From Gammaproteobacteria bacterium (GTDB lineage Bacteria > Pseudomonadota > Gammaproteobacteria > Arenicellales > UBA868), in assembly GCA_022450155.1 (NCBI GenBank), contig JAKUQR010000002.1, positions 1 to 64,000 on the forward strand: DNA of 64,000 bases, written 5' to 3'. Below the pieces are notes generated by a model that worked only from the letters and a program-made list of their open reading frames with translations, was not told the origin of the DNA and ran no database searches. The stretch's first letter is position 1. The number at the start of each line of letters is the position of its first letter. This document shows positions 1-64,000 of this stretch, one piece after another. Both the position numbers and the translations under genes were made by a program.

Positions 1-2
1 TA

Positions 3-80
3 GAAAAACGAAAGAAGAAATGGGTCAATACAGAAAAGATCGAGAAACTATTCGGTCCGTATCAAGTTTTAGGTAAATAG
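3..80 (+). CDS. Possible 3' end of a truncated gene at the left edge
   Basis: Starting at base 3, one plus-strand frame is open to a TAG at 78-80 and encodes a lysine-rich tail ending GPYQVLGK. The composition resembles a real protein C-terminus. The 5' part lies outside the window, so no family can be named. A weak plus-strand terminator-like hairpin follows at 136-163. The fragment is only about 25 codons, so chance is a serious alternative. Confidence 0.3.
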   Translation, partial: EKRKKKWVNTEKIEKLFGPYQVLGK

Positions 81-326
81 TAGTGTAAGTAACGATTTCC
101 ATATCACCTGAAACCAACTACTAACTTATGAAGAGACCCATCCGTCAAAAGATAGGTTTTTTATTTGGGTCAAGAACAAACAGTTCTAATACCTGTTTTG
201 TGAAGTTGGGTTCCACGGGATGTTGTGAAATATGGAAACTTTTGTTTCCTTTGTCCAGAGATGAACAAACCCAAATAAACGTTCAGGAAAAAACCTGACG
301 AAAATATTTGGTCGTCCAAACCTTTT
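81..326. other. AT-rich non-coding edge of the recombinase module
   Basis: This stretch, with the 80 bases before it, holds no convincing complete gene. It contains two hairpins: an imperfect one at 136-157 followed by a T-rich run on the plus strand, and one at 280-300 reading as a terminator on the minus strand. Its composition matches the two recombinase genes rather than the rest of the window. Confidence 0.5.
272..300 (-). terminator. Probable terminator after the tyrosine recombinase
   Basis: On the minus strand the arms CGTCAGG and CCTGAACG (one bulged T) flank a six-T loop, followed by TTTATTT. It lies about 27 bases past the stop of the integrase gene, the right place and orientation for intrinsic termination. 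The stem is short, so confidence is moderate. Confidence 0.4.
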
Positions 327-1670
327 TTATGGATCTTCGATGTGATGAACTTTGATTAGTTGTTCCCTAAACATTTTCGGTTGTAAGTGTCTTGCATAAT
401 GATCTCTTATCACTTGATACGACACATCACATTGTTCCGTTAGATACTCTATTGGGGTTCCTCCTTGTAACTCGGTCATAATGTAGAAGTGTCGTAGTGA
501 TTTTGAATCACGACGATCCCCGTTTATTGAATATCTCAACCCACCTTCAATGAGAAGTTCCCTAAAACCCAGATATGGATTAGTCGGGAATATCAAATCA
601 TCAGGTTTGTGGTCAGGACAAATGTTCTTACATAAACCACGATATGCAAAAAATGCACCATATTTAGAGATGATAGTTCTATCTCGTCGTTTCCCAATAA
701 TGAATATCTCTAAATGTTTCCTCTGGTCATCGTCATCATCCACCATCACGATGTCCTTGTGTTTGACCCTTTGTAGTTCGTAAGGTCTTACACCAGTGTG
801 TGCAAGAATGACGATGTAGTAGTGAAGATACATTCTTGAGAGAATATATTGTTCCCAACCACCACCAAAACTTTTCTTATTCTTGTCCTCTTTGAGTTTT
901 ATCTGTTCCCTTCGGGTCTCTTTTGCATCCCTTATTCTTTGTCGACTGACTTGTAGGATTTTTTTGTATTCACTACTTGTAAAGGTTCCACGACTTGGTG
1001 GTCTCTTCGACGAACCCATCTGTCTCATCAAAGACAAAGGTTTTTCTGGTCTCCCATTTATGAAACCTTTATCAAGACCCATCTGTAGTATCTGAAATAT
1101 GATCGTGTATTCTTTCTTCAGTCGAGTGTGTAGTAGGTCAGGTGATTTTATTCGTCGTGTTTCTCTCCATTTTTGCCATTTTAGAAGTCGTGGAGTATCT
1201 ATCTGTTCTACATAGTCGTTGATGAAGAAGGGTTGGATGTAGTTCTTGTATGAAATATTGTGGTCTTTGTAATAGTTCTTATGTCTAAGACCTGTTTCAC
1301 TACTTTTCTTACATAAATCTAACCACTCATTTGCAAGTTCATCAAACAAGTGGTCATCACGGTCTAACCGTTCAGTTGGTATTCCATCATCTAACTTGGA
1401 CAACATTTTCCCATACCACTTCTTTGCAATATTGATTGCAGTTGTGAGGTCATCTGTGTCGGTAGTTTTTTGTCTTGTCTTACCACCCAAGTAACATCTT
1501 GCATACCAGTTTCGACTTTTTGTTTTTTCCCAACCACTTTTATCTTTTACATACTGAAACAGGGTAATGACCTTGTCGTCCATTTGGATGTTGTGTCGAA
1601 CGGTTTGTCCTTTAGAGGACTTACTCCTACCATCCTTTGGGACGAGGAGTTTCCGATTAGTTTTCATCAT
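327..1670 (-). CDS. Tyrosine-type recombinase/integrase
   Basis: This 447-residue protein looks like a tyrosine recombinase, which cuts and rejoins DNA through a covalent 3'-phosphotyrosine. The C-terminal half carries the expected signature: an arginine in a HTGVRPYEL block, a second arginine in SLRHFY, and a likely catalytic tyrosine in DHYARHL near the C-terminus. The first ~200 residues are lysine-rich and would form the arm- and core-binding domains. It starts 12 bases after the serine recombinase stop, so the two are probably co-transcribed. Codon use is AT-rich and unlike the genes after 2.44 kb, which suggests horizontal acquisition. The spacing of the box II motif is unusual (SLRH rather than HxLRH), so it may be a divergent, perhaps phage- or island-type, enzyme. 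Confidence 0.8.
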   Translation of the reverse strand: MMKTNRKLLVPKDGRSKSSKGQTVRHNIQMDDKVITLFQYVKDKSGWEKTKSRNWYARCYLGGKTRQKTTDTDDLTTAINIAKKWYGKMLSKLDDGIPTERLDRDDHLFDELANEWLDLCKKSSETGLRHKNYYKDHNISYKNYIQPFFINDYVEQIDTPRLLKWQKWRETRRIKSPDLLHTRLKKEYTIIFQILQMGLDKGFINGRPEKPLSLMRQMGSSKRPPSRGTFTSSEYKKILQVSRQRIRDAKETRREQIKLKEDKNKKSFGGGWEQYILSRMYLHYYIVILAHTGVRPYELQRVKHKDIVMVDDDDDQRKHLEIFIIGKRRDRTIISKYGAFFAYRGLCKNICPDHKPDDLIFPTNPYLGFRELLIEGGLRYSINGDRRDSKSLRHFYIMTELQGGTPIEYLTEQCDVSYQVIRDHYARHLQPKMFREQLIKVHHIEDP

Positions 1671-1682
1671 ACAACTCGTTGG

Positions 1683-2288
1683 TTATGCAACTTCATCCAA
1701 AAGTTTGTAGAGTGTCCCTACTCCGATATTCAATGTCTTACAGACTTTTGTTTTAGACATTCCCCTATCAAGAAGTTCCACTACCGTTGTTTTAGTAGAA
1801 CTATTCACCATACTTGGACGACCGATAGGACGACCACTTTTGGTTCCGTTTTTCTTTGCATTTTCCATTCCTGACTTGACCCGTTCCCGAATAATGTTCC
1901 TCTCAAACTCTGCAAATACCCCACACATCTGGAACATCATCTTCCCTGTTGGTGTAGATGTATCCAGACCCTGTTGATGGATGTAGAGGTCAATGTTCTT
2001 TGACTGAACATCGTTGAGGAAAGAAACGAGGTCTTGTAATGAACGACCAAGACGGTCGATAGACCAAACTAGTATCCCATCAAACTTCTTTCTATTTACA
2101 TCCTTGAGAAGTCGGTCAAAGGATGGACGACCATTACGACCTAGAGAACCCGACAAACCTTTATCCAGGTATTCTTCTACAACTTCCCAACCATTTCGTC
2201 GTGATACTTCTCTGAGTTCTTCGAGTTGGTTCTGAACGGTTTGTTTATCGGTAGAAACCCTACCGTAAATGACTACTTTCTTGGTCAT
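1683..2288 (-). CDS. Serine recombinase (resolvase/invertase family)
   Basis: This 201-residue protein has the small serine recombinase layout. The N-terminal catalytic domain has nucleophile Ser12 in the YGRVSTDKQ motif, followed by the conserved WSIDRLGRS arginine block near residue 80 and a GVFAEFERNIIRER helix. A C-terminal helix-turn-helix follows (about 160-200, ending TLYKLLDEVA). Length matches Hin/Tn3-resolvase-type enzymes; it is neither a large serine integrase nor an IS607-type enzyme. A good Shine-Dalgarno (CAGGAG) lies about 9 bases before the ATG. It is the first gene of a two-recombinase unit and shares the AT-rich foreign composition. Confidence 0.88.
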   Translation of the reverse strand: MTKKVVIYGRVSTDKQTVQNQLEELREVSRRNGWEVVEEYLDKGLSGSLGRNGRPSFDRLLKDVNRKKFDGILVWSIDRLGRSLQDLVSFLNDVQSKNIDLYIHQQGLDTSTPTGKMMFQMCGVFAEFERNIIRERVKSGMENAKKNGTKSGRPIGRPSMVNSSTKTTVVELLDRGMSKTKVCKTLNIGVGTLYKLLDEVA

Positions 2289-2296
2289 AGTAAAAC

Positions 2297-2440
2297 ACTC
2301 CTGTATCTGTAAGTCCTTGATTTTAGGACCCTTTTTATTACACAGATAATTCTACTACAACTTCTACTAATATTCTATTGACTTAACCAATTGTTTTTCC
2401 GTGGTAATACTCCTGTCTTATTCGTCTCTAAGTCATTGAT
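2297..2440. repeat. Imperfect direct repeat flanking the recombinase promoter region
   Basis: ACTCCTGT occurs at 2297-2304 and 2409-2416. TAAGTC(C/A)TTGAT occurs at 2310-2321 and 2429-2440. The two copies lie in the same order, 112 bases apart. The second ends four bases before the stop of the VOC gene, exactly where AT-rich sequence meets normal sequence. On the minus strand ACTCCTGT reads as the ribosome-binding site ACAGGAGT, so part of the match may be functional convergence. It could be a recombinase arm or core site, or a partial duplication of the leader. Confidence 0.4.
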
Positions 2441-2443
2441 GTA

Positions 2444-2866
2444 TCAGTAATACTTAAGTTCTACTATGTTCCCATCAGGGTCATAAAGATACAAAGATTG
2501 ACCATCTCCTCGTGCCCCCCAACGTATTCCAGGTCCGTCGTGGATGCCAATCCCCAATTTCGTGCATCTTGTTTTCAGTTGTGCAAGATCTGTCGGTTTT
2601 ATCTCCAAACAGAAATGGTCCTGATTGATGGTCGTAGGCTCTCGAACGTCAGGGGCAGCAAAAAGATCAATCAGGGTGGAAGTATTCAACCGAACGGATG
2701 GAAAGGTGACTTCGCCATTCCTCCACTCCTTCACTCTCTCTGACTCAAGACCCAGTACACCCGTGTAAAACGAGAGCGACAATTCAACATCTCTGACCCG
2801 AAGGCCGATGTGATCAAGGCCCGTAACCGTCACCAGCGGCTCTGGCTGATTTCCGTTAGCTGACAT
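2444..2866 (-). CDS. VOC (glyoxalase/bleomycin resistance-like) protein
   Basis: This 140-residue single-module vicinal oxygen chelate protein begins the fold with LDHIGLRVRDVELSLSFY and closes with the typical YDPDGNIVELKYY strand. VOC proteins bind a divalent metal and act as lyases, dioxygenases or drug-binding proteins; the substrate cannot be inferred. Its ATG lies 11 bases inside the 3' end of the upstream LysR gene on the same strand, so the two are translationally coupled. The stop codon abuts the AT-rich recombinase module, which suggests insertion next to this gene's 3' end without removing its conserved tail. Confidence 0.85.
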   Translation of the reverse strand: MSANGNQPEPLVTVTGLDHIGLRVRDVELSLSFYTGVLGLESERVKEWRNGEVTFPSVRLNTSTLIDLFAAPDVREPTTINQDHFCLEIKPTDLAQLKTRCTKLGIGIHDGPGIRWGARGDGQSLYLYDPDGNIVELKYY

Positions 2867-3827
2867 TCGAATCCAAAGGTTCGTTTACTGTCGCCCTGGA
2901 CTTTCTCTGATGCTGCTTCTCGCGAACGTAACGTGACGCCTCACGGATTAACCAACCGCAGAATAACGTGACAGGACCGTTTCCACTCTCGACTGAAGTC
3001 GCCAGAGCCCAGTAAGCAAGATCCCCGGGATACGAGATATCGAATGGCTTAACCAAAGTCCCTGCCGCCAACTCACTTTCCACCACCAACTCAGCCATTA
3101 GCGAAACACCATGGCCGGCCAGAAGCGCCTCAAGGGTGAAATTGGGTGAGGTAAAGTGAGGACCTCTATTGGGGTCAATTCGATCCACGTTGTTCGCCCT
3201 GAGCCAGGTCTCCCAGTTTGGCCACTCTGGATCACCGACTGGGGCATCAAAATGAATCAATGTATGTCCTCGCAGATCAGCCGGTGTTCTAAGCGGATTT
3301 TGTCCGTTGAGCAATTCAGGACTGCACACCGGGAATACGTCTTGTCCGAACAGGCGTTTCACCCAACGACCGGAATAGTGTCCCTGGCTGAATTCGATAA
3401 CAACATCAATACCATCGCGTACGGGATCCATGCGCCGGATTGCGGGGTCGATCCGTACCTGAATCTGTGGATTTGCGGTTCTGAATTCAACGATCCTAGG
3501 CACCAGCCATCGAGCGCCAAATGCCGGAGGCGCACTGATCGTAAGAACATCCCAGTCTTCCTTGTCTCTAACTCGACCGACCGCCGACACCATAGTCTCA
3601 AACGCCTCGCGCAAGCCCGGCAGGCAGGCCTGACCTGCTTCTGTCAGCCGTAGCGACCGGTTGAGCCGGCGAAACAGCTTCACACCCAAGTCGGTTTCCA
3701 GCGCTTTAATCTGATGACTGATCGCAGCCGGCGTGACATGGAGTTCCTCCGCCGCACGGCTGAAACTCATGTGCCGTCCAGCGACTTCAAAGGCTTTTAA
3801 GGCATTTAATGGGGGCAAACGACGCAT
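2856..3827 (-). CDS. LysR-family regulator, GcvA-like
   Basis: This 323-residue LysR-type transcription factor has an N-terminal winged helix-turn-helix (about residues 5-65; LNALKAFEVAGRHMSFSRAA, then TPAAISHQIKALE), typical of the GcvA subgroup. A periplasmic-binding-protein-like effector domain (about 90-300) follows. The tail after residue 300 is basic and poorly conserved. It overlaps the VOC gene by 11 bases. It may control the VOC gene or itself; no divergent target gene sits directly upstream, only a 320-base intergenic stretch with an odd plus-strand terminator. Confidence 0.9.
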   Translation of the reverse strand: MRRLPPLNALKAFEVAGRHMSFSRAAEELHVTPAAISHQIKALETDLGVKLFRRLNRSLRLTEAGQACLPGLREAFETMVSAVGRVRDKEDWDVLTISAPPAFGARWLVPRIVEFRTANPQIQVRIDPAIRRMDPVRDGIDVVIEFSQGHYSGRWVKRLFGQDVFPVCSPELLNGQNPLRTPADLRGHTLIHFDAPVGDPEWPNWETWLRANNVDRIDPNRGPHFTSPNFTLEALLAGHGVSLMAELVVESELAAGTLVKPFDISYPGDLAYWALATSVESGNGPVTLFCGWLIREASRYVREKQHQRKSRATVNEPLDSNVS

Positions 3828-3903
3828 AGTTGTATAGTTTTCCTAAACCGAACTCAAGAAATTATCGTTTGTCGAAGTTGTTAATACCAGACAAAATTGC
3901 CAA

Positions 3904-4038
3904 CTCAGTAGGCGGTGTCCGAGTAAGTTTCGCTAAGGAATTTTAACACGGGTTGGACCCGGGCTCTGGTCGCTGCAGACAAGATTTTTATTTTCCTCCA
4001 AGTGGTTTTTATGCCCTGCACCCGCGGGGCATTTTTTT
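3904..4038 (+). ncRNA. Candidate small RNA ending in an intrinsic terminator
   Basis: The only reason for a plus-strand terminator here would be a plus-strand transcript, yet both flanking genes are on the minus strand. A promoter-like pair at 3869-3897 would start a transcript near 3904, giving about 135 nt with one internal hairpin and the terminal one. The promoter match is weak, and no known RNA family was recognised. Confidence 0.3.
4011..4038 (+). terminator. Strong plus-strand intrinsic terminator
   Basis: Nine base pairs (ATGCCCTGC at 4011-4019 with GCGGGGCAT at 4024-4032, one G-T wobble) close a four-base ACCC loop and run into seven T residues. The minus strand has A residues after the stem instead, so the element is directional and cannot end the DapA-like gene. 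Confidence 0.65.
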
Positions 4039-4148
4039 CTCTCCCAGTGAATCGATGGCGATGTGTCCGGCACGTTCCCAGTGCGATTACCACGAACATC
4101 GGCGTTGCAGTCGACTCTTGGCCTTAATTCAAACGATCGGCTTCGCGG

Positions 4149-5048
4149 TCACAATTCTGGTAATGGTTCGAGGTGGCGCGACCAGAATTCCAGGGTATCA
4201 AGATCAACAGGTCTGGCGGCCATCGCTGGCTGACGGTCATGAACCTCGGCAAGTCCCAAACGTTGCGCCGCTAAGCGCTTGCCGTAACACAGCAGATGAT
4301 CGATGGTCAGCATCAGATAGGACAGTAGTGGCAACGCATGCCGAAACTGCGCCGTGGCCGCCTGCTGATCGCCGCTGCGCCAGCTGTCATAGATCCGGAC
4401 CTGCAGGTCGCAGCATTCCACGCTAGGTATGGTCCCAGCACACCCAGCACGCAAATTGTCGATCAGTTCCACTCCATTACGACCGTTGAACACCGTGAAT
4501 TCTCCACCGAGTTCCCGCATCAGACCGCTGATATAGGGTGGTGGTCCTTCGGCCTTGAGTATCTGAATATTCGACGCGCGGTTAGCTAACGTACGTATAG
4601 CGGGGTTGTCCAGCCCAATACCGATATATTCAGGCGCATTCTGGATGCCGAGCGGCAGATCAAAGCCACTGGCTACGGCTGCAAAAAAATCGACCAGTGC
4701 ATCGATACTGGCACCGCGCACCGGTGGCGGCTGCATCACAACCCATGCAACACCGGCTTCGTGAGCGTGATCGATCGCACTTCTTTGTCCTGCAAGCGTG
4801 TTTTCCGACACAGTCACCGAGACCGGTACACGATCAGCGGCATCCTCAATAGTCCATTCGACGAGCTGACGCTTTTCGTCGGTTGACAACTTGTTGCATT
4901 CCGTGGCCAGTCCACCCACTGCAAGCCCATGGGCACCGGCTGCTATGCACGCACCAACCTGTCTGCGGTGTGCAAACCGGTCGAGACTGTTATCGGCTCT
5001 GAAGAACGCATAAAGCATTGGGTAGATACCGTGAAACCCCTTGCTCAT
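4149..5048 (-). CDS. DapA/NanA-family aldolase-dehydratase
   Basis: This 299-residue TIM-barrel protein belongs to the dihydrodipicolinate synthase / N-acetylneuraminate lyase family, which works on pyruvate or 2-keto-3-deoxy acids through a Schiff base. Lys165 in QILKAEG is the likely Schiff-base residue, and a GGLATECNKLS block matches the usual phosphate/carboxylate loop. The place normally held by the conserved YN tyrosine reads IQNAPEY, with Gln136 instead of Tyr, so the chemistry may differ from classical DapA. Its start overlaps the stop of the sugar-acid-dehydratase-like gene (ATGA). The coupled pair suggests dehydration of an acid sugar followed by cleavage or dehydration of the keto-deoxy product. 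Confidence 0.85.
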   Translation of the reverse strand: MSKGFHGIYPMLYAFFRADNSLDRFAHRRQVGACIAAGAHGLAVGGLATECNKLSTDEKRQLVEWTIEDAADRVPVSVTVSENTLAGQRSAIDHAHEAGVAWVVMQPPPVRGASIDALVDFFAAVASGFDLPLGIQNAPEYIGIGLDNPAIRTLANRASNIQILKAEGPPPYISGLMRELGGEFTVFNGRNGVELIDNLRAGCAGTIPSVECCDLQVRIYDSWRSGDQQAATAQFRHALPLLSYLMLTIDHLLCYGKRLAAQRLGLAEVHDRQPAMAARPVDLDTLEFWSRHLEPLPEL

Positions 5049-6256
5049 GTCATCTGATATCTCGTTGTCCTTGAAATAGTACTCTCGCGGACTTTGAAAT
5101 CGGGTAACAACTCCATACCCAACCCAGGACCCTCCGGTGCTGAAATGGCGCCGTCGACAATAGGTGGTAGCTCGGTAACGATCTCAGCATACCAGCCGTA
5201 GTAGAACGCCCGTACGATTTCCTGCACAAAGGCATTGGGTGTGGCTTGACAGAAATGGACCGAGGCGCTCAACACCACCGGACCGTTACAGTCGTGGGCT
5301 GCTACCGGTGTTAGGTAAGTACCAGCAAGTGCCGCACAACGTCGCGCCTCAGTGAGTCCACCGCACCAACCGATATCAAGAATCAATAACGACAGTGCCC
5401 CGGTATCGAGAAAGATTTTGAAATCATCTGCACCCCCTCGCGTTTCACCCATGGCAATACGAGATCGCACGGTGCGTTTGAGCTCCTGGATCCCGGCCGG
5501 GTTAGTCAAAAACACCGGGTCTTCAATCCATCGCATGCCGATTTCGTCCAGCGCCTGACAGATGATCAGCGACTCTGAAAGGTTCCACATGCCATGCAGT
5601 TCAGCGCTGATCTGCATCCGGTCGCCGTATTCTTTTTTGATGGCTTTAAACGGCACCAGCGCCTTATTCAGTTCGGCCGGGCTGATGAACTGACCCTGTG
5701 TAGACTCAGCAGCAAAATCAAACGGCCAGATCTTCATCGAGTCTATGCCCATGTCGAGAAGACTGCCTGCCAGTCCGACCGGATCATTGAGAAATCGGTC
5801 CAGGTCTTCGTAGTTCTGGTCTGTTCCCGACGAAGCAATACCAAAGTTTTCGGTAGTACCCAGCTTTGTTCCACGTACATACTGGTTACCCGCACACGTG
5901 TTGTAAACCGGGATTTGACTACGTATGCGCCCCCCCAGCAAAACCGATATCGGTTGACCGGTTACCTTGCCCAGTGCGTCCCATAGGGCGATATCCAATG
6001 CCGAGCGGGCTCGCAGTTCGGTACTCGCGGCCACAAACCCGACATAAGGACGGGTTCGATAATAGACAGCCTCGATATCGACCGCCGACATCCCGAGCAC
6101 AATTGGTGCGAGATTTGCATGAATGTAGGCCTCAACAGCCTCAGCAGCGTAGAAGGTTTCTCCCAGACCGACAACGCCGTCTGCCGTTTCAGCCTCCAAC
6201 CAGAGCATGTTGGGGAGTTCCAAAGAGCGGTATGTAGTCAGGGCTGTGATAGTCAT
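5045..6256 (-). CDS. Enolase-superfamily sugar-acid dehydratase-like enzyme
   Basis: This 403-residue mandelate racemase / muconate lactonizing enzyme has an N-terminal capping domain (about 1-120) and a C-terminal barrel. Metal ligands appear as AELHG, WIEDP and MGET on successive strands. A lysine in SMKIWPFD and a late AHDCNGP histidine match the galactonate/mannonate-dehydratase type of acid-base pair. Such enzymes dehydrate aldonic acids to 2-keto-3-deoxy acids. It overlaps the downstream DapA-like gene by four bases, supporting that role. The exact acid sugar cannot be read from sequence; a racemase function is less likely given the partner. Confidence 0.85.
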   Translation of the reverse strand: MTITALTTYRSLELPNMLWLEAETADGVVGLGETFYAAEAVEAYIHANLAPIVLGMSAVDIEAVYYRTRPYVGFVAASTELRARSALDIALWDALGKVTGQPISVLLGGRIRSQIPVYNTCAGNQYVRGTKLGTTENFGIASSGTDQNYEDLDRFLNDPVGLAGSLLDMGIDSMKIWPFDFAAESTQGQFISPAELNKALVPFKAIKKEYGDRMQISAELHGMWNLSESLIICQALDEIGMRWIEDPVFLTNPAGIQELKRTVRSRIAMGETRGGADDFKIFLDTGALSLLILDIGWCGGLTEARRCAALAGTYLTPVAAHDCNGPVVLSASVHFCQATPNAFVQEIVRAFYYGWYAEIVTELPPIVDGAISAPEGPGLGMELLPDFKVRESTISRTTRYQMT

Positions 6257-6377
6257 CGTACTAATTATGTCTCGATGTTTTGGTTGACATCATCCGTTAG
6301 ATATTAAGTTTTCTATCGCAAATTACACACGATCACTATCAGCACGAAAGATCCTTAGTAATTTACCGCAAGACTAG

Positions 6378-7259
6378 CTACAGAATTTTTGCGTCGTCTC
6401 TGTGTTCTGCCTGTTGATCGAAGAACGATGCAGTATCTGGCAACTGCGGAAGATCGACCGCATAGTCGATTGATCTAACTCGGCCTTTCCGATAACCTCG
6501 AACGACCAATCCCTCGTAGCGGTTGGGCATTGGATTGGGTGATAACGGTACGGCATCGTCAGCGGAATACACAGAGATAAAAAGAGTACGAGGAAATGCT
6601 GATTGATTATCTCTCGAACCATGGAGAAGCCGGGTATGCATCAGGCAGACAGCTCCGGCGGGCCCTGTACATGTTGCTGCCTTTGAAGCACATGTTGCTG
6701 CGATCACATCATCTATGGCTCCAGTGAATTTACCGTTATGCCACAGACCATGGATTGGACCGGTGTGAGATCCCGGTAGAACCTCGAGCGGTCCATTCGT
6801 TTCAGTCACTTCATCGACCATTAACAACGCAGTGACCACGCTATCATTACTGTGTGGCGTAAATGGAAAATCCTGGTGCCATTTGACAACCGTCTCGGCA
6901 CCGGGCTGCTTTGAGTTTATTTTCGTATGATGCAGCTTAACGTCGGGTCCGATCAATGCTGCAACAAAATCCGTCATCTCACTGTCTGACATAGCGTTGA
7001 AATATGCCTTTGAGACTTCGACCGGTGCGTTAACCCGACGCAAGCGAGGCGAATCAGCGCAGTGGCCGGGCTCAATATCATATCGCGGCTTGCCATTGAG
7101 AGTCTCACCCCAATTTTCAGAGTGTCCGCGGCTTTCCTCAACCCAGTTCTGAAAAGTTTGGCGAAGCTCCACAAGCGCACCGTCACTTACAGCATCTGGG
7201 ACAACCAAATAGCCGTTCTGCCAGAAAAAATCCTGTTGCTGCTGTGTCAGTGCTCCCAT
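6378..7259 (-). CDS. Phytanoyl-CoA dioxygenase (PhyH) family oxygenase
   Basis: This Fe(II)/2-oxoglutarate-dependent oxygenase-like protein is 293 residues from the ATG at 7259. It shows the opening helix LTQQQQDFFWQNGYLVV, an iron-binding HxD in KWHQDFPF, the distal histidine in RLLHGSRDN, and an arginine for 2-oxoglutarate in PRTLFISVYS. The family hydroxylates small organic acids, ectoine-like solutes or fatty-acid derivatives. A GTG at 7304 would add 15 unconserved residues; neither start has a strong ribosome-binding site. It lies between an M20 peptidase and the sugar-acid pair on the same strand, so a role in the same catabolic unit is possible but unproven. Confidence 0.83.
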   Translation of the reverse strand: MGALTQQQQDFFWQNGYLVVPDAVSDGALVELRQTFQNWVEESRGHSENWGETLNGKPRYDIEPGHCADSPRLRRVNAPVEVSKAYFNAMSDSEMTDFVAALIGPDVKLHHTKINSKQPGAETVVKWHQDFPFTPHSNDSVVTALLMVDEVTETNGPLEVLPGSHTGPIHGLWHNGKFTGAIDDVIAATCASKAATCTGPAGAVCLMHTRLLHGSRDNQSAFPRTLFISVYSADDAVPLSPNPMPNRYEGLVVRGYRKGRVRSIDYAVDLPQLPDTASFFDQQAEHRDDAKIL

Positions 7260-7353
7260 GTGCCATTTCAGCCACTTAGACGATGTCAGAAGATTAACAG
7301 ACACTTACCATTTGCGGCAAACAAGGAATCACACCTGACCTTCCCTTCAGAAC

Positions 7354-8541
7354 TCAGGACAGATCAGTAGATTCTTTAGCAGCAAGCTTGGAAAGCGCCT
7401 GGTAAAGACCCGCAAGAAGTTGCGCTCTGGGCACCAGAGACGAAACGTAGATGTGTTCTGATTTGGTGTGTAGACCCTTGCCGTGTACGCCGAGGCCATC
7501 AAGCGTCGGTATACCCAGTGCACCGGTAAAGTTACCATCGCTGCCACCGCCGAACTGGCCATGATCAAGATTAAGACCTAACTCGGCCGCAACACTGGCT
7601 GCGATCTCATACAAGGCTAAAGTGCCGGCCGTGGGTTTAAATAAAGGACGAACAGGGCCAGCATCGACTTCAACACGCAGTTCTGGATCCCCAGTATCCA
7701 GAGCATCCATCTGCTGCCTGATCTCGTGGAATGCATTGGCTGTAGGTGCAACACACAGCACCTGAGCCTGGCATTGTGTAGGCACCACATTTACAAAATC
7801 TCCCCCCGATACAACACCGACTCGGTAAGTGATCTCGCGTTCAATATCGGATAGCGCCTCTATCTGGGTAATCAATCGGGCCATAGCACTGATCGCACTT
7901 CGGCCCGCACCCTGGGCAACGCCTGCATGTTGTGCTTTGCCGAATACCGTTAGTGTGAATCGGAGAAAGGCATGTCGCCCTGTCACCAGTTTTTCATCGT
8001 GTGCCGGTTCTGGCACCAGAACCCAACGACTTTTACGGGCTTCCGCTTCGATCAGTTTTCGGGTTGACGGACTGCCGATTTCTTCATCGGGAATGAACAT
8101 GAATGTGACAGGTACCGATAAAGCACTCTGTTTTTCGAGCACATGACCCAGCGCATGTACGGAGAGATACATCCCCCCCTTCATGTCCATCACACCCGGT
8201 CCATAGAGGCGGTCCCCGTCCCGCCGGATCGGCAGTGACTCTTTAAGTGTACCGACCAGGTGCACAGTATCCAGATGACCCAGTACCAAGATACCCGGTG
8301 TGGAGCCCCAGTTAAACCGAGCAGTAACCACATCCCCGTAACCATCGGCACCTGGTGTTCGCTCGACAGTTGCACCCAACGTTTCCATGGTTGATGAAGC
8401 GACATCCATCATCTGGTTCACAGCAAAGGGATCATAGCTTGGACTTTCAATGCTCGCCCAGTCAGCGATGGCAGATGCGATCAGTTCCGCATCCAACGGA
8501 TAAGTACTCGAATTAATCATGCCGCTATTGTTTTCCGTCAT
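7354..8541 (-). CDS. M20-family metallopeptidase (ArgE/carboxypeptidase G2-like)
   Basis: This is a cytoplasmic di-zinc hydrolase of about 395 residues that removes an acyl or amino-acid group from small amide substrates. Visible motifs are LGHLDTVH (zinc histidine and aspartate), GPGVMDMKGG (bridging aspartate), MFIPDEEIGS (catalytic glutamate pair) and QFGGGSDGNF. The ATG at 8541 was preferred because the next 30 codons upstream (to 8634) are cysteine- and histidine-rich and unlike the family; the ATG at 8520 is also possible. Length is normal for the group. It may supply substrates to the downstream PhyH gene, but spacing (94 bases) does not force co-transcription. Confidence 0.85.
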   Translation of the reverse strand: MTENNSGMINSSTYPLDAELIASAIADWASIESPSYDPFAVNQMMDVASSTMETLGATVERTPGADGYGDVVTARFNWGSTPGILVLGHLDTVHLVGTLKESLPIRRDGDRLYGPGVMDMKGGMYLSVHALGHVLEKQSALSVPVTFMFIPDEEIGSPSTRKLIEAEARKSRWVLVPEPAHDEKLVTGRHAFLRFTLTVFGKAQHAGVAQGAGRSAISAMARLITQIEALSDIEREITYRVGVVSGGDFVNVVPTQCQAQVLCVAPTANAFHEIRQQMDALDTGDPELRVEVDAGPVRPLFKPTAGTLALYEIAASVAAELGLNLDHGQFGGGSDGNFTGALGIPTLDGLGVHGKGLHTKSEHIYVSSLVPRAQLLAGLYQALSKLAAKESTDLS

Positions 8542-8726
8542 TTGCTCTGGAGGCCTATGATGACCGGAACCGTGGGAAGGCTCAATACTCAATTGACAGA
8601 ACTGCCGGACACACTTTCTTACACACTCATTCACAGGTATGGTAACGCTATCAGAACACTGTCATCTCCAGAAAATGGGGTATTACAGACAACCAATAGG
8701 GTCAAAACGATCTACGGAAACTACCC

Positions 8727-9218
8727 GTGAACAGAGCCTTTGTTAAAGAAGCTGACGGAGATGATGTCGTCGAACCGCTATACGAACGGCAACACAGTGA
8801 TCTGCCAAATTACATTACACCACAGGGTCTTTTACACCTGAAAAACAGAATTCGAGACCTCGAAAGAAGTATAGACGTCCTTTCGAAAACAGATACGTTA
8901 GAGAAAAATTCTCAGATAGCCCGCGCACAAAGCGATCGGCGTTATCTGCTGGAACGTGTGCGCAGAGCACAACCAGTTACACCGCCAGCATCACCTGAGA
9001 AGATCCAGTTCGGCGTCACTGCGGTGCTTGAGGATGAATCGGGTCAGTCGTACAGCTTTACCCTTGTCGGTGAGGACGAAACAGATATAGATCAGGGCAA
9101 AATCAGCTGGGCGACTCCGATTGGAAAACAACTCAGTGGTCGGGTAATCGGAGACCATATTGCCTGGTCGCGCGGAGACGAACAGATTCAACTGGAAATT
9201 GTAGACATCCGGTCTTAA
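8727..9218 (+). CDS. GreA/GreB-like factor lacking the acidic tip
   Basis: This 163-residue protein has the Gre layout: an N-terminal coiled coil (about 28-82) and a C-terminal FKBP-like domain (about 92-160), with VGEDETDIDQGKISWATPIG closely matching Gre proteins. True Gre factors rescue backtracked RNA polymerase by placing an acidic GDxSENAxY tip in the secondary channel. Here that stretch (about 53-70) reads TDTLEKNSQIARAQSD, with no such motif, so it may compete for the channel without stimulating cleavage. The opening MNRAFVKE is typical of GreB-like paralogues. It is a stand-alone plus-strand gene, divergent from the M20 peptidase. Confidence 0.85.
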   Translation: MNRAFVKEADGDDVVEPLYERQHSDLPNYITPQGLLHLKNRIRDLERSIDVLSKTDTLEKNSQIARAQSDRRYLLERVRRAQPVTPPASPEKIQFGVTAVLEDESGQSYSFTLVGEDETDIDQGKISWATPIGKQLSGRVIGDHIAWSRGDEQIQLEIVDIRS

Positions 9219-9275
9219 GTCAACCTATATATACCCACTTGGTTACCCGAACTGCACCCTTGAAATAACGACGCA

Positions 9276-10127
9276 ATGGCAAACACCACCCACAGCAGAC
9301 TCGTCAACGTGTTTTACGACACACACCCTATCAGCGAGTCGCAGGTGCTGGAAAAACTGGAACAAACCGGAGTCGATACATCGATTCTCACTGTTGAAGT
9401 ACTTCAACACCACGACCAAGACCATTTCGGTGGCTTGGCTGCTACCGAAGCGCTTGCTCACCATGCGCAAATCAACGAATCAACGCACGTGCTGGACCTG
9501 TGCTGTGGACTGGGCGGCCCTGCCCGTTATCTTGCGTATCATTATGGCTGCCGGGTTACCGGGGTTGATATGAATTCGGACCGCCTGGCCGGTGCTGTTC
9601 GTCTGACCGAAAGAACCAAACTGCAAGACCGCGTCCTATTCCACCATGCTAATGCTCTGCAAACAGGATTAGCTGATGAAACATTTGACGTTATCGTTTC
9701 GCAGGAAGCCTTTTGCCACATTCCAAACAAAAAGACACTAATGACTGAATGCGTCCGTCTTCTAAAACCCGACGGGCGCATTGTCTATACCGACATCCTT
9801 GCGCGTAGCAGTTTGACCAACGAGATTTGCTGTCGCCTGGAAAACGAAATGGTATTTTCTGAATTAAGCACATTGGAGCAATACTGCCACCTACTTGAGG
9901 AAAAGGGCTGCCACGTGGTCGAAGTAGAGGATCTGAGTGACGATTGGGCACAGATACTGATCGACCGACTCGCTATGTATCGAAGCTTAAAAGAACAGAC
10001 CGTTTCAAGTTTCGGCCTGGAGCATTTCCAAAAATGGGACCGCACCTACAGCTTTTTTGTCGGTCTGTATCGATCCGGTGAACTTGGTGGTGGGCGATTT
10101 GTAGCACACAAACCTAGATCGATCTGA
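9276..10127 (+). CDS. SAM-dependent methyltransferase (methyltransferase 11-like)
   Basis: This 283-residue class I methyltransferase binds S-adenosylmethionine through VLDLCCGLGGPARYLA (motif I, about residues 72-87) and VTGVDMNSD (motif II). AFCHIPNKKTL and LLKPDGRIVYTDIL follow as motifs post-II and III. The overall form resembles glycine/sarcosine or dimethylglycine N-methyltransferases and tocopherol methyltransferases, so a small-molecule N- or C-methyl acceptor is likely. The substrate cannot be fixed. It follows the Gre-like gene by 57 bases on the same strand and converges on a DMT exporter. Confidence 0.8.
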   Translation: MANTTHSRLVNVFYDTHPISESQVLEKLEQTGVDTSILTVEVLQHHDQDHFGGLAATEALAHHAQINESTHVLDLCCGLGGPARYLAYHYGCRVTGVDMNSDRLAGAVRLTERTKLQDRVLFHHANALQTGLADETFDVIVSQEAFCHIPNKKTLMTECVRLLKPDGRIVYTDILARSSLTNEICCRLENEMVFSELSTLEQYCHLLEEKGCHVVEVEDLSDDWAQILIDRLAMYRSLKEQTVSSFGLEHFQKWDRTYSFFVGLYRSGELGGGRFVAHKPRSI

Positions 10128-10151
10128 CAACGACAGTGTTTTCACGGTTGT

Positions 10152-11090
10152 TTATGATGATTCACGCCGCATCACGTAAAGCCCACTGCCGATTATCAGC
10201 ATAATCCCGATGACAGCGACTCTGTCCGGCGTTTCGGAATAGAACATCAATCCCCATACAACTGCACAAGGCATCGCAACATATTCAAATGGCGCAATCA
10301 CAGACGCTGAAGCCAGTCGATAACCGCGGGTGACCAGATAAGTACCCGCGGCGCTCACCGACCCCATCAAAGCCCAGAGAGCCAGATCAGACTCTGCGGG
10401 CAGCGTCCAGCTCCGAAGGAGAAACTGCAGACTTGGATGACCGACATCGCTGAACTGTCCCCTGCCGGTCAACATACCCATAACCGCACTCGCTATGAGT
10501 AATGAAATCTGTGCATAAGCAACCATTGTCGCGGTCGAGGCTGTCGTATGCATATGCCGTGTCAATAGCTGCATGCAGCAATAGGCAAACGCTGCCCCGA
10601 TCGCGAGTAGCCCTTCCCAGCGTATGGCCTCCGTACCGGGCCGCAACATGATCACCACACCGACCATACCTATAGCAACGCTTGACCATCGTGCAAGACC
10701 CACAGATTCTTTTAGCAAGACAGCCGACAGTGCTGTGATCAGCACTGGTGCGATAAAAAATATGGCTACCACTTCGGCAACCGGCATCTTGACCATTGCC
10801 AGGAAGAAACAAGTGTTTGCCACGACCAACATCAAGCCACGCAACACCAACAAGGAAAAACTCGACGAGTAAAGCTGTTGAAGTCCCCCACTCATTAGCA
10901 GTATGACCAACGTCAACGACAGTGCAACAGTTGCTCGCACTAACATCACCTCGTGCAACGCATAGGAATCGGCAAACAGTTTTACCATTGCATCTTGAAG
11001 GGAAACCATCACAATGCCACCCACCATCGAAACGATGCCCATCATCTTCGGTGAAAGCATATGTGGTGTCCCGAATCTTATTATGAGCAC
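10152..11090 (-). CDS. EamA/DMT-family transporter
   Basis: This 312-residue inner-membrane protein has about ten hydrophobic segments in two EamA repeats, the drug/metabolite transporter pattern. Features include an early SLQDAMVKLFA motif after TM1, a PVAEVVAIFFIAPVL block and a second-repeat ASVIAPFEYVAMPCAVVWG segment. Such proteins usually export amino acids or other small metabolites by proton antiport. It is one of four DMT transporters in the window. It converges with the methyltransferase gene 24 bases away, and no intrinsic terminator is visible between them. Confidence 0.88.
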   Translation of the reverse strand: MLIIRFGTPHMLSPKMMGIVSMVGGIVMVSLQDAMVKLFADSYALHEVMLVRATVALSLTLVILLMSGGLQQLYSSSFSLLVLRGLMLVVANTCFFLAMVKMPVAEVVAIFFIAPVLITALSAVLLKESVGLARWSSVAIGMVGVVIMLRPGTEAIRWEGLLAIGAAFAYCCMQLLTRHMHTTASTATMVAYAQISLLIASAVMGMLTGRGQFSDVGHPSLQFLLRSWTLPAESDLALWALMGSVSAAGTYLVTRGYRLASASVIAPFEYVAMPCAVVWGLMFYSETPDRVAVIGIMLIIGSGLYVMRRESS

Positions 11091-11288
11091 AGCTTCGGAT
11101 TACAACTACTTAGAAAAATACACGTTGCCGACACTGTTAAAGCCATAGGATACCTGCCGCGAACCTGGTGAACTACGCCTGGTGCAACAATAAAGATCCG
11201 TCACTGATCCTTAAATCGAAACCAATCATCTTGATAAATCCCATCGGCCCGTTTTTTCTACAGATGATGCGATCAGGGTAACCAGATT

Positions 11289-11489
11289 TTATGAAATCAT
11301 GTCTGCTACGAATAACCAGAATGACACGGTCGCATAGGCCGACACTACAAATAGGACCAGCATCAGTATCCGATCCTTCACTCCATTACCACGTTTCCAA
11401 TAAAAAAGAGCTCGAACAAAAGCAAGCGTAGCGACAGCGAACACCACGATCAGCAGCAACACATCTGAGAACAACCCCTCTCCTATCAT
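11289..11489 (-). CDS. Small two-helix membrane protein
   Basis: A 66-residue hypothetical protein from the ATG at 11489, which has the strong upstream ribosome-binding site GGGAGG four bases away. Two hydrophobic helices (about DVLLLIVVFAVATLAFVRAL and LMLVLFVVSAYATVSFWLFV) are separated by a basic loop (YWKRGNGVKDR), giving a small inner-membrane hairpin. ATGs at 11507 and 11528 are alternatives. No family was recognised. It is the first gene upstream of the DMT exporter on this strand, 198 bases away. Confidence 0.5.
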   Translation of the reverse strand: MIGEGLFSDVLLLIVVFAVATLAFVRALFYWKRGNGVKDRILMLVLFVVSAYATVSFWLFVADMIS

Positions 11490-11610
11490 CGACCCTCCCG
11501 GTACCATGCTATGGCTGGTTTCATACAAGCCGATCCCGCCAGTGTGAGCGTCCGCATGTTACAGTGGCAACCTGACTATCGCCAGAACACAGAACTGGAT
11601 TCAAGAACCT

Positions 11611-11910
11611 ATGCTTTATGCTATTCATTGCCTGGACCGAGAAAATGCACTGTCGATCCGACTCGAAAACTATGACGCCCACCGGGACTACCTGAACGCC
11701 ACCCAAACCAACATTGTCCTTGCAGGACCAGTGACTGCAGATGATAGGTCGACGCCGATCGGCAGTTTTATGATTATTTCTGTAAATAACCAGGAAGAAG
11801 CAGAGCGCTTTAACCACGGTGATCCGTTCTACCGGCTCAATGTATGGGACGAGGCCTCAATCAGGATACAACCGTTCATCAAACGACGTGGTTGGTCAGA
11901 GGACACTTGA
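11611..11910 (+). CDS. YciI-like (YCII) protein
   Basis: This 99-residue small cytoplasmic protein has the ferredoxin-like YCII fold: an N-terminal MLYAIHCLD strand, an RLENYDAHRDYL helix with the conserved His-Asp pair, AGPVTADD, and a late GDPFYRLNVWDEASIRIQPF block typical of the family. YciI-type proteins are dimeric and possibly act as hydrolases or dehydrochlorinase-like enzymes; physiological roles are mostly unknown. It stands alone on the plus strand and converges with a DMT transporter. Confidence 0.83.
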   Translation: MLYAIHCLDRENALSIRLENYDAHRDYLNATQTNIVLAGPVTADDRSTPIGSFMIISVNNQEEAERFNHGDPFYRLNVWDEASIRIQPFIKRRGWSEDT

Positions 11911-11971
11911 CGCTCGAGAAATTTGTAAATAACTGAATGCTCTACACCTGTCCAGCCTGTTTTAAACCACT

Positions 11972-12865
11972 TCAGTCAGCCAGTGGCCCGGACCGGAACC
12001 GCCTGAAAGCGCCGCTAAACACAAATATCAGAGCCAGCAGAATCACTATACCCCCCACCAATGTCTGGTCAGACGGCACCTCACGTATGACAAGCCAGGC
12101 CCATAACGGTGCGAGCAGTACTTCGACCAGCATGATTAGCCCTGACTCAGGCACAAGCAGGTAGCGGGGACCGAGCGTCGTCATAGTTGTCCCCAGTGGT
12201 ACCAACACAAGTCCCAGCAGCAGGGCGAACAAAAAGCCCTGCGGCGTGAGCGAAAGCGGTGAAGCCATTGGCGCTGCAATCAGGCCCGTCAATAAACACC
12301 CGATCATCACCGCCGGGACCATACTGATTTCCTTAGATCCTCGGACAATCACGAACTTGGTCGCCAGAAGAAATGCAGCACCCAGCGCTGCCACATCGCC
12401 GTTGATCGAGTCCGAATTGAGACTGTTCCGAAAGATGATGATCAGCCCGAGGAGAATCACGGTCGCACCCAGCCAGGTTCTTCCCCCTACCGGTTCACCC
12501 AAGACGACGCGGCTCATCAAAGCGCCCAGTACTGGCGAGATACTCATGATTACCAGCGCATTGGCGACGGTCGTGTGCGTCACCGCATAAACGAAACACA
12601 TAGTACAACCCACATAAGATGCCGAAAGAGCTAGTCCTGGAATACCTATCCGTCTAAAGCCCTTCAACCCTATCGGTTTTTCCATAACCACTGAAATTAC
12701 CAGCAACCCCACAGCACCCAACAAACTGCGACACATTAGAATTGTCCAGATATCGGCGTTAATCAACCGAATCAAAACACTGTCAGGACTGACAACAATC
12801 ACGCCGACAAGCGTCAGTAAAACGCCCGCCAGTCGTGTTCGAGGGATAGACGGATAACCCACCAA
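11972..12865 (-). CDS. EamA/DMT-family transporter
   Basis: This 297-residue inner-membrane protein has ten hydrophobic stretches arranged as two EamA halves (about 15-140 and 150-285). Typical signs are the TTVANALVIMSISPVLGALM segment at the end of the first half and the LVPESGLIMLVEVLLAPLWAW segment of the second. It probably exports a small metabolite. It sits 18 bases downstream of the GST gene on the same strand, which itself follows an amidohydrolase, so these three may be read together. Confidence 0.88.
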   Translation of the reverse strand: MVGYPSIPRTRLAGVLLTLVGVIVVSPDSVLIRLINADIWTILMCRSLLGAVGLLVISVVMEKPIGLKGFRRIGIPGLALSASYVGCTMCFVYAVTHTTVANALVIMSISPVLGALMSRVVLGEPVGGRTWLGATVILLGLIIIFRNSLNSDSINGDVAALGAAFLLATKFVIVRGSKEISMVPAVMIGCLLTGLIAAPMASPLSLTPQGFLFALLLGLVLVPLGTTMTTLGPRYLLVPESGLIMLVEVLLAPLWAWLVIREVPSDQTLVGGIVILLALIFVFSGAFRRFRSGPLAD

Positions 12866-12883
12866 TGTTTTACAGTTTTTGTT

Positions 12884-13513
12884 CTATAGAGCGGCGCTCG
12901 GTCGAGCGCTCACCACGTCATACCATCGCCTGGCGTGGATCGCGTCCTCAGCCAATACCAGTTTTCGCCATGCTGCAAAATCGATCAATACCAGCAGATC
13001 AATATCGGCCACAGTAAAAGCGTCACCCGCCACAAACGGTTTTTCGCCGACCAAGTCATCAACTTCAGCCAGGAAGCGTTCGATCCGCTGTTTTCCCCGT
13101 TCAGCAAGTGCTGGGATCTGGTCATAGTTAATCGGACCAGTCAGAGCACGGCCCTTAAACCCCTGGGCTGAATTTCGTAGGTACTCTGCCATGGCCATAA
13201 AGCCTCCCATCTCAATATGCCACTGCAAATCGGCGACGCGGCCCCGGTCAATTGGGCTCGTACCCATCAGAGGCGGATTGGGATACTCGGCATCAAGATA
13301 GTGCCAGATCGCAGTAGTACTGTTGAGACAAGTTCCATCTTCGAGCTGCAATACCGGCACCGTACCGCATGCATTCAGAGCAACAAATTCCTCCTTGAGG
13401 TGTTCACCTGAGCGAAGATCAACTTCGATGGTCTCAACCTGAATACCTTTTTCAGCAATAAAAATTCTAGCCCGCCTGGGGGATGGCGCAGTCTTGCAGT
13501 CATAAAATCTCAC
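12884..13513 (-). CDS. Glutathione S-transferase family protein
   Basis: This 209-residue two-domain GST has an N-terminal thioredoxin-like domain (1-80) with the candidate active serine in TAPSPRRAR and the cis-proline glutathione-binding GTVPVLQLEDG. An all-helical C-terminal domain with FTVADIDLLVLID follows. The start is GTG at 13513 with a clear GAGGAG ribosome-binding site eight bases upstream. It probably conjugates glutathione to, or reductively modifies, an electrophile. The location between an amidohydrolase and a DMT exporter is compatible with xenobiotic or degradation-intermediate handling. Confidence 0.88.
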   Translation of the reverse strand: MRFYDCKTAPSPRRARIFIAEKGIQVETIEVDLRSGEHLKEEFVALNACGTVPVLQLEDGTCLNSTTAIWHYLDAEYPNPPLMGTSPIDRGRVADLQWHIEMGGFMAMAEYLRNSAQGFKGRALTGPINYDQIPALAERGKQRIERFLAEVDDLVGEKPFVAGDAFTVADIDLLVLIDFAAWRKLVLAEDAIHARRWYDVVSARPSAAL

Positions 13514-13575
13514 AATATCGTCTCCTCAAAAACTCTAATTGATCCCGATCTAAATGTTGATTGGCAATACGCACC

Positions 13576-14976
13576 TCAGCCACAGCCCAAAGCAACACCT
13601 ACTCCACCATGGCGTTTAAGTACGGCCAGCCAATCAGGTATGTGCTTCTTGATTCGGTTAAGAATATTAGGCTCATCCAATCCTAAAATACAGCCACCTT
13701 CCAACACCAGTCGCCCATCTATTACGCTGCAAACGACATCTGATGCACGAGCGTAATAAGCTAAGGATGAGTACTCTGCATAAAATGGCTGCAAGTGTGG
13801 ACGCTGCAAATCAAGCTGTATTAGATCAGCTCTTTTCCCGGGCGCCAAACTGCCGACCTGATCCTCAATACCCATAACTCTTGCGCTACCGATGGTCGCC
13901 AGTTTCATTGCGTCAAGAGAAGTCAGCGCATCATGGAGTCCACTCAGTAATCGAACTGCATTCATCGCATTGCGCATGGCTTCAAACGGATCATTCATCA
14001 TCCAGTCTGTCGCAATCCCAGTAACAATTTGGCGATCTTGAATTCCCTGAAGATCTGGATATACGCCGCGACGTGGATAAATTGTTGGGCAATGTGCATA
14101 ACGCGCCTTAGATTGCTTGATCACATCCAAGTCGGTATCTGAAGCAAATGTCAGGTGTGCCAATACAGAGCGATTCGACAACACATCCAGGTCAGCGAGA
14201 AACTCGGCAGGGCCTTTGTCGTATGTTGACCGGCAGTATTCAACTTCCTGTCTTGACTGAGCCACGTGCGTATGCAACCCAACACCCAGGCGGTTAGCTT
14301 CTGCGTGAGCCTCTACATGGAGCCCGGGAGAACAAGTGTCCGTAGCGTGAGGGCCGATTCGTCCTGTAACGAGTCTCGATTTGGAGGCGGCACATTTCTC
14401 GACGAAATTAACGCCACGGCGCAACCGTTCCTCACCTTCTGTCGCCACCCACTCGTAGTGGTTCGCGTAAAGTTTCTCTAACTTCACATCAAAGACTTTC
14501 AGTGCTATCTGCGCGCGCAATCCCGCCGTCTCAGCCGCCTCGGCGAGGCCTTCAGGCTCGTACCAGATGTCGTTGATCGTCGTAACACCCGACCGGATCA
14601 TATCCAAGACACCCAATAGAGCCAGATCCCGCCACTGCTCAGTAGAAATATGCTTCTCACTCCTGAATGCGACTGAATACAGAGCTTGGCCACCGGCGCC
14701 ATCATCGCTCTGACTCCGGAACAGCGCTGAAGCGGCGTGGCTATGGCAATTAACGAACCCGGGCATTACAGCTTTACCTTGACCTGACAGAGTTTTTTTT
14801 GGCTGCCAGAAACCGCTGCCCTTAGCGGGACCACTGTAGACAATCGTGTTGCCGTTTACAGCAACCTCCCCGTTCACAACAATAGGGGCATCTTCGGTCA
14901 GTGTGTAAAGAACATCCGCGCTGACCAGTAAGTCAACTTGTGTTCCTGGCGGAGGAATTTGTTTGTCATCAGTCAT
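13576..14976 (-). CDS. ATZ/TRZ-type amidohydrolase (deaminase-like)
   Basis: This 466-residue metal-dependent amidohydrolase has the first metal pair in FVNCHSHAASALFR, a third histidine in GLHTHVAQSRQEVE, a fourth in VLAHLTFAS and the metal aspartate in GIATDWMMND. This order matches the TRZ/ATZ, 5'-methylthioadenosine/S-adenosylhomocysteine deaminase and chlorohydrolase branch. N- and C-terminal beta-sandwich strands bracket the barrel, as usual. It would deaminate or dehalogenate a nitrogen heterocycle. The following GST and exporter suit a dissimilatory role. The exact substrate is not predictable. Confidence 0.87.
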   Translation of the reverse strand: MTDDKQIPPPGTQVDLLVSADVLYTLTEDAPIVVNGEVAVNGNTIVYSGPAKGSGFWQPKKTLSGQGKAVMPGFVNCHSHAASALFRSQSDDGAGGQALYSVAFRSEKHISTEQWRDLALLGVLDMIRSGVTTINDIWYEPEGLAEAAETAGLRAQIALKVFDVKLEKLYANHYEWVATEGEERLRRGVNFVEKCAASKSRLVTGRIGPHATDTCSPGLHVEAHAEANRLGVGLHTHVAQSRQEVEYCRSTYDKGPAEFLADLDVLSNRSVLAHLTFASDTDLDVIKQSKARYAHCPTIYPRRGVYPDLQGIQDRQIVTGIATDWMMNDPFEAMRNAMNAVRLLSGLHDALTSLDAMKLATIGSARVMGIEDQVGSLAPGKRADLIQLDLQRPHLQPFYAEYSSLAYYARASDVVCSVIDGRLVLEGGCILGLDEPNILNRIKKHIPDWLAVLKRHGGVGVALGCG

Positions 14977-15104
14977 GCTGGCATTTATAGATAAACACGG
15001 TCTCTCTCAATTGCTAATATATACCGTCGTTGCATGACCAGCTTGGATTGGACATTGCACTACTGTATACGGATGTATTAGCACAGTACCTGAAAATACA
15101 GATT

Positions 15105-15995
15105 GTGAATATACAAATTGATACTCGGACTTTGACGCCATCTGGTTTCGGCGTCGAAGTAAGTGGTGTCGATATTTCCAAGCTTGATGACCAAACAGGT
15201 CAGATACTCACCGATGCCTTTGACGCGCACGGTGGCCTGCTGGTTCTGCGTGATCAGGGGCTCGAAAACCCGGACGATCTATACCAGTTGGCCGCATTGT
15301 TCGGTGAGATCGAACACAATGAAAAATACGACCCGCGCTATCTATTGCCGGATCATCCTGAGATTCTTCGTATCGGCAACACAATCGAAGACGGACAATA
15401 CAGCGCACTGTTTATCCGTGCTGACCCTCCGCCTCTACTCTGGCATTGCGACGACTCCTTTCGCCATCCACAACCCATGGGTTCATGTCTTTATTGCGTG
15501 GAAACCCCCGAGTCAGGTGGGGAAACTGGTTTTGCAGGTATGACCGCAGCCTACGAAGAGTTGAGCGAACAGATCAAATTCAGAATTAATAACTTGGTTG
15601 CTGTTCATTCCTATGATCATCTCAATGAACTGTTACGCCGAAAAAATATACACCGCCCCCCGCTCAGCAAAGCGCTGCGCCAGGAACATCCTCCGGTAAG
15701 AAGACCGCTGGTAGCCCGTCACCCGGTCACCGGAAACAAATCATTGTACCTGCCCTTATGCCATATCGAGTGCATTGAGGGCATGGCTGCCACAGAAGGG
15801 GAGGTTCTACTTGAGGAACTGCAGGCACATGCTGTTCAGGAGCGTTTTACCCATTTCCAAAACTGGAGGCCAGGAGACTTGGTGATATGGGACAACCGCT
15901 GCACGCTACATGCCCCCACACCATTCGATGATCAACTCCATACCCGCCTAATGTATCGTCTGACAATGACCGGGCCTCAGATTGCTACTGTCTGA
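15105..15995 (+). CDS. TauD/TfdA-family Fe(II)/2-oxoglutarate dioxygenase
   Basis: This is a dioxygenase of about 296 residues from the GTG at 15105. The first conserved strand, LTPSGFGVEVSGVDISKL, follows directly, whereas upstream codons to the TTG at 15030 look unconserved. The facial triad is HxD in LLWHCDDSFR and the distal histidine in RCTLHAPTPFD, with the 2-oxoglutarate arginine in TRLMYRLTM. Family members oxidise taurine, 2,4-D and related sulfonates or carboxylates. It is divergent from the amidohydrolase and followed by a 69-residue protein and a reductive-dehalogenase-like protein on the same strand. Confidence 0.85.
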   Translation: MNIQIDTRTLTPSGFGVEVSGVDISKLDDQTGQILTDAFDAHGGLLVLRDQGLENPDDLYQLAALFGEIEHNEKYDPRYLLPDHPEILRIGNTIEDGQYSALFIRADPPPLLWHCDDSFRHPQPMGSCLYCVETPESGGETGFAGMTAAYEELSEQIKFRINNLVAVHSYDHLNELLRRKNIHRPPLSKALRQEHPPVRRPLVARHPVTGNKSLYLPLCHIECIEGMAATEGEVLLEELQAHAVQERFTHFQNWRPGDLVIWDNRCTLHAPTPFDDQLHTRLMYRLTMTGPQIATV

Positions 15996-16063
15996 CATAG
16001 CAGGCAACATTGCCTGAATTTGATCGCCAGTAACGTTGAATTTCCTATCTAAATTTCGTCCAA

Positions 16064-16273
16064 ATGAGCTCATTCGAAGACCAGTTTTATCGTACAGACC
16101 GAGCCGTTTGGCCCCGTATCAAACGGGACCTCTTGCTCGCGATATGGATCGCTAGACTGATCTTGACCTGGTTTACCCAGGGTCGACGTCTACGCAAGGC
16201 GAGCTGCCGCGCATTGCGTGAAGAAAACGTGTTGTACCTGGACGACCTTATAAATTCTGAAGACGATGACTAA
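16064..16273 (+). CDS. Small protein coupled to the RdhA-like gene
   Basis: A 69-residue protein with one hydrophobic stretch (about 23-38, LLLAIWIARLILTWFT) between basic flanks and an acidic C-terminus (NSEDDD). It overlaps the next gene by eight bases, so the two are translationally coupled. No family was recognised. Size and position recall small RdhB-type membrane anchors of reductive dehalogenases, but those normally have two or three helices, so this is only an analogy. Confidence 0.6.
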   Translation: MSSFEDQFYRTDRAVWPRIKRDLLLAIWIARLILTWFTQGRRLRKASCRALREENVLYLDDLINSEDDD

Positions 16274-17231
16274 GCGATTCCCAACACCGGACTACCATTT
16301 CAGTTATCGAATTCCACCTGTTTCAGGCAATACGATCAATGGCCTGGGAGAGACGTCGCCTCGTCGTGCTCGCCAGGTATTCCACGGATCTGGGGCACGA
16401 AAACTGGAGTGGGTTGCTTTGGAAATGTTCTTTGGGCTGACAATGCCTTTGCACATTTTCATTCGAAATGCACTTAACCGCTGGGAACTGCGCAAAGCTG
16501 ACGGTCCACTTGCCCGGAAACGCACACCAGTTCCCGATTCCGCAGAGATGTCCAAGCAAATCAAGTCAATCGCAAAACAGGCGGGTGCCGGTGCTGTTGG
16601 CATCACACCAATGACCGAAGATGCATTGTTCGAAGGGCAGACGGCGGATTACCAGACAGCTATCGTGATTGCGTTGCCCCAGGACTACGAAACCATGAAG
16701 GCGGTCACCACAGTTAAGGCCGCGGCAGAAACCGTCGATACCTACCGGGATGTCTCCCGAATCGTGATGGCGCTGGCTGCACATATCCGAAGTCTTGGCT
16801 GGCGTGCGCGCGCCTATGGGGAGAGCGCCGACCTCCTACACATCCCCCTTGCCATCAATGCTGGTATCGGTCAACTGGGCAAACATGGCTCGGTCATCGG
16901 CACTGAGTTCGGTTCCAATTTCAGACTGGCGAGTGTGCTGACAGATATTCCCCTAGCGATAGACTCAGCGGTCGATATCGGCGTTGATGATCTGTGCCTG
17001 GGCTGTCAACGTTGCACGATCGATTGTCCTGCAGACGCAATCAGTGATCAACGGCAATGGGTCCGCGGCAAAAAGAAATGGTACGTGGACTTTGACCGAT
17101 GTGTGATGTACTTCGTTAAAACACTCGGCTGTGGTATCTGTATAGAAGTCTGTCCATGGAGTCGCCCTGGGCGTGGCCGATCGCTGTCACAAACGCTGCT
17201 CGCAAAACGAGCAAAACGCGATCCGACATGA
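16266..17231 (+). CDS. Reductive dehalogenase-like / QueG-like double 4Fe-4S protein
   Basis: This 321-residue protein has a nitroreductase-like corrinoid-binding region (about 95-235) of the RdhA/QueG superfamily: AKQAGAGAVGITPM, DTYRDVSRIVMALAAHIRSLGW, and AINAGIGQLGKHGSVIGTEF. Two ferredoxin clusters follow: Cys244, 247, 250, 254 and Cys279, 289, 292, 296. No twin-arginine signal is present, so it is probably cytoplasmic. Families with this layout use cobalamin to remove halogen or oxygen from organic substrates. QueG itself is expected to carry a C-terminal HEAT-like domain, absent here. It overlaps the small upstream protein. The N-terminal about 90 residues are not conserved with anything recognised. 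Confidence 0.78.
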   Translation: MTKRFPTPDYHFSYRIPPVSGNTINGLGETSPRRARQVFHGSGARKLEWVALEMFFGLTMPLHIFIRNALNRWELRKADGPLARKRTPVPDSAEMSKQIKSIAKQAGAGAVGITPMTEDALFEGQTADYQTAIVIALPQDYETMKAVTTVKAAAETVDTYRDVSRIVMALAAHIRSLGWRARAYGESADLLHIPLAINAGIGQLGKHGSVIGTEFGSNFRLASVLTDIPLAIDSAVDIGVDDLCLGCQRCTIDCPADAISDQRQWVRGKKKWYVDFDRCVMYFVKTLGCGICIEVCPWSRPGRGRSLSQTLLAKRAKRDPT

Positions 17232-17257
17232 TCCTACTAGTCTTATGGCTAGTCGAG

Positions 17258-19450
17258 TCAACTGCCCATAAATCGGTCAAAAACATTCTTCATCAGTCTT
17301 GAAATATTGTTATCGAAATTGTTGTGAGGCAGGCTACCACAGAAAGTAATTGAACCAGTCGAGAAGACTGCACCACCGGAAGGTGTATCAAAGTAAACCA
17401 TGTCAGCACGGATCAGTTCCTCATTTGGCACTCCCGGCAAGTTAGTGATATGCGTGAGTTGTTCTTCTGGAACCAGGACGAACGTGTCATTGTGATTTTC
17501 TGACGAGGCAACCACTACAGCGTTTTGTGGAGAACCCAAGTAACGATCATAACGGTCGAGCTCAAAACCGGCCGCGCCGCCACCGCTGAAACCAAAATCA
17601 CCAATCAGTTCATCGGATATACCGTCGAACATCCAACTGAATCGCTCATCGTAACTCTCGGGCGTACGACGGTAGTAGGAACCGAAAAAACGACCCTGAG
17701 ACGAGAATCCTACGCCGGCGAGATGTTGCGGAGGCCGACCGTTTCGACGCCACAATCCACCATACTGGCCATCAAAAGCGTTGTAGTACTCACCGGGTTC
17801 CGCAGCCCAAGCTCGTATTCCACCTTCGGCTCTTCGGATTTCGATCAGCGAACTATTCTCGGGATGAATCGCCACACGCCAATAAAAACCGTTCCCACCG
17901 AGATAGGCGAGGTGACCGCCCTGGTCGCGGTACTGCTGTAGTGCATCGAGTGTCCGCGCAGTGTGGTATTCAGGATGAGATCCTGTTGTCACCGCAGCAT
18001 AACCGCTCAGCACAGCCACGCCTTCATCATGCAATTCCTTATCGGTAATCACATCAAAGGAATAGCCTTGATTTTCCAGCCACGCCGTTAGGTGACTATC
18101 AGCCTGAAAATGACGCAGTCCAGAACACGCGTTCGCACCAAATGTCAGATAACCCGGTCTCAGATTGAATAATGGTCGTCGATGACTGGCGTGACAAATA
18201 CCACTTCGATCAGAGTGAAAATTGTAGGTGGAACATCCGTAGTGTGGATACTCAGCCGGATTCCATGGGTAGGCATTCCACGCCTCGTTCCTGTCGAGCC
18301 AAGAAGGTTCGTAGTCAGGTCGAGCATGGTTACCATAGACCGTGTAGGTGAAGGTCGACACCAGGACACATAAACGGGCAGTCCGTTTATCCCGCGGCGG
18401 ACAGACAAACAGTGGAATCGTGTCATGCTGATCTTCCTGCTCGAGTCGAATACCGTAAATCCCGGATCGAAGATCATTAGGCACCACAAACGAAAAATCT
18501 GTTTCCCACTCAAAGTCGTAGATATCATCTTCATGGAAGTGGATCGCCCCATACTGGTGTGGCAAGTGTCGCCAACACATCTCGGTACCATCCCAATTAG
18601 CCCCCGTCATTGCACGAGCGGGAAAATTGATTAGCGTGCCAGTTAACTGGTTGGGACCTGAATCAACAACACGGCAACTGGATATGTCGCGCGAAAAATC
18701 CCAGCATGCAAACACCGGAACACCATCGGTTTGTCCTTCCAGGGTATCCAGATCCAGCGGTCCCACATAAACCGTCGGACTGTCTATCTTGCCGTTGAAG
18801 TGCATCTGTCGCCCAGTCCTTTCAGCCGCCGCAATCATCAGACAGTCCATCGTTTCCAGCTCCAGAGCCGTCGACCCGCTAAATTCGGCGTGCGAAGCCT
18901 CATCGGACTGATTACCGCTACAGCGCAGGGCCAACGAGCCTTCTACCAGATCGACACTTGCCGAAAGACGTACCCAGTAACGGTCAGTAGTCGGACTGTC
19001 CAGCACACACTCACTCCAACTGTCATCGGTCATCCTGACTGCGACCCGTGGCCTGCCAGCACCGTCCAGACCCAAAACAAACGCACACCCAGAATCTGCT
19101 GCACCTGCCGAAAACACCGTCTGTGCCCCTTCCCCAGGCCGGGTCGGCCAGATCATCACGGTTACCGCAAATGCTTCAGGCAACTGACTGTCTGCTGCTA
19201 GAGGCACTTTCAGACAGGATCCGGGTACAAATGGCTGTACACGCGCTGAATAGGCACCCGTTAAACTGCAGTCGATGGCTTCCTCAACCAGCCCCATCCC
19301 TTCAGGATTGGGGTCAGCACAAACGGTACGCACCAGACGGGCTGTGTAATTGCCGTCTAGATAACTGCTGACCTTAACCTCGACGACCTCTCCCGGCCGG
19401 GCAGACAGCCGGTCAGCATAACCGAGCAGTGGGGGATGGTTATGGTTCAT
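17258..19450 (-). CDS. N,N-dimethylformamidase large-subunit-like amidohydrolase
   Basis: This 730-residue protein resembles the catalytic beta subunit of N,N-dimethylformamidase, an iron enzyme splitting formamides into an amine and formate. An N-terminal beta-rich region opens with GYADRLSARPGEVVEVKVSS. A LamG-like insert lies about 120-240, and the conserved body has YGCSTYNFHSDRSG, YLTFGANACSGLRHF, YLGGNGFYWRVAIH and GGAAGFELDRYD. I could not confirm the iron ligands by eye. It overlaps the preceding TfdA-type gene by four bases (ATGA). No separate small subunit is visible. Closely related proteins may act on other amides. Confidence 0.8.
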   Translation of the reverse strand: MNHNHPPLLGYADRLSARPGEVVEVKVSSYLDGNYTARLVRTVCADPNPEGMGLVEEAIDCSLTGAYSARVQPFVPGSCLKVPLAADSQLPEAFAVTVMIWPTRPGEGAQTVFSAGAADSGCAFVLGLDGAGRPRVAVRMTDDSWSECVLDSPTTDRYWVRLSASVDLVEGSLALRCSGNQSDEASHAEFSGSTALELETMDCLMIAAAERTGRQMHFNGKIDSPTVYVGPLDLDTLEGQTDGVPVFACWDFSRDISSCRVVDSGPNQLTGTLINFPARAMTGANWDGTEMCWRHLPHQYGAIHFHEDDIYDFEWETDFSFVVPNDLRSGIYGIRLEQEDQHDTIPLFVCPPRDKRTARLCVLVSTFTYTVYGNHARPDYEPSWLDRNEAWNAYPWNPAEYPHYGCSTYNFHSDRSGICHASHRRPLFNLRPGYLTFGANACSGLRHFQADSHLTAWLENQGYSFDVITDKELHDEGVAVLSGYAAVTTGSHPEYHTARTLDALQQYRDQGGHLAYLGGNGFYWRVAIHPENSSLIEIRRAEGGIRAWAAEPGEYYNAFDGQYGGLWRRNGRPPQHLAGVGFSSQGRFFGSYYRRTPESYDERFSWMFDGISDELIGDFGFSGGGAAGFELDRYDRYLGSPQNAVVVASSENHNDTFVLVPEEQLTHITNLPGVPNEELIRADMVYFDTPSGGAVFSTGSITFCGSLPHNNFDNNISRLMKNVFDRFMGS

Positions 19451-20337
19451 GTGTGGGCGACCTGTGGTGTGGTTGGACCATCACTGGAGATGGTGGTCCG
19501 GCGTACGTCTCTGATATCCTCAGTTTCATCGAAACGCCGAACGCGATGCATCGTCTGCCGATTGTCCCACATGACGAGGTCGTGTAATCGCCAGTGGTGT
19601 ACATAGACAAACTGCGGCTGGGTCGCACATTCGATCAGATCGCGCAGAAAGATACGGGCTTCAGCCATCGGCCAACCCACGATGGTTCCGGCATGAGACG
19701 CCAGAAAGAGCGATCTGCGCATCGTCACAGGATGAGTTCTCACCAACACCTGGCGAACGGGCGCGAAGGTTTGTTGTTCTTCTTCTGTGAAGTCGGTAAA
19801 CCCAAGCTGACCCCGGGAATACATCAGCGAGTGTTCACATATCAACCCCTCAACTTCCGCCTTTATCTTGTCATCCAGAGCGTCATAGGCCGCTCGCATG
19901 TCTGCATATTCGGTATTTGGACCATCGGCCGGAATAGAGCGGGCGGACAATAGTGAATACTTCGCCGGAATGGCACGAAACGAACTGTCTGAATGCCACA
20001 AACGGTTACCTAAATTAAATAATCTCCGTCGGTCGTCCCTGGCATAGATATTCTGGTTTTGATCCAGATTGGAGACATCCGCAATATCGGTACCGAGCCG
20101 GCGCTGATCGAGTCGCGTGATATTGCCACCAATTGAAGATTCAATCGGTCCGAGCGCTCGACTGAACGCAAGCTGCTCTTCGTCACTGATATCCTGACCA
20201 CGAAACACCAAGACTGCGTATTCGTCCATACCGGAATCGATCGCAGCCACTGTCTCCGGACTCAAAGGTCGACGGAGATCCACTCCAGACACCTCCCCCG
20301 CAAAACATCTACCGATCGGAACAATCGAAATACTCAT
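19447..20337 (-). CDS. TfdA/TauD-family dioxygenase coupled to the formamidase
   Basis: This 296-residue Fe(II)/2-oxoglutarate dioxygenase has HxD in RLWHSDSSFR, the TfdA-type helix EYADMRAAYDAL, the distal histidine in RQTMHRVRRFD and the closing arginine in DVRRTTIS. VFRGQDISDEEQLAFSRALG is the classic N-terminal motif. TfdA enzymes release glyoxylate or an aldehyde from ether, sulfonate or amine substrates. Its stop overlaps the formamidase start by four bases, so the two proteins are made together. An oxidative N- or O-dealkylation producing an amide for the second enzyme is an inference. It is divergent from an MFS transporter. Confidence 0.87.
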   Translation of the reverse strand: MSISIVPIGRCFAGEVSGVDLRRPLSPETVAAIDSGMDEYAVLVFRGQDISDEEQLAFSRALGPIESSIGGNITRLDQRRLGTDIADVSNLDQNQNIYARDDRRRLFNLGNRLWHSDSSFRAIPAKYSLLSARSIPADGPNTEYADMRAAYDALDDKIKAEVEGLICEHSLMYSRGQLGFTDFTEEEQQTFAPVRQVLVRTHPVTMRRSLFLASHAGTIVGWPMAEARIFLRDLIECATQPQFVYVHHWRLHDLVMWDNRQTMHRVRRFDETEDIRDVRRTTISSDGPTTPQVAHT

Positions 20338-20522
20338 CTTTTGTCAGCCGCAGTTGTAATGGTCGGATACACAACCGGTTCAGTCAGAAATGTTTCCTAA
20401 ACATGCAGTCATAGCTTTAATCATAGACACCACCACGTCGATACACCAGCGATTGCTTATAAACAATCCCTTTCGACATGCGCAGGCAGGTAGAATCCGG
20501 CCCTTATGTTTAGTGAAACACC

Positions 20523-21752
20523 ATGAGAAATCGCATTCGTGAGGTCTATCCGCTGATCCGGCTGGCAACCGTTTTAGCACTGATGACGCTCGGTTGTTCC
20601 GCTATGTACGCGGGCGTGATGGTGCTCGAGCCCTTAGCGCTGGAATTGGATACCGGTCGCGGCAACAGTTCGTTGATCTACGGCACGTTTATGATCGGAT
20701 TTGCGTTGGGTGGTGTATTCATGGGCCGGCTGGCTGATCGCATGGGTATCATGATTCCTGCCTTGATCGGGAGTCTCGCCCTACCGGCAGGCTTTTATCT
20801 CGCAGCGCATGCCAGTTCAATTCTCGAGATTTGCCTGGCTTTTAGTTTATTGTGCGGGTTTCTAGGATCATCGTTCAGCATGGCCCCACTTATCGCTGAC
20901 ATCTCTCATTGGTTCAGCCGGCGGCGCGGACTTGCGGTCGGCATCGCATTCAGTGGCAGCTATGTCGCCGGTGCAATATGGCCACCGATATTGCAACGTA
21001 TGTTTGATGCCCAGGGTTGGCGTGAAAGTTTTGTCGACCTGGCTTTGCTCACACTCATTCTCATGGCACTGCTGTCTCTACTGCTGTATCCGAGATCTCC
21101 GATAAACAAACAGCTGCCTACAGCTAGCTCAGCCAACTCTAATCTGACCAACTCGGCAATATCAGCAGGTACTCTTCAGAGCCTGATCTATCTTGCCGGA
21201 TTTGGTTGTTGCGTTGCTATGGCAATGCCGCAGGTCCACATCGTGCCCTATGTCATGGATCTGGGTCATCCAGCAATACGGGGAGCGGAGATGCTGGGTC
21301 TGATGCTGGGTTTCGGTGTGATCAGCCGTGTTGGTTCTGGCTGGCTATCTGACCGCATCGGCGGCCTGGCTACTTTGGTGCTGGGTTCAGCACTACAGGT
21401 GGCTGTACTGATTGCGTTTCTTACCGGTAACAGTTTGGTCTTCCTGTATGGCATTTCCATTGCTTTTGGTCTCTCCCAAGGTGGGATTGTCCCATCCTAT
21501 ACCATCATTCTGCGTGCGTTTTTTCCACCCAAGCAGGCTGGCTGGCGAATCAGCACATCATTTCTGTTCACCGTTGCCGGCATGGCTTTCGGCGGTTGGA
21601 TCGCGGGCTTACTTTACGACCTCACCGGCTCATATACCGTTTCTTTTCTTAATGCGATTGGATTTAATATTCTGAACCTGTGGGTCGCCGCAAGCCTGCT
21701 AAAAAAATCCGGTGCGATCGGTACACGCGCCTCGACAAGCGCAGTGAACTGA
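20523..21752 (+). CDS. MFS transporter (monocarboxylate/oxalate-formate type)
   Basis: This 409-residue inner-membrane protein has twelve predicted hydrophobic segments. The MFS loop motif after TM2 reads GVFMGRLADRMGIM, and its counterpart in the second half is ISRVGSGWLSDRIGGLA. A cytoplasmic loop near residue 195-220 is polar. It most resembles MFS transporters for small carboxylates. It is divergent from the TfdA-formamidase operon with 185 bases between, so it may import that pathway's substrate or be controlled jointly. Confidence 0.88.
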   Translation: MRNRIREVYPLIRLATVLALMTLGCSAMYAGVMVLEPLALELDTGRGNSSLIYGTFMIGFALGGVFMGRLADRMGIMIPALIGSLALPAGFYLAAHASSILEICLAFSLLCGFLGSSFSMAPLIADISHWFSRRRGLAVGIAFSGSYVAGAIWPPILQRMFDAQGWRESFVDLALLTLILMALLSLLLYPRSPINKQLPTASSANSNLTNSAISAGTLQSLIYLAGFGCCVAMAMPQVHIVPYVMDLGHPAIRGAEMLGLMLGFGVISRVGSGWLSDRIGGLATLVLGSALQVAVLIAFLTGNSLVFLYGISIAFGLSQGGIVPSYTIILRAFFPPKQAGWRISTSFLFTVAGMAFGGWIAGLLYDLTGSYTVSFLNAIGFNILNLWVAASLLKKSGAIGTRASTSAVN

Positions 21753-21780
21753 AGACACTCAGGACGCCATCGCTCATCGG

Positions 21781-22932
21781 CTAGAGACTACGGGCGATGA
21801 GTTCCTTCATGATCTCATTTGTTCCACCGTAGATCTTCTGAACCCGGGCATCGGCATAGGCACGGGCAATGGGATATTCGAGCATGTAGCCGTAACCCCC
21901 AAATAGCTGTAGACATTCGTCAATGACTTCGCACTGCATCTGACTACTCCACCATTTGGCCATGGAAGCAGTCGTCGCATCAAGCTGGCCATCCCGCTGA
22001 AGCTCAATACACTGGTTGATGAACGCCCGCGTGACCTCAAGTTTCGTTTTCTGTTCGGCCAGTTTAAAACGGGTATTCTGGAATTCAAATATGGACTTGC
22101 CGAATGCTTTTCTTTCTTTCACGTATTCCAGGGTCTCCGTAAGTGCAAAGTCCATGTGGCCCAGCGCACCAATACCGATCGCAAGTCTCTCCCAAGGCAG
22201 TTGGTTCATCAGTTGATAAAAACCCTGGCCAGGTTCAAGACCCAGAATATTTCCTTCCGGGACAAGCATATCGTCAAAAAATAGTTCCGAGGTGTCCTGG
22301 CCCTTAAGGCCGATTTTGTCCAGATTCTGGCCGCGACGAAATCCGTCGACCTGATCTGTTTCAATCATCAGTAGTGAAATACCGCGCGCACCCGCGTCGC
22401 GTTGTGTTTTTACCACCAGGCAGATCAGGTTTGCCGTCTGCCCATTGGTGATAAAGGTTTTGGCGCCGTTGACCCGAAAAACACCATCCTCCAGCACTGC
22501 GTGCGTCTCTACAGACTGCAGATCCGAGCCTTGTCCGGGCTCGGTCATAGCCAAAGCAGATATACGCTCCCCCGACACAAGTTGTGGCAGCCAGCGCTGT
22601 TTCTGTTCTGTCGTTCCATAGGCAAGTACGTACTGGACGACGATCGTATGGATCACAAAACCCCAGCTGAAATCCCCCGCAAGTGCTTGTTCGTACGTCG
22701 TGACGACGTCAAAGGTGATCCCGGCGCCTGCACCGCCATACTCTTCAGGAATGGCCGCTCCGAGTATCCCAGCCTCTCCAGCTAGGCGCCAGAAATCTGG
22801 ATCGACATAGCCCTGTTCGTTCCAACGTGGCACATGAGGGATATATTCACTGGCCAGAAAACGCCTCACAGATTCAGCATAAAGCTGATGTTCTTCTGTC
22901 ATCCACGTCGGAGTCCGTGTGTCACTGTGCAT
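21781..22932 (-). CDS. Acyl-CoA dehydrogenase
   Basis: This is a 383-residue FAD enzyme that alpha,beta-desaturates an acyl-CoA and passes electrons to ETF. The fold is complete: N-terminal helices, the FAD/substrate motif ALAMTEPGQGSDLQ, the middle beta domain, RKAFGKSIFEFQNTRF, and a C-terminal QLFGGYGYMLEYPIAR with KIYGGTNEIMKELIAR. The ATG at 22932 was chosen because it has AAGGAAG nine bases upstream and begins four bases after the enoyl-CoA hydratase stop; the longer frame to 22998 would overlap that gene. With the hydratase it forms two steps of a beta-oxidation-like route. Chain-length preference cannot be read. Confidence 0.92.
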   Translation of the reverse strand: MHSDTRTPTWMTEEHQLYAESVRRFLASEYIPHVPRWNEQGYVDPDFWRLAGEAGILGAAIPEEYGGAGAGITFDVVTTYEQALAGDFSWGFVIHTIVVQYVLAYGTTEQKQRWLPQLVSGERISALAMTEPGQGSDLQSVETHAVLEDGVFRVNGAKTFITNGQTANLICLVVKTQRDAGARGISLLMIETDQVDGFRRGQNLDKIGLKGQDTSELFFDDMLVPEGNILGLEPGQGFYQLMNQLPWERLAIGIGALGHMDFALTETLEYVKERKAFGKSIFEFQNTRFKLAEQKTKLEVTRAFINQCIELQRDGQLDATTASMAKWWSSQMQCEVIDECLQLFGGYGYMLEYPIARAYADARVQKIYGGTNEIMKELIARSL

Positions 22933-22936
22933 CTGT

Positions 22937-23704
22937 TTATCTTCCTTGATAGTTTGGTGCGCGTTTTTCTGCAAACGCACGCGGGCCCTCCACAGCATCC
23001 TCCGTACGCATCACACTGTTGAATAGTTGGAGTTCTAGACTCATCGCCTCGTTAAATGGCAGGCTGGCACCCTCGAGGATAGCGCGTTTGGCAGCACGCA
23101 GCGCCAGTGGTCCACGTGTAAGCAGCGTATCTGCCAGCGCACGGGCTTCGTCCATCAGCTTATCGCCCGGAACAACGCGATTCACCAGACCTAGCTGGTA
23201 GGCCTCATCGGCTGTAATAGGATCACCCGTCAAGATCATCTCCATGGCGCGGGCAAGAGGGATGGAGCGCGGCAACCGCTGGGTTCCCCCAGCACCAGGA
23301 ATGATGGCCCACTTCACTTCAGCAAGACCCAGCCGGGCATGATCCGCTGCGACCCGCAAGTCGCACGCCAGAACCATTTCCAGCCCACCCGCAAGTGCAA
23401 CACCATTGATGGCAGCGATGATGGGTTTATAGGTCGTAAAATTTCGGGTGATCCCGCCAAAGTTCCAGTCGTCCATGACCCCGGCACCCTGCGCAGGAAT
23501 CAGGGTTTTAAGGTCGGCACCCGCTGAAAACGCTTTATCACCGGCGCCTGTAAGAATTGCGACCCACAGATCGTCATCATCACGAAACTCAGCCCAAACA
23601 CGATCGAGCTCTACATTGTGCGCCATATCAAGCGCATTCATAGTCTCGGGACGATCAATCGTGACGATCGCAAGACGGTTGTCTTTTTCAAATCGAATAC
23701 TCAT
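22937..23704 (-). CDS. Enoyl-CoA hydratase/isomerase family protein
   Basis: This 255-residue crotonase-fold enzyme adds water to enoyl-CoA. The oxyanion hole region AFSAGADLKTL is intact. Both catalytic glutamates are present, one in AGGLEMVLACD and the other in LGLAEVKWAIIPGAGGTQ, as in true hydratases. The ATG at 23704 is preferred over 23731 because it starts the conserved SIRFEKDNRLAIVTIDRP strand and has AAGGGG/AAAGG upstream. It directly precedes the acyl-CoA dehydrogenase (four-base gap), so they are co-translated. The upstream MFS gene ends 140 bases away. Confidence 0.91.
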   Translation of the reverse strand: MSIRFEKDNRLAIVTIDRPETMNALDMAHNVELDRVWAEFRDDDDLWVAILTGAGDKAFSAGADLKTLIPAQGAGVMDDWNFGGITRNFTTYKPIIAAINGVALAGGLEMVLACDLRVAADHARLGLAEVKWAIIPGAGGTQRLPRSIPLARAMEMILTGDPITADEAYQLGLVNRVVPGDKLMDEARALADTLLTRGPLALRAAKRAILEGASLPFNEAMSLELQLFNSVMRTEDAVEGPRAFAEKRAPNYQGR

Positions 23705-23844
23705 TGCCTTTTCCCCTTTGCAACGTGGCACAGCAGCCTTTATCGCAGGATCTGGACAAAACCGCTATGGGGTTGTGTATGCTCCTATAGGTCCAAGCGT
23801 ATCGCGCTAACTATAATTTGAATTGTATAGTTCTCACACACTCA

Positions 23845-25095
23845 TTAATTGGGAGACTCTCGTATCATCCAGAATAATCCGACACCAATCAGGGCACTAA
23901 CAACGGAAACAGAGTAACTCAGGATATAACCTCCGGTCATGTCGTAGAACACACCGGAAAGCCAGGCGCCGCTCATACCACCCAGACCAACACCCATGGT
24001 CATGGCGCCGCAAATTGCACCGAGCCCGTGGCCCGAGAAGGCTCGGGAGGCCAGCACAGATACGATTGGACCCCGTGCACCTTGACTCAGGCCCAACGGT
24101 AAGATTGCCAGAGCCAGCAATACCATCGCCGGGGTGACACTCAGGCACGCCAGGAGTATGCAAGCTGTGATGCTCATCGCATAGGAGACGGTGGCGACGC
24201 GCTTCATACCAAAGTGACGCGCTAACCACCCTGTTCCAGCAATTCCGAAAACAGTCAGAAATCCGTTTATGCTGAACGCCATCGACGCCACGGTCGAACC
24301 AAAACCCACGGATACAAGATAAGCCACCAGCTGTGGTCCAACCAGATACATTGCCACAGCCGTAATAAACATAATCACACACAGCAACCAGAACATCTTA
24401 GTTTGCAGTGCGGCTCGCAAGTGTCCATCGGTGCTGTCGCCTAGAACACCACCAAAACGAGAAAATGGAAACGTTGTGAGCTGCAGCTTTCTCCAGGGTA
24501 AAACGTATACGATAACCGCCAGAACACACAAAATAATCCCCAGTGTCCTATAAGTCTCACGCCAACCCAGCATCTCGATAAGCTCATTGGTGATCGGTAT
24601 CCACAAAATGACACCAGCACCCATACCAGAATAGGCAATGCCGATTGCCGGTGAGAGCTGACGTGCACGAGGTCCCTGATACCAGCGCGTGATCAGGACT
24701 GTGTCTGTCGTCATGCCGATTGCCGTCATCGCAATGCCAGCCATCACGCCAGTACTAAGGTAAAAATGCCAAGGCTCAGTTCCAAACCGGGCCTACGAAA
24801 AAGCAAGACCGTAGATCAGAAGTCCAATGGTATAAACAATCCTGGGCCCGACCCTGTCCACAAACCAACCGATGACCACACCGGCGAGACCGTGCGCCCC
24901 CATATAAATTGCATAAATACCCGCCAGTGTGGTCCGTGTCCAACCCATCTCTGACTCGATGGGCAACAGGAACACGGCGAAAGTCTCGCCAAATCCGCGT
25001 GACAAAAGATTCATCAGAAAAGCTAGTATCACGACCAGTGTGGCGGTTTCACGCAATCCGTGACGAGTAGATGAATCGGATACCTCGGTCACCAA
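23845..25095 (-). pseudogene. MFS transporter interrupted by one amber codon
   Basis: The region 25095 to 23845 encodes one MFS protein in a single frame, except for a TAG at 24795-24793. The first about 99 residues carry three helices, the EMGWTRTTLAGIYAIYMGAH segment and the loop motif VIGWFVDRVGPR. Reading through the stop gives a natural continuation (ARFGTEPWHFYLSTGVMAGI), then about 300 residues with nine further helices. Remove that one codon and a normal 415-residue transporter appears. Start is probably GTG at 25092 behind AAGGGG. A GTG at 24747 could in principle start the second part, but a nine-helix fragment would not be expected to work. Reading: recent nonsense mutation, suppression, or sequence error. 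Confidence 0.85.
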
Positions 25096-25150
25096 TTCCC
25101 CTTCAGCGTGGATACAGTCGAACGCTTGGACTGATAACTGTCACGATCAC

Positions 25151-25996
25151 TCAGCGTGTTGCTGATTCGAGTTCTAGTGGTTCCAACCGCCGGAGTGCAT
25201 CAAGTAATCCGTCGTCCAGAGGCCACCGACCAATGTCCGGACATTCAGAAACTGTATCCAAGGTCGCAAGAACATCCTTTTCAACTATTCCGATGGTATT
25301 ATCCAGGGAATATCCCTCGTCCGACCAGTCAATCTGGTCGATATGATCTGCAAACCAGTTCGAGCCCGAACTGTGTTTCATCACCTCCAGCAGGCTGCGT
25401 CGATCCAGGCCGAGTACCTGCGCCATTCCAAGCACGCGATGTGTGGCCGCTATAGACGATGCCGCACAGTAGTTATTGAGTACCTTGGTTGTCATGCCCA
25501 TGCCAACATCGCCCAGACGAAATAAGCGATTGCCCATCACCTGCAAAATCGGCATCAGACGGTCGACAACAGCATCTGGACCGCCGAGCATAAAAGAAAG
25601 TGTTCCCTCTCTTGCACGGTATGGCGCACCGCTCATTGCAGCATCAACCAAACTGGTTTGTGTCGGCAACTCTGTCAACAGCTGACGGATAAACCGCGGT
25701 GAAACCGTTGAACTGATAACCAGGATTTCAGGCGGGCTGGCGCCACGAACGATTCCCTGCGCTTCGCTGAAAAGCAATGATCTAGTCTGGTCCACGTCAC
25801 GGACCGCACTGATCACCACATTACATCGCTTGGCGAACTCTGCGGCATCCTCCAACATATGCTCAGCGATGGCACCGAATTCTGCGAGCGGCCGCACATC
25901 GTGAGCCCACACCTCAAAACCAGCCGTCAGTAGACGCTGGGCCATCGGTTCCCCCATTGCACCACAGCCTGCGATACCGATCACTTCCTTTGCCAT
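25151..25996 (-). CDS. 3-hydroxyisobutyrate dehydrogenase-like oxidoreductase
   Basis: This 281-residue NAD(P)-dependent beta-hydroxyacid dehydrogenase has an N-terminal Rossmann domain with IGIAGCGAMGEPMAQRLL, a substrate-binding DAAMSGAPYRAREGTLSFM block and a catalytic-lysine helix TTKVLNNYCAASSIA. An all-helical C-terminal domain follows. A good AGAGGA site lies nine bases before the ATG at 25996. It is upstream of the interrupted MFS gene, the enoyl-CoA hydratase and the acyl-CoA dehydrogenase on the same strand. Together these recall branched-chain (valine) breakdown, but the substrate could be another beta-hydroxyacid. Confidence 0.87.
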   Translation of the reverse strand: MAKEVIGIAGCGAMGEPMAQRLLTAGFEVWAHDVRPLAEFGAIAEHMLEDAAEFAKRCNVVISAVRDVDQTRSLLFSEAQGIVRGASPPEILVISSTVSPRFIRQLLTELPTQTSLVDAAMSGAPYRAREGTLSFMLGGPDAVVDRLMPILQVMGNRLFRLGDVGMGMTTKVLNNYCAASSIAATHRVLGMAQVLGLDRRSLLEVMKHSSGSNWFADHIDQIDWSDEGYSLDNTIGIVEKDVLATLDTVSECPDIGRWPLDDGLLDALRRLEPLELESATR

Positions 25997-26366
25997 ATGC
26001 TGAATTCCTCTGGAATTTTCAGGTACGATAAAAACCGATCGACAGCAGAACCCGATTCGACGTATTCACCGACCTGATCACCGGACTGACAGATCTGAGT
26101 TGATGTTAACCCGTTGCGGGCAAAATGCGACACTGAAGATCTGATCCTGCCCAGCTGGTCTGACCCGACCCACCACCGGAATAATAACGGCCACTGCGAG
26201 CCCTGACTTGAGGGCTGTCTCTTCAGACGATCCCCGCGTAACATATCGGGCCAGAATATCGTACGTCGCTGCTCGAATCTATACACCCAGCGCCAGTTGC
26301 ACGAACCTAGACATTACCTGACAACATGCGACAACTGATAACCGTCAACCACACAAGGAGAACCGT
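25997..26366. other. Divergent promoter region between two catabolic operons
   Basis: This 370-base gap separates the minus-strand hydroxyisobutyrate-dehydrogenase operon from the plus-strand BKACE operon. It ends with a strong ribosome-binding site (AAGGAG) for the latter. A minus-strand open frame of about 100 codons spans part of it but shows no protein-like pattern. No clear operator or riboswitch was recognised. Confidence 0.5.
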
Positions 26367-27302
26367 ATGGCTGCCAATCGTAAAGTAATCATCACCTGTG
26401 CCAGTACAGGGTCAATTCACACACCGACCATGTCTGAGTTCCTGCCGCTGACACCACAGCAGATCGCCGGACAGTCAATCGCAGCTGCAGAAGCCGGTGC
26501 AGCGATTCTTCATCTGCATGCCCGCGACCCGGAAGATGGCCGCCCTACACCAGATCCCGATGTCTTCATGCAGTTCCTGCCACCGATCAAAGAGGCTTGC
26601 GACGCTGTCATCAATATCACCACCGGCGGGGGCCACGGGATGACCTTGGATGAGCGCCTGGCGGCACCGCTTCGAGTCAAACCTGAAATGAGTTCACTCA
26701 ACATGGGCTCCATGAACTTCGGCCTTTTCCCCATGCTGGCACGCTACGACGAGTTTCGATATGACTGGGAACGGGCGCATTTGGAGAACAGCCGCGACTT
26801 TATCTTTAGGAACACATTCAAGGATATTGAATATATCCTCGAGATTCTCGGCGAAGGCTGTGGCACTCGATTCGAGTTTGAATGTTACGACATCGGTCAC
26901 CTCTACAGTCTCGCCCACTTTCTAGACCGTGGCCTGGTTAAGCCCCCCCTTTTCGTTCAATCAATATTCGGAATTCTTGGCGGAATAGGCGCTGATCCTG
27001 AAAACGTGACCCACATGCGCCGTATAGCAGACAAACTTTTTGGTGACCAGTACATCTGGAGTATTCTGGCTGGCGGTCGACACCAGCTTCCGTTGGTCAC
27101 TATGGGTGCGGTAATGGGTGGTAATGTGCGGGTCGGACTGGAAGACAGCCTTTACGCGGGCAAAGGGCGACTGGCGACGTCGAATGCGGAGCAGGTATCG
27201 ATCATCCGAAGGATTCTCGAGCGACTCTCACTTGAGATTGCAACACCTGATGAGGCCCGCGAAATGCTTGACCTTAAAGGTGCCGATCAGGTCGCCTTCT
27301 AG
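26367..27302 (+). CDS. Beta-keto acid cleavage enzyme (BKACE, DUF849)
   Basis: This 311-residue zinc TIM-barrel enzyme belongs to the 3-keto-5-aminohexanoate cleavage family. It exchanges a beta-keto acid with acetyl-CoA to give a CoA ester plus acetoacetate. ILHLHARDPEDGRPTPDPD holds the two zinc histidines and the substrate-binding aspartate; VINITTGGGHGMTLDER and SLNMGSMNF are further family blocks. The AAGGAG site before the ATG decides the start. The next gene is a hydroxyacyl dehydrogenase. In carnitine degradation the same two enzyme types oxidise L-carnitine and cleave 3-dehydrocarnitine. The pair supports a carnitine-like or other beta-hydroxy-acid substrate. Confidence 0.9.
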   Translation: MAANRKVIITCASTGSIHTPTMSEFLPLTPQQIAGQSIAAAEAGAAILHLHARDPEDGRPTPDPDVFMQFLPPIKEACDAVINITTGGGHGMTLDERLAAPLRVKPEMSSLNMGSMNFGLFPMLARYDEFRYDWERAHLENSRDFIFRNTFKDIEYILEILGEGCGTRFEFECYDIGHLYSLAHFLDRGLVKPPLFVQSIFGILGGIGADPENVTHMRRIADKLFGDQYIWSILAGGRHQLPLVTMGAVMGGNVRVGLEDSLYAGKGRLATSNAEQVSIIRRILERLSLEIATPDEAREMLDLKGADQVAF

Positions 27303-27397
27303 TCCAGTCCCCCACTGGGTGTTTCAGCAGTTTCAAACTGTTTGTGCAGAACGCAATACCAGTTTGTTACTCCGACTCAAGCAATTGGGAGAAATAG

Positions 27398-28348
27398 ATG
27401 ACTACACCACCTATACAAAACATTGCGGTCATCGGCCTTGGCACTATTGGTCACAGCGTCGCCCAGGTTTATGCCGCAGCAGGTTGCACAGTGAGATGCT
27501 TTGATCCTGACCCCACAACTGGAGCCAGTCTTGCCGACCGTGTTCGCACAAATCTAAAACAGATGGCCTCCGCCGGACTCTCGTCACCAGATGAAATTGA
27601 ACACGTTGTGTCAAGGTTTGTGATTTGTGACAGCGAAGTCGAAGCTGTTTCCGGTGCTGAATTTGTGTCTGAGGCGGCTGCCGAAGATTTAACTATTAAG
27701 CAAGCGCTGTTCGCCAGGCTGGAAAACCATATTGACCGCTACACCATACTCGCCAGTAACACCTCCACTTATCCAATGACGCAGATATCGCGGGATATGG
27801 TCCATCCGGACCGCGCCCTGGTGACTCACCCGTTTAACCCGCCACATCTGCTGCCAATTATTGAAGTCGTGCCAGGAAAAAGCACCTCGGAACAGACAGT
27901 GTCCGCTGCAATGGCACTGATCGAGTACACGGGTAAACGCCCGATTCGGTTGAACCTCGAAATGCCCGGCTTTCTAATCAACCGTATCCAGATGGCTATG
28001 GTACGTGAGGTATGGGATCTGTTGGATCGAGGTGTTGCGTCTGCTGAAGACATCGATGCCGCCGTGCGTGGCAGTCTTGGCTTCAGGCTGGCTGCCATCG
28101 GCCCACTAGCGGTGTGCGACTTTGCTGGGCTGGATATCTGGGCCAAAGTGTTCGACAACCTTGCTGGTGAAATCTCAGCGAACCAGCAGATCCCAACCAC
28201 GATTCGGACGCTGATAGATAACGAGCATTACGGCACGAAGAGTGGGCGTGGGTTCTTTAACTACTCCGATGAGACTACCCTGAAGGCCCGGACCGACGCA
28301 CGAGATCGCGGTTTTCTAGAGATCCTAAAACTTTTTCATTCCGGCTGA
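27398..28348 (+). CDS. 3-hydroxyacyl-CoA / L-carnitine dehydrogenase-like protein
   Basis: This 316-residue NAD-dependent dehydrogenase opens with a Rossmann motif, IAVIGLGTIGHSVAQVYAAA. The catalytic histidine is in VTHPFNPPHLLPIIEVVPG, and the C-terminal dimerisation domain has GFLINRIQMAMVREVW. Its length matches stand-alone L-carnitine dehydrogenase and lambda-crystallin-type enzymes rather than fused FadB. GGGAGA lies five bases before the ATG. It is 95 bases after the BKACE gene; the combination is the diagnostic part of carnitine breakdown, but the thioesterase usually found with them is not visible here. Confidence 0.87.
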   Translation: MTTPPIQNIAVIGLGTIGHSVAQVYAAAGCTVRCFDPDPTTGASLADRVRTNLKQMASAGLSSPDEIEHVVSRFVICDSEVEAVSGAEFVSEAAAEDLTIKQALFARLENHIDRYTILASNTSTYPMTQISRDMVHPDRALVTHPFNPPHLLPIIEVVPGKSTSEQTVSAAMALIEYTGKRPIRLNLEMPGFLINRIQMAMVREVWDLLDRGVASAEDIDAAVRGSLGFRLAAIGPLAVCDFAGLDIWAKVFDNLAGEISANQQIPTTIRTLIDNEHYGTKSGRGFFNYSDETTLKARTDARDRGFLEILKLFHSG

Positions 28349-28371
28349 GAAAGCTGCTCTAGAATTAATTC

Positions 28372-29427
28372 TCATAACCGGTTGCGTGCCAGCTTCGCGC
28401 CCTCGACCATCACTTTGAGCTTTCGTCGTGCAACATCGACGTCAAGCGGCACCAAACCGCAGTCCGGTGCCGCCTGGATCTGATCGGCCGGCAGATATTC
28501 GGCCGCTATCAGCAGCCGGGCGGCTATCTGTTCAGGGCATTCAACCCGGTCAAACCCCAACGCACCATTATCGACACAACCAAATAACACCGTTTTGCTG
28601 GGGCACAGCGTAAGCAATCCGGGATCGAGGCCGGATGCTTCAAACTCGAGCGCCAACTGGTCTACCTTTGAGTGTTCCAGCTCTGTGAGTATGGCGGGAT
28701 AGGCATCAACGATCGGCCGTGGCACACCCGGCATCGGGTAACTGTAGCAAACATGGACACAGGTTTTGGCGCGGATTCCTTCGATACACCGATCCAGAGC
28801 TTCTATACCCCATTCGGCAACTTTGTCCGGGTAACGGCTGAATACCGGCTCATCGAACTGAATGACGGCCGGGCCCAGCGCATCCAGATCGCGAGCCTCG
28901 TCGTTCAACGCCCGGGCAACTGCCATGGCCAATGCCCGCTCATCTCCATAGTGCTGGTCAAGCGTAGAATCGACCACAGTCATCGGACCGGGCAGCGTCA
29001 CTTTCAGCGGGCGACTGCTGTGCGCCATAGCAAATTGAAGATCGTCGACCACGATCGGTGCATCACGGGACACCTCCCCCGTACAGCGGCCGACCTCGGC
29101 CAGTCGCCGATTGTCTCTCACCCACTTTTTGGCTGGCGTGGCATAGTCAAAACCACCCAGCCGCGCCACAATGTGCGCCAAATAAGAGGTGCGGCGCTGT
29201 TCACCATCGCTGATCACATCTATATCGGCTTCAGTCTGGTCGTGGATCGCGACCCGAACAGCATCGTCCTGCGCCTGTTTCAGTAGTTCTCCTTCAAAAA
29301 GCCATGTGGCCCCTTTACCATGGACCTGTTTACCACTGGAATTTAGGGGTAGTTTCTCCTGCAGCCAAGGGGGCTTGGGCAGACTGCCAACAACAGTGGT
29401 TAGAAATGGACGGTTCGGCAGTTCCAT
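28372..29427 (-). CDS. Core-MetE-like methyltransferase (MetE C-terminal domain alone)
   Basis: This 351-residue zinc barrel protein matches only the catalytic C-terminal half of cobalamin-independent methionine synthase. Zinc ligands appear as His and Cys in CVHVCYS, a glutamate in LALEFEAS and a late cysteine in APDCGL. DVISDGEQRR and VTLPGPMT are family blocks. Full MetE is about 750 residues, so this belongs to the core-MetE / COG0620 group, which may take methyl groups from corrinoid proteins or act as a thiol lyase. ATG 29427 was chosen for GGAGAG at the correct distance. It converges with the hydroxyacyl dehydrogenase and diverges from the acyl-CoA ligase. Confidence 0.87.
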   Translation of the reverse strand: MELPNRPFLTTVVGSLPKPPWLQEKLPLNSSGKQVHGKGATWLFEGELLKQAQDDAVRVAIHDQTEADIDVISDGEQRRTSYLAHIVARLGGFDYATPAKKWVRDNRRLAEVGRCTGEVSRDAPIVVDDLQFAMAHSSRPLKVTLPGPMTVVDSTLDQHYGDERALAMAVARALNDEARDLDALGPAVIQFDEPVFSRYPDKVAEWGIEALDRCIEGIRAKTCVHVCYSYPMPGVPRPIVDAYPAILTELEHSKVDQLALEFEASGLDPGLLTLCPSKTVLFGCVDNGALGFDRVECPEQIAARLLIAAEYLPADQIQAAPDCGLVPLDVDVARRKLKVMVEGAKLARNRL

Positions 29428-29510
29428 GGTTGTTCTCTCCGAACGTAGCAATGCGCACGCAGGCTGGATCTGGTGTTCTCAGCTATATTCTGGCTCACAC
29501 AGACTACAGG

Positions 29511-29539
29511 TTGATCGAATTATCTCAACCCAGTGTAAC
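29511..29539 (+). promoter_or_regulatory. Candidate sigma-70 promoter for the acyl-CoA ligase
   Basis: TTGATC (29511-29516) and TGTAAC (29534-29539) are separated by 17 bases and lie about 40 bases before the ATG at 29581. Four of six bases match consensus in each box. This is plausible but unremarkable. Confidence 0.3.
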
Positions 29540-29580
29540 AATAACTTATACAGATTCGTTCACCGATAAAAAAGCGTTCT

Positions 29581-31182
29581 ATGGACCATTACGAATCCGT
29601 CTGCAGATCCCATCGTACCTCGCTGCCTGAGACATTTAATTTCGGCCGAGATGTGGTTGATCAGATGGCCCGGAATAAAGACAAGATTGCCTTGATCTGG
29701 TGCAACGACTGCAACACAGAACGGGTACTCACCTTTCAGGAAATCGCGGACAGCTCAAATCAGGTTGCCAACTGGCTTATTGAACAGGATATCAGCCAGG
29801 GTGATCGCGTCATCGTCATGCTGCCCCGTATTCCCGAGTGGCAGATCTGTCTGACCGCTTGTCTCAAACTGGGTGCAGTACCCATACCCTGTATCACCAT
29901 GCTCACAGAAAAGGACATTGCCTACCGTATGGATCATTCGGGCGCTGCTGCCGTGATCACGACGGCAGCAGAGACATCCAAGTTTCAGACCCATCTGCGC
30001 ACACTTAAAGCAGCACTTGCAATAGGTGGGGCGGTTGCGGGTTGGTCGGATTACGAGTTGATCAGCGATCAGGACAGGAGATTTGAATGTTGTGACCTCG
30101 GCCTGGACGAACCTGCCATCATGTACTACACCTCCGGTTCGACCGGTGATCCTAAAGGGGTATGTCATCCGTCAAGAAGCCTTTACGCCTGGCGCTATTC
30201 GGCAGTGCACTGGCTGTCTCTGGAGCCATCCGACATCATGTGGTGTACTGCAGATACCGGATGGTCAAAAGCAGGAACGAGCATCCTGTTTGGTCCGTGG
30301 AGTCAGGGCAGTACGGTCCTTTTCTATGACGGGCCATTTGAACCACGGCGACGGTTTGAGTTGATCGAACGCTACCGCGTTAGCGTATTCTGCGCTGCAG
30401 CCACTGAACTTCGGCAACTGATCACAGAAGACGTCAGCGGAATCGATCTTTCTCACCTGAAGCACGCAGTCTCTGCCGGCGAATCGGTTAATCCCGAAAT
30501 TATTTCGGCCTGGACTAGGCAGACCGGCGTACCTTTGTTGGATGGTTACGGCCAGACCGAGATTTTGATGACGGTACTCAACTACCCCTGGATGCCGGTC
30601 AAGCCGGGTTCGATGGGCCGTCCTTTACCGGGTATAGACACCGGCGTGCTTCGCACAGACGGTACCCTAGGTGGCCGAGGCGACCAAGGTGAACTGCTGA
30701 TCCGCCTTCCCAGTCCCCAGATGATGCTGAGTTACTGGAACGATCCCCAACGTTCCGCCGAGGCAGTGGTGACACTGAATGGGTCAGACTGGTTCAAGAC
30801 AGGAGACAACGTGCGGCAGGACACAGACGGTTACTTCTTTTACGTCGGTAGAACTGATGACATCATCAGTTCAGCGGGTTACCGGATCGGCCCACAGGAA
30901 GTTGAAAACGCCCTGATCACCCATCCTGCGGTTCAGGAAAGTGCAGTCGTCGGCCTGCCTGACCCCGAACGTGGTGAAATCGTCAAAGCTTTCGTGGTTC
31001 TTACACAATCTGATTCACAACGTGCGGACACCGAACTGGTTGCCGAGCTGCAGACCCACGTTAAACGGACAACGGCACCTTACAAATATCCCAGGGCGAT
31101 AGAGTTTGTCGACGAACTGCCAAAAACAGTGAGTGGCAAAATCCAGCGCAACCTGCTGCGGCAATCAAGCCCGAATAAGTAA
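29581..31182 (+). CDS. Acyl-CoA synthetase (AMP-forming, medium-chain/aryl type)
   Basis: This 533-residue ANL-superfamily ligase converts a carboxylate, ATP and CoA to acyl-CoA. Motifs in order are YYTSGSTGDPKGVCHPS (P-loop), GYGQTEILMTVLNYP, the GRTDDIISSAGYRIGPQEVE hinge, and the adenylation lysine in LPKTVSGKIQRN. The form resembles mammalian ACSM / bacterial medium-chain and benzoate ligases. It could activate the acid used by the neighbouring acyl-CoA dehydrogenase and hydratase. It converges with the gamma-glutamyltransferase gene, 14 bases apart. Confidence 0.9.
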   Translation: MDHYESVCRSHRTSLPETFNFGRDVVDQMARNKDKIALIWCNDCNTERVLTFQEIADSSNQVANWLIEQDISQGDRVIVMLPRIPEWQICLTACLKLGAVPIPCITMLTEKDIAYRMDHSGAAAVITTAAETSKFQTHLRTLKAALAIGGAVAGWSDYELISDQDRRFECCDLGLDEPAIMYYTSGSTGDPKGVCHPSRSLYAWRYSAVHWLSLEPSDIMWCTADTGWSKAGTSILFGPWSQGSTVLFYDGPFEPRRRFELIERYRVSVFCAAATELRQLITEDVSGIDLSHLKHAVSAGESVNPEIISAWTRQTGVPLLDGYGQTEILMTVLNYPWMPVKPGSMGRPLPGIDTGVLRTDGTLGGRGDQGELLIRLPSPQMMLSYWNDPQRSAEAVVTLNGSDWFKTGDNVRQDTDGYFFYVGRTDDIISSAGYRIGPQEVENALITHPAVQESAVVGLPDPERGEIVKAFVVLTQSDSQRADTELVAELQTHVKRTTAPYKYPRAIEFVDELPKTVSGKIQRNLLRQSSPNK

Positions 31183-31196
31183 CCCGGTTACGGTTA

Positions 31197-32804
31197 TCAG
31201 ACTGCAAGCGCCATGCCAGCGCCATAAACGATGTCCGCACCCCCCGCTGGTTCACCACCTGCCGTAAAGCCAATGGCATGCACTGATGCAATATCGTAGC
31301 TGGCTGCACTCCTGACGAAGCGATATCCATCGGTCTCGAGATCCGCATAACTGTAGCGCGGAATACGAGCGCTGACCGTAATCGCATCGCTGGTTGCTGA
31401 GAACCGTGGAGCGAGAACGGCCTGCTGTGGGGTCATGTCGAATTCAACCACATTGAGGATGACCTGTAGTACACCCATGGCGATCTGAGTCCCGCCGGGT
31501 GCCCCCAACGCCAGTAGCGGCTGCTCGCCATCAAAAACAATTGTCGGGCAGATGGAACTGAACCTCGACTTGCCCGGTGCAATAGAACCGGCCCTGCCGG
31601 GTCTAGGATCAAATACACCCATACAACCGTTATACATAAACCCCATTCCGGGTGTAATCACACCAGACATCATACCCAGTGAATGAGTCATTGAAACAAT
31701 ATTCCCGGAATGATCGACCGTACACAGGTGTGTCGTACCTGGAGACTCCGACAGTTGCAGCCGCTCAACCTGCGCTTTCTTTCCCTGTGAGATAGCACTG
31801 GCGTGCTCACTCGCATAAGACTGACTGGTAAGCCGCTCGACAGGCACATCGATAAAACGAGGATCTCCGACGTGGCTGTCTTTATCCGCGGTGGCTATCT
31901 TCATGGTTTCGGCGACCGTACGGATATATTCAGCGGAGTTGTGTCCCATTGCCTTCAGATCAAAGTGCTCAAGAATGTTGAGCATCTCAATAATCATGAT
32001 GCCACCACCGGGCGGGTGATTGGTCGCCACCCTCAAGCCCCGATACGCACCCCACAACGGTTCTTGTCTTTCCGTCGTGTAGTCGGCGAGATCATCTGCA
32101 CTCAACAGCGCATCGTTACACCGCATGTCTGCATCGATTTGCCGCGCAATGTCACCGCTATAAAAGATCTCAGCACCAGCAGCGGCAATCCGACCGTAAG
32201 TCTCGGCCATGCCTGGATTGCGAACAATGCTGCCAACCGGCTTGACCTGTCCTTGATCAAAATAAATCTCCCGCCCATCGGGAGAATAGCCTAACCTGTC
32301 CTCAACGCTGACCCGACCCGGCAGCCCAGTACCTGTCCAGTAACTGTAGACGCCGGGTGTGACCACATAGCCGTTGGAAGCTGTCTCAATAGCGGGCTGG
32401 AGCAGTTCCGCCCAGGAAGTTGTGCCGTATCTCTGGTGTGCTTCCCAGAAAGCCTTCAGTGTGCCCGGGGTAGTAATCGACTGATAGCCGATATCGTTCA
32501 ATGCGCCTTCAAGTACAAAACCAAAGCCGTCCTCAGTCTCCCCCAGCACAAGGTCCTGCCACATCTCCGCTGTAGCGCCGGCAGGGACCCGCCCATGAAA
32601 GTCAATACATTCGTGAACACCCGCTTCCGGCAGGTAGAGATGCATGCTGCCAAATCCTGCAATACCGCACATCATCGGATCAACAACCGTTTGTACAAAA
32701 GCACAGGCGAGCGCTGCATCTACTGCATTGCCACCCGCGCGAAGAATATTCGCACCAGCCTCTACGGCGTCTGGCTGCAGGCTCACAATCATTGATTTGG
32801 GCAT
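31197..32804 (-). CDS. Gamma-glutamyltransferase family protein
   Basis: This is a 535-residue Ntn hydrolase expected to self-cleave before the nucleophilic threonine in SPGTTHLCTVDHSG. LRAGGNAVDAALACAFVQTVVDP and GSIAPGKSRFSSICPTIV are further family blocks. The ATG at 32804 has GGAG eight bases upstream; a TTG at 32837 is weaker. No signal peptide is evident, whereas E. coli GGT is periplasmic, so a cytoplasmic hydrolase of gamma-glutamyl or related amide substrates is likely. It lies downstream of an MFS transporter and a methyltransferase on the same strand. Confidence 0.88.
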   Translation of the reverse strand: MPKSMIVSLQPDAVEAGANILRAGGNAVDAALACAFVQTVVDPMMCGIAGFGSMHLYLPEAGVHECIDFHGRVPAGATAEMWQDLVLGETEDGFGFVLEGALNDIGYQSITTPGTLKAFWEAHQRYGTTSWAELLQPAIETASNGYVVTPGVYSYWTGTGLPGRVSVEDRLGYSPDGREIYFDQGQVKPVGSIVRNPGMAETYGRIAAAGAEIFYSGDIARQIDADMRCNDALLSADDLADYTTERQEPLWGAYRGLRVATNHPPGGGIMIIEMLNILEHFDLKAMGHNSAEYIRTVAETMKIATADKDSHVGDPRFIDVPVERLTSQSYASEHASAISQGKKAQVERLQLSESPGTTHLCTVDHSGNIVSMTHSLGMMSGVITPGMGFMYNGCMGVFDPRPGRAGSIAPGKSRFSSICPTIVFDGEQPLLALGAPGGTQIAMGVLQVILNVVEFDMTPQQAVLAPRFSATSDAITVSARIPRYSYADLETDGYRFVRSAASYDIASVHAIGFTAGGEPAGGADIVYGAGMALAV

Positions 32805-32899
32805 TGCGTGCGCTCCACAAACGATCTGCTGCGGCAATCATACGGGTACTTGGCGGCTTGGGGAAAGCAACAGACCAGCAATGTTGACTTTAAGGCTGT

Positions 32900-34114
32900 T
32901 TAGAGCGCTTCTATGGTCTCTTTCCTACGGAGTTGCCACGTGAACCAGAAGGCCACCACCGACAGGACAACCATCCAAACAAACACATGATGGTAGTCAC
33001 CAAAAGCATCGTAAACAGCACCACCCAAGTACGCCCCGGCACCCCCGGCTGCCTGATGTGTCATGATAATGATGCCACTGAGTACGCCCAAGTCCGCCCG
33101 ACCAAAGTATTGTTGGACAAATACAACTGTCAGTGGTGCTGTAATCCAGAAAGTGATGCCATAGCACAATGCGAACAAAATGATAGTCGTCGGTGTTGGC
33201 ATCAGCATCACCAGAGTAAACACCACGATGCGCACTGCGAAACAAACCAGTGTGGGAAGCACGGGACCATAGCGGTCGGTCAGAAACCCAGTTGCGAGTA
33301 CACCAAACAGCCCGAAAAGTCCCATCACCGCAAAAAGATTGCCGGCCATTGACGACGTCAGCCCCTGGTCACTGGCAAAAGCAACCACATGGGTAGCCAC
33401 GAAAAAATCCTGCCCGCCACAGACGGCGTAGATCACTATCAGGATCCAAAACACGCGAGTGCAAACCGCCGTTGATACACCGCCCCTTGAGTCATCCACC
33501 CCACGGCTGACGCCCTGATCTGTCTGTTGTTGCAAAGTCGGCGGCACACCGAGAAACATCAGCGGTACAACGAGAACAACCCCAAGCCCCGCCAGGAGAA
33601 TAAACGCACCACGCCAGCCGATCACGTCAAGCTGCGCCGTTAACAGCAAAATGATAACCAACTGCCCCACTCCCATACCGGATATCGCAATACTGTTTGC
33701 AAGGCCGAGTCGATTGGGAAACCAGCGGCTGATCAGAACCCCGATGGGGGCCACGGAAGTTCCCGCATTGGATAGCGCAAATATCACCCCGTAGATCAAT
33801 ATCGCCTGAAATGGAGTCTGAATCAGACCCATCAGTGCAATACTGGCGCTGGAAACCAGCAACGCGAATATCAGTATCAACTTGGGATTGTAACGATCCG
33901 CCAGGCGACCAATGACGGGCAGCACGACAGCCGAAACCACCATGAATACGGTTACCGTCAGCGACAGCGTGGTACGACTCCATACCAGATCATCAGCCAT
34001 CGGCTTGAGCGTTAGACCGATCGTAAACCGGGAACCCCCATTGAAAAGCAACAGCAAGAAAGCCACCGCCAGTACAAAAAGCGCTTTAACTGGCGGCATC
34101 TTGTAAACCGTCAT
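32900..34114 (-). CDS. MFS transporter (oxalate/formate antiporter-like)
   Basis: This 404-residue inner-membrane protein has twelve hydrophobic segments. The first-half loop motif is PVIGRLADRYNPKL and the second-half partner is VLATGFLTDRYGPVLP. A polar central loop (about 190-215) is glycine- and arginine-rich. Its start overlaps the methyltransferase stop by four bases (ATGA), so the two are coupled. The gamma-glutamyltransferase follows 95 bases downstream. Joint import and processing of one substrate is possible. Confidence 0.88.
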   Translation of the reverse strand: MTVYKMPPVKALFVLAVAFLLLLFNGGSRFTIGLTLKPMADDLVWSRTTLSLTVTVFMVVSAVVLPVIGRLADRYNPKLILIFALLVSSASIALMGLIQTPFQAILIYGVIFALSNAGTSVAPIGVLISRWFPNRLGLANSIAISGMGVGQLVIILLLTAQLDVIGWRGAFILLAGLGVVLVVPLMFLGVPPTLQQQTDQGVSRGVDDSRGGVSTAVCTRVFWILIVIYAVCGGQDFFVATHVVAFASDQGLTSSMAGNLFAVMGLFGLFGVLATGFLTDRYGPVLPTLVCFAVRIVVFTLVMLMPTPTTIILFALCYGITFWITAPLTVVFVQQYFGRADLGVLSGIIIMTHQAAGGAGAYLGGAVYDAFGDYHHVFVWMVVLSVVAFWFTWQLRRKETIEAL

Positions 34115-34890
34115 CTCGCTGACTTCACAACAAAAAGCTCACGCTTGAGCAAGCCGTCAGCCAAGGCATCTCGCCGTCTTTCGAGGTCCTTAATCCGTTT
34201 TTCCACGGCCTCAGGACCGGCCGACAACACCAGTTCACGGTGGTAGGCACGTTCGGTATCCACTCGATCTACCGTCAACTGTGCAAACGGTTCTGTCACG
34301 TCGTGCTGTGCCTCTACTGTCCACCCTGTTTGGGTCAGCAGCGATCGATAGCTGCTCTTTGATGCTACAAATTCTGGGCCGGCATCCAGCGCACGGCGGT
34401 GATCGAATTCCGACAATCCCGGGGGGACGGAAATCACACTGAACACCATCGGCCTGCCTGGACGCAGTATGTTCTGACAAGCCCGCAACACCGCCTTTTT
34501 GCGCAGCAGGCAACACAGCAGATCCGCGTGGCATACCGCATCGAAACTATCGTGGGCAAAAGGCAGTGCTGCAGCATCTGCCAACGCCAGCCAGACAGAC
34601 GCATTACTGGTTTCTTTCAACCGCCTCGTTTGGGCGATTTTCAAGCCGAAAGCCGGGAGATCAACCAGAGCCAAATCGCAACCCGTTGTTCGGGACAGAT
34701 AAAGACCCGGCCAGCCGGAGCCGGACCCTACATCGAGCAGTCTGGACCCCGACCTCAGCTCGAGTAAGCTGGCCATGCGATCCGCTTCTGCCCTTGTCGT
34801 CCAGCTGCTGGCACCGTAGTCGCAGCCACAGACCTGGCGCTCAATTTTCAGCATCGCCGGATGCTGCGCATACTCGTAATAGGTATCCAT
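34111..34890 (-). CDS. SAM-dependent methyltransferase
   Basis: This is a class I methyltransferase of 259 residues from the ATG at 34890, which has AAAGG seven bases upstream; a GTG at 34926 is the longer alternative. The SAM site is RLLDVGSGSGWPGLYLS, then LALVDLPAFGLKIAQ, ALPFAHDSFDAVCHADLLCC and NILRPGRPMVFSVIS. A charged helical C-terminus (about 225-255; KRIKDLERRRDALADG) is unusual and may mediate pairing. It overlaps the MFS transporter gene by four bases. The substrate is unknown. Confidence 0.8.
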   Translation of the reverse strand: MDTYYEYAQHPAMLKIERQVCGCDYGASSWTTRAEADRMASLLELRSGSRLLDVGSGSGWPGLYLSRTTGCDLALVDLPAFGLKIAQTRRLKETSNASVWLALADAAALPFAHDSFDAVCHADLLCCLLRKKAVLRACQNILRPGRPMVFSVISVPPGLSEFDHRRALDAGPEFVASKSSYRSLLTQTGWTVEAQHDVTEPFAQLTVDRVDTERAYHRELVLSAGPEAVEKRIKDLERRRDALADGLLKRELFVVKSAR

Positions 34891-34945
34891 GGCGTGCCTT
34901 TGCTGCTGTTCAGCTGATGTCAACACGGTCTGTTTACCTACGTTC

Positions 34946-37438
34946 TCAATCTGAAATCAGACTCTTCAAGGGCGCCCTAGACACGACTGGTCGGAGTGCT
35001 ATCGTACCAGCCACACCGATCCCGAGTGCTCCACCGATACACCCCAGGCCCCATACCCACCAACCTGGGGACAACGTAAACCCGAATACTTCTGTTGCTA
35101 GAATCGAAGCGGTGGCAACAGCACTCGTCGATGCTAGCAGCCCGGCAACAGCCCCCAGCAGCGCAAATTCGAAGAACTGGGTCAGCCACAAGCGCCGAGT
35201 ACTCGCCCCAAGTGCTCGAAGTACCGCAGCATCCCGGCTTCGCTCTATTGCGCTCGCTTGTACGGCCGCGGTCAGCACTGCGATACCAGCCAACAACGTG
35301 AATATGAAAACGTACTGTACCGCCACACTGACCTGCTGGATGACCTGCCGAACCTGCTGCATCAGAGAATCGATATCAAACAGGGTAACAGACGGAAACT
35401 GTTGGATCAGCCGGATCGTAGTATCGGTGTTCTCGGCTGGCAGGAAAAAACTGGTAATGAGCGTCCTAGGCCGATCTAGAAGCAAGCCCGGTGTGGTAAT
35501 GACAAAAAAATTAACCTCGAAACTGTCCCAGGCAACCTCTCTCAGATTGCTCACCCGGCCGGTCAGATCGACTCCGGCAACACGGAAAGTCATCTCATCA
35601 CCAATACCAACGCCGAGGGTCTGCGCAAACTCTCTTTCCAGTGATAACAGGTGCTCATCGTCCTGGCCCGCTGTCCACCATGTTCCGCTGACGATGCGGT
35701 TGGTATGTGGAAGGTCGCCTGAGGGGGAGAGATTGAACTCGCGGGCGGCAAAACGCTGAGCTTGAAGCGTCGGAAACGACTGTGGCTCCACTGGCTTACC
35801 GTTGTGTCTAACCCAACGACCCCGGGTCATAGAGTAGAGACCCGACGTGGTCAGGTTTTCCTCGGCAAAAAATTTCATCAACGAGGTACGCTGGTCGGGC
35901 TGGATGTTGATCAAAAACCGATTTGGTGTGTCGCTTGGGAGCGAATTCATCCAGCCCTCCATTAACTGGGTACGCATGACCGTCACCATCAACAGTGCGG
36001 TAATGCCAAGGCCAAAAGCGAGCACCTGCATCACGCCCATGCCGCGTCGGCCCCCCACGGTAGACATGACATATCGAGTGGTCGGACGTGAAACCGGAAT
36101 TTGTGTGGCCAGCCAGAGGATCACCCATCCCCCACATGTAAGCCCGACCACCAGACAAACTGTCAATCCCATAACCCACAAGGTGAGCACAGCCTCATCG
36201 GCTTGCCAGAAGATCAGTCCACCGCTGGTGAACACCGCCAGTCCAATCGTCAACCACATCGAAGGCGGAGCCACGCCTTCTTCTCCCCGCAGAATCCCTA
36301 ATACTGAGACAGTGGGCAGCTTGAGCAGTGGCGCGAGTCCGAAACCCAGCGCCGTAATCAGTCCAACTAATATCCCCGTCAGCAATGGCCAAAGAGAAGG
36401 GGGACCGAGTGAAAAGCCGAGTTTTTCTTCGGCGAGAGCCGATAGAAATGACTGTCCCGCATAACCCAGCAAACCACCAACGCAGGAGGCAGTCAGTGCA
36501 ACCCGTACCAACCGGAAGATGAAAATCCTAAGGATCCGTCTCTGACTCGCACCCAAGCAGCGCATGACAGCCGCAGTCGTCGATTGCCTGCGGGCATAAA
36601 AACGCGCTGCGATGAATATACCGGCTCCAGCAACGATTACCACCGACAAGCTGGCCAGCCCAAGGAAACTCGAGGCCCGCTCGAGCGCGGTTCGGACACT
36701 GGGCTGAGCATCCTGCACACTCCGCCGTTCAAGGCCTGGGAAATCCTGTCGGTTTAGCCATTTCGAGAATGCGTTCAGTGCGTCCCGAGTACCCGCCAGC
36801 TGAATACGGTAATGCGCCCGACTTGATGATGTGATGAGTCCCGTCGCGCTGAGATCTGACAGTCTGATCATGATTCGCGGCGCAGCCATACGGAAAAATG
36901 AACCAAAGTCATCGGGTTCAGTGATCAGCGCATGCGAGACCCTAAAAGATTTCTCGCCGAGCTGAACGATGTCACCGGTATCAAACCGGGCTTCTGCAAA
37001 CAAGCGTGAATGTGCCCAGCTTTCTCCGGTGGCTGGAATCTTGTGGGCCGCGGAACCTTGACCATAGGGCCGCTCGGCTACCTGGGCAACTCCGCGAAGG
37101 GGATATTTCTCATCCACCGCCTTCACTGATACCAAGCGTGGTGATCCCGCCGCGGTCAGCATCATGCTGGGAAATTCGACCTGCTGACTAAGCTCAAGCC
37201 CTAAAGCCTTCGCCTGATCCACTACTCTGGGAGCGATAGGATCATGGGCCTGCAGCACCAGATCGCCACCGAGGCTCTGCGCGGCCCGACTTTGCATAGC
37301 CTCCCACACACGCTCATTAAAGATACCAACCGATGTCACGGCCGATACCGCAACCACCAGCGCCAACGCGATTACCGGAAGACCAGCTTCCTGCCAGTCC
37401 CGTCGAAAAATGCGCACACCATCCCTGACGGTAATCAA
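34946..37438 (-). CDS. YbbP-like ABC transporter permease (FtsX family)
   Basis: This 830-residue inner-membrane permease of the MacB/FtsX type has an N-terminal transmembrane helix followed by a MacB-like periplasmic domain (about 40-250). A first FtsX block lies at about 265-395, extra helices at about 400-500, and a second periplasmic region and C-terminal FtsX block (about 700-820, ERSRDAAVLRALGASTRRLW). This matches YbbP of E. coli, thought to handle lipids or lipoproteins together with YbbA. Its ATG overlaps the ATPase gene end by four bases, making one operon. Confidence 0.9.
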   Translation of the reverse strand: MITVRDGVRIFRRDWQEAGLPVIALALVVAVSAVTSVGIFNERVWEAMQSRAAQSLGGDLVLQAHDPIAPRVVDQAKALGLELSQQVEFPSMMLTAAGSPRLVSVKAVDEKYPLRGVAQVAERPYGQGSAAHKIPATGESWAHSRLFAEARFDTGDIVQLGEKSFRVSHALITEPDDFGSFFRMAAPRIMIRLSDLSATGLITSSSRAHYRIQLAGTRDALNAFSKWLNRQDFPGLERRSVQDAQPSVRTALERASSFLGLASLSVVIVAGAGIFIAARFYARRQSTTAAVMRCLGASQRRILRIFIFRLVRVALTASCVGGLLGYAGQSFLSALAEEKLGFSLGPPSLWPLLTGILVGLITALGFGLAPLLKLPTVSVLGILRGEEGVAPPSMWLTIGLAVFTSGGLIFWQADEAVLTLWVMGLTVCLVVGLTCGGWVILWLATQIPVSRPTTRYVMSTVGGRRGMGVMQVLAFGLGITALLMVTVMRTQLMEGWMNSLPSDTPNRFLINIQPDQRTSLMKFFAEENLTTSGLYSMTRGRWVRHNGKPVEPQSFPTLQAQRFAAREFNLSPSGDLPHTNRIVSGTWWTAGQDDEHLLSLEREFAQTLGVGIGDEMTFRVAGVDLTGRVSNLREVAWDSFEVNFFVITTPGLLLDRPRTLITSFFLPAENTDTTIRLIQQFPSVTLFDIDSLMQQVRQVIQQVSVAVQYVFIFTLLAGIAVLTAAVQASAIERSRDAAVLRALGASTRRLWLTQFFEFALLGAVAGLLASTSAVATASILATEVFGFTLSPGWWVWGLGCIGGALGIGVAGTIALRPVVSRAPLKSLISD

Positions 37439-38106
37439 GACTGCAGTCGCCCGCCGACGCCGAGCGTCAAAATTCGATCGCAGCGGTCAGCCAGCGAAGC
37501 ATCGTGAGTCACCAGTAGTAGGGCACTTCCATACTGTTGGCGAAGATCGAAAAACAAATCCGCAATAAGACCACTGCTTGCAGCATCCAGATTGCCGGTG
37601 GGCTCATCAGCAAACAACACCTTCGGATTTACAACAAAGGCCCTGGCCAGGGCAACCCGCTGCTGCTCGCCACCGGACAGTTGCGATGGGTAATGGTTTA
37701 CCCGTTCAGTCAATCCCACGCGATCGAGCAGATCTGCCGCGGCAGGTCGAGTATTGTCGTAACCGGCAAGTTCCAATGCGATCTCTACGTTTTCAATTGC
37801 ACTCAAGCCTGCCAGCAGATGAAAGGTCTGAAATACGAATCCAACATTGCCTGCCCGAAGTGCTGCTTTCTCATCCTGGTTCAATATGCCGAGTTCTCTA
37901 CCGAGGAGATGAACCGAACCTCTGGTCGGATCCTCCAGACCTGCCAGCAGAGCCAGCAAAGTAGATTTGCCCGAACCCGATGGCCCGGTGATGGCAACTG
38001 CATCGCCCGGCATGACTGTCAGGGTAATCCCATCGAGTATGCTCAATTCTCCATCCGGCGTTTTCACTTGCCGGGACACATCGTCTGCAGTGACAATCGG
38101 TTTCAT
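37435..38106 (-). CDS. YbbA-like ABC transporter ATPase
   Basis: This 223-residue nucleotide-binding subunit of the MacB/LolD group has Walker A GPSGSGKSTLLALLAG, the signature LSGGEQQRVALARAF, Walker B KVLFADEPTGNLD and an H-loop LLVTHD. The ATG at 38106 is preferred because the longer frame to 38169 would add residues lying inside the divergent esterase gene's signal peptide. It powers the YbbP-like permease, with which it overlaps by four bases. The start codon itself overlaps the esterase start on the other strand. Confidence 0.92.
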   Translation of the reverse strand: MKPIVTADDVSRQVKTPDGELSILDGITLTVMPGDAVAITGPSGSGKSTLLALLAGLEDPTRGSVHLLGRELGILNQDEKAALRAGNVGFVFQTFHLLAGLSAIENVEIALELAGYDNTRPAAADLLDRVGLTERVNHYPSQLSGGEQQRVALARAFVVNPKVLFADEPTGNLDAASSGLIADLFFDLRQQYGSALLLVTHDASLADRCDRILTLGVGGRLQS

Positions 38107-38716
38107 GCTGCGTCTACTCCTGGTGCTGTCCGCTTTATTGTTGCCCGTAAAGGTCAACGCGGAAAACATTGTAATTCTCGGTGACAGCCTCAGTGCCGGC
38201 TACGGTATTCCGCTCACCGATAGCTGGCCTGAACTGTTGAGATCACGATTATCGCAAATGGGCCACGTGTACGACGTAATCAATGCCAGCATCAGCGGGG
38301 AAACAGCAACTGGCGGCCGAAATCGACTGCCGGAACTGCTCACAGAGTGGCACCCCAAGATATTGATCCTTGAACTCGGTGCCAACGATGGCTTGCGAGG
38401 AGCACCGATCGTCTCGATTCGTGATGATCTCGATTACATCATCAGCCATTCCCTGGCTGAGGGTACCGACGTAGTGCTGGTGGGTGTCCTACTTCCTCCC
38501 AACTACGGCGCACACTACACCCGTAAGTTCCGTGATGTTTACACAGAATTGGCCAAACGCTACGCGTTGCATTTTCTACCTTTTATTCTCGACGGCATCC
38601 ACGGCCAGCCTGAACTGATGTTGGATGACCGCCTGCACCCATCATCTCTTGCACAACCTATGATTCTGGATAACCTTTGGCCGGTTCTGGCGCCACTATT
38701 GAACGTGATCAGATGA
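38105..38716 (+). CDS. tesA: TesA-type GDSL esterase/lysophospholipase
   Basis: This 203-residue periplasmic SGNH hydrolase has a clear signal peptide (MLRLLLVLSALLLPVKVNA). Catalytic blocks follow: ILGDSLSAGYGI (nucleophile serine), the oxyanion asparagine and glycine in LGANDGLRG, and the DDRLHPS Asp-His pair. TesA hydrolyses acyl-CoA and lysophospholipids. The ATG at 38105 starts the signal peptide; a longer upstream frame lacks one. It is divergent from ybbAP, the same synteny as in E. coli, with no intergenic space, so its promoter must lie inside the ATPase gene. Confidence 0.92.
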   Translation: MLRLLLVLSALLLPVKVNAENIVILGDSLSAGYGIPLTDSWPELLRSRLSQMGHVYDVINASISGETATGGRNRLPELLTEWHPKILILELGANDGLRGAPIVSIRDDLDYIISHSLAEGTDVVLVGVLLPPNYGAHYTRKFRDVYTELAKRYALHFLPFILDGIHGQPELMLDDRLHPSSLAQPMILDNLWPVLAPLLNVIR

Positions 38717-38864
38717 GTCAGATTCGAACAGGTTCCAACTGGGGTACCTAAAATCCCCCGCTCGAATTCAGACCTGGCTGGCTGTACTGTACAGCCGGCG
38801 CTACACTCATCGTCAGTTCACCATTCTTTATAATAATACCGACGTGACTCAAGGAGAACAGCCT

Positions 38865-39527
38865 ATGTATACGCTATACGGTTCGCTAGGTGCGGCCAGT
38901 CTCACTCCTCAGTGCGTACTAGAGGAAGCCGGCGTCCCCTACGAACTCATCGAAGTGGATATTTCAGAAGACACCGAACGTGATCCGGAATACCTGAAGC
39001 TCAACCCACATGGCCGAATACCAACGCTGGTATTCGATGACCAGGTCATGATCGAATCCGCTGCTATTTCTATCTATTTGGCCGACAAGCATTCTCAAAC
39101 ACAGCTTAGTCCTCCCTTAGATCATCCCGAGCGCTCCCGTTATCTGCAATGGATGGTTTACCTCACCAACACCCTACAGGAGGCCTTACTGCTAAAAATG
39201 TACAGCTCACTCTACACTGATGACCCCGAGGGATCCGCTGCCGTTATATCCCGTGCATCATCAAAACTGGACACGATTATGGCCTTTGTTGAACAGTCAC
39301 TAGGCCTGACAGAAGGACCTTTCTTTCTGAGCAGCGGACTCAGCACAGCCGATATTTACCTTAATATGCTTGGTGGATGGGACCCAGCAATCCAGGTCCG
39401 GATACTGTCCTCGTCTACAGTCGCAAACATACCGGAAAACCAGCGGTATATTAATGTCGAACGTAACTATGCCGAGATGCTCAAGCGACCTGGGGTTGCG
39501 AAAATATTTGCTGCCAATGGCTACTAA
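38865..39527 (+). CDS. Glutathione S-transferase family protein
   Basis: This 220-residue GST has an N-terminal thioredoxin-like domain (MYTLYGSLGAASLTPQCVLE, then LNPHGRIPTLVFDDQVMIES) and a helical C-terminal domain. The ATG at 38865 is decided by AAGGAG eight bases upstream; a GTG at 38844 precedes that site. An active-site serine in SLGAASLTPQ is plausible, as in beta- or nu-like enzymes. It stands alone between tesA and a DMT exporter. The substrate is unknown. Confidence 0.87.
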   Translation: MYTLYGSLGAASLTPQCVLEEAGVPYELIEVDISEDTERDPEYLKLNPHGRIPTLVFDDQVMIESAAISIYLADKHSQTQLSPPLDHPERSRYLQWMVYLTNTLQEALLLKMYSSLYTDDPEGSAAVISRASSKLDTIMAFVEQSLGLTEGPFFLSSGLSTADIYLNMLGGWDPAIQVRILSSSTVANIPENQRYINVERNYAEMLKRPGVAKIFAANGY

Positions 39528-39600
39528 TTTGTTGAGAATCCAATCGAGTCCAGTTTCGAGGCACCGGGCCTGCTACCGGTCTAGATAGAAGACCCCAGAA

Positions 39601-40521
39601 TCAGTCCGCTGCGCCTACTGAGGTTTTTGGCCGCGCTATCCACTGCAGTAACATCACCGCGACAACCGTGACACTCGCACCCATCACCTGTTGTGCAGTC
39701 AGCCACTGCCCCAGCACAATGACCCCTAGAATCATAGCCCATACGGGAGCGGTGTTATCAATGATGGCTGTCTGCAGGGAACCAACCAAGTCAACTGCCT
39801 TGAATAACAACAGCGTGGCTGTAACGTATAAGACTACGCTGCCGCACAACGCCAGCCACCCCACGGGGGACGTCGGCCATGTTAACTCAACGATAAACAG
39901 GGACACAAAGCCCACCACAGCCGTTGCACTCAACAACATATAAAGCATCATGATCTTTGCCGGCAGTCTTTCCAGTACCCGTTCGCTAAGCAGCAGTAAA
40001 GCTGCCAGGCAGATGGCAGCAATCAGAGCCAGTGCAATACCGTATCTGACATCCCAGCCTGCCAACAGACTATCCGATCCAGTCAAGGCAATGATCAGAC
40101 CCATGAAGGCCAGCGCTATGACACCCAGACCAAAGTAAGAAAAATCGCTTTGCCCCGAGCGCCAGGTCCAAAGGGCAATCATTATCGGATAAGTATAGAA
40201 AACGAGTATAGCCAGAGCGACTGGGATAAAAAGAATTGAGGCCAACAACAGATACATCTCGGCACACAGCAATACGCCGAGTATCAAACAACGATAAATC
40301 TCGGCTCGCTTTATAGAAACTTGAGAACCAGACAGCCATACCGCCACTATCAGACACCCTAGAAAAACAGACGCCCGGATTAGATTGAGTGCATGCAGGT
40401 TCGTACCAAAGTCATAAGCCAGCTTCGACAATGCGACATTGGACGAGAACGAAACGGCCGACATTAAGGCAGCGGCACTACCTAACCAGAACCGCTGGCG
40501 GGTTAATTCAGTATCGCACAT
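39601..40521 (-). CDS. EamA/DMT-family transporter
   Basis: This 306-residue inner-membrane protein has ten hydrophobic helices in two EamA repeats. The SFSSNVALSKLAYDFGTN segment opens it, PVALAILVFYTYPIMIALWTW ends the first half, and QTAIIDNTAPVWAMILGVIV lies in the second. A small-metabolite exporter is the likely role. It converges with the GST gene. It is about 100 bases downstream of the second reductive-dehalogenase-like gene's opposite end, with no shared operon evident. Confidence 0.88.
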   Translation of the reverse strand: MCDTELTRQRFWLGSAAALMSAVSFSSNVALSKLAYDFGTNLHALNLIRASVFLGCLIVAVWLSGSQVSIKRAEIYRCLILGVLLCAEMYLLLASILFIPVALAILVFYTYPIMIALWTWRSGQSDFSYFGLGVIALAFMGLIIALTGSDSLLAGWDVRYGIALALIAAICLAALLLLSERVLERLPAKIMMLYMLLSATAVVGFVSLFIVELTWPTSPVGWLALCGSVVLYVTATLLLFKAVDLVGSLQTAIIDNTAPVWAMILGVIVLGQWLTAQQVMGASVTVVAVMLLQWIARPKTSVGAAD

Positions 40522-40622
40522 GGACTTTTGTCTGTCGTTTTCTCAGCCGGCCACGCACAAAGCAGCAGCTGGCAACAGGCATTTATAGATACTGCGGGTG
40601 ATTGAGGTCGTGATCAGAATAC

Positions 40623-41840
40623 CTAAGGACGGGTAACCGACCTGATTCTCTTCCACCAGTCCGTACTTTGTTTACGCTTTCCCCGCCTGCTGAGTTGTTC
40701 CAGTTTTATCAGCAGTCCCCTGGCCGGCGTCCTGGCGAACCAACGCCATACTCGATTCCACAGGAATCCGAAATCCCTGTTCCAGGGACAGACCCGTAGG
40801 CAAATCGCGCAGTCACTGCTCAAATCAGCCCAGAAACTGAAACACTTTTCAGCGTCTGAGGTCCACTTGATCACACCTTGTATTGCTGATCTGTTGGGCT
40901 GTACGTCCGACGGTGGCCCGCTGGGCAATGCTTTAACCGGACAGGCATCGACACAACGGGTACAAACATCACAGAACCGGCGTACTCCGAGCAACCGGGG
41001 TTGGTCGTGTACCAACGGCAGGTCAGTCAGCACTTTTGAGAATCTGACTCTGGGACCGTACTCCGGCGTGATCACCAGCTGGTTACGGGCATACTCACCG
41101 AGACCCGCCTGGAGTGCATAGGGGATCACCAATGCCGAGTCATTCATGGAACCGACCGCTTGCCAGCCCAGATTACGAATATACTGTGACAAGCGAATTA
41201 CCGTAGCTGCCTCTTCAGAATAGGCATTTCCCGTCGCTGCACCTGCGACTGCCGACGGGTAGGTGTCTACCATAGCCCTATCCATTTCGTGCCCCAATAC
41301 CACGACTGATGTCAGACCTTCAGGTAAACCGGTATCGTGTTCTTCGAATGTGGTCGAGCTTACCCGGTTGGCATACGTCCAGCGTGGGTCATACGGGGCT
41401 ATGCCAACGATCCCCGCGCCAAACAGCTTCGCGATATGCTTGATCTCAGCCGTCATAGCGTCACGATCCTCGACCTCGACCCGCTCTGCTGCGACCTGCG
41501 CAGTGGGCCGCAGAGGCGCGTTGAAACCTTCCCGAATACCCTGCGACTCTCCACGACTGGAAAATTCGTCTGAAACCGCCCAGGCAGCATTGCGCAGTGC
41601 AAAATCTTTCTGAGTAAACCCACCACCACGTCGGAAACTGGGTGTCTTTCGGTAAGAATCAAAAAACGCCATCATCTCCGGACGACGAATTTCGTCATCC
41701 CAGAAAGCCCGATTGAACATGTCATTGCGTTGACTGAAACGGGCAAACCTGTCGGTCGTCTGAATGCCCGCCGCAGCATCGCGTCGTTCCCTATCGGCGG
41801 CAGTCACCGGCGAGGTGTTAACGTTTGTTCTGTGATTCAC
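40623..41840 (-). CDS. Second reductive dehalogenase-like double 4Fe-4S protein
   Basis: This 405-residue protein shares the RdhA layout more clearly than the copy at 16.3 kb. A corrinoid-domain start GAGIVGIAPYDPRW is followed by Tyr207 in NAYSEEAATVIRLSQYIR, at the place where a catalytic tyrosine would be expected. LGEYARNQLVITPEYGPRVR and TDLPLVHDQPRLLGV precede two clusters: Cys290, 293, 296, 300 and Cys333, 344, 347, 351. The first about 100 residues are arginine-rich and polar with no twin-arginine signal, so a cytoplasmic location is likely. Length is close to respiratory RdhA without its signal. The tail is basic and tryptophan-rich (WNRVWRWFAR). No RdhB-like gene is next to it. Confidence 0.82.
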   Translation of the reverse strand: MNHRTNVNTSPVTAADRERRDAAAGIQTTDRFARFSQRNDMFNRAFWDDEIRRPEMMAFFDSYRKTPSFRRGGGFTQKDFALRNAAWAVSDEFSSRGESQGIREGFNAPLRPTAQVAAERVEVEDRDAMTAEIKHIAKLFGAGIVGIAPYDPRWTYANRVSSTTFEEHDTGLPEGLTSVVVLGHEMDRAMVDTYPSAVAGAATGNAYSEEAATVIRLSQYIRNLGWQAVGSMNDSALVIPYALQAGLGEYARNQLVITPEYGPRVRFSKVLTDLPLVHDQPRLLGVRRFCDVCTRCVDACPVKALPSGPPSDVQPNRSAIQGVIKWTSDAEKCFSFWADLSSDCAICLRVCPWNRDFGFLWNRVWRWFARTPARGLLIKLEQLSRRGKRKQSTDWWKRIRSVTRP

Positions 41841-41923
41841 CGTAACTCGTGGGTATTTGTGGCAGTAAACTCTGTACTGACTACAGGCCGATAACCGCTC
41901 AACTACCGGTCAGTCTGAGTCCT

Positions 41924-42748
41924 TCAGACCTGATTCTGAAGTACGGTAGAGGTGTACGTCTCGCTGTGGAAACGGAATGCTGATACCAACAGCATCCAAC
42001 CACAGTTTGACATTTTGTTCAGTTCGAACCGAAGAGGCCAGAAATCGGTTCTACTGGTCCAGCAGCGAAGCGTGAGATTGACTGATGAATCACCCAATCC
42101 CGTGACCAGAACTTGGGGATCAGGGTAGGCCAGTACCCGAGTATCTTTAGACAGGTGGGACAACAGCAGATCGAGGGCCTGCTCGACATCGTCTTCATAG
42201 GCAATGCCGACTGGTATATCCAGTCGACGGGTCGGATTACGGCTGTTGTTGAGGATATTGCGATTCCACAACTCAGCGTTGGGCACTGAGCGGTAAATGC
42301 CGTCGTAGGTGGTCATGTCAGTGGTAAAAATATTTATCGCGTCTACGGTACCGGACACACCACCGGCATCGATGTACTCTCCAACCCGGAAAGGCCGGAG
42401 AACCAGCAACATGATACCGGCCGCCATGTTCTGCAACGTGCCCTGAAGAGCAAGGCCGATTGCAAGTCCCGCAGCACCCAGAACCGCAATAATTGAGGTG
42501 GTCTGAACGCCAAATTCCGCGAGCACCGCAACAAAGGCGATGACAATGACAAGATAACGGACCGACGACGACAGAAATGGCTTGAGTGTGTCATCGATTC
42601 GAGGCACGCGATCCAGGGCACGCCGAACGAGATACTGAGCCCGACCCGCGATCCACCAGCCGACCAGTAGAATAACGAGCGCACCGACCGCATCCAGTGC
42701 ATAGCTGGCCAACTGGTCAAGCAACGCTTGAATCTGATCCTGATTCAT
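41924..42748 (-). CDS. MscS-type mechanosensitive channel with a 3' frameshift
   Basis: This small-conductance mechanosensitive channel has helices at about 25-45 and 60-85 and a pore helix rich in Gly/Ala (VLGAAGLAIGLALQGTLQNM), followed by the MscS beta domain (RVGEYIDAGGVSGTVDAI). Starting at the A-run at 42016-42013 (minus strand AAAATG), the frame breaks. One extra A would give NKNVKLWLDAVGISIPFPQ then RDVHLYRTSES, the canonical MscS C-terminus, ending at a TGA at 41910. As written, about 20 non-homologous residues are read instead. The ATG at 42748 was chosen over 42772. The channel would protect against hypo-osmotic shock. Confidence 0.87.
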   Translation of the reverse strand: MNQDQIQALLDQLASYALDAVGALVILLVGWWIAGRAQYLVRRALDRVPRIDDTLKPFLSSSVRYLVIVIAFVAVLAEFGVQTTSIIAVLGAAGLAIGLALQGTLQNMAAGIMLLVLRPFRVGEYIDAGGVSGTVDAINIFTTDMTTYDGIYRSVPNAELWNRNILNNSRNPTRRLDIPVGIAYEDDVEQALDLLLSHLSKDTRVLAYPDPQVLVTGLGDSSVNLTLRCWTSRTDFWPLRFELNKMSNCGWMLLVSAFRFHSETYTSTVLQNQV

Positions 42749-42860
42749 AACCGCTATTCTACGACCAGTCACACTGTGACGGTATGCCCGTTTTTATCCG
42801 GATAGCCTGCGCTTAATCCAACTGACTCATCGTTTAACAGAAAAAGCCGACCGGGAGGGA

Positions 42861-43469
42861 CTACAACGGACAGGATTCAAGCTGTTTACGATATCGATCA
42901 GCACGTGTAGCGACCTGTTCTGCGACCTTTAACAGCCATTTCTTTTTACGATAGGATTTATTCTGGTAACCGTCATGACCTTCATGGTAGGCAAGGTAGG
43001 AAGATCTGGCATCTGACGTGCTTATTCTCAGCGCTGTGTATGACTGCTGGTTATACCAACCGATGAAATCAGCCGCGTCCGCAAAGTCGGTTCGATCAGC
43101 GTCAGCGCTGCCAGCATCGCGCTGGTAACGAGCCCAGGTAGAGTCAATTGCCTGGGCATATCCAAATGCCGTACTCGGCCGCTTCCAGGGAATGATCCAC
43201 AATAATTTCCGCCGTGGAGGCCGAGCGTCCGACCTGAAAGAAGATTCCTGGTAGACGAACGATACTGTTATCTCCGGCGGTACTCCCCAGCGTTCGGCAG
43301 TTCGTCTAACAGCCACCTTCCACTGTGGGCGATCCGAAAAAATCTGACAGATATCGTCAATAGATCTGAGCGGAGCCTCTATACACCCAGACAGAACCAA
43401 CACGGCCAACAAAACAACCCCGATGACTGGCCTGTACACGAATCCGGTCAACAATCGCAGAGGATGCAC
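42861..43469 (-). CDS. Lytic transglycosylase-like lipoprotein (SLT domain)
   Basis: This 202-residue protein has a lipoprotein signal peptide (VVLLAVLVLSGC, lipobox cysteine near residue 29). A lysozyme-like SLT domain follows, with the candidate catalytic glutamate in ITVSFVYQESSFRSDARP and the supporting STAFGYAQAIDSTWARY and LAYHEGHDGYQ motifs. It would cleave peptidoglycan glycan strands at the membrane. The helical, lysine-rich tail is typical of this small family. It lies 17 bases downstream of the DUF1989 gene. Confidence 0.85.
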   Translation of the reverse strand: MHPLRLLTGFVYRPVIGVVLLAVLVLSGCIEAPLRSIDDICQIFSDRPQWKVAVRRTAERWGVPPEITVSFVYQESSFRSDARPPRRKLLWIIPWKRPSTAFGYAQAIDSTWARYQRDAGSADADRTDFADAADFIGWYNQQSYTALRISTSDARSSYLAYHEGHDGYQNKSYRKKKWLLKVAEQVATRADRYRKQLESCPL

Positions 43470-43486
43470 TGAATCTGAACCCGATA

Positions 43487-44086
43487 CTAAGATGAAATGA
43501 CTATTCTGATCGCGGTGGGGTTGCCCCCGTTACATGGATTGTTTACCTGGGGGCAATTGGAAATCACAGCAAGCGCGTTCATCTTGGCCTCAAGTTCTAC
43601 ATAGTCGCCTGCCACAGAATTACCCGGGACAAAAACCGTCTGCTCGAGAGTGCGATCTGTGTCGACCGGAACATTACAGAAAAAGTTTATGTTCGGTACG
43701 ATATCACGTCGATCCATTCCGTAGGGAGCCAGGGCGGCGAGAAAATTTTCCCGGCAACCGGTACAGTTTTCTACCCCATACAAAAGCTGGTTGCTGTGTT
43801 GACTGCAGCAACCACCAATCGTGTCGTGTCCACCTACAGTATCGTCGGTGATCGTAAATATCGGCCTCGCCTCGTCAGAATAGAGCGTGTGCCCTGCACT
43901 GAGCTTAAGGGTCAGTGCAGCCTTGAGTGTATTGGGGGCATGGTAGCGCTCTGCGTGTTGATCCGCGTTGTAGCACAGAAAATCAACACCCTGGCCACCT
44001 TCCAGATCGATGATTCTGAGTCGATGTCCCTGCGGAACAGGTTCACTCCAGTGTCCAGCCGGTGGTACAACATATTCTTTTCGCAT
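43487..44086 (-). CDS. DUF1989 / urea carboxylase-associated-type protein
   Basis: This 199-residue DUF1989 protein shows PVPQGHRLRIIDLEGGQGVDF at the start, then the conserved CCSQHSNQLLYG and GCRENFLAALAPYG cysteine/histidine blocks, and NINFFCNVPV. The family occurs with urea or guanidine carboxylase genes, including guanidine carboxylase accessory proteins, and may bind a metal. No carboxylase, allophanate hydrolase or guanidine riboswitch is visible nearby, so this is an orphan copy of unknown substrate. CGGGAGA stands at the right distance before the ATG. Confidence 0.83.
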   Translation of the reverse strand: MRKEYVVPPAGHWSEPVPQGHRLRIIDLEGGQGVDFLCYNADQHAERYHAPNTLKAALTLKLSAGHTLYSDEARPIFTITDDTVGGHDTIGGCCSQHSNQLLYGVENCTGCRENFLAALAPYGMDRRDIVPNINFFCNVPVDTDRTLEQTVFVPGNSVAGDYVELEAKMNALAVISNCPQVNNPCNGGNPTAIRIVISS

Positions 44087-44387
44087 TTGATTCTCCCGTT
44101 CTGTGTTTTTTTGTACTCCACAAACGCAATCTTAAATCGACTTTGATCCCAGGTTAACAATATCACCATACAGTTACACAATCGGCTTGATCACCTGGCC
44201 CGTCACGCCAGATTCGCCGATCGGCTAGAATCGCGGGCGAGTTTTAGTGGCCACTCTGGTCGAACCACATTAAGGATAGCCCGGATGGGGAATCACGTCG
44301 TGCCTTCTGCGTGCCGCTGGGATCTTGCTGACAGCCGATGAGCGGCTTGAATTCAAAACAGCCAGGGTCTTCGGCGCGTCGAATCAG
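44087..44387. other. Divergent intergenic region upstream of DUF1989 and a DMT gene
   Basis: About 300 bases between divergent genes. It holds a small hairpin (CTGGC...GCCAG, around 44195-44215) and AT-rich sequence near 44100-44185 that could contain the DUF1989 promoter. I looked for a ykkC/guanidine riboswitch and saw none of its conserved blocks. Confidence 0.4.
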
Positions 44388-45329
44388 ATGACTCCCCGAC
44401 TAAATATTCAACGAAACGGCCGGGCCTGGCTGCTGCTCGGGTTTATGGGCATTCTCTGGGGTTTGTCTTTTTCCCTGGCCAAGATGGCGACCGAAGGTGG
44501 TGCCCATCCGATCGGCATCAATTACTGGGTTTGTCTCATCGGTGCCGCTGTCCTGATTAGCGGCAGCTTTATATTGAGGCGCCCACTGCCTCTTCGACGG
44601 GATGTCCTGATTGTCTGTACTGTCTGCGGCGTACTGGGTTCTGTTATCCCGGGTACCGCATACTTTTATGCCGCGTCGCGACTCTCTCCCGGCGTTTTAT
44701 CCATCACAATCGCCACCGTCCCGCTGATGACGTTTCTGGCGGCAGCTGTTCTGGGTGTTGAGCGTGTTTCGACAACGCGGCTGTTGGGTGTGTTCCTGGG
44801 GGTCCTGTCCATCGCCCTCCTGATTGGACCGAGTACAAGCCTGCCGGATCGATCAGCCGTACCGTGGGTTCTGCTGGCGGTGAGCTCAGCGCTGTGCTAC
44901 ACCGCTGAAAACCTGTTTGTGGCAATACGTATGCCGGCAGACGTCAACATATACACCATCGTGGGCGGAATGTTTCTAGCAGCCACGATCATCATGACAC
45001 CGCTGGTCGTAATAACGGGTACTTTTGAACCGCTGCCCTGGCCCTGGGGACGATCCGAGTGGGCGATTCTCGGCATGGCGGCAATCACTGTATCGGCCTA
45101 CGGTTTGTTTCTCTATCTGATCCGCTATGCCGGACCCGTATTCGCAAGCCAAACAGCTTATGTGGTGACACTCTCAGGCGTGATATGGGGCATTATGATC
45201 TTTGACGACGAACATTCACTGTGGGTGTGGTTGTCTCTGGGCGTGATGATGCTCGCACTGGGGCTGGTCACACCGAGAAAAGACAAGTCGCAACTTGCAG
45301 CACCTCCGGAACACGTGAACATCCCGTAA
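44388..45329 (+). CDS. EamA/DMT-family transporter
   Basis: This is a ten-helix inner-membrane protein of 313 residues from the ATG at 44388. A TTG at 44325 would add 21 polar residues ahead of the first helix. First-half motifs are MGILWGLSFSLAKMATEGG and SPGVLSITIATVPLMTFLAA; the second half has FASQTAYVVTLSGVIWGIMI. Probable metabolite exporter. It converges with the VOC-bicupin gene, 40 bases away, with no obvious terminator. Confidence 0.86.
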   Translation: MTPRLNIQRNGRAWLLLGFMGILWGLSFSLAKMATEGGAHPIGINYWVCLIGAAVLISGSFILRRPLPLRRDVLIVCTVCGVLGSVIPGTAYFYAASRLSPGVLSITIATVPLMTFLAAAVLGVERVSTTRLLGVFLGVLSIALLIGPSTSLPDRSAVPWVLLAVSSALCYTAENLFVAIRMPADVNIYTIVGGMFLAATIIMTPLVVITGTFEPLPWPWGRSEWAILGMAAITVSAYGLFLYLIRYAGPVFASQTAYVVTLSGVIWGIMIFDDEHSLWVWLSLGVMMLALGLVTPRKDKSQLAAPPEHVNIP

Positions 45330-45369
45330 TCCTGAATACATCTCTCGGCGCGGTGGTGTACTGACACCC

Positions 45370-46476
45370 CTAGGCTCCAGGTGAGTGCGTCTCGACAATG
45401 TCCGGTAAGGTGACCTCGAGCAGCTCCAGGTCTTGCGTGGACTCGACCAGTGTGTAACTGAAGTTGCTGGGCAGCACCATCGAATCGCCCCTGTTGAATT
45501 GCTCGATACCCCGGCCCGTGAGTTCCAGTGTGACAGACCCCTTGAGCACAAAGAAAAAAACGAATTCCGCAACGTGACTGCACGGTCCGGCGGTTGGTTT
45601 AAGCTGAGGACGGACAACGCGAACGCCGGCCAGACCTGAAGTGGCGGCCCCGATGCCGCTGTCTCGACACTCGAAACCGTCAATTCGCCATTTTGCCCAG
45701 CTGGCGGTTTCGGCCTGGTGCCGAACAAAACGCTGACCCATAAATAGCCGTTTACGGTTGACAACAGCTGTTGGCAGATCCATCTCATGATCGGCGATGG
45801 TTTCGTGCTCTGCTGGACATCCTATTTCGACAACCTCCATATTGTCTGAACACTCAAGTACGCGATGACGGATCTGTGGTGGTTGCAGTACACAGTCACC
45901 GGCACTAAGGATGAATTCACCACCTTGATCCTCATACACCAGCTTTGCCCAGCCCCGACAGCAGAAAATCAATTGAAATCGAATTCTGTGGTAGTGGACA
46001 TAATCAGGGACCGGGCCAGCGTCGGGAATATGGATATGTGAGGCGATAAAGCGGCCACCTTGTCTATCCGGAATCAGGTCTCGGTAGCGCATTCCCGCTC
46101 GACCCACACCCCAGGCGGTACTGGAATCTAGCCGACTGACCACAAGTGACTGGACTACCGGTGGCAACTGTAGAACATTTTCAGCCGCTTCGAGTTCAAT
46201 CTCAGTGCCGTTGGGTGCCTGCAAGCGCAAATTGCCTTGGGCAAGAGCCGTTGGTGCGCTGCAGTAAAGCCGCAGCGTTGCTGGCTTACTCGTCGCGTGA
46301 CGATCGAGGCGCAACCGAATTCCGTATCCTGACAATACCGCTACCGTCGGCGCATCGGCGGGAAATATGCGATCAATCTGAAACTGTAGGGTCTCTACAA
46401 AAAAAGCCAGAGTCTCGTCTAGATCGGAGCACGCAAGTACCACCTCGGCGGTCTGTATGTTGTTGCTGTCTTTCAC
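45370..46476 (-). CDS. VOC-bicupin fusion protein
   Basis: This 368-residue protein seems to join three beta-rich units. The N-terminal ~100 residues resemble a VOC half (AEVVLACSDLDETLAFFVET at the start, APNGTEIELEAA at the end). A first cupin spans about 135-235 (HIHIPDAGPVPDYVHYHRIR, then GDCVLQPPQIRHRVLE), and a second about 285-355 (FFFVLKGSVTLELTGRGIEQ, GDSMVLPSNFSYTLVE). The first cupin keeps histidines suited to metal binding; the second lacks them. Such an arrangement suggests a dioxygenase- or sensor-like protein acting on a small ligand. The function is unknown. Confidence 0.78.
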   Translation of the reverse strand: MKDSNNIQTAEVVLACSDLDETLAFFVETLQFQIDRIFPADAPTVAVLSGYGIRLRLDRHATSKPATLRLYCSAPTALAQGNLRLQAPNGTEIELEAAENVLQLPPVVQSLVVSRLDSSTAWGVGRAGMRYRDLIPDRQGGRFIASHIHIPDAGPVPDYVHYHRIRFQLIFCCRGWAKLVYEDQGGEFILSAGDCVLQPPQIRHRVLECSDNMEVVEIGCPAEHETIADHEMDLPTAVVNRKRLFMGQRFVRHQAETASWAKWRIDGFECRDSGIGAATSGLAGVRVVRPQLKPTAGPCSHVAEFVFFFVLKGSVTLELTGRGIEQFNRGDSMVLPSNFSYTLVESTQDLELLEVTLPDIVETHSPGA

Positions 46477-46508
46477 CGTTGAACTCAGATTAAGGCTGCA
46501 CTACAGTT

Positions 46509-47042
46509 TCACCAGCCCTGTTGCCTGGCAAAAACCAAGAATCCTATAACGAACACCACCAGTACACTGTACGCGACCGCACCGATCAGAAAACGGACGA
46601 TACGTCTACGCCGACGGCGTGTCTCAACCCGTACAAACGGTCTCTTCTCAAAAGGCGCCACCAGCGGCACATAAGACTCCGCCGTATCCGCATGACCTCT
46701 AGAGCGTGAATCGAACCGCGAGTAAACACCATCATCGTATTCATAACACCCATCGAACTGTTCGAGGACATAGGCTGCCGCATCCATGCTCAGACCAGGA
46801 CAGGCAACCCCAAGTGCCTGCTGGAACTTTTTCCGGTAGACAGACCAGTTCGGATGCATGTTTGCGTAAAGCACAGGCGGAAACTTTTTCAGCTCGGTCT
46901 GCAGGTAGGACATACCCAAATCAACGTGATCATCAAACCGACGAGTATCTCTTTTCGACCACCAGGCGACGACTACGATTCCGCTTGCAACCAGGTACCA
47001 ATACTCAAGTGCTGTGCGACCAATTTCGAGCCACATCGACAT
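46509..47042 (-). CDS. Hypothetical protein with N- and C-terminal membrane helices
   Basis: This 177-residue protein has an N-terminal hydrophobic helix (about 10-28, ALEYWYLVASGIVVVAWW), a soluble middle rich in aromatic and charged residues, a run of six arginines (about 140-147), and a C-terminal helix (VAYSVLVVFVIGFLVFA). ATG at 47036 is an alternative. No family was recognised. It is next in line upstream of the VOC-bicupin gene on the same strand (32-base gap), so co-transcription is possible. Confidence 0.55.
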   Translation of the reverse strand: MSMWLEIGRTALEYWYLVASGIVVVAWWSKRDTRRFDDHVDLGMSYLQTELKKFPPVLYANMHPNWSVYRKKFQQALGVACPGLSMDAAAYVLEQFDGCYEYDDGVYSRFDSRSRGHADTAESYVPLVAPFEKRPFVRVETRRRRRRIVRFLIGAVAYSVLVVFVIGFLVFARQQGW

Positions 47043-47124
47043 GACCTGCTGCCCCGTCTGCGTTGCCTTGAGTTAGCCCATGAGCTGGTTCAAATCAATC
47101 TACTTCGGGCAGCAGAAATTGACG

Positions 47125-47851
47125 TCAATCGCGGTAATCACGCTCCTCCCGATCGAGAACCGCTACCAGTCCGGTAAAGTGGCTGTAAGCAGGGCCATAA
47201 TAAGTTTCAAGCGCTCGAGCCAGACTTTCTGCCACTTCGTCAGACATCAGTCTCAGTGGCTCGCTCAAAATAGTACAGCCGGTTAAATGTCTGGGCGACG
47301 GAATCGCCAATGACCAGGATGCCATGGTTGCTCATGATCATCACCTGACAGGGATTATCAGAAAGCATTTTTGCACATCGTTCTCCCTCATCCGCAAGTG
47401 CCAATCCGCCGTAGTCTTCGTCAATGACCACACGATTGAAAAAGGTCGCCGAATTCTGATCAATCGCGGGCAAGCGACTGTCGGCAAGACTTGCCAGCAC
47501 AGTTGAATAAATCGGGTGCGTATGCATGAGACATTTGATTCAAGGACAAAGACGGTGGATAGAACCGTGTAGACCCCAGGCCGTTGGGTCAGGCGCATCC
47601 GGTCTTTCCATGACACCTTCGTCATGAACATTCAACAGCAACAGGTCGCTGGCTCGAATCTGGGAAAAGTGACGCTGGTTCGGATTCAGCAAGAAGTCGG
47701 TGCCAGACTCATTGACAGCCAGAGAAAAATGACTTGCCACACCCTCATGCAAATTGAGTCTGGCGGTCCAGCGGAAAGATGCCGCCAGCATGGCGCGCTC
47801 GTCCAAGTAAGCGCTAACGTTTGCTTGCTGAGAAATAGATACAGTTGCCAT
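47125..47851 (-). pseudogene. Class II aldolase/adducin-type gene, decayed
   Basis: Three segments together spell a class II aldolase (fuculose-phosphate aldolase type). Residues from the ATG at 47851 give SRWTARLNLHEGVASHFS-like and RASDLLLLNVHDEG blocks, then HGSIHRLCP and a TGA at 47542-47540 in the same frame, where a TGG (Trp) would restore it. The zinc motif MHTHPIYSTVLA and SNHGILVIGD continue in that frame until about 47260. There the frame must change by deletion to reach EPLRLMSDEVAESLARALE at the end. Two independent lesions make this a pseudogene rather than a single error. It would have cleaved or epimerised a sugar phosphate or hydroxy acid. Confidence 0.8.
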
Positions 47852-48024
47852 TGTTGGCCGCCCTATGTACTCAATGATACTCCGCGGCATTGTGGCACAG
47901 GTCAAAAAAAGGTGCTATTCATACACAATCCCTCAGGGCCAGACATTAGTGGTCTAACGAATCCATCCCGCAGACTTCCGTGTATCATTGCCGCATTGGA
48001 ACGATCTGGCAGGAGTAGACGAGC

Positions 48025-48813
48025 GTGAACCTTGAAACAGTGAATTACCAGCACGATGGTAGCGTCGCCATCATCAAACTCAACCGTCCCCAGGCCGGCA
48101 ATGCCCTGTCTGCTCAACTGGCAAGTGACCTGCTTGCAGCAGCCAGCGGCGCAGCCAAGGATGACAACGTACGGGCTGTGGTGTTTTCTGCAGAGGGAGA
48201 TTATTTTTGCTTCGGGGGCGACCTTAAAGAGTTCAAAGCATTTGGAGGACAACCCGATAAACTCAAACCCATCGCCGACCAATTGCACCGGGCCATGTCG
48301 ATTTTCCTGACAATGCCGAAACCCGTGATCGTCGCGGTCAATGGTATGGCTGCGGGCGCAGGCGTGCCGATGTCTCTGGTTGGAGACATCATCATTGTCG
48401 ATGAAACAGCGCGATTTCGACTGGCCTATACGGCTGCCGGCTTGAGCCCTGATGGTGGGTCGACGTGGCTGTTACCGCGACTGATCGGTTTTCGCCGTAC
48501 ACAGGAACTGATATTTGAGAACCGCGAATTATCTGCACAGGAGGCCGTGGAGTGGGGACTCGCCACGCGTACCGCTAACCAGGGCACTGCTCTGGACACT
48601 GCAATCAAACAGGCTCAGTCGATGGCCAGCGGACCGACCATGGCGTTTGCTTCCGCAAAAAAGATGCTCGAGACAACCTTCGCTAACGATTTTGTCGCAC
48701 AGACAGACATCGAAACACAGGAGATCTCAGCAAACATGGCCGGTCATGACGGGAAAGAAGGTATCGATGCTTTCATCAACAAACGCAAGCCCAATTTCAA
48801 GGGAGTACGCTGA
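48025..48813 (+). CDS. Enoyl-CoA hydratase/isomerase family protein (PaaG-like)
   Basis: This 262-residue crotonase-fold protein starts at GTG 48025 behind AGGAG. The oxyanion hole lies in FCFGGDLKEFKA, then VNGMAAGAGVPMSLVGD and AGLSPDGGSTWLLPRLIG. The aspartate in SPDGGS replaces one hydratase glutamate, and the other glutamate position is not conserved, as in PaaG-type isomerases. It probably isomerises an enoyl-CoA. A methyltransferase follows 16 bases later on the same strand. Confidence 0.88.
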   Translation: MNLETVNYQHDGSVAIIKLNRPQAGNALSAQLASDLLAAASGAAKDDNVRAVVFSAEGDYFCFGGDLKEFKAFGGQPDKLKPIADQLHRAMSIFLTMPKPVIVAVNGMAAGAGVPMSLVGDIIIVDETARFRLAYTAAGLSPDGGSTWLLPRLIGFRRTQELIFENRELSAQEAVEWGLATRTANQGTALDTAIKQAQSMASGPTMAFASAKKMLETTFANDFVAQTDIETQEISANMAGHDGKEGIDAFINKRKPNFKGVR

Positions 48814-48829
48814 GCAACACCTGGGTTGA

Positions 48830-49465
48830 ATGCTGATGGGGAAAGACGAGCACAAGATCGACCCCCGACTTGCCCGAAATTATGCCGATCTGGCTACGGA
48901 CGATCAGCGAGTCGTCTACCGGCAGTGGGCAGATTCATACGATGAGGAACTGATCGAAGAATTCGGCTACATCGCACCTCAGGAGGCGGTCAACGCCTTC
49001 GTCCGCAGGGTCCCTGACCGCAAAGCGCCTGTTCTGGATATGGGTTGTGGTACCGGACTGGCAGGGAAACTGCTCGACCAGGCGGGCTATGAACACATCG
49101 ACGGTATTGACCTGTCACCGGAGATGCTCGAAAAAGCGGCCGCACTAAACGTTTACCGTCACCTTTGGGAAGGTGATCTCACCGCTGTCATTGATGTACA
49201 GCCGATATACCAGGCAGTGATCTGCGTGGGCGTTTTCTCTCACAAACCAGATCAACCGTTTCTGATACCCAAATTGTTGGATTGGCTTCTGCCTGGCGGT
49301 CTTGTAATCGCCACAGTTAATGGTAAAGGGTGGCGGGATATCGGCTGGGTCGAGTTATTAGAAGAAAGTCAGCGTCAACACGACTTCAATCTTGAGTCCG
49401 TTGACGATATTGGTTATCTCGTAAAACAGGGCATAGATGGAAAACTGCTGACGATCAGACCCTGA
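48830..49465 (+). CDS. SAM-dependent methyltransferase
   Basis: This 211-residue class I methyltransferase has motif I PVLDMGCGTGLAGKLLDQAG, then IDGIDLSPEMLEKA and LLDWLLPGGLVIATVNGKGW. The N-terminal YRQWADSYDEELIEEFGY motif is typical of the Williams-Beuren / YdaC-like methyltransferase group. The substrate is unknown. It closely follows the enoyl-CoA isomerase-like gene, but nothing in the sequence ties their functions. Confidence 0.83.
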   Translation: MLMGKDEHKIDPRLARNYADLATDDQRVVYRQWADSYDEELIEEFGYIAPQEAVNAFVRRVPDRKAPVLDMGCGTGLAGKLLDQAGYEHIDGIDLSPEMLEKAAALNVYRHLWEGDLTAVIDVQPIYQAVICVGVFSHKPDQPFLIPKLLDWLLPGGLVIATVNGKGWRDIGWVELLEESQRQHDFNLESVDDIGYLVKQGIDGKLLTIRP

Positions 49466-49530
49466 TCCTGCCAATGGCGTCTCGCCGGCGGATCTAAGGC
49501 GTCAGACCTTCACGCAACGTAACCTGTTAT

Positions 49531-50919
49531 TCAGGCAAAGTCACAAATCATCTTCCACAGTTCATCGACATGGCGCTGCTCGGTTCGTGTCTGGCCGATC
49601 GAGACACGCACGAAAGTCTGATCATTGATGCGCGAAGTCGTGATCATCGCCCTGCCAGAAACATTGATCGCGTCAGCAATGCCTTGAGTAGCTGTGTCAC
49701 CGTCAACATGGCTGAAACTGACCAGTGCGAAATCTGTTGGTGCAACCAGCCTGAAACGATCATCATCCTCTAACCACTGTGTCAGTTCTTTTGCCATACG
49801 GATATGCTCGCGAATGTGATGACGGAGTCCTTCTGTGCCATAGCTGCGCAGTACCCACCACAGTTTGAGTGCTCGAAACCGGCGTCCCAGGGGCACGTGC
49901 CAGTCACGATAGTCGACAACCTGCCCGGAATCAGATGCTTCATTTCGAAGATAGGGCGGCAGGATACTCAACGTATCCAGTAAGGGCCTGCGATCTGCGA
50001 CCCAGAACACGTTGCAGTCGAAATTCGTAAACAGCCACTTATGGGGGTTGAAGGTGTAACTGTCTACGTTCTTGAGTGTGCCCTGGTGGAAACGGTGTTC
50101 TGAACAGATCATGGCATTACCTGCCCAGGCTGCGTCCACGTGGTGCCACATTCCGTAACGCCTGGCCAGCTCTCCAATCGCATCTATGGGATCGACCGCG
50201 CCCGTGCCCGTTGTTCCCAGGGTAGACACTACACAAACAGGCGTTAAGCCCGAGGTAACATCTTTTTCTATCACCTGCGCCAGTGCGGTTGGGTTGAGGG
50301 CAAAATTCTTGTCGACATCAACCAGCCTGACATGTTTATACCCGGCCACCCGGGCACCCTTTTGGATTGATGAATGGGCCTGAGTTGAGGCGTAAACCAC
50401 CAGTCGGTCGACGGGCACATCCTGGCGCTCTCGGGCTACCACCAGTGCGGTATGTGTCGAATCCGAAGCGGACATTTGGATCACGCCACCGCCGGGGCCT
50501 GACATCTTCCAGCTTTGGGGTAAAGCCATGAGATCAACCAGCCAGTCCAGCACAGCAGACTCGATTTCTGTGGCCGCTGGGCTGGTCGACCAAAGCATTC
50601 CCTGAACAGCCAGGCCCGCTGCAGCCAGTTCACCAAGGACTGCTGGCGGAGAAGAGTTCGCGGGGAAATAAGCAAACCAGTTCGGCGACTGCCAGTGTGT
50701 CACGCCCGGCATCACGACTTTGTCCAGATCTTCCAGCAGTGCTTTGAAGGCTTCGGGCTGTTCCGGTGCTGTACCCGGCAGCTTTTTTCGAATGGCGCCC
50801 GGTTCGACTGTTGACATCACTGGGTACTGCTCGACGTTCTCCATGTAGCGGGCGATCCAATCAATCAGCGCATGACCATTGGCTCGAAACTCTTCTGCTG
50901 ACATGTGATAGCTGGTCAT
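49531..50919 (-). CDS. PLP-dependent aromatic amino acid decarboxylase
   Basis: This 462-residue group II decarboxylase converts an aromatic amino acid (tryptophan, tyrosine or DOPA) to its amine. The PLP lysine lies in FNPHKWLFTNFDC, preceded by WHHDAAWAGNA-type residues (WHHVDAAWAGNAMIC) and VCVVSTLGTTGTGAVDPID. The substrate-binding HWQSPNWFAYFPANSS block is intact. ATG 50919 is chosen for GGGAGAG upstream; 50949 would add ten unconserved residues. It converges with the methyltransferase. Single-gene context gives no clue to which amine. Confidence 0.9.
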   Translation of the reverse strand: MTSYHMSAEEFRANGHALIDWIARYMENVEQYPVMSTVEPGAIRKKLPGTAPEQPEAFKALLEDLDKVVMPGVTHWQSPNWFAYFPANSSPPAVLGELAAAGLAVQGMLWSTSPAATEIESAVLDWLVDLMALPQSWKMSGPGGGVIQMSASDSTHTALVVARERQDVPVDRLVVYASTQAHSSIQKGARVAGYKHVRLVDVDKNFALNPTALAQVIEKDVTSGLTPVCVVSTLGTTGTGAVDPIDAIGELARRYGMWHHVDAAWAGNAMICSEHRFHQGTLKNVDSYTFNPHKWLFTNFDCNVFWVADRRPLLDTLSILPPYLRNEASDSGQVVDYRDWHVPLGRRFRALKLWWVLRSYGTEGLRHHIREHIRMAKELTQWLEDDDRFRLVAPTDFALVSFSHVDGDTATQGIADAINVSGRAMITTSRINDQTFVRVSIGQTRTEQRHVDELWKMICDFA

Positions 50920-51324
50920 GAAATCTCTCCCGGATCTGGTTGCAAGCAATAAAAAATAGCTTCGTCGATTGTTCGGACAGAAGACTTAAACAACAAAAAC
51001 GGTTTGTAGATACGGCTACACCGAATTGATGTCTCCATAATAAATTGTGTCTATAGAGGGTTGTTGGGATTGTGAGCGCCGATTATGAGGTGAGATCCCT
51101 AGGATGTGCCAGGCCTGTCGTTGGATATATCTCCGGGTGACCCTGAAATGTATTCGCCAGTCTCGCCCTGTGTCCCGTCGTTTATGGCTTGCTATTCCGG
51201 CCGCGGTTGTTGATCTTCTCCGAGAAACCCCAGCACTCTTTTCTTCGCCTTACTCGGGGCAGACACGCTACTATATTGTTCTCGATTCGCTGGCCCTGAC
51301 TGCCAGCAGGCGGAAAACACCAAC
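50920..51324. other. Gap upstream of the UMF1-type transporter
   Basis: About 400 bases between the divergent decarboxylase and MFS genes. It may hold a promoter for the latter (TTACTC at 51250, TATATT at 51272, 16 apart). A plus-strand open frame runs through but is cysteine- and arginine-rich and not protein-like. Nothing else was recognised. Confidence 0.4.
51250..51277 (+). promoter_or_regulatory. Candidate promoter of the UMF1-type transporter
   Basis: TTACTC (51250-51255) and TATATT (51272-51277) with a 16-base spacer lie about 48 bases before the ATG at 51325. The -10 box is good, the -35 only fair. Confidence 0.3.
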
Positions 51325-52584
51325 ATGCAGACCAACCAACGTAGAGTCACCTATTCCTGGGCCATGTACGACTGGGCCAATTCGGCCTTTGCAACCACAG
51401 TCATGGCCGGATTCTTCCCTTTGTTTTTCAAACAATACTGGAGTCAGGGTGTTGAGGTGACTCACAGCACCTATTACCTGGGTGTCAGCAACTCTGTAGC
51501 CAGTCTGATCATCGTGATCCTCGCTCCCATACTGGGGGCAATGGCTGATACCGGCGGCTTACGTAAACGCATGCTGGCGTCTTTTGCCTGTCTGGGGGTC
51601 CTCGCAACAGGATCTTTGTACCTGGTGGAGGCGGGTATGTGGCCGTTTGCCATTCTGCTCTACGTGATCGCAGTGGTTGGTTTTTCGGGGGCGAATATCT
51701 TTTACGATGCTATGCTGGTGATCGTCTCTCCCCGAGATGCCCGTCATCGAGTCTCGGCTCTGGGATTTGCGCTCGGTTACCTTGGGGGTGGGTTGTTGTT
51801 CCTAGTGAATGTTCTGATGACGCTCAAACCGGCCTTGTTCGGTTTAGCCGATGCCGCAGAAGGTGTGCGCTGGTCTTTTGTCACCGTTGCAGTCTGGTGG
51901 GCAGTGTTTTCCGTCCCGCTTTTTGTCGGGGTTGAAGAACCAGTACCCCCGTCAGGTCGACGCGGTGTTGATCTGGCCGGTACGTTCGATGCGCTGAAGC
52001 AGACCGCTTCAAATCTACGTCAGTATCGGGTTGCCTGGCTGTTTTTGCTGGCCTACTGGCTGTATATCGACGGCGTTGACACCATCGTGCGCATGGCAGT
52101 CGATTACGGACTCTCCATCGGCTTGCCGTCGGAAAGTCTGATTATCGCCTTGCTCATGGTCCAATTTATCGGCTTTCCGGCTGCCCTGGTGTTTGGCCGA
52201 CTGGGTGAACGCTACGGTCCCCGACGCGGAATCTGGATTGCAATCTGGGTCTATGTCGGTGTTACGGTCTATGCGTATTACATGGATTCAGCTGTAGAAA
52301 TGTACATTCTTGCGGGAGTCATCGGTCTTGTTCAAGGCGGCATCCAGGCGCTGAGTCGGTCAATGTTCAGCGAACTCATCCCCGCGGAAAAAAATGCGGA
52401 ATTCTTTGGTTTTTATAACGTTGTCGGCAAAGCTGCCGCCGTATTTGGACCGTTTCTGATGGGCTGGGTGACCCTTGTCAGTGGTAATTCGCGAACCGGC
52501 ATGCTTTCAATCCTGGTGCTTTTCTTTGCTGGGATGATCGTCTTTCGCAAAGTCGGCAAAGCAGAGCTCGATCAAGACGGCTGA
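51325..52584 (+). CDS. UMF1-family MFS transporter (Atg22-like)
   Basis: This 419-residue inner-membrane protein has twelve hydrophobic segments. The N-terminal AMYDWANSAFATTVMAGFFP is the hallmark of the UMF1 / vacuole-effluxer Atg22-like family. The second half carries VFGRLGERYGPRRGIWI and QGGIQALSRSMFSELIPAEK, also family-specific. Members are thought to export amino acids or similar solutes. The last 13 bases overlap the 3' end of the convergent GDPD gene, so transcripts meet head-on. Confidence 0.9.
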   Translation: MQTNQRRVTYSWAMYDWANSAFATTVMAGFFPLFFKQYWSQGVEVTHSTYYLGVSNSVASLIIVILAPILGAMADTGGLRKRMLASFACLGVLATGSLYLVEAGMWPFAILLYVIAVVGFSGANIFYDAMLVIVSPRDARHRVSALGFALGYLGGGLLFLVNVLMTLKPALFGLADAAEGVRWSFVTVAVWWAVFSVPLFVGVEEPVPPSGRRGVDLAGTFDALKQTASNLRQYRVAWLFLLAYWLYIDGVDTIVRMAVDYGLSIGLPSESLIIALLMVQFIGFPAALVFGRLGERYGPRRGIWIAIWVYVGVTVYAYYMDSAVEMYILAGVIGLVQGGIQALSRSMFSELIPAEKNAEFFGFYNVVGKAAAVFGPFLMGWVTLVSGNSRTGMLSILVLFFAGMIVFRKVGKAELDQDG

Positions 52585-53333
52585 TGCCACTGCCCTCGGG
52601 TCAACAGAACACTTTTCAGCTTTGCCGGATAGTCGGTCATCAGGCCATCAATGCCAAGATCGAGTAGTCGGTGCATCTCGTCGACATTATTGACGGTCCA
52701 CACGTGCACCGGTATGCCCCGGGCATGCATCGTCTGCACAAAACGATGGTCCACAACCAGGATTCTGTTCCACCACACGGGCACCTGGGCACAGGCCGCA
52801 CCGCCGCCCCGCCAGGGCAGACCCAGACTGGCAAAACGCGCATAGGTCGTTTCAGCACGCGCCATCGAGGTGCACACACGCGGCAGAGATTCCCGTACCC
52901 AGCGCAAGCGCCTGCCGTAGAAGGAACCTATACACACCCGATGCCCGGCATCCATGTGACGAATGACGTCGATGAGCGACCCAACCGCGGCGTCTGATTT
53001 GGGGTCGATATTGAATCGGGTGTCGGGGAATGCCTCTAGGAGAGTTTCCAGCCGTGGGATTTGCTCTGTTTCTCCGATCCGCGCTTGCCTGATCGTCGCG
53101 TAATCCGTCTGTGCGATAAGGCCCTGCCGATCAGTCACCCGATCGAGCCGATCGTCATGAAACGCCAGGAGCACACCGTCCTTGCTGCAGTGGACATCCG
53201 TTTCCAGGTAGCAGAAACCCTGTTGGACGGCACCTTCGAATGCGCTCAGGGTGTTTTCAGGTCCGGCCTGGTGATCTCCCCGGTGGGCAAAAGCCAGAAT
53301 ACCCTCATGTTCCAGAAATGCGTGTTCAGACAC
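52572..53333 (-). CDS. Glycerophosphodiester phosphodiesterase
   Basis: This 253-residue cytoplasmic GDPD-type TIM barrel frees glycerol-3-phosphate from glycerophosphodiesters. The motifs are complete: AFAHRGDHQAGPENTLSAF, the metal ELD-type YLETDVHCSKDGVLLAFHDDRLDRVT, FNIDPKSD and the late IPVHVWTVNN. No signal peptide is seen, so it resembles UgpQ rather than GlpQ. It overlaps the convergent transporter gene by 13 bases. A TerB-like gene lies immediately upstream (15 bases), probably in the same transcript. Confidence 0.9.
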   Translation of the reverse strand: MSEHAFLEHEGILAFAHRGDHQAGPENTLSAFEGAVQQGFCYLETDVHCSKDGVLLAFHDDRLDRVTDRQGLIAQTDYATIRQARIGETEQIPRLETLLEAFPDTRFNIDPKSDAAVGSLIDVIRHMDAGHRVCIGSFYGRRLRWVRESLPRVCTSMARAETTYARFASLGLPWRGGGAACAQVPVWWNRILVVDHRFVQTMHARGIPVHVWTVNNVDEMHRLLDLGIDGLMTDYPAKLKSVLLTRGQWHQPS

Positions 53334-53348
53334 TGTGGTGTTTTGGCA

Positions 53349-53798
53349 TCATGACCGTTTATGACGCAGCTTTGACGCCACGAAATCTCTGTGCGGGATG
53401 TGGAGCAATCGCTGAATCTTACGCATCAAATGGACTTCATGATCGTCGAGACGCCGGTCAGCGTAGACCACCTGCCACATTCGATCGACCAGTAGGGTCC
53501 GCTCTTCGAGCGTCCAGTTGCGATTGATCAACCGAGTAAACCCATGCAGGTCGGTAGCATCTTTCACCTGGGACTGGGCCAGCGCAAGAAGTTCGTCGGC
53601 CTCAGTTTTTGTGAGTTCGAACTGTTCACTGACTAACTTCTGGATCAGCGTCTGTTCCTCTTGACCCAGGTCGTAATCCGCCATCGCGGTTTCATACATA
53701 AGGGCGGCCGCAGCGAGGCGCAGTTCGTGCTCAGTATCCTCGACGGCTTCGTTGCCCTCAATATGTTCTGAGAAAAACTGCCGGATTGCGTCAATCAT
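53349..53798 (-). CDS. TerB-like helical protein
   Basis: This 149-residue all-helical protein of the TerB / DjlA-N-terminal fold has ALMYETAMADYDLGQEEQTL and a repeat-like MWQVVYADRRLDDHEVHLMR, each ending in acidic metal-binding-type loops. TerB-like domains occur in tellurite resistance and stress proteins; stand-alone copies have unclear roles. It is 15 bases upstream of the GDPD gene and about 40 downstream of the ureohydrolase, so it is likely part of a minus-strand run. Confidence 0.82.
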   Translation of the reverse strand: MIDAIRQFFSEHIEGNEAVEDTEHELRLAAAALMYETAMADYDLGQEEQTLIQKLVSEQFELTKTEADELLALAQSQVKDATDLHGFTRLINRNWTLEERTLLVDRMWQVVYADRRLDDHEVHLMRKIQRLLHIPHRDFVASKLRHKRS

Positions 53799-53836
53799 GA
53801 GTGGATTTTGTCAAAACGTAGTCATGCACGCTTCGA

Positions 53837-54856
53837 TCATTTCTGATCGGCTTTGCTGGATAGCCGGGCTGCCATCAGACAAAGTATTTCCCACATCATC
53901 TGTGCCCCATTCAAAGCAGTGGTGTTCGCCGAATCGAATGGCGGTGAAACTTCAACCAGGTCACCTCCGACAATGTCGATACCCGTCAGCCCCCGCAGCA
54001 TCTGCTGAGCTTCGAAGCTGGTGAACCCACCGACTTCTGGCGTACCAGTGCCAGGGGCGTAAACCGGATCCATTCCGTCGACATCGAAACTCACATAAAC
54101 CGGACCATCGGAGACCACCTCCAAAGCTTTCTCGATAACCGCTTCAATACCCATGGCGTAGAGCTCTTCGATATGGATAACCGTCATGCCTGAGTCGTAG
54201 CTGAATCCCCATAGTGGCTCGGCTGGTCCACGTATGCCAATCTGAATTGTTCGCTGTGGATCCAGGGCACCGTCTTCTACTGCGACTCTGAAAGGCCCAC
54301 CGTGGTGATGCTTGTGACCAAACAGCTCCGGTCCGGTGTCGCAGTGCGCGTCGAAATGAATCATCCCTACGGGCTCGCCCAGTTGCCTGGAAATCGCTTT
54401 AAGTATGGGCAGACTGATACAGTGATCGCCACCGGCCGACAGCGGCATAATTCTGCTCTGGACTACCTTACTGTAGAAAGCCTCAATGTCTTCAATGGCT
54501 CGGTCAAGTACATAAACCCCTTCGATCGGCACATCACCCAGGTCAGCAACCTGGGCCGCATCATAAGGTTTGACCCCGGTCTGATGATTGATTCTGCCCA
54601 TCAGTGTTGACTGTTCACGCAGTGCCCTTGGACCGTGGCGAGCACCAGGGCGATTTGTGACGCCTCCGTCGAAAGGCACTCCAATAAGACCGATATCCGT
54701 ACCCGCCCATTCGGATTCCAGCTCACGTAGAGGCTGACGCATGAAAGTAGCGACGCCGGTGTATCTCGGGCGGTACACTTCTCCCCACGCCGCCAAGCGT
54801 TCCTCTGGAACACCACTCATCTGTTCAGGTTTATCGCTCAATCTGCCATTCTCCAA
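53837..54856 (-). CDS. Agmatinase/guanidinobutyrase-type ureohydrolase
   Basis: This 339-residue binuclear manganese enzyme removes urea from a guanidino compound. Metal motifs are present in order: SAGGDHCISLP, MIHFDAHCDTGPE and VSFDVDGMDPVYAPGTGTPE. The GVPFDGGVTNRPGARHGPRALRE block is typical of agmatinase-like proteins rather than arginase. Guanidinobutyrate, guanidinopropionate or agmatine are possible substrates. The first about 25 residues are variable. It is divergent from the NadR-like kinase gene. Confidence 0.9.
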   Translation of the reverse strand: MENGRLSDKPEQMSGVPEERLAAWGEVYRPRYTGVATFMRQPLRELESEWAGTDIGLIGVPFDGGVTNRPGARHGPRALREQSTLMGRINHQTGVKPYDAAQVADLGDVPIEGVYVLDRAIEDIEAFYSKVVQSRIMPLSAGGDHCISLPILKAISRQLGEPVGMIHFDAHCDTGPELFGHKHHHGGPFRVAVEDGALDPQRTIQIGIRGPAEPLWGFSYDSGMTVIHIEELYAMGIEAVIEKALEVVSDGPVYVSFDVDGMDPVYAPGTGTPEVGGFTSFEAQQMLRGLTGIDIVGGDLVEVSPPFDSANTTALNGAQMMWEILCLMAARLSSKADQK

Positions 54857-54902
54857 CTCACCAACAACACGTTGACCCTAACCATACAAAAAAAGACCCT
54901 CG

Positions 54903-55484
54903 GTGAAAAGTATTACGGCATTGCAACTGACAGGCTCATCTACCATAACCCAGTCAACACCGGTGTTGTTCAAGGTCGTTGTCACCGGTAGCGAATGTAC
55001 CGGAAAAACGACGCTGGCGCAGGCACTGGCAGAGCGTTTTGAAACGGCTTTCTCCACCGAGGGTGCCCGGGACTACCTGAATAAAGTGCAACGACCACTG
55101 TCTTTTGCAGATGTAGAGCCGATCGCACATCACCAGGTGTCACTTGAAGGACAAGCATTAGAACGAGCCGGAAATCTGGCTATCCTGGACACCGATCTGG
55201 TGTCGACGGTGATCTACAGCCGCCATTATTACGGCAGATGTAAGACCTGGATCACTGAAATGGCGGAATCACGGATGGCAGACCTTTACCTGGTGTGTGA
55301 TATTGACGTACCTTGGACTGAAGATGGACCGCAACGCGATCAAGGTGAACCGGAACAGCGCCTGCAACTGCATCAGACCTTTATCAGCGAACTCGACCGT
55401 ATTCAGGCTCGATATGAGATCCTGTCGGGTGGAGCAGATACACGACTTGAGCGTGCCACAACGATAATAGAGGCTCATTTATGA
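54903..55484 (+). CDS. NadR-like kinase/ATPase
   Basis: This 193-residue P-loop protein starts at GTG 54903. Walker A is VVVTGSECTGKTTLAQAL (about residues 26-42), a Walker-B-like block is LAILDTDLVSTVIYSRHYYG, and DLYLVCDIDVPWTEDGPQRD resembles the lid of the ribosylnicotinamide kinase domain of NadR. The nucleotidyltransferase and repressor domains of full NadR are missing. It may phosphorylate nicotinamide riboside or another small molecule. It overlaps the glutathione peroxidase gene by four bases (ATGA). Confidence 0.82.
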   Translation: MKSITALQLTGSSTITQSTPVLFKVVVTGSECTGKTTLAQALAERFETAFSTEGARDYLNKVQRPLSFADVEPIAHHQVSLEGQALERAGNLAILDTDLVSTVIYSRHYYGRCKTWITEMAESRMADLYLVCDIDVPWTEDGPQRDQGEPEQRLQLHQTFISELDRIQARYEILSGGADTRLERATTIIEAHL

Positions 55485-56140
55485 TTCACACCTATGCAAC
55501 GCTATCCCGTCCTAGATCAATCACTCCGCTCGGATTACTGTGGCGAATTGCTTGTGGGTATGGTCTGAACAGGTGGCAATTCGACGGTTTGATCATTAAT
55601 AAACTGAAGACGGTTAGCGTTGTGGTCACCACGCTGGTTTTATTAAACAATGTCGCCATTGCAGGGTGCCCGAAAAACCTGGATTTCACTAAACGATTTC
55701 TGGCCAGCGAGCACAGTGTGCATCTATGCCAGGCCTACGCAGGCAAAGTGTTGTTGGTGGTCAACACTGCCAGTTTTTGCGGCTTTACCAAACAATATCG
55801 CGGTCTTGAAGCTTTGTATCAACAGTATCGCGAAGCTGGTCTGGTCGTGCTCGGTTTCCCCTCAAATGATTTCTTCCAGGAACCTCGATCTGAAGACAAA
55901 GTGAGGGAATTCTGTTCACTCACTTACAATGTGAAGTTCCCGATGTTTGAAAAAACCCGCGTCGCGAAGCGCCATGCCGATCCGTTCTACCGGGCACTGG
56001 CGAATCAGTCAGGACACTACCCGAGGTGGAACTTTCACAAATACCTGCTCGACCGACAGGGTAATGTCGTCGCCAGCTATGGCAGTTCTGTACGACCTGA
56101 TGACAAATTACTGATCTCAACGATCGAATCGCACCTGTAG
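55481..56140 (+). CDS. Glutathione peroxidase family protein with an N-terminal extension
   Basis: This 219-residue thiol peroxidase has peroxidatic Cys100 in NTASFCGFTKQY and the conserved WNFHKYLLDRQGNVV block. The usual NQF catalytic glutamine motif reads FPSNDF here, with aspartate in place of glutamine. Residues 40-62 (INKLKTVSVVVTTLVLLNN) look like a secretion signal, so translation may start at the TTG at 55589, giving a periplasmic enzyme. The ATG at 55481 overlaps the NadR-like stop. It would reduce hydroperoxides, probably with thioredoxin rather than glutathione. Confidence 0.87.
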   Translation: MIHTYATLSRPRSITPLGLLWRIACGYGLNRWQFDGLIINKLKTVSVVVTTLVLLNNVAIAGCPKNLDFTKRFLASEHSVHLCQAYAGKVLLVVNTASFCGFTKQYRGLEALYQQYREAGLVVLGFPSNDFFQEPRSEDKVREFCSLTYNVKFPMFEKTRVAKRHADPFYRALANQSGHYPRWNFHKYLLDRQGNVVASYGSSVRPDDKLLISTIESHL

Positions 56141-56202
56141 CCACTCTTCTCTACAACGCCCCGGAACACCTCGCCCAAAACCATCATTAAAGGAGACTGT
56201 TT

Positions 56203-57030
56203 ATGGGTCGTGCGGTATTCACCGACCTTGATGGCACTTTGCTCGGATCGGACCAAAAACTCAGTCCGGCCAACCATGAAGTGCTGGAGGCACTCGGCCA
56301 GCACGGCATCCTACGCGTGGTAGTCACGGGCCGATCTCTTTTTTCCTGCCGGCGTGTTCTCGACAGGTCATTTCCAATTGATCTCCTGGTCACCTCATCG
56401 GGAGCTGGAATATTTTCATTCCCAAGATTTGAATTACTGTTTGACCAGGCGCTCACTGAAACTGAAGTCAGTGAGTCCATCGAGGTGCTAAACGCACTGA
56501 AACTCGACTTCATGGTGCACGATCCGGTGCCTGACAACCACCGCTTTCGCTGGTACCAGTACACAACCCACAACCCGGATTTCGCCCACCGCCTGACCTT
56601 GTACCAAGGCCATCACCGACCCATCGAAGCACTCGACAAATTTAGCAGGGCCTCAACCCAACTGGTGGCCATCAGTCTGCCCGAAGATAACGGCTGCGCT
56701 CTGGCGGATCTCAAGCAGAAACTCTCCTGGCTGACTGTTGTCCGAACCACCTCTCCGCTGGACCACCAGTCGACTTGGTACGAGATCTTTCCACGCAACG
56801 TCTCAAAATCTTCGGCGGCGGCGTGGGTCTGCAGTGAATTTAACCTGGATTCAAACAAAGTCTTTGCTGTCGGCAATGACTACAACGATCTCGATCTGTT
56901 GCGCTGGTGTACCCGGTCTCGTGTCGTGGCCAATGCACCAACTGAACTCACTTCCGAGTTCGAGGTCGTTGCAAGCCATGATGATGATGGCTTTGCCCAG
57001 GCCGTTGTCGAGTGGTTGAACAGTTTATAG
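56203..57030 (+). CDS. HAD-superfamily phosphatase (Cof/MPGP-like)
   Basis: This 275-residue haloacid-dehalogenase phosphatase with a C2-type cap has motif I AVFTDLDGTLLG, motif II VVVTGRS, and motif IV KVFAVGNDYNDLDLL. Size and the DYNDLDLL ending resemble Cof and mannosyl-3-phosphoglycerate phosphatases. It probably dephosphorylates a sugar phosphate. AAAGGAG stands seven bases before the ATG. The opposite strand of this gene carries no plausible product. It follows the glutathione peroxidase by 62 bases. Confidence 0.88.
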   Translation: MGRAVFTDLDGTLLGSDQKLSPANHEVLEALGQHGILRVVVTGRSLFSCRRVLDRSFPIDLLVTSSGAGIFSFPRFELLFDQALTETEVSESIEVLNALKLDFMVHDPVPDNHRFRWYQYTTHNPDFAHRLTLYQGHHRPIEALDKFSRASTQLVAISLPEDNGCALADLKQKLSWLTVVRTTSPLDHQSTWYEIFPRNVSKSSAAAWVCSEFNLDSNKVFAVGNDYNDLDLLRWCTRSRVVANAPTELTSEFEVVASHDDDGFAQAVVEWLNSL

Positions 57031-57118
57031 ATTGCTTTTTGTATCGGTCATTAACAGGGGCGCCCTACCGTAGTAAGATGACCAAATTATGGACAACTGT
57101 AGGATCCGGGAGATTCAG

Positions 57119-57704
57119 ATGAAACGAGTGCTCAAGTCTACGGTTCTTTTTTTTCATCTTGACGGGTATATCCTGGCAAGCAGGCGCATTCAATGAGACC
57201 GATCTACAAAAACTGAAGTCATCGTTGAAATGTTTTAAATGTGACCTCACAGCTGCAGACCTAGAAGGTGCTGTATTGCCCGGGGCGGACCTAACCGGGG
57301 CCGACCTGACCGAGGCCAATCTTTTCCGCACCAACCTGGCAGGGGCGACCTTGAGAAGTGCAGTCCTCACCAAATCCATACCGATGCTTACCAATCTGAC
57401 TGGCGCCGATCTTTCAGGGGTAAATCTGATAGAAGCCTATATGGAGGACGCCAATCTACAAGATGCGAATCTGACAGGAGCAGACCTGACCAAAGCCTAT
57501 CTGGAAGCCACAGATCTGACCGGTGCGAACCTAACGCAGGCCAATTTTACAGGCGCTTTTCTGGAAGGCGTCAACCTGGAAAACGCAGATCTGACAGATG
57601 CTGTCTTGACCGATACAAAACTGGACTGGGTCAAAAACCCAAACACAGCGATCCTGCGTAGAACCACAATGCCCGATGCAACAGTCAATAACTCAGGCTG
57701 TTGA
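57119..57704 (+). CDS. Pentapeptide-repeat protein with an out-of-frame signal peptide
   Basis: Beyond about residue 40, tandem A(D/N)LxX five-residue repeats run to near the end (for example GADLTGADLTEANL and ADLTKAYLEATDL), forming a right-handed quadrilateral beta helix. A ribosome-binding site (GGGAG) and ATG at 57119 start MKRVLKSTVLFF, but a run of eight T at 57147-57154 puts the rest out of frame. With seven T the reading becomes MKRVLKSTVLFFILTGISWQ..., a good signal peptide joined to the repeats. The body alone is open from a TTG at 57159. The protein is probably secreted. Function unknown; some relatives mimic DNA. Confidence 0.8.
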
Positions 57705-57748
57705 CGAGCCGAACCCCGTCTAATCCGCCCACGAGGCACCGAGAGTAT

Positions 57749-58504
57749 CTACCAGAGTAACTGCCCTTCAACGAACGCCCGCGCTTCTTGGGTCTTTGCG
57801 TGAGTCAAGAAATCCTCGCTCGCAGTCTGTTCTAGCAGCTGTCCCTGGTGTAGGAACAACACTTCATCGGCCAGTCTTCGGACCTGGCCAAGATCATGTG
57901 TAACCATGATGATTTTGCTACCGGCATTGCTGATCTGCTCGATTACATCTTCAATGGCAGCCGTTGCAGCAGGATCCAGATGCGCAGCCGGTTCATCCAG
58001 GAACAGCACTCGGGGGCGCAAGGCCCATGCTCTCGCCAGTACCAGGCGCTGCTGCTCACCACCGGACAGTACGCGCGCCTGTCTATGCGCAATACCAGTC
58101 AAACCCGTGGCTTCAAGTGCATCGTCTGCGCGTTGCCGGACATCCTTTTTTGCGACACCCCGAACCGATAGGGCATATTCCACATTGGCACGTGCACTTC
58201 GACGGAACAGCACAGGTTTCTGAAACACCATAGCCTGGCGCTGTCTCTGCTGGCGGGAAGAACCCGACGCCCACCGCACCGTTCCCGTTGTGGGCGACAG
58301 CAACCCATGGCAAAGCCGCAGCAATATACTCTTGCCAGCGCCGTTAGGCCCCACGATAAATGTTCGACCGCGGGCGCCCAACGAAAAACTGACGTCTTTG
58401 ATCAACCATTGCTCCCGGACACTGAATCCCAGCCCGTCGACAACAAGCGGCAATATGTGGACCGGGTCCTGGTTCATACTGTGATGATCTTCTGGGTCTG
58501 CCAT
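57749..58504 (-). CDS. ABC transporter ATPase, TupC-like
   Basis: This is a 251-residue nucleotide-binding protein with Walker A IVGPNGAGKSILLRLCHGL, signature VLSGGEQQRLVLARAW, Walker B VLFLDEPAAHLDP and an H-loop MVTHD. The sequence and the neighbouring permease resemble the tungstate (Tup) group. Translation probably starts at 58504 behind AGGGG within the end of the permease gene, eight bases away; 58477 is an alternative. It would drive oxyanion import. No binding protein is seen beside it. Confidence 0.87.
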   Translation of the reverse strand: MADPEDHHSMNQDPVHILPLVVDGLGFSVREQWLIKDVSFSLGARGRTFIVGPNGAGKSILLRLCHGLLSPTTGTVRWASGSSRQQRQRQAMVFQKPVLFRRSARANVEYALSVRGVAKKDVRQRADDALEATGLTGIAHRQARVLSGGEQQRLVLARAWALRPRVLFLDEPAAHLDPAATAAIEDVIEQISNAGSKIIMVTHDLGQVRRLADEVLFLHQGQLLEQTASEDFLTHAKTQEARAFVEGQLLW

Positions 58505-58512
58505 CTGTCGGT

Positions 58513-59217
58513 TTACCCCTGCTGTCTATCAATCAGCCATTGCACTGTAGAGGTTAGTCCGTTTATAGCAATGACAATGCACAACAATACGATACCAAGA
58601 CCCAGAGCCAGTGCCAGATTGCCTTTACTGGTTTCTAGCGCAATGGTCGTTGTCATCACCCGCGTCACATGATTGATGTTACCGCCGACAATAATGACCG
58701 CACCCACTTCGGCACTGGCTCGGCCGAACCCGGCCAAAACTGCCGTCAGCAGACTGTAACGCGCATCGACCAACAAAGTGGACATCGCGCGGAATGGGGT
58801 GACTCCCAGAGACTGTAACTGCTCGCGGTATTCACGATATAGATCTTCGATAGTCTGGCGCGTCAATGCAGCGATGATCGGCGTGATCAATACCGCCTGG
58901 GCGATAGTCATTGCGGTCGGGGTGTAGAGCAACCCGTATTCCCCCAAGGGCCCGGCTCGTGACAGCACGAGATAAACTGCAAGCCCGATGACAACGGGTG
59001 GCAGACCCATCATCGCGTTGAGAACAACGACAACACCGGACCTTCCGGGAAAACTTCCTATCGCAATTGCAGCACCCAGGGGCAGTCCAATCACGCTAGC
59101 GATGAACACTGCCACCAAACTAACCCGCAGCGACAACACGACGATCTCAACCAGATCGGGATCCAGCGAAATGATCAGATCAAGCGCGACGAATAATGAG
59201 GTTCCAAATTCGGTCAT
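58513..59217 (-). CDS. ABC permease, TupB-like
   Basis: This 234-residue inner-membrane permease has about five helices and an EAA-type loop (DLYREYREQLQSLGVTPFRA) before the helix pair. VLNAMMGLPPVVIGLAVYLVLS and GGNINHVTRVMTTTIALE are typical of tungstate TupB proteins. The partner ATPase follows on the same strand. The periplasmic tungstate-binding protein (TupA) is absent within the neighbouring genes; it would normally lie upstream, but argB lies there instead. Confidence 0.87.
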   Translation of the reverse strand: MTEFGTSLFVALDLIISLDPDLVEIVVLSLRVSLVAVFIASVIGLPLGAAIAIGSFPGRSGVVVVLNAMMGLPPVVIGLAVYLVLSRAGPLGEYGLLYTPTAMTIAQAVLITPIIAALTRQTIEDLYREYREQLQSLGVTPFRAMSTLLVDARYSLLTAVLAGFGRASAEVGAVIIVGGNINHVTRVMTTTIALETSKGNLALALGLGIVLLCIVIAINGLTSTVQWLIDRQQG

Positions 59218-59317
59218 AGATCAACCGTTTCGCCGCCTGGAACACTGGGTACGATCATTCACTGACGATCGTCTTAGCCGATCGATGCCCACTAACGCTG
59301 CCAACTGTCGACAATAG

Positions 59318-60235
59318 TCAGACGGACGACGGCTGAACGTTTCTTGATTCGCCGATCTGGGTACCCACGCCGCGGTTGGTGACCGTCTCAAGCAGAGTCG
59401 CATGCGGGACGCGACCATCACTGATCGTGGCCGTACGTACACCGCCGGCGACAGCCTCAAGAGCACACTGAACCTTGGGCAACATGCCGCCACTGATCAC
59501 ACCTTGCTCGATCAGATCCTGGGCCTCAGTCTCGCTCAGCAGTTCAAGCAACTGGTCATCTGAATTCAGCACACCCGGCGTATTGGTCAACAGAATGAGT
59601 TTTTCGGCCTTGAGCGTCACCGCCAACGAGCCGGCAACCGTGTCGGCATTGATGTTGTACGCCTTCCCATCAGTACCGGCGCCTATAGGTGCAATTACTG
59701 GGATAAAATTCGCCTGATCGAGAGTATGGACAACTTCTGGATTGATCTGTTCAATCTCACCCACCTGGCCAAGATCGATCACTTCACCTTTGTCACCAGA
59801 TTGGCCTTGCCGAAGTAACAGCTTTCGAGCCTGGATCATTCCGCCGTCCTTGCCCGACAAACCGACTGCTCGTCCACCCTGGGCATTGATCAGTGCCACG
59901 ATACTTTTGTTGACGAGCCCGCCCAATACCATTTCCACCACGTCAATGGTTTCCTGGTCAGTAACACGGAGTCCGTCCACGAACTCGCTCTTTTTGCCAA
60001 TCCGTTCGAGCAAAGTTCCGATCTGCGGGCCTCCTCCGTGAACCACCACTGGATTCATCCCGACCAGTTTCATCAGAACGACATCTCGGGCAAAGCCGCG
60101 CTTCAGTTCCTCGTCGACCATGGCGTTACCACCATACTTGATCACGATTGTCCTGCCATGAAAATGCTGAATATAAGGCAGCGTCTCGGCCAATACATTG
60201 GCGATGTCAGCTGGATTGTTTGTCTTGCCACTCAT
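59318..60235 (-). CDS. argB: Acetylglutamate kinase
   Basis: This 305-residue amino acid kinase phosphorylates N-acetylglutamate in arginine biosynthesis. [37 protein letters not shown] and [16 protein letters not shown] are signature blocks, and LTNTPGVLN with [14 protein letters not shown] completes the ATP and allosteric region. Length fits the arginine-sensitive hexameric or the simpler dimeric class; the N-terminal helix ([14 protein letters not shown]) suggests the hexameric, arginine-inhibited type. It stands alone, 100 bases from the TupB-like gene. Confidence 0.95.
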
Positions 60236-60324
60236 ATCGAAAAGATCAACGAGATAGTCCCCGTTAAGGTCGAAGTATACAGGGTCGTTTTCCTGTTACG
60301 CCTTAGAGAAAATCACAACACGAA

Positions 60325-60348
60325 GAAGGGCCGGATGACCGGCCCTTC
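60325..60348 (-). terminator. Probable terminator after the small heat-shock gene
   Basis: A perfect ten-base-pair hairpin GAAGGGCCGG / CCGGCCCTTC with an ATGA loop lies 24 bases past the stop of the hsp20 gene. The sequence after it on the minus strand is T-rich but without a clean U-run (TTCGTGTTGTGATTTT), so termination strength is uncertain. Confidence 0.55.
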
Positions 60349-60372
60349 ATGCTGCTGACCTGGCTGTTTAGG

Positions 60373-60822
60373 TCAGTTGATCTTAACTTCAACCTGACGT
60401 GGCGCCAAAGGAGTCTTCTTGGGAATCGTCAATCTCAACACACCGTCCCGGTATTCTGCCGACACCTTGTCTTCTTCAATGTCTTCTCCAAGCCGAAGGG
60501 AACCCGAGTACTTTCCGGAATATCGCTCATGCCGGAGTACTTTTCTTTCGTTCTTGCTGACCTCATCTTTAGGCTCTGCACTGATCGTCAGCACGTTCTT
60601 GTCGATCGTAACTGACACCTCTTCCCGACTGATGCCGGGCATATCGGTAGTGACGACGTAGGCTGTGTCATCTTCGATGACATCCATTGCCAAACGACGA
60701 GAATCGGCGTTCGTGTTCCTGGTCGATACAGGTGAATCGTAGAATCCCCGCAGGATTCCGTCCACATCGGGAAAGAAGCCCCAGGGCAGCCTGCCGTCTG
60801 CAATTCTGACTAAGTTGTTCAT
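60373..60822 (-). CDS. Hsp20/alpha-crystallin small heat-shock protein
   Basis: This 149-residue chaperone holds unfolded proteins for later refolding. The alpha-crystallin domain covers about 45-140, with AYVVTTDMPGISREEVSVTI, RHERYSGKYSGSLRLGEDI and the C-terminal IPKK before the short tail. The N-terminus (RLPWGFFPDVDGILRGF) is typical. The ATG at 60822 is chosen for GGAGAG five bases upstream; 60834 is the longer form. A heat-shock-like promoter lies at 60880-60909. Confidence 0.93.
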   Translation of the reverse strand: MNNLVRIADGRLPWGFFPDVDGILRGFYDSPVSTRNTNADSRRLAMDVIEDDTAYVVTTDMPGISREEVSVTIDKNVLTISAEPKDEVSKNERKVLRHERYSGKYSGSLRLGEDIEEDKVSAEYRDGVLRLTIPKKTPLAPRQVEVKIN

Positions 60823-60879
60823 AATACTCTCCATAGTTTCGGCGTCAGTGCTTAATTGCTACAACGCCCTTCTGCCCTT

Positions 60880-60909
60880 ATATCTGGTGGCAAGCCAAGA
60901 AATTTCAAG
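60880..60909 (-). promoter_or_regulatory. Sigma-32-like heat-shock promoter
   Basis: On the minus strand CTTGAA (60909-60904) and CCAGATAT (60887-60880) are about 16 bases apart, close to the sigma-32 consensus CTTGAAA and CCCCATNT. It lies about 60 bases before the hsp20 ATG, a fitting place for a heat-shock promoter. Confidence 0.45.
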
Positions 60910-61038
60910 CCCCTTCACAGCCTGCGCTACCCAAACTCTTCTCTTTCTCATCGCACCCGGTTAGCTGGCCGTGGCGAAATTCAGCCCCTAGAATCAGCAG
61001 GGCTACGACCCTTGGTTCATAAAGAAGGAAGTTCAAGG

Positions 61039-62343
61039 ATGACTAAGACCTACGAAGTGGTCATTATCGGCGCCGGTATCATCGGCTCGGCCATAGGCTG
61101 TGGACTGGCGAGACGGGGTTGGCAAACACTGAACATAGATCGCCATTCCACATCCGGTCAGGGTTCCACCAGCAGTTCTGTTGCCATCGTCCGTACCCAC
61201 TACTCCACTCTGGAAGGCTCGGCCCTGGCCTGGGAAGGCACTCATTGCTGGGAAAACTGGCACGATCAGATCGGTGCTGAAGACCCGGCCGGTATGGCGG
61301 AGTTCAGACAAACTGGCGTACTGTCTCTCAAAACCGAAGAAAACGGGTATCTAAGAAAACAGATGTCAGTTTCCGATGAACTGGGCATCCCCTATGAAGA
61401 GTGGTCAGTAGAAAAGATCGCCAACAAGCTGCCCAGCTGGGAAACGAAGAAATTCGGCCCACCTGTATTGTCGATGCACGATCGGTTCGGGCACAACACC
61501 GGTCCCAGCATTGAAGGCGCCGTGCTGTTTCCACGTGGGGGCTACTGCAACGACCCAAGACTTGCTACTCACAATCTACAGGTCGCAACGGAGGCTGCGG
61601 GAGGCGCATTCCGATTTAATGCCGACGTCACTGCCATCGAAACTAATCGGGGTTGCGTAAGCGGTCTTGTGGTTAATGGTTCTGAGTCGATTGACTGCCC
61701 GGTGATAATTAATGCAGCCGGCCCGCATTCAGCTAGAATCAGCGAACTCGCCGGCGTTGCCAACAAAAGTCGAATCACTACTCGCGTGGTACGTCATGAA
61801 TACGTCCGCCTGCCACGGCCTGAGCGTTCCGATCCAGACGAACCAGACTTCATCACCTTTGACAACGACATTGGCAGTTATACCCGGCCGGACCTCGGCA
61901 ATACCATTCTGGCTGGCAGCGAAGGTACCGAGGCGGAAGGGGAGATAACAGCAGACCCGGATGACTTTGATCGCAATCTCAGCGACAAGGTGCTTGAACC
62001 GATTTACCGTCTAGCTCAGAGAATGCCCACGCTCGGGATTCCCAACAGTCCCAGTGGGATCGTTGACTTATGGGATGTCAGCGATGATTGGATTCCAATC
62101 TACGATCGCTCGGACCTATCGGGGTTCTACCTGGCCATCGGCACCAGCGGTAACCAGTTCAAAACAGCACCGGCCGTCGGTGAACTGATGGCCGAGCTCG
62201 TCATTGCCTGTGAAGCAGGCCAGGACCATGAACGTGACCCGGTCCAGTTTCACCTCTCACGTATCGGCCGCACGATCGGCCTGGATTTTTTCTCACGTAA
62301 TCGCGCAGTCAATTCGACCAGCAGCTTTTCGGTTCTGGCCTGA
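61039..62343 (+). CDS. FAD-dependent oxidoreductase (DAO family)
   Basis: This 434-residue flavoprotein resembles sarcosine oxidase beta / D-amino acid oxidase enzymes, which oxidise N-methylated or D-amino acids. The ADP-binding VIIGAGIIGSAIGCGLARRG fingerprint lies at about 8-27, RTHYSTLEGSALAWEGTHCW near 50-70, and a C-terminal IYDRSDLSGFYLAIGTSGNQF block is typical of the family. ATG 61039 is decided by AAGGAAG and by the fingerprint; upstream codons to 60856 are not family-like. The gene is divergent from hsp20. An XdhC-like gene follows 76 bases downstream. Confidence 0.9.
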   Translation: MTKTYEVVIIGAGIIGSAIGCGLARRGWQTLNIDRHSTSGQGSTSSSVAIVRTHYSTLEGSALAWEGTHCWENWHDQIGAEDPAGMAEFRQTGVLSLKTEENGYLRKQMSVSDELGIPYEEWSVEKIANKLPSWETKKFGPPVLSMHDRFGHNTGPSIEGAVLFPRGGYCNDPRLATHNLQVATEAAGGAFRFNADVTAIETNRGCVSGLVVNGSESIDCPVIINAAGPHSARISELAGVANKSRITTRVVRHEYVRLPRPERSDPDEPDFITFDNDIGSYTRPDLGNTILAGSEGTEAEGEITADPDDFDRNLSDKVLEPIYRLAQRMPTLGIPNSPSGIVDLWDVSDDWIPIYDRSDLSGFYLAIGTSGNQFKTAPAVGELMAELVIACEAGQDHERDPVQFHLSRIGRTIGLDFFSRNRAVNSTSSFSVLA

Positions 62344-62419
62344 AACAAGCAGAACTATTGTTATCCAGCCAGATGACTGTTGAATAGTGATCGACGTGAA
62401 GCACGATTAATTAAACAGT

Positions 62420-63439
62420 ATGCTTAATGACGATAAACGGTTACTTAAAACCATGGCTGCATGGTCCAGCGACAGTCACACGCTGGCACTGGCGTTTACC
62501 CTCAGGACCTGGGGGTCAGCGCCCCGCCCCGTCGGTAGCATGCTCGCAATTTCGGACAACGGAGAATTCGAAGGATCAGTCTCGGGGGGCTGTGTTGAGA
62601 ACTCGGTGATCGAAGAATCCAAAGAAGTAATCAGCACGGGTGATCCTAAACGCCTCACCTACGGGGTAACCGATGACACAGCCTGGAGCCTCGGCCTGCC
62701 GTGTGGAGGTACCATCGAACTCCTGCTGATCAGACTGAATGATCAGGCCTTTGCCCAGAATCTACTTCAGCAGTCACCCACAACACTGTACATCCAGCTT
62801 TCGACCGGGAAGATGGCAATTGGGCACAGCGGACACTGGTCGGGCGAGCTGGCTCAGGACACTGGGTTTTCACAGATCAGTGAGAAACTCATCGATTCCG
62901 CACATGTGGACGCACAAGTCAACGAGGAATTAGATGTCTTTGTTCGGCCTTTTGCCGACCCCTGGCGACTGCTGATTGTCGGTGCAGTACACATTGCCCA
63001 GCCACTGTCAGCCATGGCTTCGCTGGCCGGCTTCCAGGTTACGATCATCGACCCCAGATCGGCTTACCTGACACCGGACCGGTTTCCTGAGTTGCCACTG
63101 GTCAACGACTGGCCAGATGTAGCACTCGCCGAACTCAAGCCGGATGAGCGAACTGCGGTCGTAGTACTGTCTCATGATCACAAAATCGATGATCCCGCAC
63201 TAGAGGCTGCCCTTTTATCACCCGCCTTTTACATTGGTGCACTCGGCAGCCGTCGCAACCACAACCGGCGGGTCGAGCGCCTGCTGCAAAACGATGTGAC
63301 GGACGATCAGGTTAAACGTATCCATGCGCCGATTGGGCTGGATATCGGCGGTAGCAGCGCCGGAGAAATTGCAGTTTCTGTCGTTGCACAACTGATCGGC
63401 ATCCGAAACCAGAGATTTTCAGGTGGGACCGCAGATTGA
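62420..63439 (+). CDS. XdhC/CoxI-family molybdoenzyme maturation protein
   Basis: This 339-residue protein helps insert the sulfurated molybdenum cofactor into xanthine-dehydrogenase-type enzymes. The N-terminal XdhC domain has WGSAPRPVGSMLAISDNGEF and SVSGGCVENSVIEES. A C-terminal Rossmann-like domain has IVGAVHIAQPLSAMASLAGF and YIGALGSRRNHNRRVERL, giving the full family length. Its end overlaps the MocA-like gene by 17 bases. No target hydroxylase is in this window. Confidence 0.92.
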   Translation: MLNDDKRLLKTMAAWSSDSHTLALAFTLRTWGSAPRPVGSMLAISDNGEFEGSVSGGCVENSVIEESKEVISTGDPKRLTYGVTDDTAWSLGLPCGGTIELLLIRLNDQAFAQNLLQQSPTTLYIQLSTGKMAIGHSGHWSGELAQDTGFSQISEKLIDSAHVDAQVNEELDVFVRPFADPWRLLIVGAVHIAQPLSAMASLAGFQVTIIDPRSAYLTPDRFPELPLVNDWPDVALAELKPDERTAVVVLSHDHKIDDPALEAALLSPAFYIGALGSRRNHNRRVERLLQNDVTDDQVKRIHAPIGLDIGGSSAGEIAVSVVAQLIGIRNQRFSGGTAD

Positions 63440-63992
63440 TGCTATCGTGCTGGCGGCGGGTCTTTCGACCCGCGCCAGGGAACGCAACAAGCTGTTGCTG
63501 CCCCTGGCCGGAAAACCACTGATCGCCCATGCAGCAGATGCCGCCCTGGGTTCGTTGGCACGTAAGGTGCACATCGTCACTGGCCATCAGTCCAATGAGG
63601 TAACGGCCGTACTGAATGACCGCACAGTGAATTTTGTCCACAATCCAGATTATGCAGAAGGTATGAGCAGTTCGATCAAGTCGGGGATCAGAGCATTGCC
63701 TGCGGATCTAGACGCCGTGGTTCTTTGTCTGGGCGACATGCCGCTGGTGGTTTCGGCTCATCTCGATCTATTAATCAACAATTTTTCTGCCGATGTTGCT
63801 TGTGCGCCGTATTGCAGAGGGCGCCGTGGTCACCCGGTACAGTTCCCAAGGTCGATGTTTCCTGACTTACTGCAGCTCAGTGGTGACACTGGCGCACGTG
63901 AACTGCTGGAAAAAATTGAATCGACTATCTTGCAGATCGATGTAAACGACGAGGGTATTTTCTTTAACGTCAACCGACCTGCAGATCTGTAA
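63423..63992 (+). CDS. MocA/MobA-like nucleotidyltransferase
   Basis: This 189-residue protein of the molybdopterin cytidylyltransferase type starts at GTG 63423, inside the end of the XdhC-like gene. The nucleotide-binding opening IVLAAGLSTRARERNKLLLP and the LCLGDMPLV metal aspartate are intact, then GHPVQFPRSMFPDLLQLSGD. MocA converts molybdopterin to MCD cofactor for hydroxylases of the xanthine dehydrogenase family. The coding sequence ends within the window, eight bases before its edge. Confidence 0.9.
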   Translation: MGPQIDAIVLAAGLSTRARERNKLLLPLAGKPLIAHAADAALGSLARKVHIVTGHQSNEVTAVLNDRTVNFVHNPDYAEGMSSSIKSGIRALPADLDAVVLCLGDMPLVVSAHLDLLINNFSADVACAPYCRGRRGHPVQFPRSMFPDLLQLSGDTGARELLEKIESTILQIDVNDEGIFFNVNRPADL

Positions 63993-64000
63993 TCCAGAAC

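Follow-up and report, generated by a model that had tools for sequence, protein, structure and literature searches.

The window, a 64,000-nucleotide stretch of a gammaproteobacterial MAG, carries two overlapping genes on its forward strand, one for a 69-aa helical protein and the other for a 321-aa protein related to reductive dehalogenases (RDases) (Table 1). Both open reading frames lie where the initial annotation had placed them, and they share 8 bp (ATGACTAA). A gap of 68 bp separates the small gene from the TauD/TfdA-family gene upstream, the true start of which may be later than the one listed. The amidohydrolase, glutathione S-transferase (GST), dimethylformamidase-like, and second TauD genes are found again in the same order in G032, another genome of the order. 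Annotation of the neighborhood gave no recognizable haloaromatic gene in the operon, no reductase or ferredoxin gene adjacent to the pair, and no reductase fused to the enzyme.

Table 1. Genes and motifs of the focal locus and RDase-like paralogs in the same genome
Feature	Location	Strand	Basis or remark
RDase-like enzyme gene, 321 aa	16266..17231	+	ORF, profile models, alignment
Small helical protein gene, 69 aa	16064..16273	+	ORF, orthologs, dN/dS
First 4Fe-4S motif, C-x2-C-x2-C-x3-CP, residues 244-255	16995..17030	+	sequence, alignment
Second 4Fe-4S motif, residues 279-297	17100..17156	+	C279 + C-x2-C-x3-CP
TauD/TfdA-family 2-oxoglutarate dioxygenase gene, directly upstream	15030..15995	+	profile match, synteny
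N,N-dimethylformamidase beta-subunit-like C-terminal domain gene, convergent	17258..19450	-	syntenic context, outside pair
Amidohydrolase gene	13576-14976	-	near pair
Glutathione S-transferase gene	12884-13513	-	near pair
Second TauD dioxygenase gene	19447-20337	-	near pair
405-aa RdhA-like paralog	window 40623-41840	-	TIGR02486 162.4 bits, above cut-off
326-aa paralog (par2)	own-genome contig C24, L096 6948-7928		36% identity
737-aa NpRdhA-type protein	own-genome contig C22		
True QueG, separate gene	own-genome contig C7		

Both 4Fe-4S motifs of the enzyme are complete. C244, C247, C250, and C254 make up the first, and C289, C292, and C296, with C279 ahead of them, the second; in each, the last Cys is followed by a Pro. 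All eight Cys are kept in 53 of 53 aligned homologs, both motifs agree with the RDase definitions FeS1 (CxxCxxCxxxCP) and FeS2 (CxxCxxxCP) given in the accessible text of PMC6797604, and the Pfam models Fer4_7 and Fer4_16 score above their cut-offs. The NCBIfam RDH model TIGR02486 matched the enzyme with 122.2 bits (E = 4e-35), under its curated cut-off of 160.35 bits, and the QueG model TIGR00276 with 63 bits (cut-off, 200). When a profile of five orthologs was searched against solved structures, NpRdhA was matched best (1.6e-40), followed by PceA (5.1e-33 and 9.2e-29) and then QueG (1.6e-10). These results bear out the initial annotation, which had described a double 4Fe-4S protein with an RdhA/QueG-type corrinoid region. 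Foldseek placed PceA (7.5e-11) and NpRdhA (1.2e-9) well ahead of QueG (2.2e-4), but the AlphaFold model of the enzyme on which this ranking depends was poor (pLDDT 51.6, from a shallow five-row alignment) and carries little weight.

The enzyme consists of a single domain, with no duplication of the corrinoid domain, and its chain stops 24 residues past the last cluster Pro, without the C-terminal part of QueG. No Tat-like motif was found in residues 1–45 with a simple regular expression, an insensitive one that recovers one of three respiratory proteins. The initial annotation had noted the lack of a Tat signal and, apparently, of a QueG C-terminal domain, and these points stand. N-terminal transmembrane (TM) helices were not seen either: the best 19-residue Kyte-Doolittle value in residues 1–110 was 1.31, with 0.73–0.85 in the orthologs.

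Y160 aligns exactly with Y246 of SmPceA and Y426 of NpRdhA, R220 aligns with PceA R305 and NpRdhA K488, and F283 aligns with NpRdhA R552; the roles of these catalytic residues follow the accessible text of PMC10624902 and PMC7565698. The enzyme thus keeps the Tyr of NpRdhA but has Arg for its Lys and Phe for its Arg, and because the phenol-binding pair K488/R552 is not kept, the substrate class of NpRdhA is not transferable. The catalytic Tyr column is Tyr in QueG as well, so R220 alone discriminates; every aligned short-type, par2, 400-aa-type, and respiratory homolog has Arg in its column, the NpRdhA type has Lys, and QueG has Phe (six of six rows). K206, within GKHG, is common to the enzyme and QueG, and the respiratory, NpRdhA-type, 400-aa-type, and par2 proteins have Arg there. 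The Asp of the VDSGP motif in the genome's own QueG, which we take to be the equivalent of Asp134 in Bacillus subtilis QueG, was aligned with Y184 of the enzyme. Asp134 is the catalytic Asp according to the title of PDB: 5T8Y.

Core-domain trees were built from 53, 46, and 51 rows. A fragment (L098) and a duplicate row (G050) were excluded from all of them, Dehalococcoides RdhA was left out of the 46- and 51-row trees because of its long branch, QueG was left out of the 46-row tree, and L010 was left out of the 51-row tree. The trees separated QueG, the NpRdhA/BhbA type, a type of about 400 aa, respiratory RdhA, the 326-aa paralog type (par2), and 13 short proteins (313–400 aa) from other Proteobacteria, here called the short group. 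A fully supported branch split off the six QueG rows, with the focal rows outside (53- and 51-row trees), and the 12 NpRdhA/BhbA-type rows formed their own group (100/100, 53-row tree), again with the focal enzyme outside. The focal orthologs joined the short group with moderate support (90/85 with 53 rows, 76 with 51 rows), and in the 46-row tree without QueG, this join took in par2 (87/88). AU tests on the 51-row tree did not reject alternative joins (p = 0.069–0.254), among them those of the focal proteins to QueG (0.196), to the NpRdhA type (0.149), and to respiratory RdhA plus the 400-aa type (0.069). The deep branching order is thus tentative, but the focal proteins lie inside none of the named groups.

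Residues 20–29 of the enzyme read SGNTINGLGE. The corresponding pattern, GNxx[NS][GR][LV][GD] near the N terminus, occurs in 13 of 13 short proteins, four of five focal orthologs, and none of 35 other homologs (par2, 2; 400-aa type, 12; NpRdhA type, 12; respiratory, 3; QueG, 6), although it was written after the short proteins had been viewed, which makes the count a description rather than a blind test. The fifth focal ortholog has one unread residue within the signature.

Full-length orthologs of the enzyme (E < 1e-180) were detected in 5 of 109 genomes of the order (G000, G003, G005, G032, and G002); at the same threshold, samples of 369 genomes from the class and 398 from the phylum yielded the own genome only. 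A scan of genome contigs returned four near relatives (three MAGs) and one ferredoxin-like match. The small-protein profile, made from the orthologs, found the same five genomes at E < 1e-30 and none of the other 104 (next best, 9.7e-4). Its matches lie at six places because G005 has two contigs (C79 and C114), and the second copy may be assembly redundancy. The small gene is directly upstream of the enzyme gene in all five ortholog-bearing genomes, and the overlap is 8 bp (ATGACTAA or GTGGCTAA), or 4 bp (GTGA) in G002. Conservation of the small gene beside the enzyme gene, on which the initial annotation had hinged the pairing, is therefore confirmed, though narrowly, within one bacterial family in the data searched. 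Within the genus, as well as in G032, the TauD/TfdA gene adjoins the pair on one side and the dimethylformamidase-like gene follows on the other. The TauD/TfdA gene is absent from the G002 locus (56% identity), where the pair persists next to an ABC transporter and a LysM protein; its retention amid different neighbors is the strongest evidence that both genes belong together. Beyond the ortholog loci, a search of eight genomes with other RDH-like genes gave no credible match to the small protein, and a match in G228 (E = 6.8e-4), to an unrelated 244-aa ORF, was taken as chance.

The 69-aa ORF is a real, conserved gene under purifying selection. Comparison of the window copy with L009, L041, and L011 gave dN/dS ratios of 0.26, 0.18, and 0.32, respectively, and synonymous sites were saturated against L012; two of the other six pairs were also saturated, and the rest gave 0.24, 0.26, 0.31, and 0.72, the last for L011 versus L012. 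A chance ORF is ruled out by these ratios, the codon-position pattern, and the exclusive co-occurrence with the enzyme. M1, E5, W16, R18, R21, A30, I33, G40, R44, A46, and D60 are invariant in the five sequences. No Cys or His is conserved in the ortholog alignment, so a role as a redox carrier is unlikely. AlphaFold predicted one long helix (residues 3–66, pLDDT 72). The 19-residue Kyte-Doolittle maximum is 1.29 for the window protein, 1.13, 1.46, and 1.59 for three orthologs, and 1.86 for G002, where the usual transmembrane level is 1.6; three RdhB proteins reached 2.48–2.65. Of the small single-helix membrane protein first described, the helix holds and the membrane nature is marginally supported. 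The hydrophobic stretch is so weak that a transmembrane helix is no more than a possibility; the protein could cross the membrane, sit on its surface, or associate with the enzyme in solution.

The host MAG (3.2 Mb in 77 contigs, 95.5% complete) has marine gammaproteobacterial MAGs as its relatives and contains five homologs including the focal gene, namely four RDase-like genes of four types and QueG. The par2 type (also L095 5936–6985, G032) lacks SGNxxNGLG, and its second cluster ends in VCA or VCT, not VCP. The 405-aa paralog, in which no Tat motif was found, groups with proteins of about 400 aa from other genomes beside the respiratory branch. Two cobalamin riboswitches are present in the genome, and CobS was not found in the MAG, so the corrinoid is probably imported. 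No heme-copper oxidase was detected in the MAG, but 26 of 33 genomes of the family have one, including the three other congeners; the absence therefore looks like a gap rather than the mark of an anaerobe.

The best hint of catabolic dehalogenation comes from one relative in the short group, that of G848. This genome carries five tandem short RDH genes (L085 5455–11546), flanked on one side by a TonB receptor, a reductase, and a catechol 2,3-dioxygenase (378 bits; NCBIfam cut-off 320) and on the other by an AraC regulator, a Rieske-domain protein, an intradiol ring-cleavage dioxygenase, a thiolase, and an Fe-ADH. The best model for the intradiol enzyme was chlorocatechol 1,2-dioxygenase, under its cut-off. 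Over 304 columns, the stand-alone reductase shares 35% identity with the C-terminal reductase part of the Comamonas 7D-2 RDase (BhbA), so that what is a fused domain in BhbA is a separate protein in G848. From its predicted gene content, the array is likely to be a haloaromatic degradation island. The G017 copy adjoins Rieske ring-hydroxylating oxygenase subunits and a 4HBT-like thioesterase, and the copies in G446, G351, G228, and G529 have less telling neighbors.

Among known enzymes, NpRdhA, BhbA, and JtRdhA (PDB: 4RAS and 6ZXU), as described in the accessible text of PMC10463259 and PMC7565698, resemble the focal enzyme in the lack of a Tat signal, the cytoplasmic location predicted for it, and a catabolic context. 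Two 4Fe-4S clusters and the catalytic Tyr are also common to them, and NpRdhA is the best PDB match. However, in NpRdhA/BhbA-type proteins (663–1105 aa; 12 examined) the corrinoid domain has a vestigial duplicate, and a PDOR reductase is often fused as well; the focal enzyme has neither and falls in a different tree group. We know of no small partner protein for NpRdhA, BhbA, or JtRdhA. The PceA-type Tyr and Arg link the enzyme to the respiratory RdhA-RdhB systems (PceAB and CprBA), and Sulfurospirillum RdhB, with 74 aa and a 4-bp overlap with the enzyme gene, is likewise small and overlapping. In contrast to respiratory RdhAB, no Tat motif was seen in the focal enzyme, and its partner is encoded upstream, with a single, weakly hydrophobic stretch in place of the three TM helices of the RdhB type and without a conserved EXE motif. 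QueG belongs to the same corrinoid/2x4Fe-4S core family, but the focal enzyme is set apart from QueG by the missing C-terminal part, Arg for Phe at position 220, and a position outside the QueG group.

Transmembrane "hybrid" RDases (Atashgahi 2019, PMC6797604) are, like the focal enzyme, without Tat or RdhB in the accessible text, which proposes a membrane link for them and predicts a cytoplasmic catalytic part for some. Mostly they have three N-terminal TM helices within the chain (359–542 aa; Table 1 of PMC6797604), whereas the focal helix is a separate protein. A 2023 scheme sorted RDases into four domain layouts, respiratory, transmembrane, and catabolic with or without a reductase, and assigned a vestigial second corrinoid domain to the catabolic enzymes (PMC10463259, accessible text). 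Judged by its predicted domains, the focal layout matches none of these four, nor the TM-hybrid type, and the pair represents a layout new to the RDase superfamily. No description of an RDase that has one domain, no Tat signal, and a small partner encoded upstream was found in the open-licence PMC literature, mostly at the level of abstracts.

The interpretation that we favor, with a little more confidence than doubt, is that of a minimal cytoplasmic reductive dehalogenase with a catabolic function, encoded together with a small tether or assembly partner. The enzyme would be a cytoplasmic, nonduplicated protein that depends on a corrinoid and two [4Fe-4S] clusters and serves catabolism, not respiration. 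Because no reductase is fused to it and none is adjacent, its electrons are proposed to come from a separate reductase or ferredoxin; they would pass through the two clusters to reduce the cobalt, with Y160 as proton donor and R220 as helper. The two overlapping genes may be translationally coupled, and the 69-aa partner would most likely tether the enzyme to the inner membrane face or aid its assembly.

For the partner alone, a dedicated chaperone, a cofactor-insertion partner, or a mere translational coupler, rather than an anchor, is a serious contender that falls somewhat short of our preference, and it is compatible with the same explanation of the enzyme. Hydrophobicity below the transmembrane level in four of five orthologs, positive charge on both flanks, and a single helix with no tertiary fold are consistent with such a role. 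However, the hydrophobic stretch is retained in all five orthologs despite residue changes, and a pure coupler would have no need for conserved W16, R18, R21, A30, G40, R44, and A46.

For the enzyme, we regard it as unlikely that this is a corrinoid/FeS reductase of the RdhA fold with a non-halogenated substrate, acting, for example, by QueG-like removal of oxygen from an epoxide in a TauD-containing catabolic operon. The QueG-like K206, the QueG join left possible by the AU test, and the nearby TauD, dimethylformamidase-like, amidohydrolase, and GST genes, with no haloaromatic gene, would suit that activity, but R220 is as in PceA-like dehalogenases, RdhA is far ahead of QueG in sequence scores, and the short relatives in G848 and G017 lie within aromatic-degradation clusters. 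A more far-reaching version, in which an RDase held at the cytoplasmic membrane face by its single-helix partner could draw on the quinol pool for electrons with no need for Tat export, and in which aerobic marine bacteria would have evolved their own counterpart of RdhAB independently, is improbable in our estimate. Finally, a divergent QueG (epoxyqueuosine reductase) paralog shares the cluster motifs, would explain the match to the QueG model, and is not rejected by the AU test, but it is highly improbable and was dismissed because the score is far under the cut-off, the genome has a separate QueG, the QueG rows form their own fully supported group, and the enzyme has no C-terminal extension and carries R220 where QueG has Phe. 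The initial view that this is neither a classical respiratory RdhA nor a QueG is thus upheld by the tree placement and the separate QueG, together with the lack of a Tat motif and of a three-helix RdhB, and the enzyme is not of the catabolic NpRdhA/BhbA type either.

The favored interpretation, a minimal cytoplasmic dehalogenase with a small partner, bears on a wider set of proteins, since single-domain Tat-less proteins of about 320–400 aa occur in gamma- and other Proteobacteria, outside the scheme set out in the accessible text of PMC10463259. The coupled small protein raises the question of whether a one-helix partner places or matures such an enzyme. If the interpretation is true, these proteins would be very small RDases, free of the vestigial domain, for B12-dependent biocatalysis, and they would point to a route of halogen removal by aerobic marine bacteria.

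Follow-up and report, generated by a model that had tools for sequence, protein, structure and literature searches.

Reductive dehalogenases (RdhAs) have been divided into respiratory enzymes, transmembrane enzymes and two catabolic subfamilies that carry a vestigial duplicated domain, and the characterised enzymes of the BhbA/NpRdhA type act on ortho-halophenols (PMC10463259). For PceA of S. multivorans (SmPceA), Y246 probably supplies the proton at ortho positions, and the ring that limits access to the cobalt includes R305, W376 and N272 (PMC5500849); the structural equivalents of Y246 and R305 in D. hafniense PceA (DhPceA) are Y337 and R396 (PMC10624902). A 2026 report (PMC13101508) described Ros_A3X954 from Roseobacter sp. 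MED193, an RdhA without a Tat signal that has the motifs CDICTKCADACP at 283-294 and CAICMRVCP at 337-345 and is 72.2% identical to A0A2T7UTL8 of Pararhodobacter aggregans. Purified Ros_A3X954 contains about 8 Fe along with some Co, turns 2,6-dibromophenol into 2-bromophenol (kcat 1.1 per second, KM 71 µM) and is oxygen-sensitive, its activity being lost in oxygen, while A0A2T7UTL8 deiodinates 2,4,6-triiodophenol to phenol (PMC13101508).

The gene considered here occupies positions 40623..41840 on the minus strand (it starts with GTG at 41840 and stops at 40623) of a 64,000-nucleotide stretch of DNA, hereafter the window, from a marine gammaproteobacterial assembly (3.2 Mb, 77 contigs) whose named relatives are 'Acidiferrobacteraceae bacterium NP122' and REDSEA-S15_B12. 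The initial annotation had placed an RdhA-like open reading frame at this position and on this strand, and both hold: the encoded 405-aa protein scores 162.4 bits (2.3e-47) with the RDH profile of NCBIfam (TIGR02486), above its curated cut-off of 160.35 bits, and a PDB sequence search returned DhPceA at the top (8q4h, 2.7e-49), together with SmPceA (4uqu, 1.9e-42), NpRdhA (4ras, 2.6e-25) and, lower, QueG (2.7e-10). The match to the Pfam Dehalogenase model is weak (20.8 bits against a cut-off of 24.3). An orthologue from the same genus is 92% identical with a dN/dS of 0.145, so that the gene looks functional and under purifying selection. Judged from its sequence, it is a genuine reductive dehalogenase gene (rdhA), and it represents a known enzyme type, not a novel kind of system, since other members of its clade have been produced and assayed.

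As phmmer alignments of the 405-aa protein with both PceA enzymes run without gaps across the catalytic region, the published PceA residues map directly onto it, the mapping being confined to this ungapped block (PceA Trp56, Trp96 and Tyr102, in the N-terminal third, lie outside). Tyr207 (codon 41220..41222, minus strand, as for all features of the gene) aligns with the proton donor SmPceA Tyr246/DhPceA Tyr337, Asn233 (41142..41144) with SmPceA Asn272, Arg266 (41043..41045) with SmPceA Arg305/DhPceA Arg396, and Trp337 (40830..40832) with SmPceA Trp376, a wall of the substrate pocket. All eight cluster cysteines are present: the first [4Fe-4S] motif, C290-x2-C293-x2-C296-x3-C300-P (40938..40973), was recognized by a Fer4_16 match and the residue table, and the second, C333-x10-C344-x2-C347-x3-C351-P (40785..40844), by a profile match and the same table. 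Both RdhA cluster motifs, CX2CX2CX3CP and CX2CX3CP, are thus in place along with C333, and the cysteine spacing and the tyrosine that had been read at the outset as fitting an RdhA are confirmed. Across a 56-member family alignment Y207, N233, R266, K269, W337 and the eight cysteines are invariant; some positions near the conserved motifs, for example Y150 and W353, vary among clade members. We also inspected the corrinoid contacts, as the initial annotation had proposed. Of the polar contacts listed for DhPceA, which include H395 and K399 (PMC10624902), the ungapped block retains K399 (SmPceA K308) as K269 but not H395. The same holds for SmPceA, which is proven to use a corrinoid and has V304 in place of the histidine, so that this loss is no argument against B12 binding.

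An AlphaFold2 model built from the family alignment (mean pLDDT 77, pTM 0.83) is weak at the loop ~195-205 and in part of the N-terminal third. With this model, the top 36 Foldseek matches were all PceA or NpRdhA entries, and VIA-align gave Z scores of 35.2 over 371 residues for DhPceA (8q4h), 31.2 for SmPceA (4uqu), 28.9 for NpRdhA, 15.3 for QueG and 7.3 for the B12 chaperone MMACHC. The predicted structure matches the RdhA fold with its corrinoid domain, and corrinoid binding is predicted from it; the refuting outcome named initially, a model with no cobalamin pocket, did not occur at the level of the fold.

At the N-terminus we looked for a twin-arginine motif and a hydrophobic stretch and found neither. 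The hydropathy peak over the first 60 residues (15-residue windows) is -0.09, and the N-terminal transmembrane helices of hybrid RdhAs are thus absent. The Tat test, which detected signals in three Tat-bearing RdhAs used as controls (L111, L120 and L121), found none in 74 relatives from the protein's clade either. The flanking genes encode an EamA transporter (306 aa) and an MscS-type channel (282 aa), and the intervening gaps, about 100 and 80 bases long, are too short for an rdhB; no rdhB-like small gene adjoins 40623-41840, and there is no rdh accessory cluster. The initial reading of a protein with neither a Tat signal nor an RdhB partner gene therefore stands, and with no export motif, no hydrophobic stretch and no room for rdhB the protein is most likely cytoplasmic. 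It resembles respiratory PceA (4uqu, 8q4h) in its full-length fold (Z 31-35), its Tyr, Asn, Arg and Trp sites and its two [4Fe-4S] clusters, but differs in lacking a Tat signal and an adjacent RdhB, the identity over the structural alignment being 26-29%.

The close homologues come from marine metagenome-assembled genomes (MAGs) of the same genus and family, and those at about 60% identity include many from Rhodobacteraceae and sponge-type Rhodospirillaceae. One genome scan yielded 271 candidate stretches that encode a relative, and the best 80 of the 271, which were kept, are mostly from marine Rhodobacteraceae. In a tree of 49 catalytic cores, the Tat-less proteins of ~390-405 aa form one group (99/97), here labelled 'short405'. 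The phylogeny called for at the outset thus places the protein with RdhAs and not with unrelated Fe-S oxidoreductases, and identity as a general Fe-S oxidoreductase is ruled out by scores, residues and tree.

Both assayed Tat-less enzymes appear to belong to this clade. Many of its members, many of them from roseobacters, carry the exact Ros_A3X954 strings at 283 and 337, and those from roseobacters are 70-74% identical to a P. aggregans gene (L078) that falls inside the clade together with them (SH-aLRT 97). Apart from L078, the P. aggregans genome yielded a single RdhA, a fused type of 1067 aa, and fused types are about 28% identical to the window protein; the published 72.2% can therefore refer only to the short P. 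aggregans protein, from which we infer that L078 is A0A2T7UTL8. By motif strings, motif positions, identity and tree, Ros_A3X954 and A0A2T7UTL8 are thus attributable to the clade. The window protein, 57.5% identical to L078, is akin to them in its clade, in the length range of ~390-405 aa, in having no Tat signal and in the same two cluster motifs; it differs in its gammaproteobacterial host, which probably imports B12, in its gene neighbourhood, and in that its dehalogenation is predicted.

In light of these data we consider it likely that the 405-aa protein is a soluble, cytoplasmic and non-respiratory cobalamin/[4Fe-4S] reductive dehalogenase of the Ros_A3X954/A0A2T7UTL8 clade, with a halophenol substrate assigned by homology. 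Its activity, substrate class, electron donor and physiological role we infer as follows. The cobalamin-binding core domain would bind imported B12 in the base-off form. A carrier of low potential, ferredoxin or flavodoxin, would feed electrons via the two clusters to the cobalt, and the proton would come from Tyr207, backed by Arg266, such that (ortho-)halogenated phenols would lose Br, I or Cl by reduction. The reaction would serve to salvage carbon or to detoxify natural halophenols of marine origin, and not to respire. The original suggestion of catabolic rather than respiratory dehalogenation accordingly finds support in the fold, the catalytic residues, the clade, the Tat-less N-terminus, the missing RdhB neighbour and the two relatives active on bromo- and iodophenols (PMC13101508).

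The gene neighbourhood turned out to be uninformative on the substrate. No gene for a dedicated electron donor or a halophenol pathway adjoins the rdhA gene, the EamA, MscS and transglycosylase neighbours in the window and in close kin give no clue, and the pirin, hydroxyisobutyrate-dehydrogenase-like, TetR and LysR neighbours seen in roseobacters only are absent from both. In two sponge/marine Rhodospirillaceae MAGs (L036 and L049, ~7850-11140), rdhA lies, by eye, directly after hisC- and tyrA-like genes, which may point to substrates of a halogenated tyrosine type. Some room is therefore left for a dehalogenase of the same clade that acts on another natural substrate (halogenated tyrosine derivatives, bromopyrroles or haloaliphatics) and serves detoxification instead of carbon supply. 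With an identity of only about 57% to the closest tested enzyme that is attributable to the clade, a change of substrate is conceivable, both tested enzymes come from outside the gammaproteobacterial branch, and the variable positions Y150 and W353, the hisC/tyrA-like arrangement and the richness of the window region in amino- and carboxylic-acid catabolism genes are all in keeping with such a shift. However, every catalytic position examined is unchanged across the clade and both tested members act on halophenols, so that we regard another substrate as possible but rather unlikely.

The predicted halophenol dehalogenase is catabolic in the sense of being non-respiratory, but this part of the initial wording does not extend to membership of the BhbA/NpRdhA type. 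Like the 405-aa protein, BhbA and NpRdhA are cytoplasmic and non-respiratory; they have, however, a duplicated vestigial cobalamin domain, a Lys at the position of Arg266 and no equivalent of Trp337, and most carry a fused reductase. The 405-aa protein has a single cobalamin domain, a second weak domain match being found only in proteins of 750-1100 aa, and by architecture none of the published subfamilies (PMC10463259) fits the short clade. In the tree of catalytic cores the BhbA/NpRdhA-type proteins form a clade of their own (100/100), and the short Tat-less clade stands beside the respiratory RdhAs (86/83). Forcing the short clade together with the BhbA type was not rejected (p-AU 0.078), and the affinity of the short clade to the respiratory side is therefore favoured but not proven. 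We find it unlikely that the 405-aa protein is a BhbA/NpRdhA-type catabolic RdhA that has shed its vestigial and reductase domains: the joint clade survives the AU test and both types are cytoplasmic, but the free tree separates them, Arg266 is not replaced by Lys, Trp337 is kept, and the host already has a separate protein of the BhbA/NpRdhA type (contig C22, 737 aa).

A different B12-dependent reduction, such as an epoxide reduction akin to that of QueG, appears slightly less probable still. RdhA and QueG have a common fold and share a core of cobalamin and two [4Fe-4S] clusters, and the QueG profile (TIGR00276) does match the 405-aa protein (9.6e-14). Yet the RDH profile matches far more strongly, the structural overlap with QueG is shorter (Z about 15), QueG has an active-site Asp where the 405-aa protein has the Asn233 of RdhAs, the PceA-type Arg266 and Trp337 are present, a true QueG-like gene lies elsewhere in the host genome (on C7), and the tested clade members dehalogenate. 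Identity as QueG itself is ruled out by the scores (51.1 bits against a cut-off of 200), by Asn233 and by the tree. A respiratory dehalogenase for organohalide respiration, for which the position of the clade near respiratory RdhAs and the retained PceA-type active site could be cited, is highly improbable, as the Tat and rdhB tests exclude that role and relatives occur in cultured roseobacters, which are generally grown as aerobes.

The window encodes a second RdhA-like protein (321 aa; 16266-17231, plus strand), which scores 122.2 bits with TIGR02486, under the RDH cut-off, and falls into a third clade (96/91) of ~325-aa proteins whose N-terminal part is shorter. The Tyr and the Arg are retained, the Asn at the N233 position is lacking and a Phe stands for Trp337; the protein may have a function other than dehalogenation. 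The initial annotation had reported two divergent copies within 25 kb and suggested a common role for them. The first part is correct: the genes are 24-25 kb apart, and recent duplication as their origin is rejected, a forced joint grouping giving a p-AU of 1e-98. The joint assignment is not warranted, since the copies belong to different deep clades and the 321-aa protein lacks the active-site Asn, so that the two may well catalyse different reactions.

Both genes sit in a conserved block, the gene order of about 33 kb (window ~13576-48813; G007 C64; G002 C79) being mostly preserved in a second genus of the family. Because the order from ~13.6 to 47 kb is so conserved, a recent mobile island carrying the rdhA gene is unsupported. 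Neither Rfam nor tRNA scanning of the window gave a match. Near its left end (327-2288, minus strand), integrase- and resolvase-like genes were noted by eye in a stretch of low GC content (38.7% versus about 53%), which suggests a mobile element there.

Besides QueG, the host genome encodes four proteins of the RdhA superfamily, two in the window, one on C22 and one on C24. The 737-aa protein on C22 (19.1-21.3 kb; L027/L132) is of the NpRdhA type with a vestigial domain and no fused reductase, and its gene adjoins ribosomal L13/S9 genes and a glycolate-oxidase-like cluster. The 326-aa protein on C24 (37.9-38.9 kb; L133) is encoded between two PhyH-type dioxygenase genes and, like QueG, has an Asp where the 405-aa protein has N233.

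A search for cobalamin genes, also proposed initially, turned up an uptake locus on contig 23 (G000 C23:28.0-33.0 kb; L131:8075-12940) with BtuC-, BtuD-, BtuB- and BtuF-like genes and two cobalamin riboswitches, the BtuB-like receptor scoring 554.7 bits with TIGR01779, slightly below the cut-off of 599.7. The corrin-ring synthesis markers CobN and CobB/CbiA were not found in the host genome, and together with the riboswitch-associated Btu-like genes this indicates that the host probably imports B12. The description of the genome as aerobic-looking found only indirect support: dioxygenase genes are present in the window, and genomes of the same genus and family have haem-copper oxidases, but none was found in the host bin (95.5% complete), which is probably a gap in the bin. 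Cytochrome bd was not found in any of the four genomes searched (the host bin and relatives). The oxygen sensitivity of Ros_A3X954 is awkward here, as it fits poorly with the presumed aerobic life of the host.

Tentatively, and with somewhat less than even confidence, we propose that the short Tat-less clade is a separate cytoplasmic lineage that arose from the respiratory side by loss of both export and anchoring, independently of the BhbA/NpRdhA type, that it represents a widespread and overlooked halophenol sink in aerobic marine bacteria, and that this gammaproteobacterial family has kept it in a conserved block with a second, functionally different RdhA-like protein. The label 'catabolic RdhA' spans at least two architectures. 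To the tested enzymes, our analysis adds a gammaproteobacterial branch, a conserved neighbourhood that also contains another, divergent RdhA-like gene, and an architecture unlike that of the textbook catabolic RdhAs. It links the window gene to enzymes shown to debrominate and deiodinate phenols, and extends predicted B12-dependent reductive dehalogenation to a marine lineage of uncultured gammaproteobacteria, one that probably relies on imported B12. Given the number of stretches that encode a relative, the best 80 of them mostly from marine Rhodobacteraceae, this activity may be relevant to the turnover of bromophenols of natural origin in seawater.
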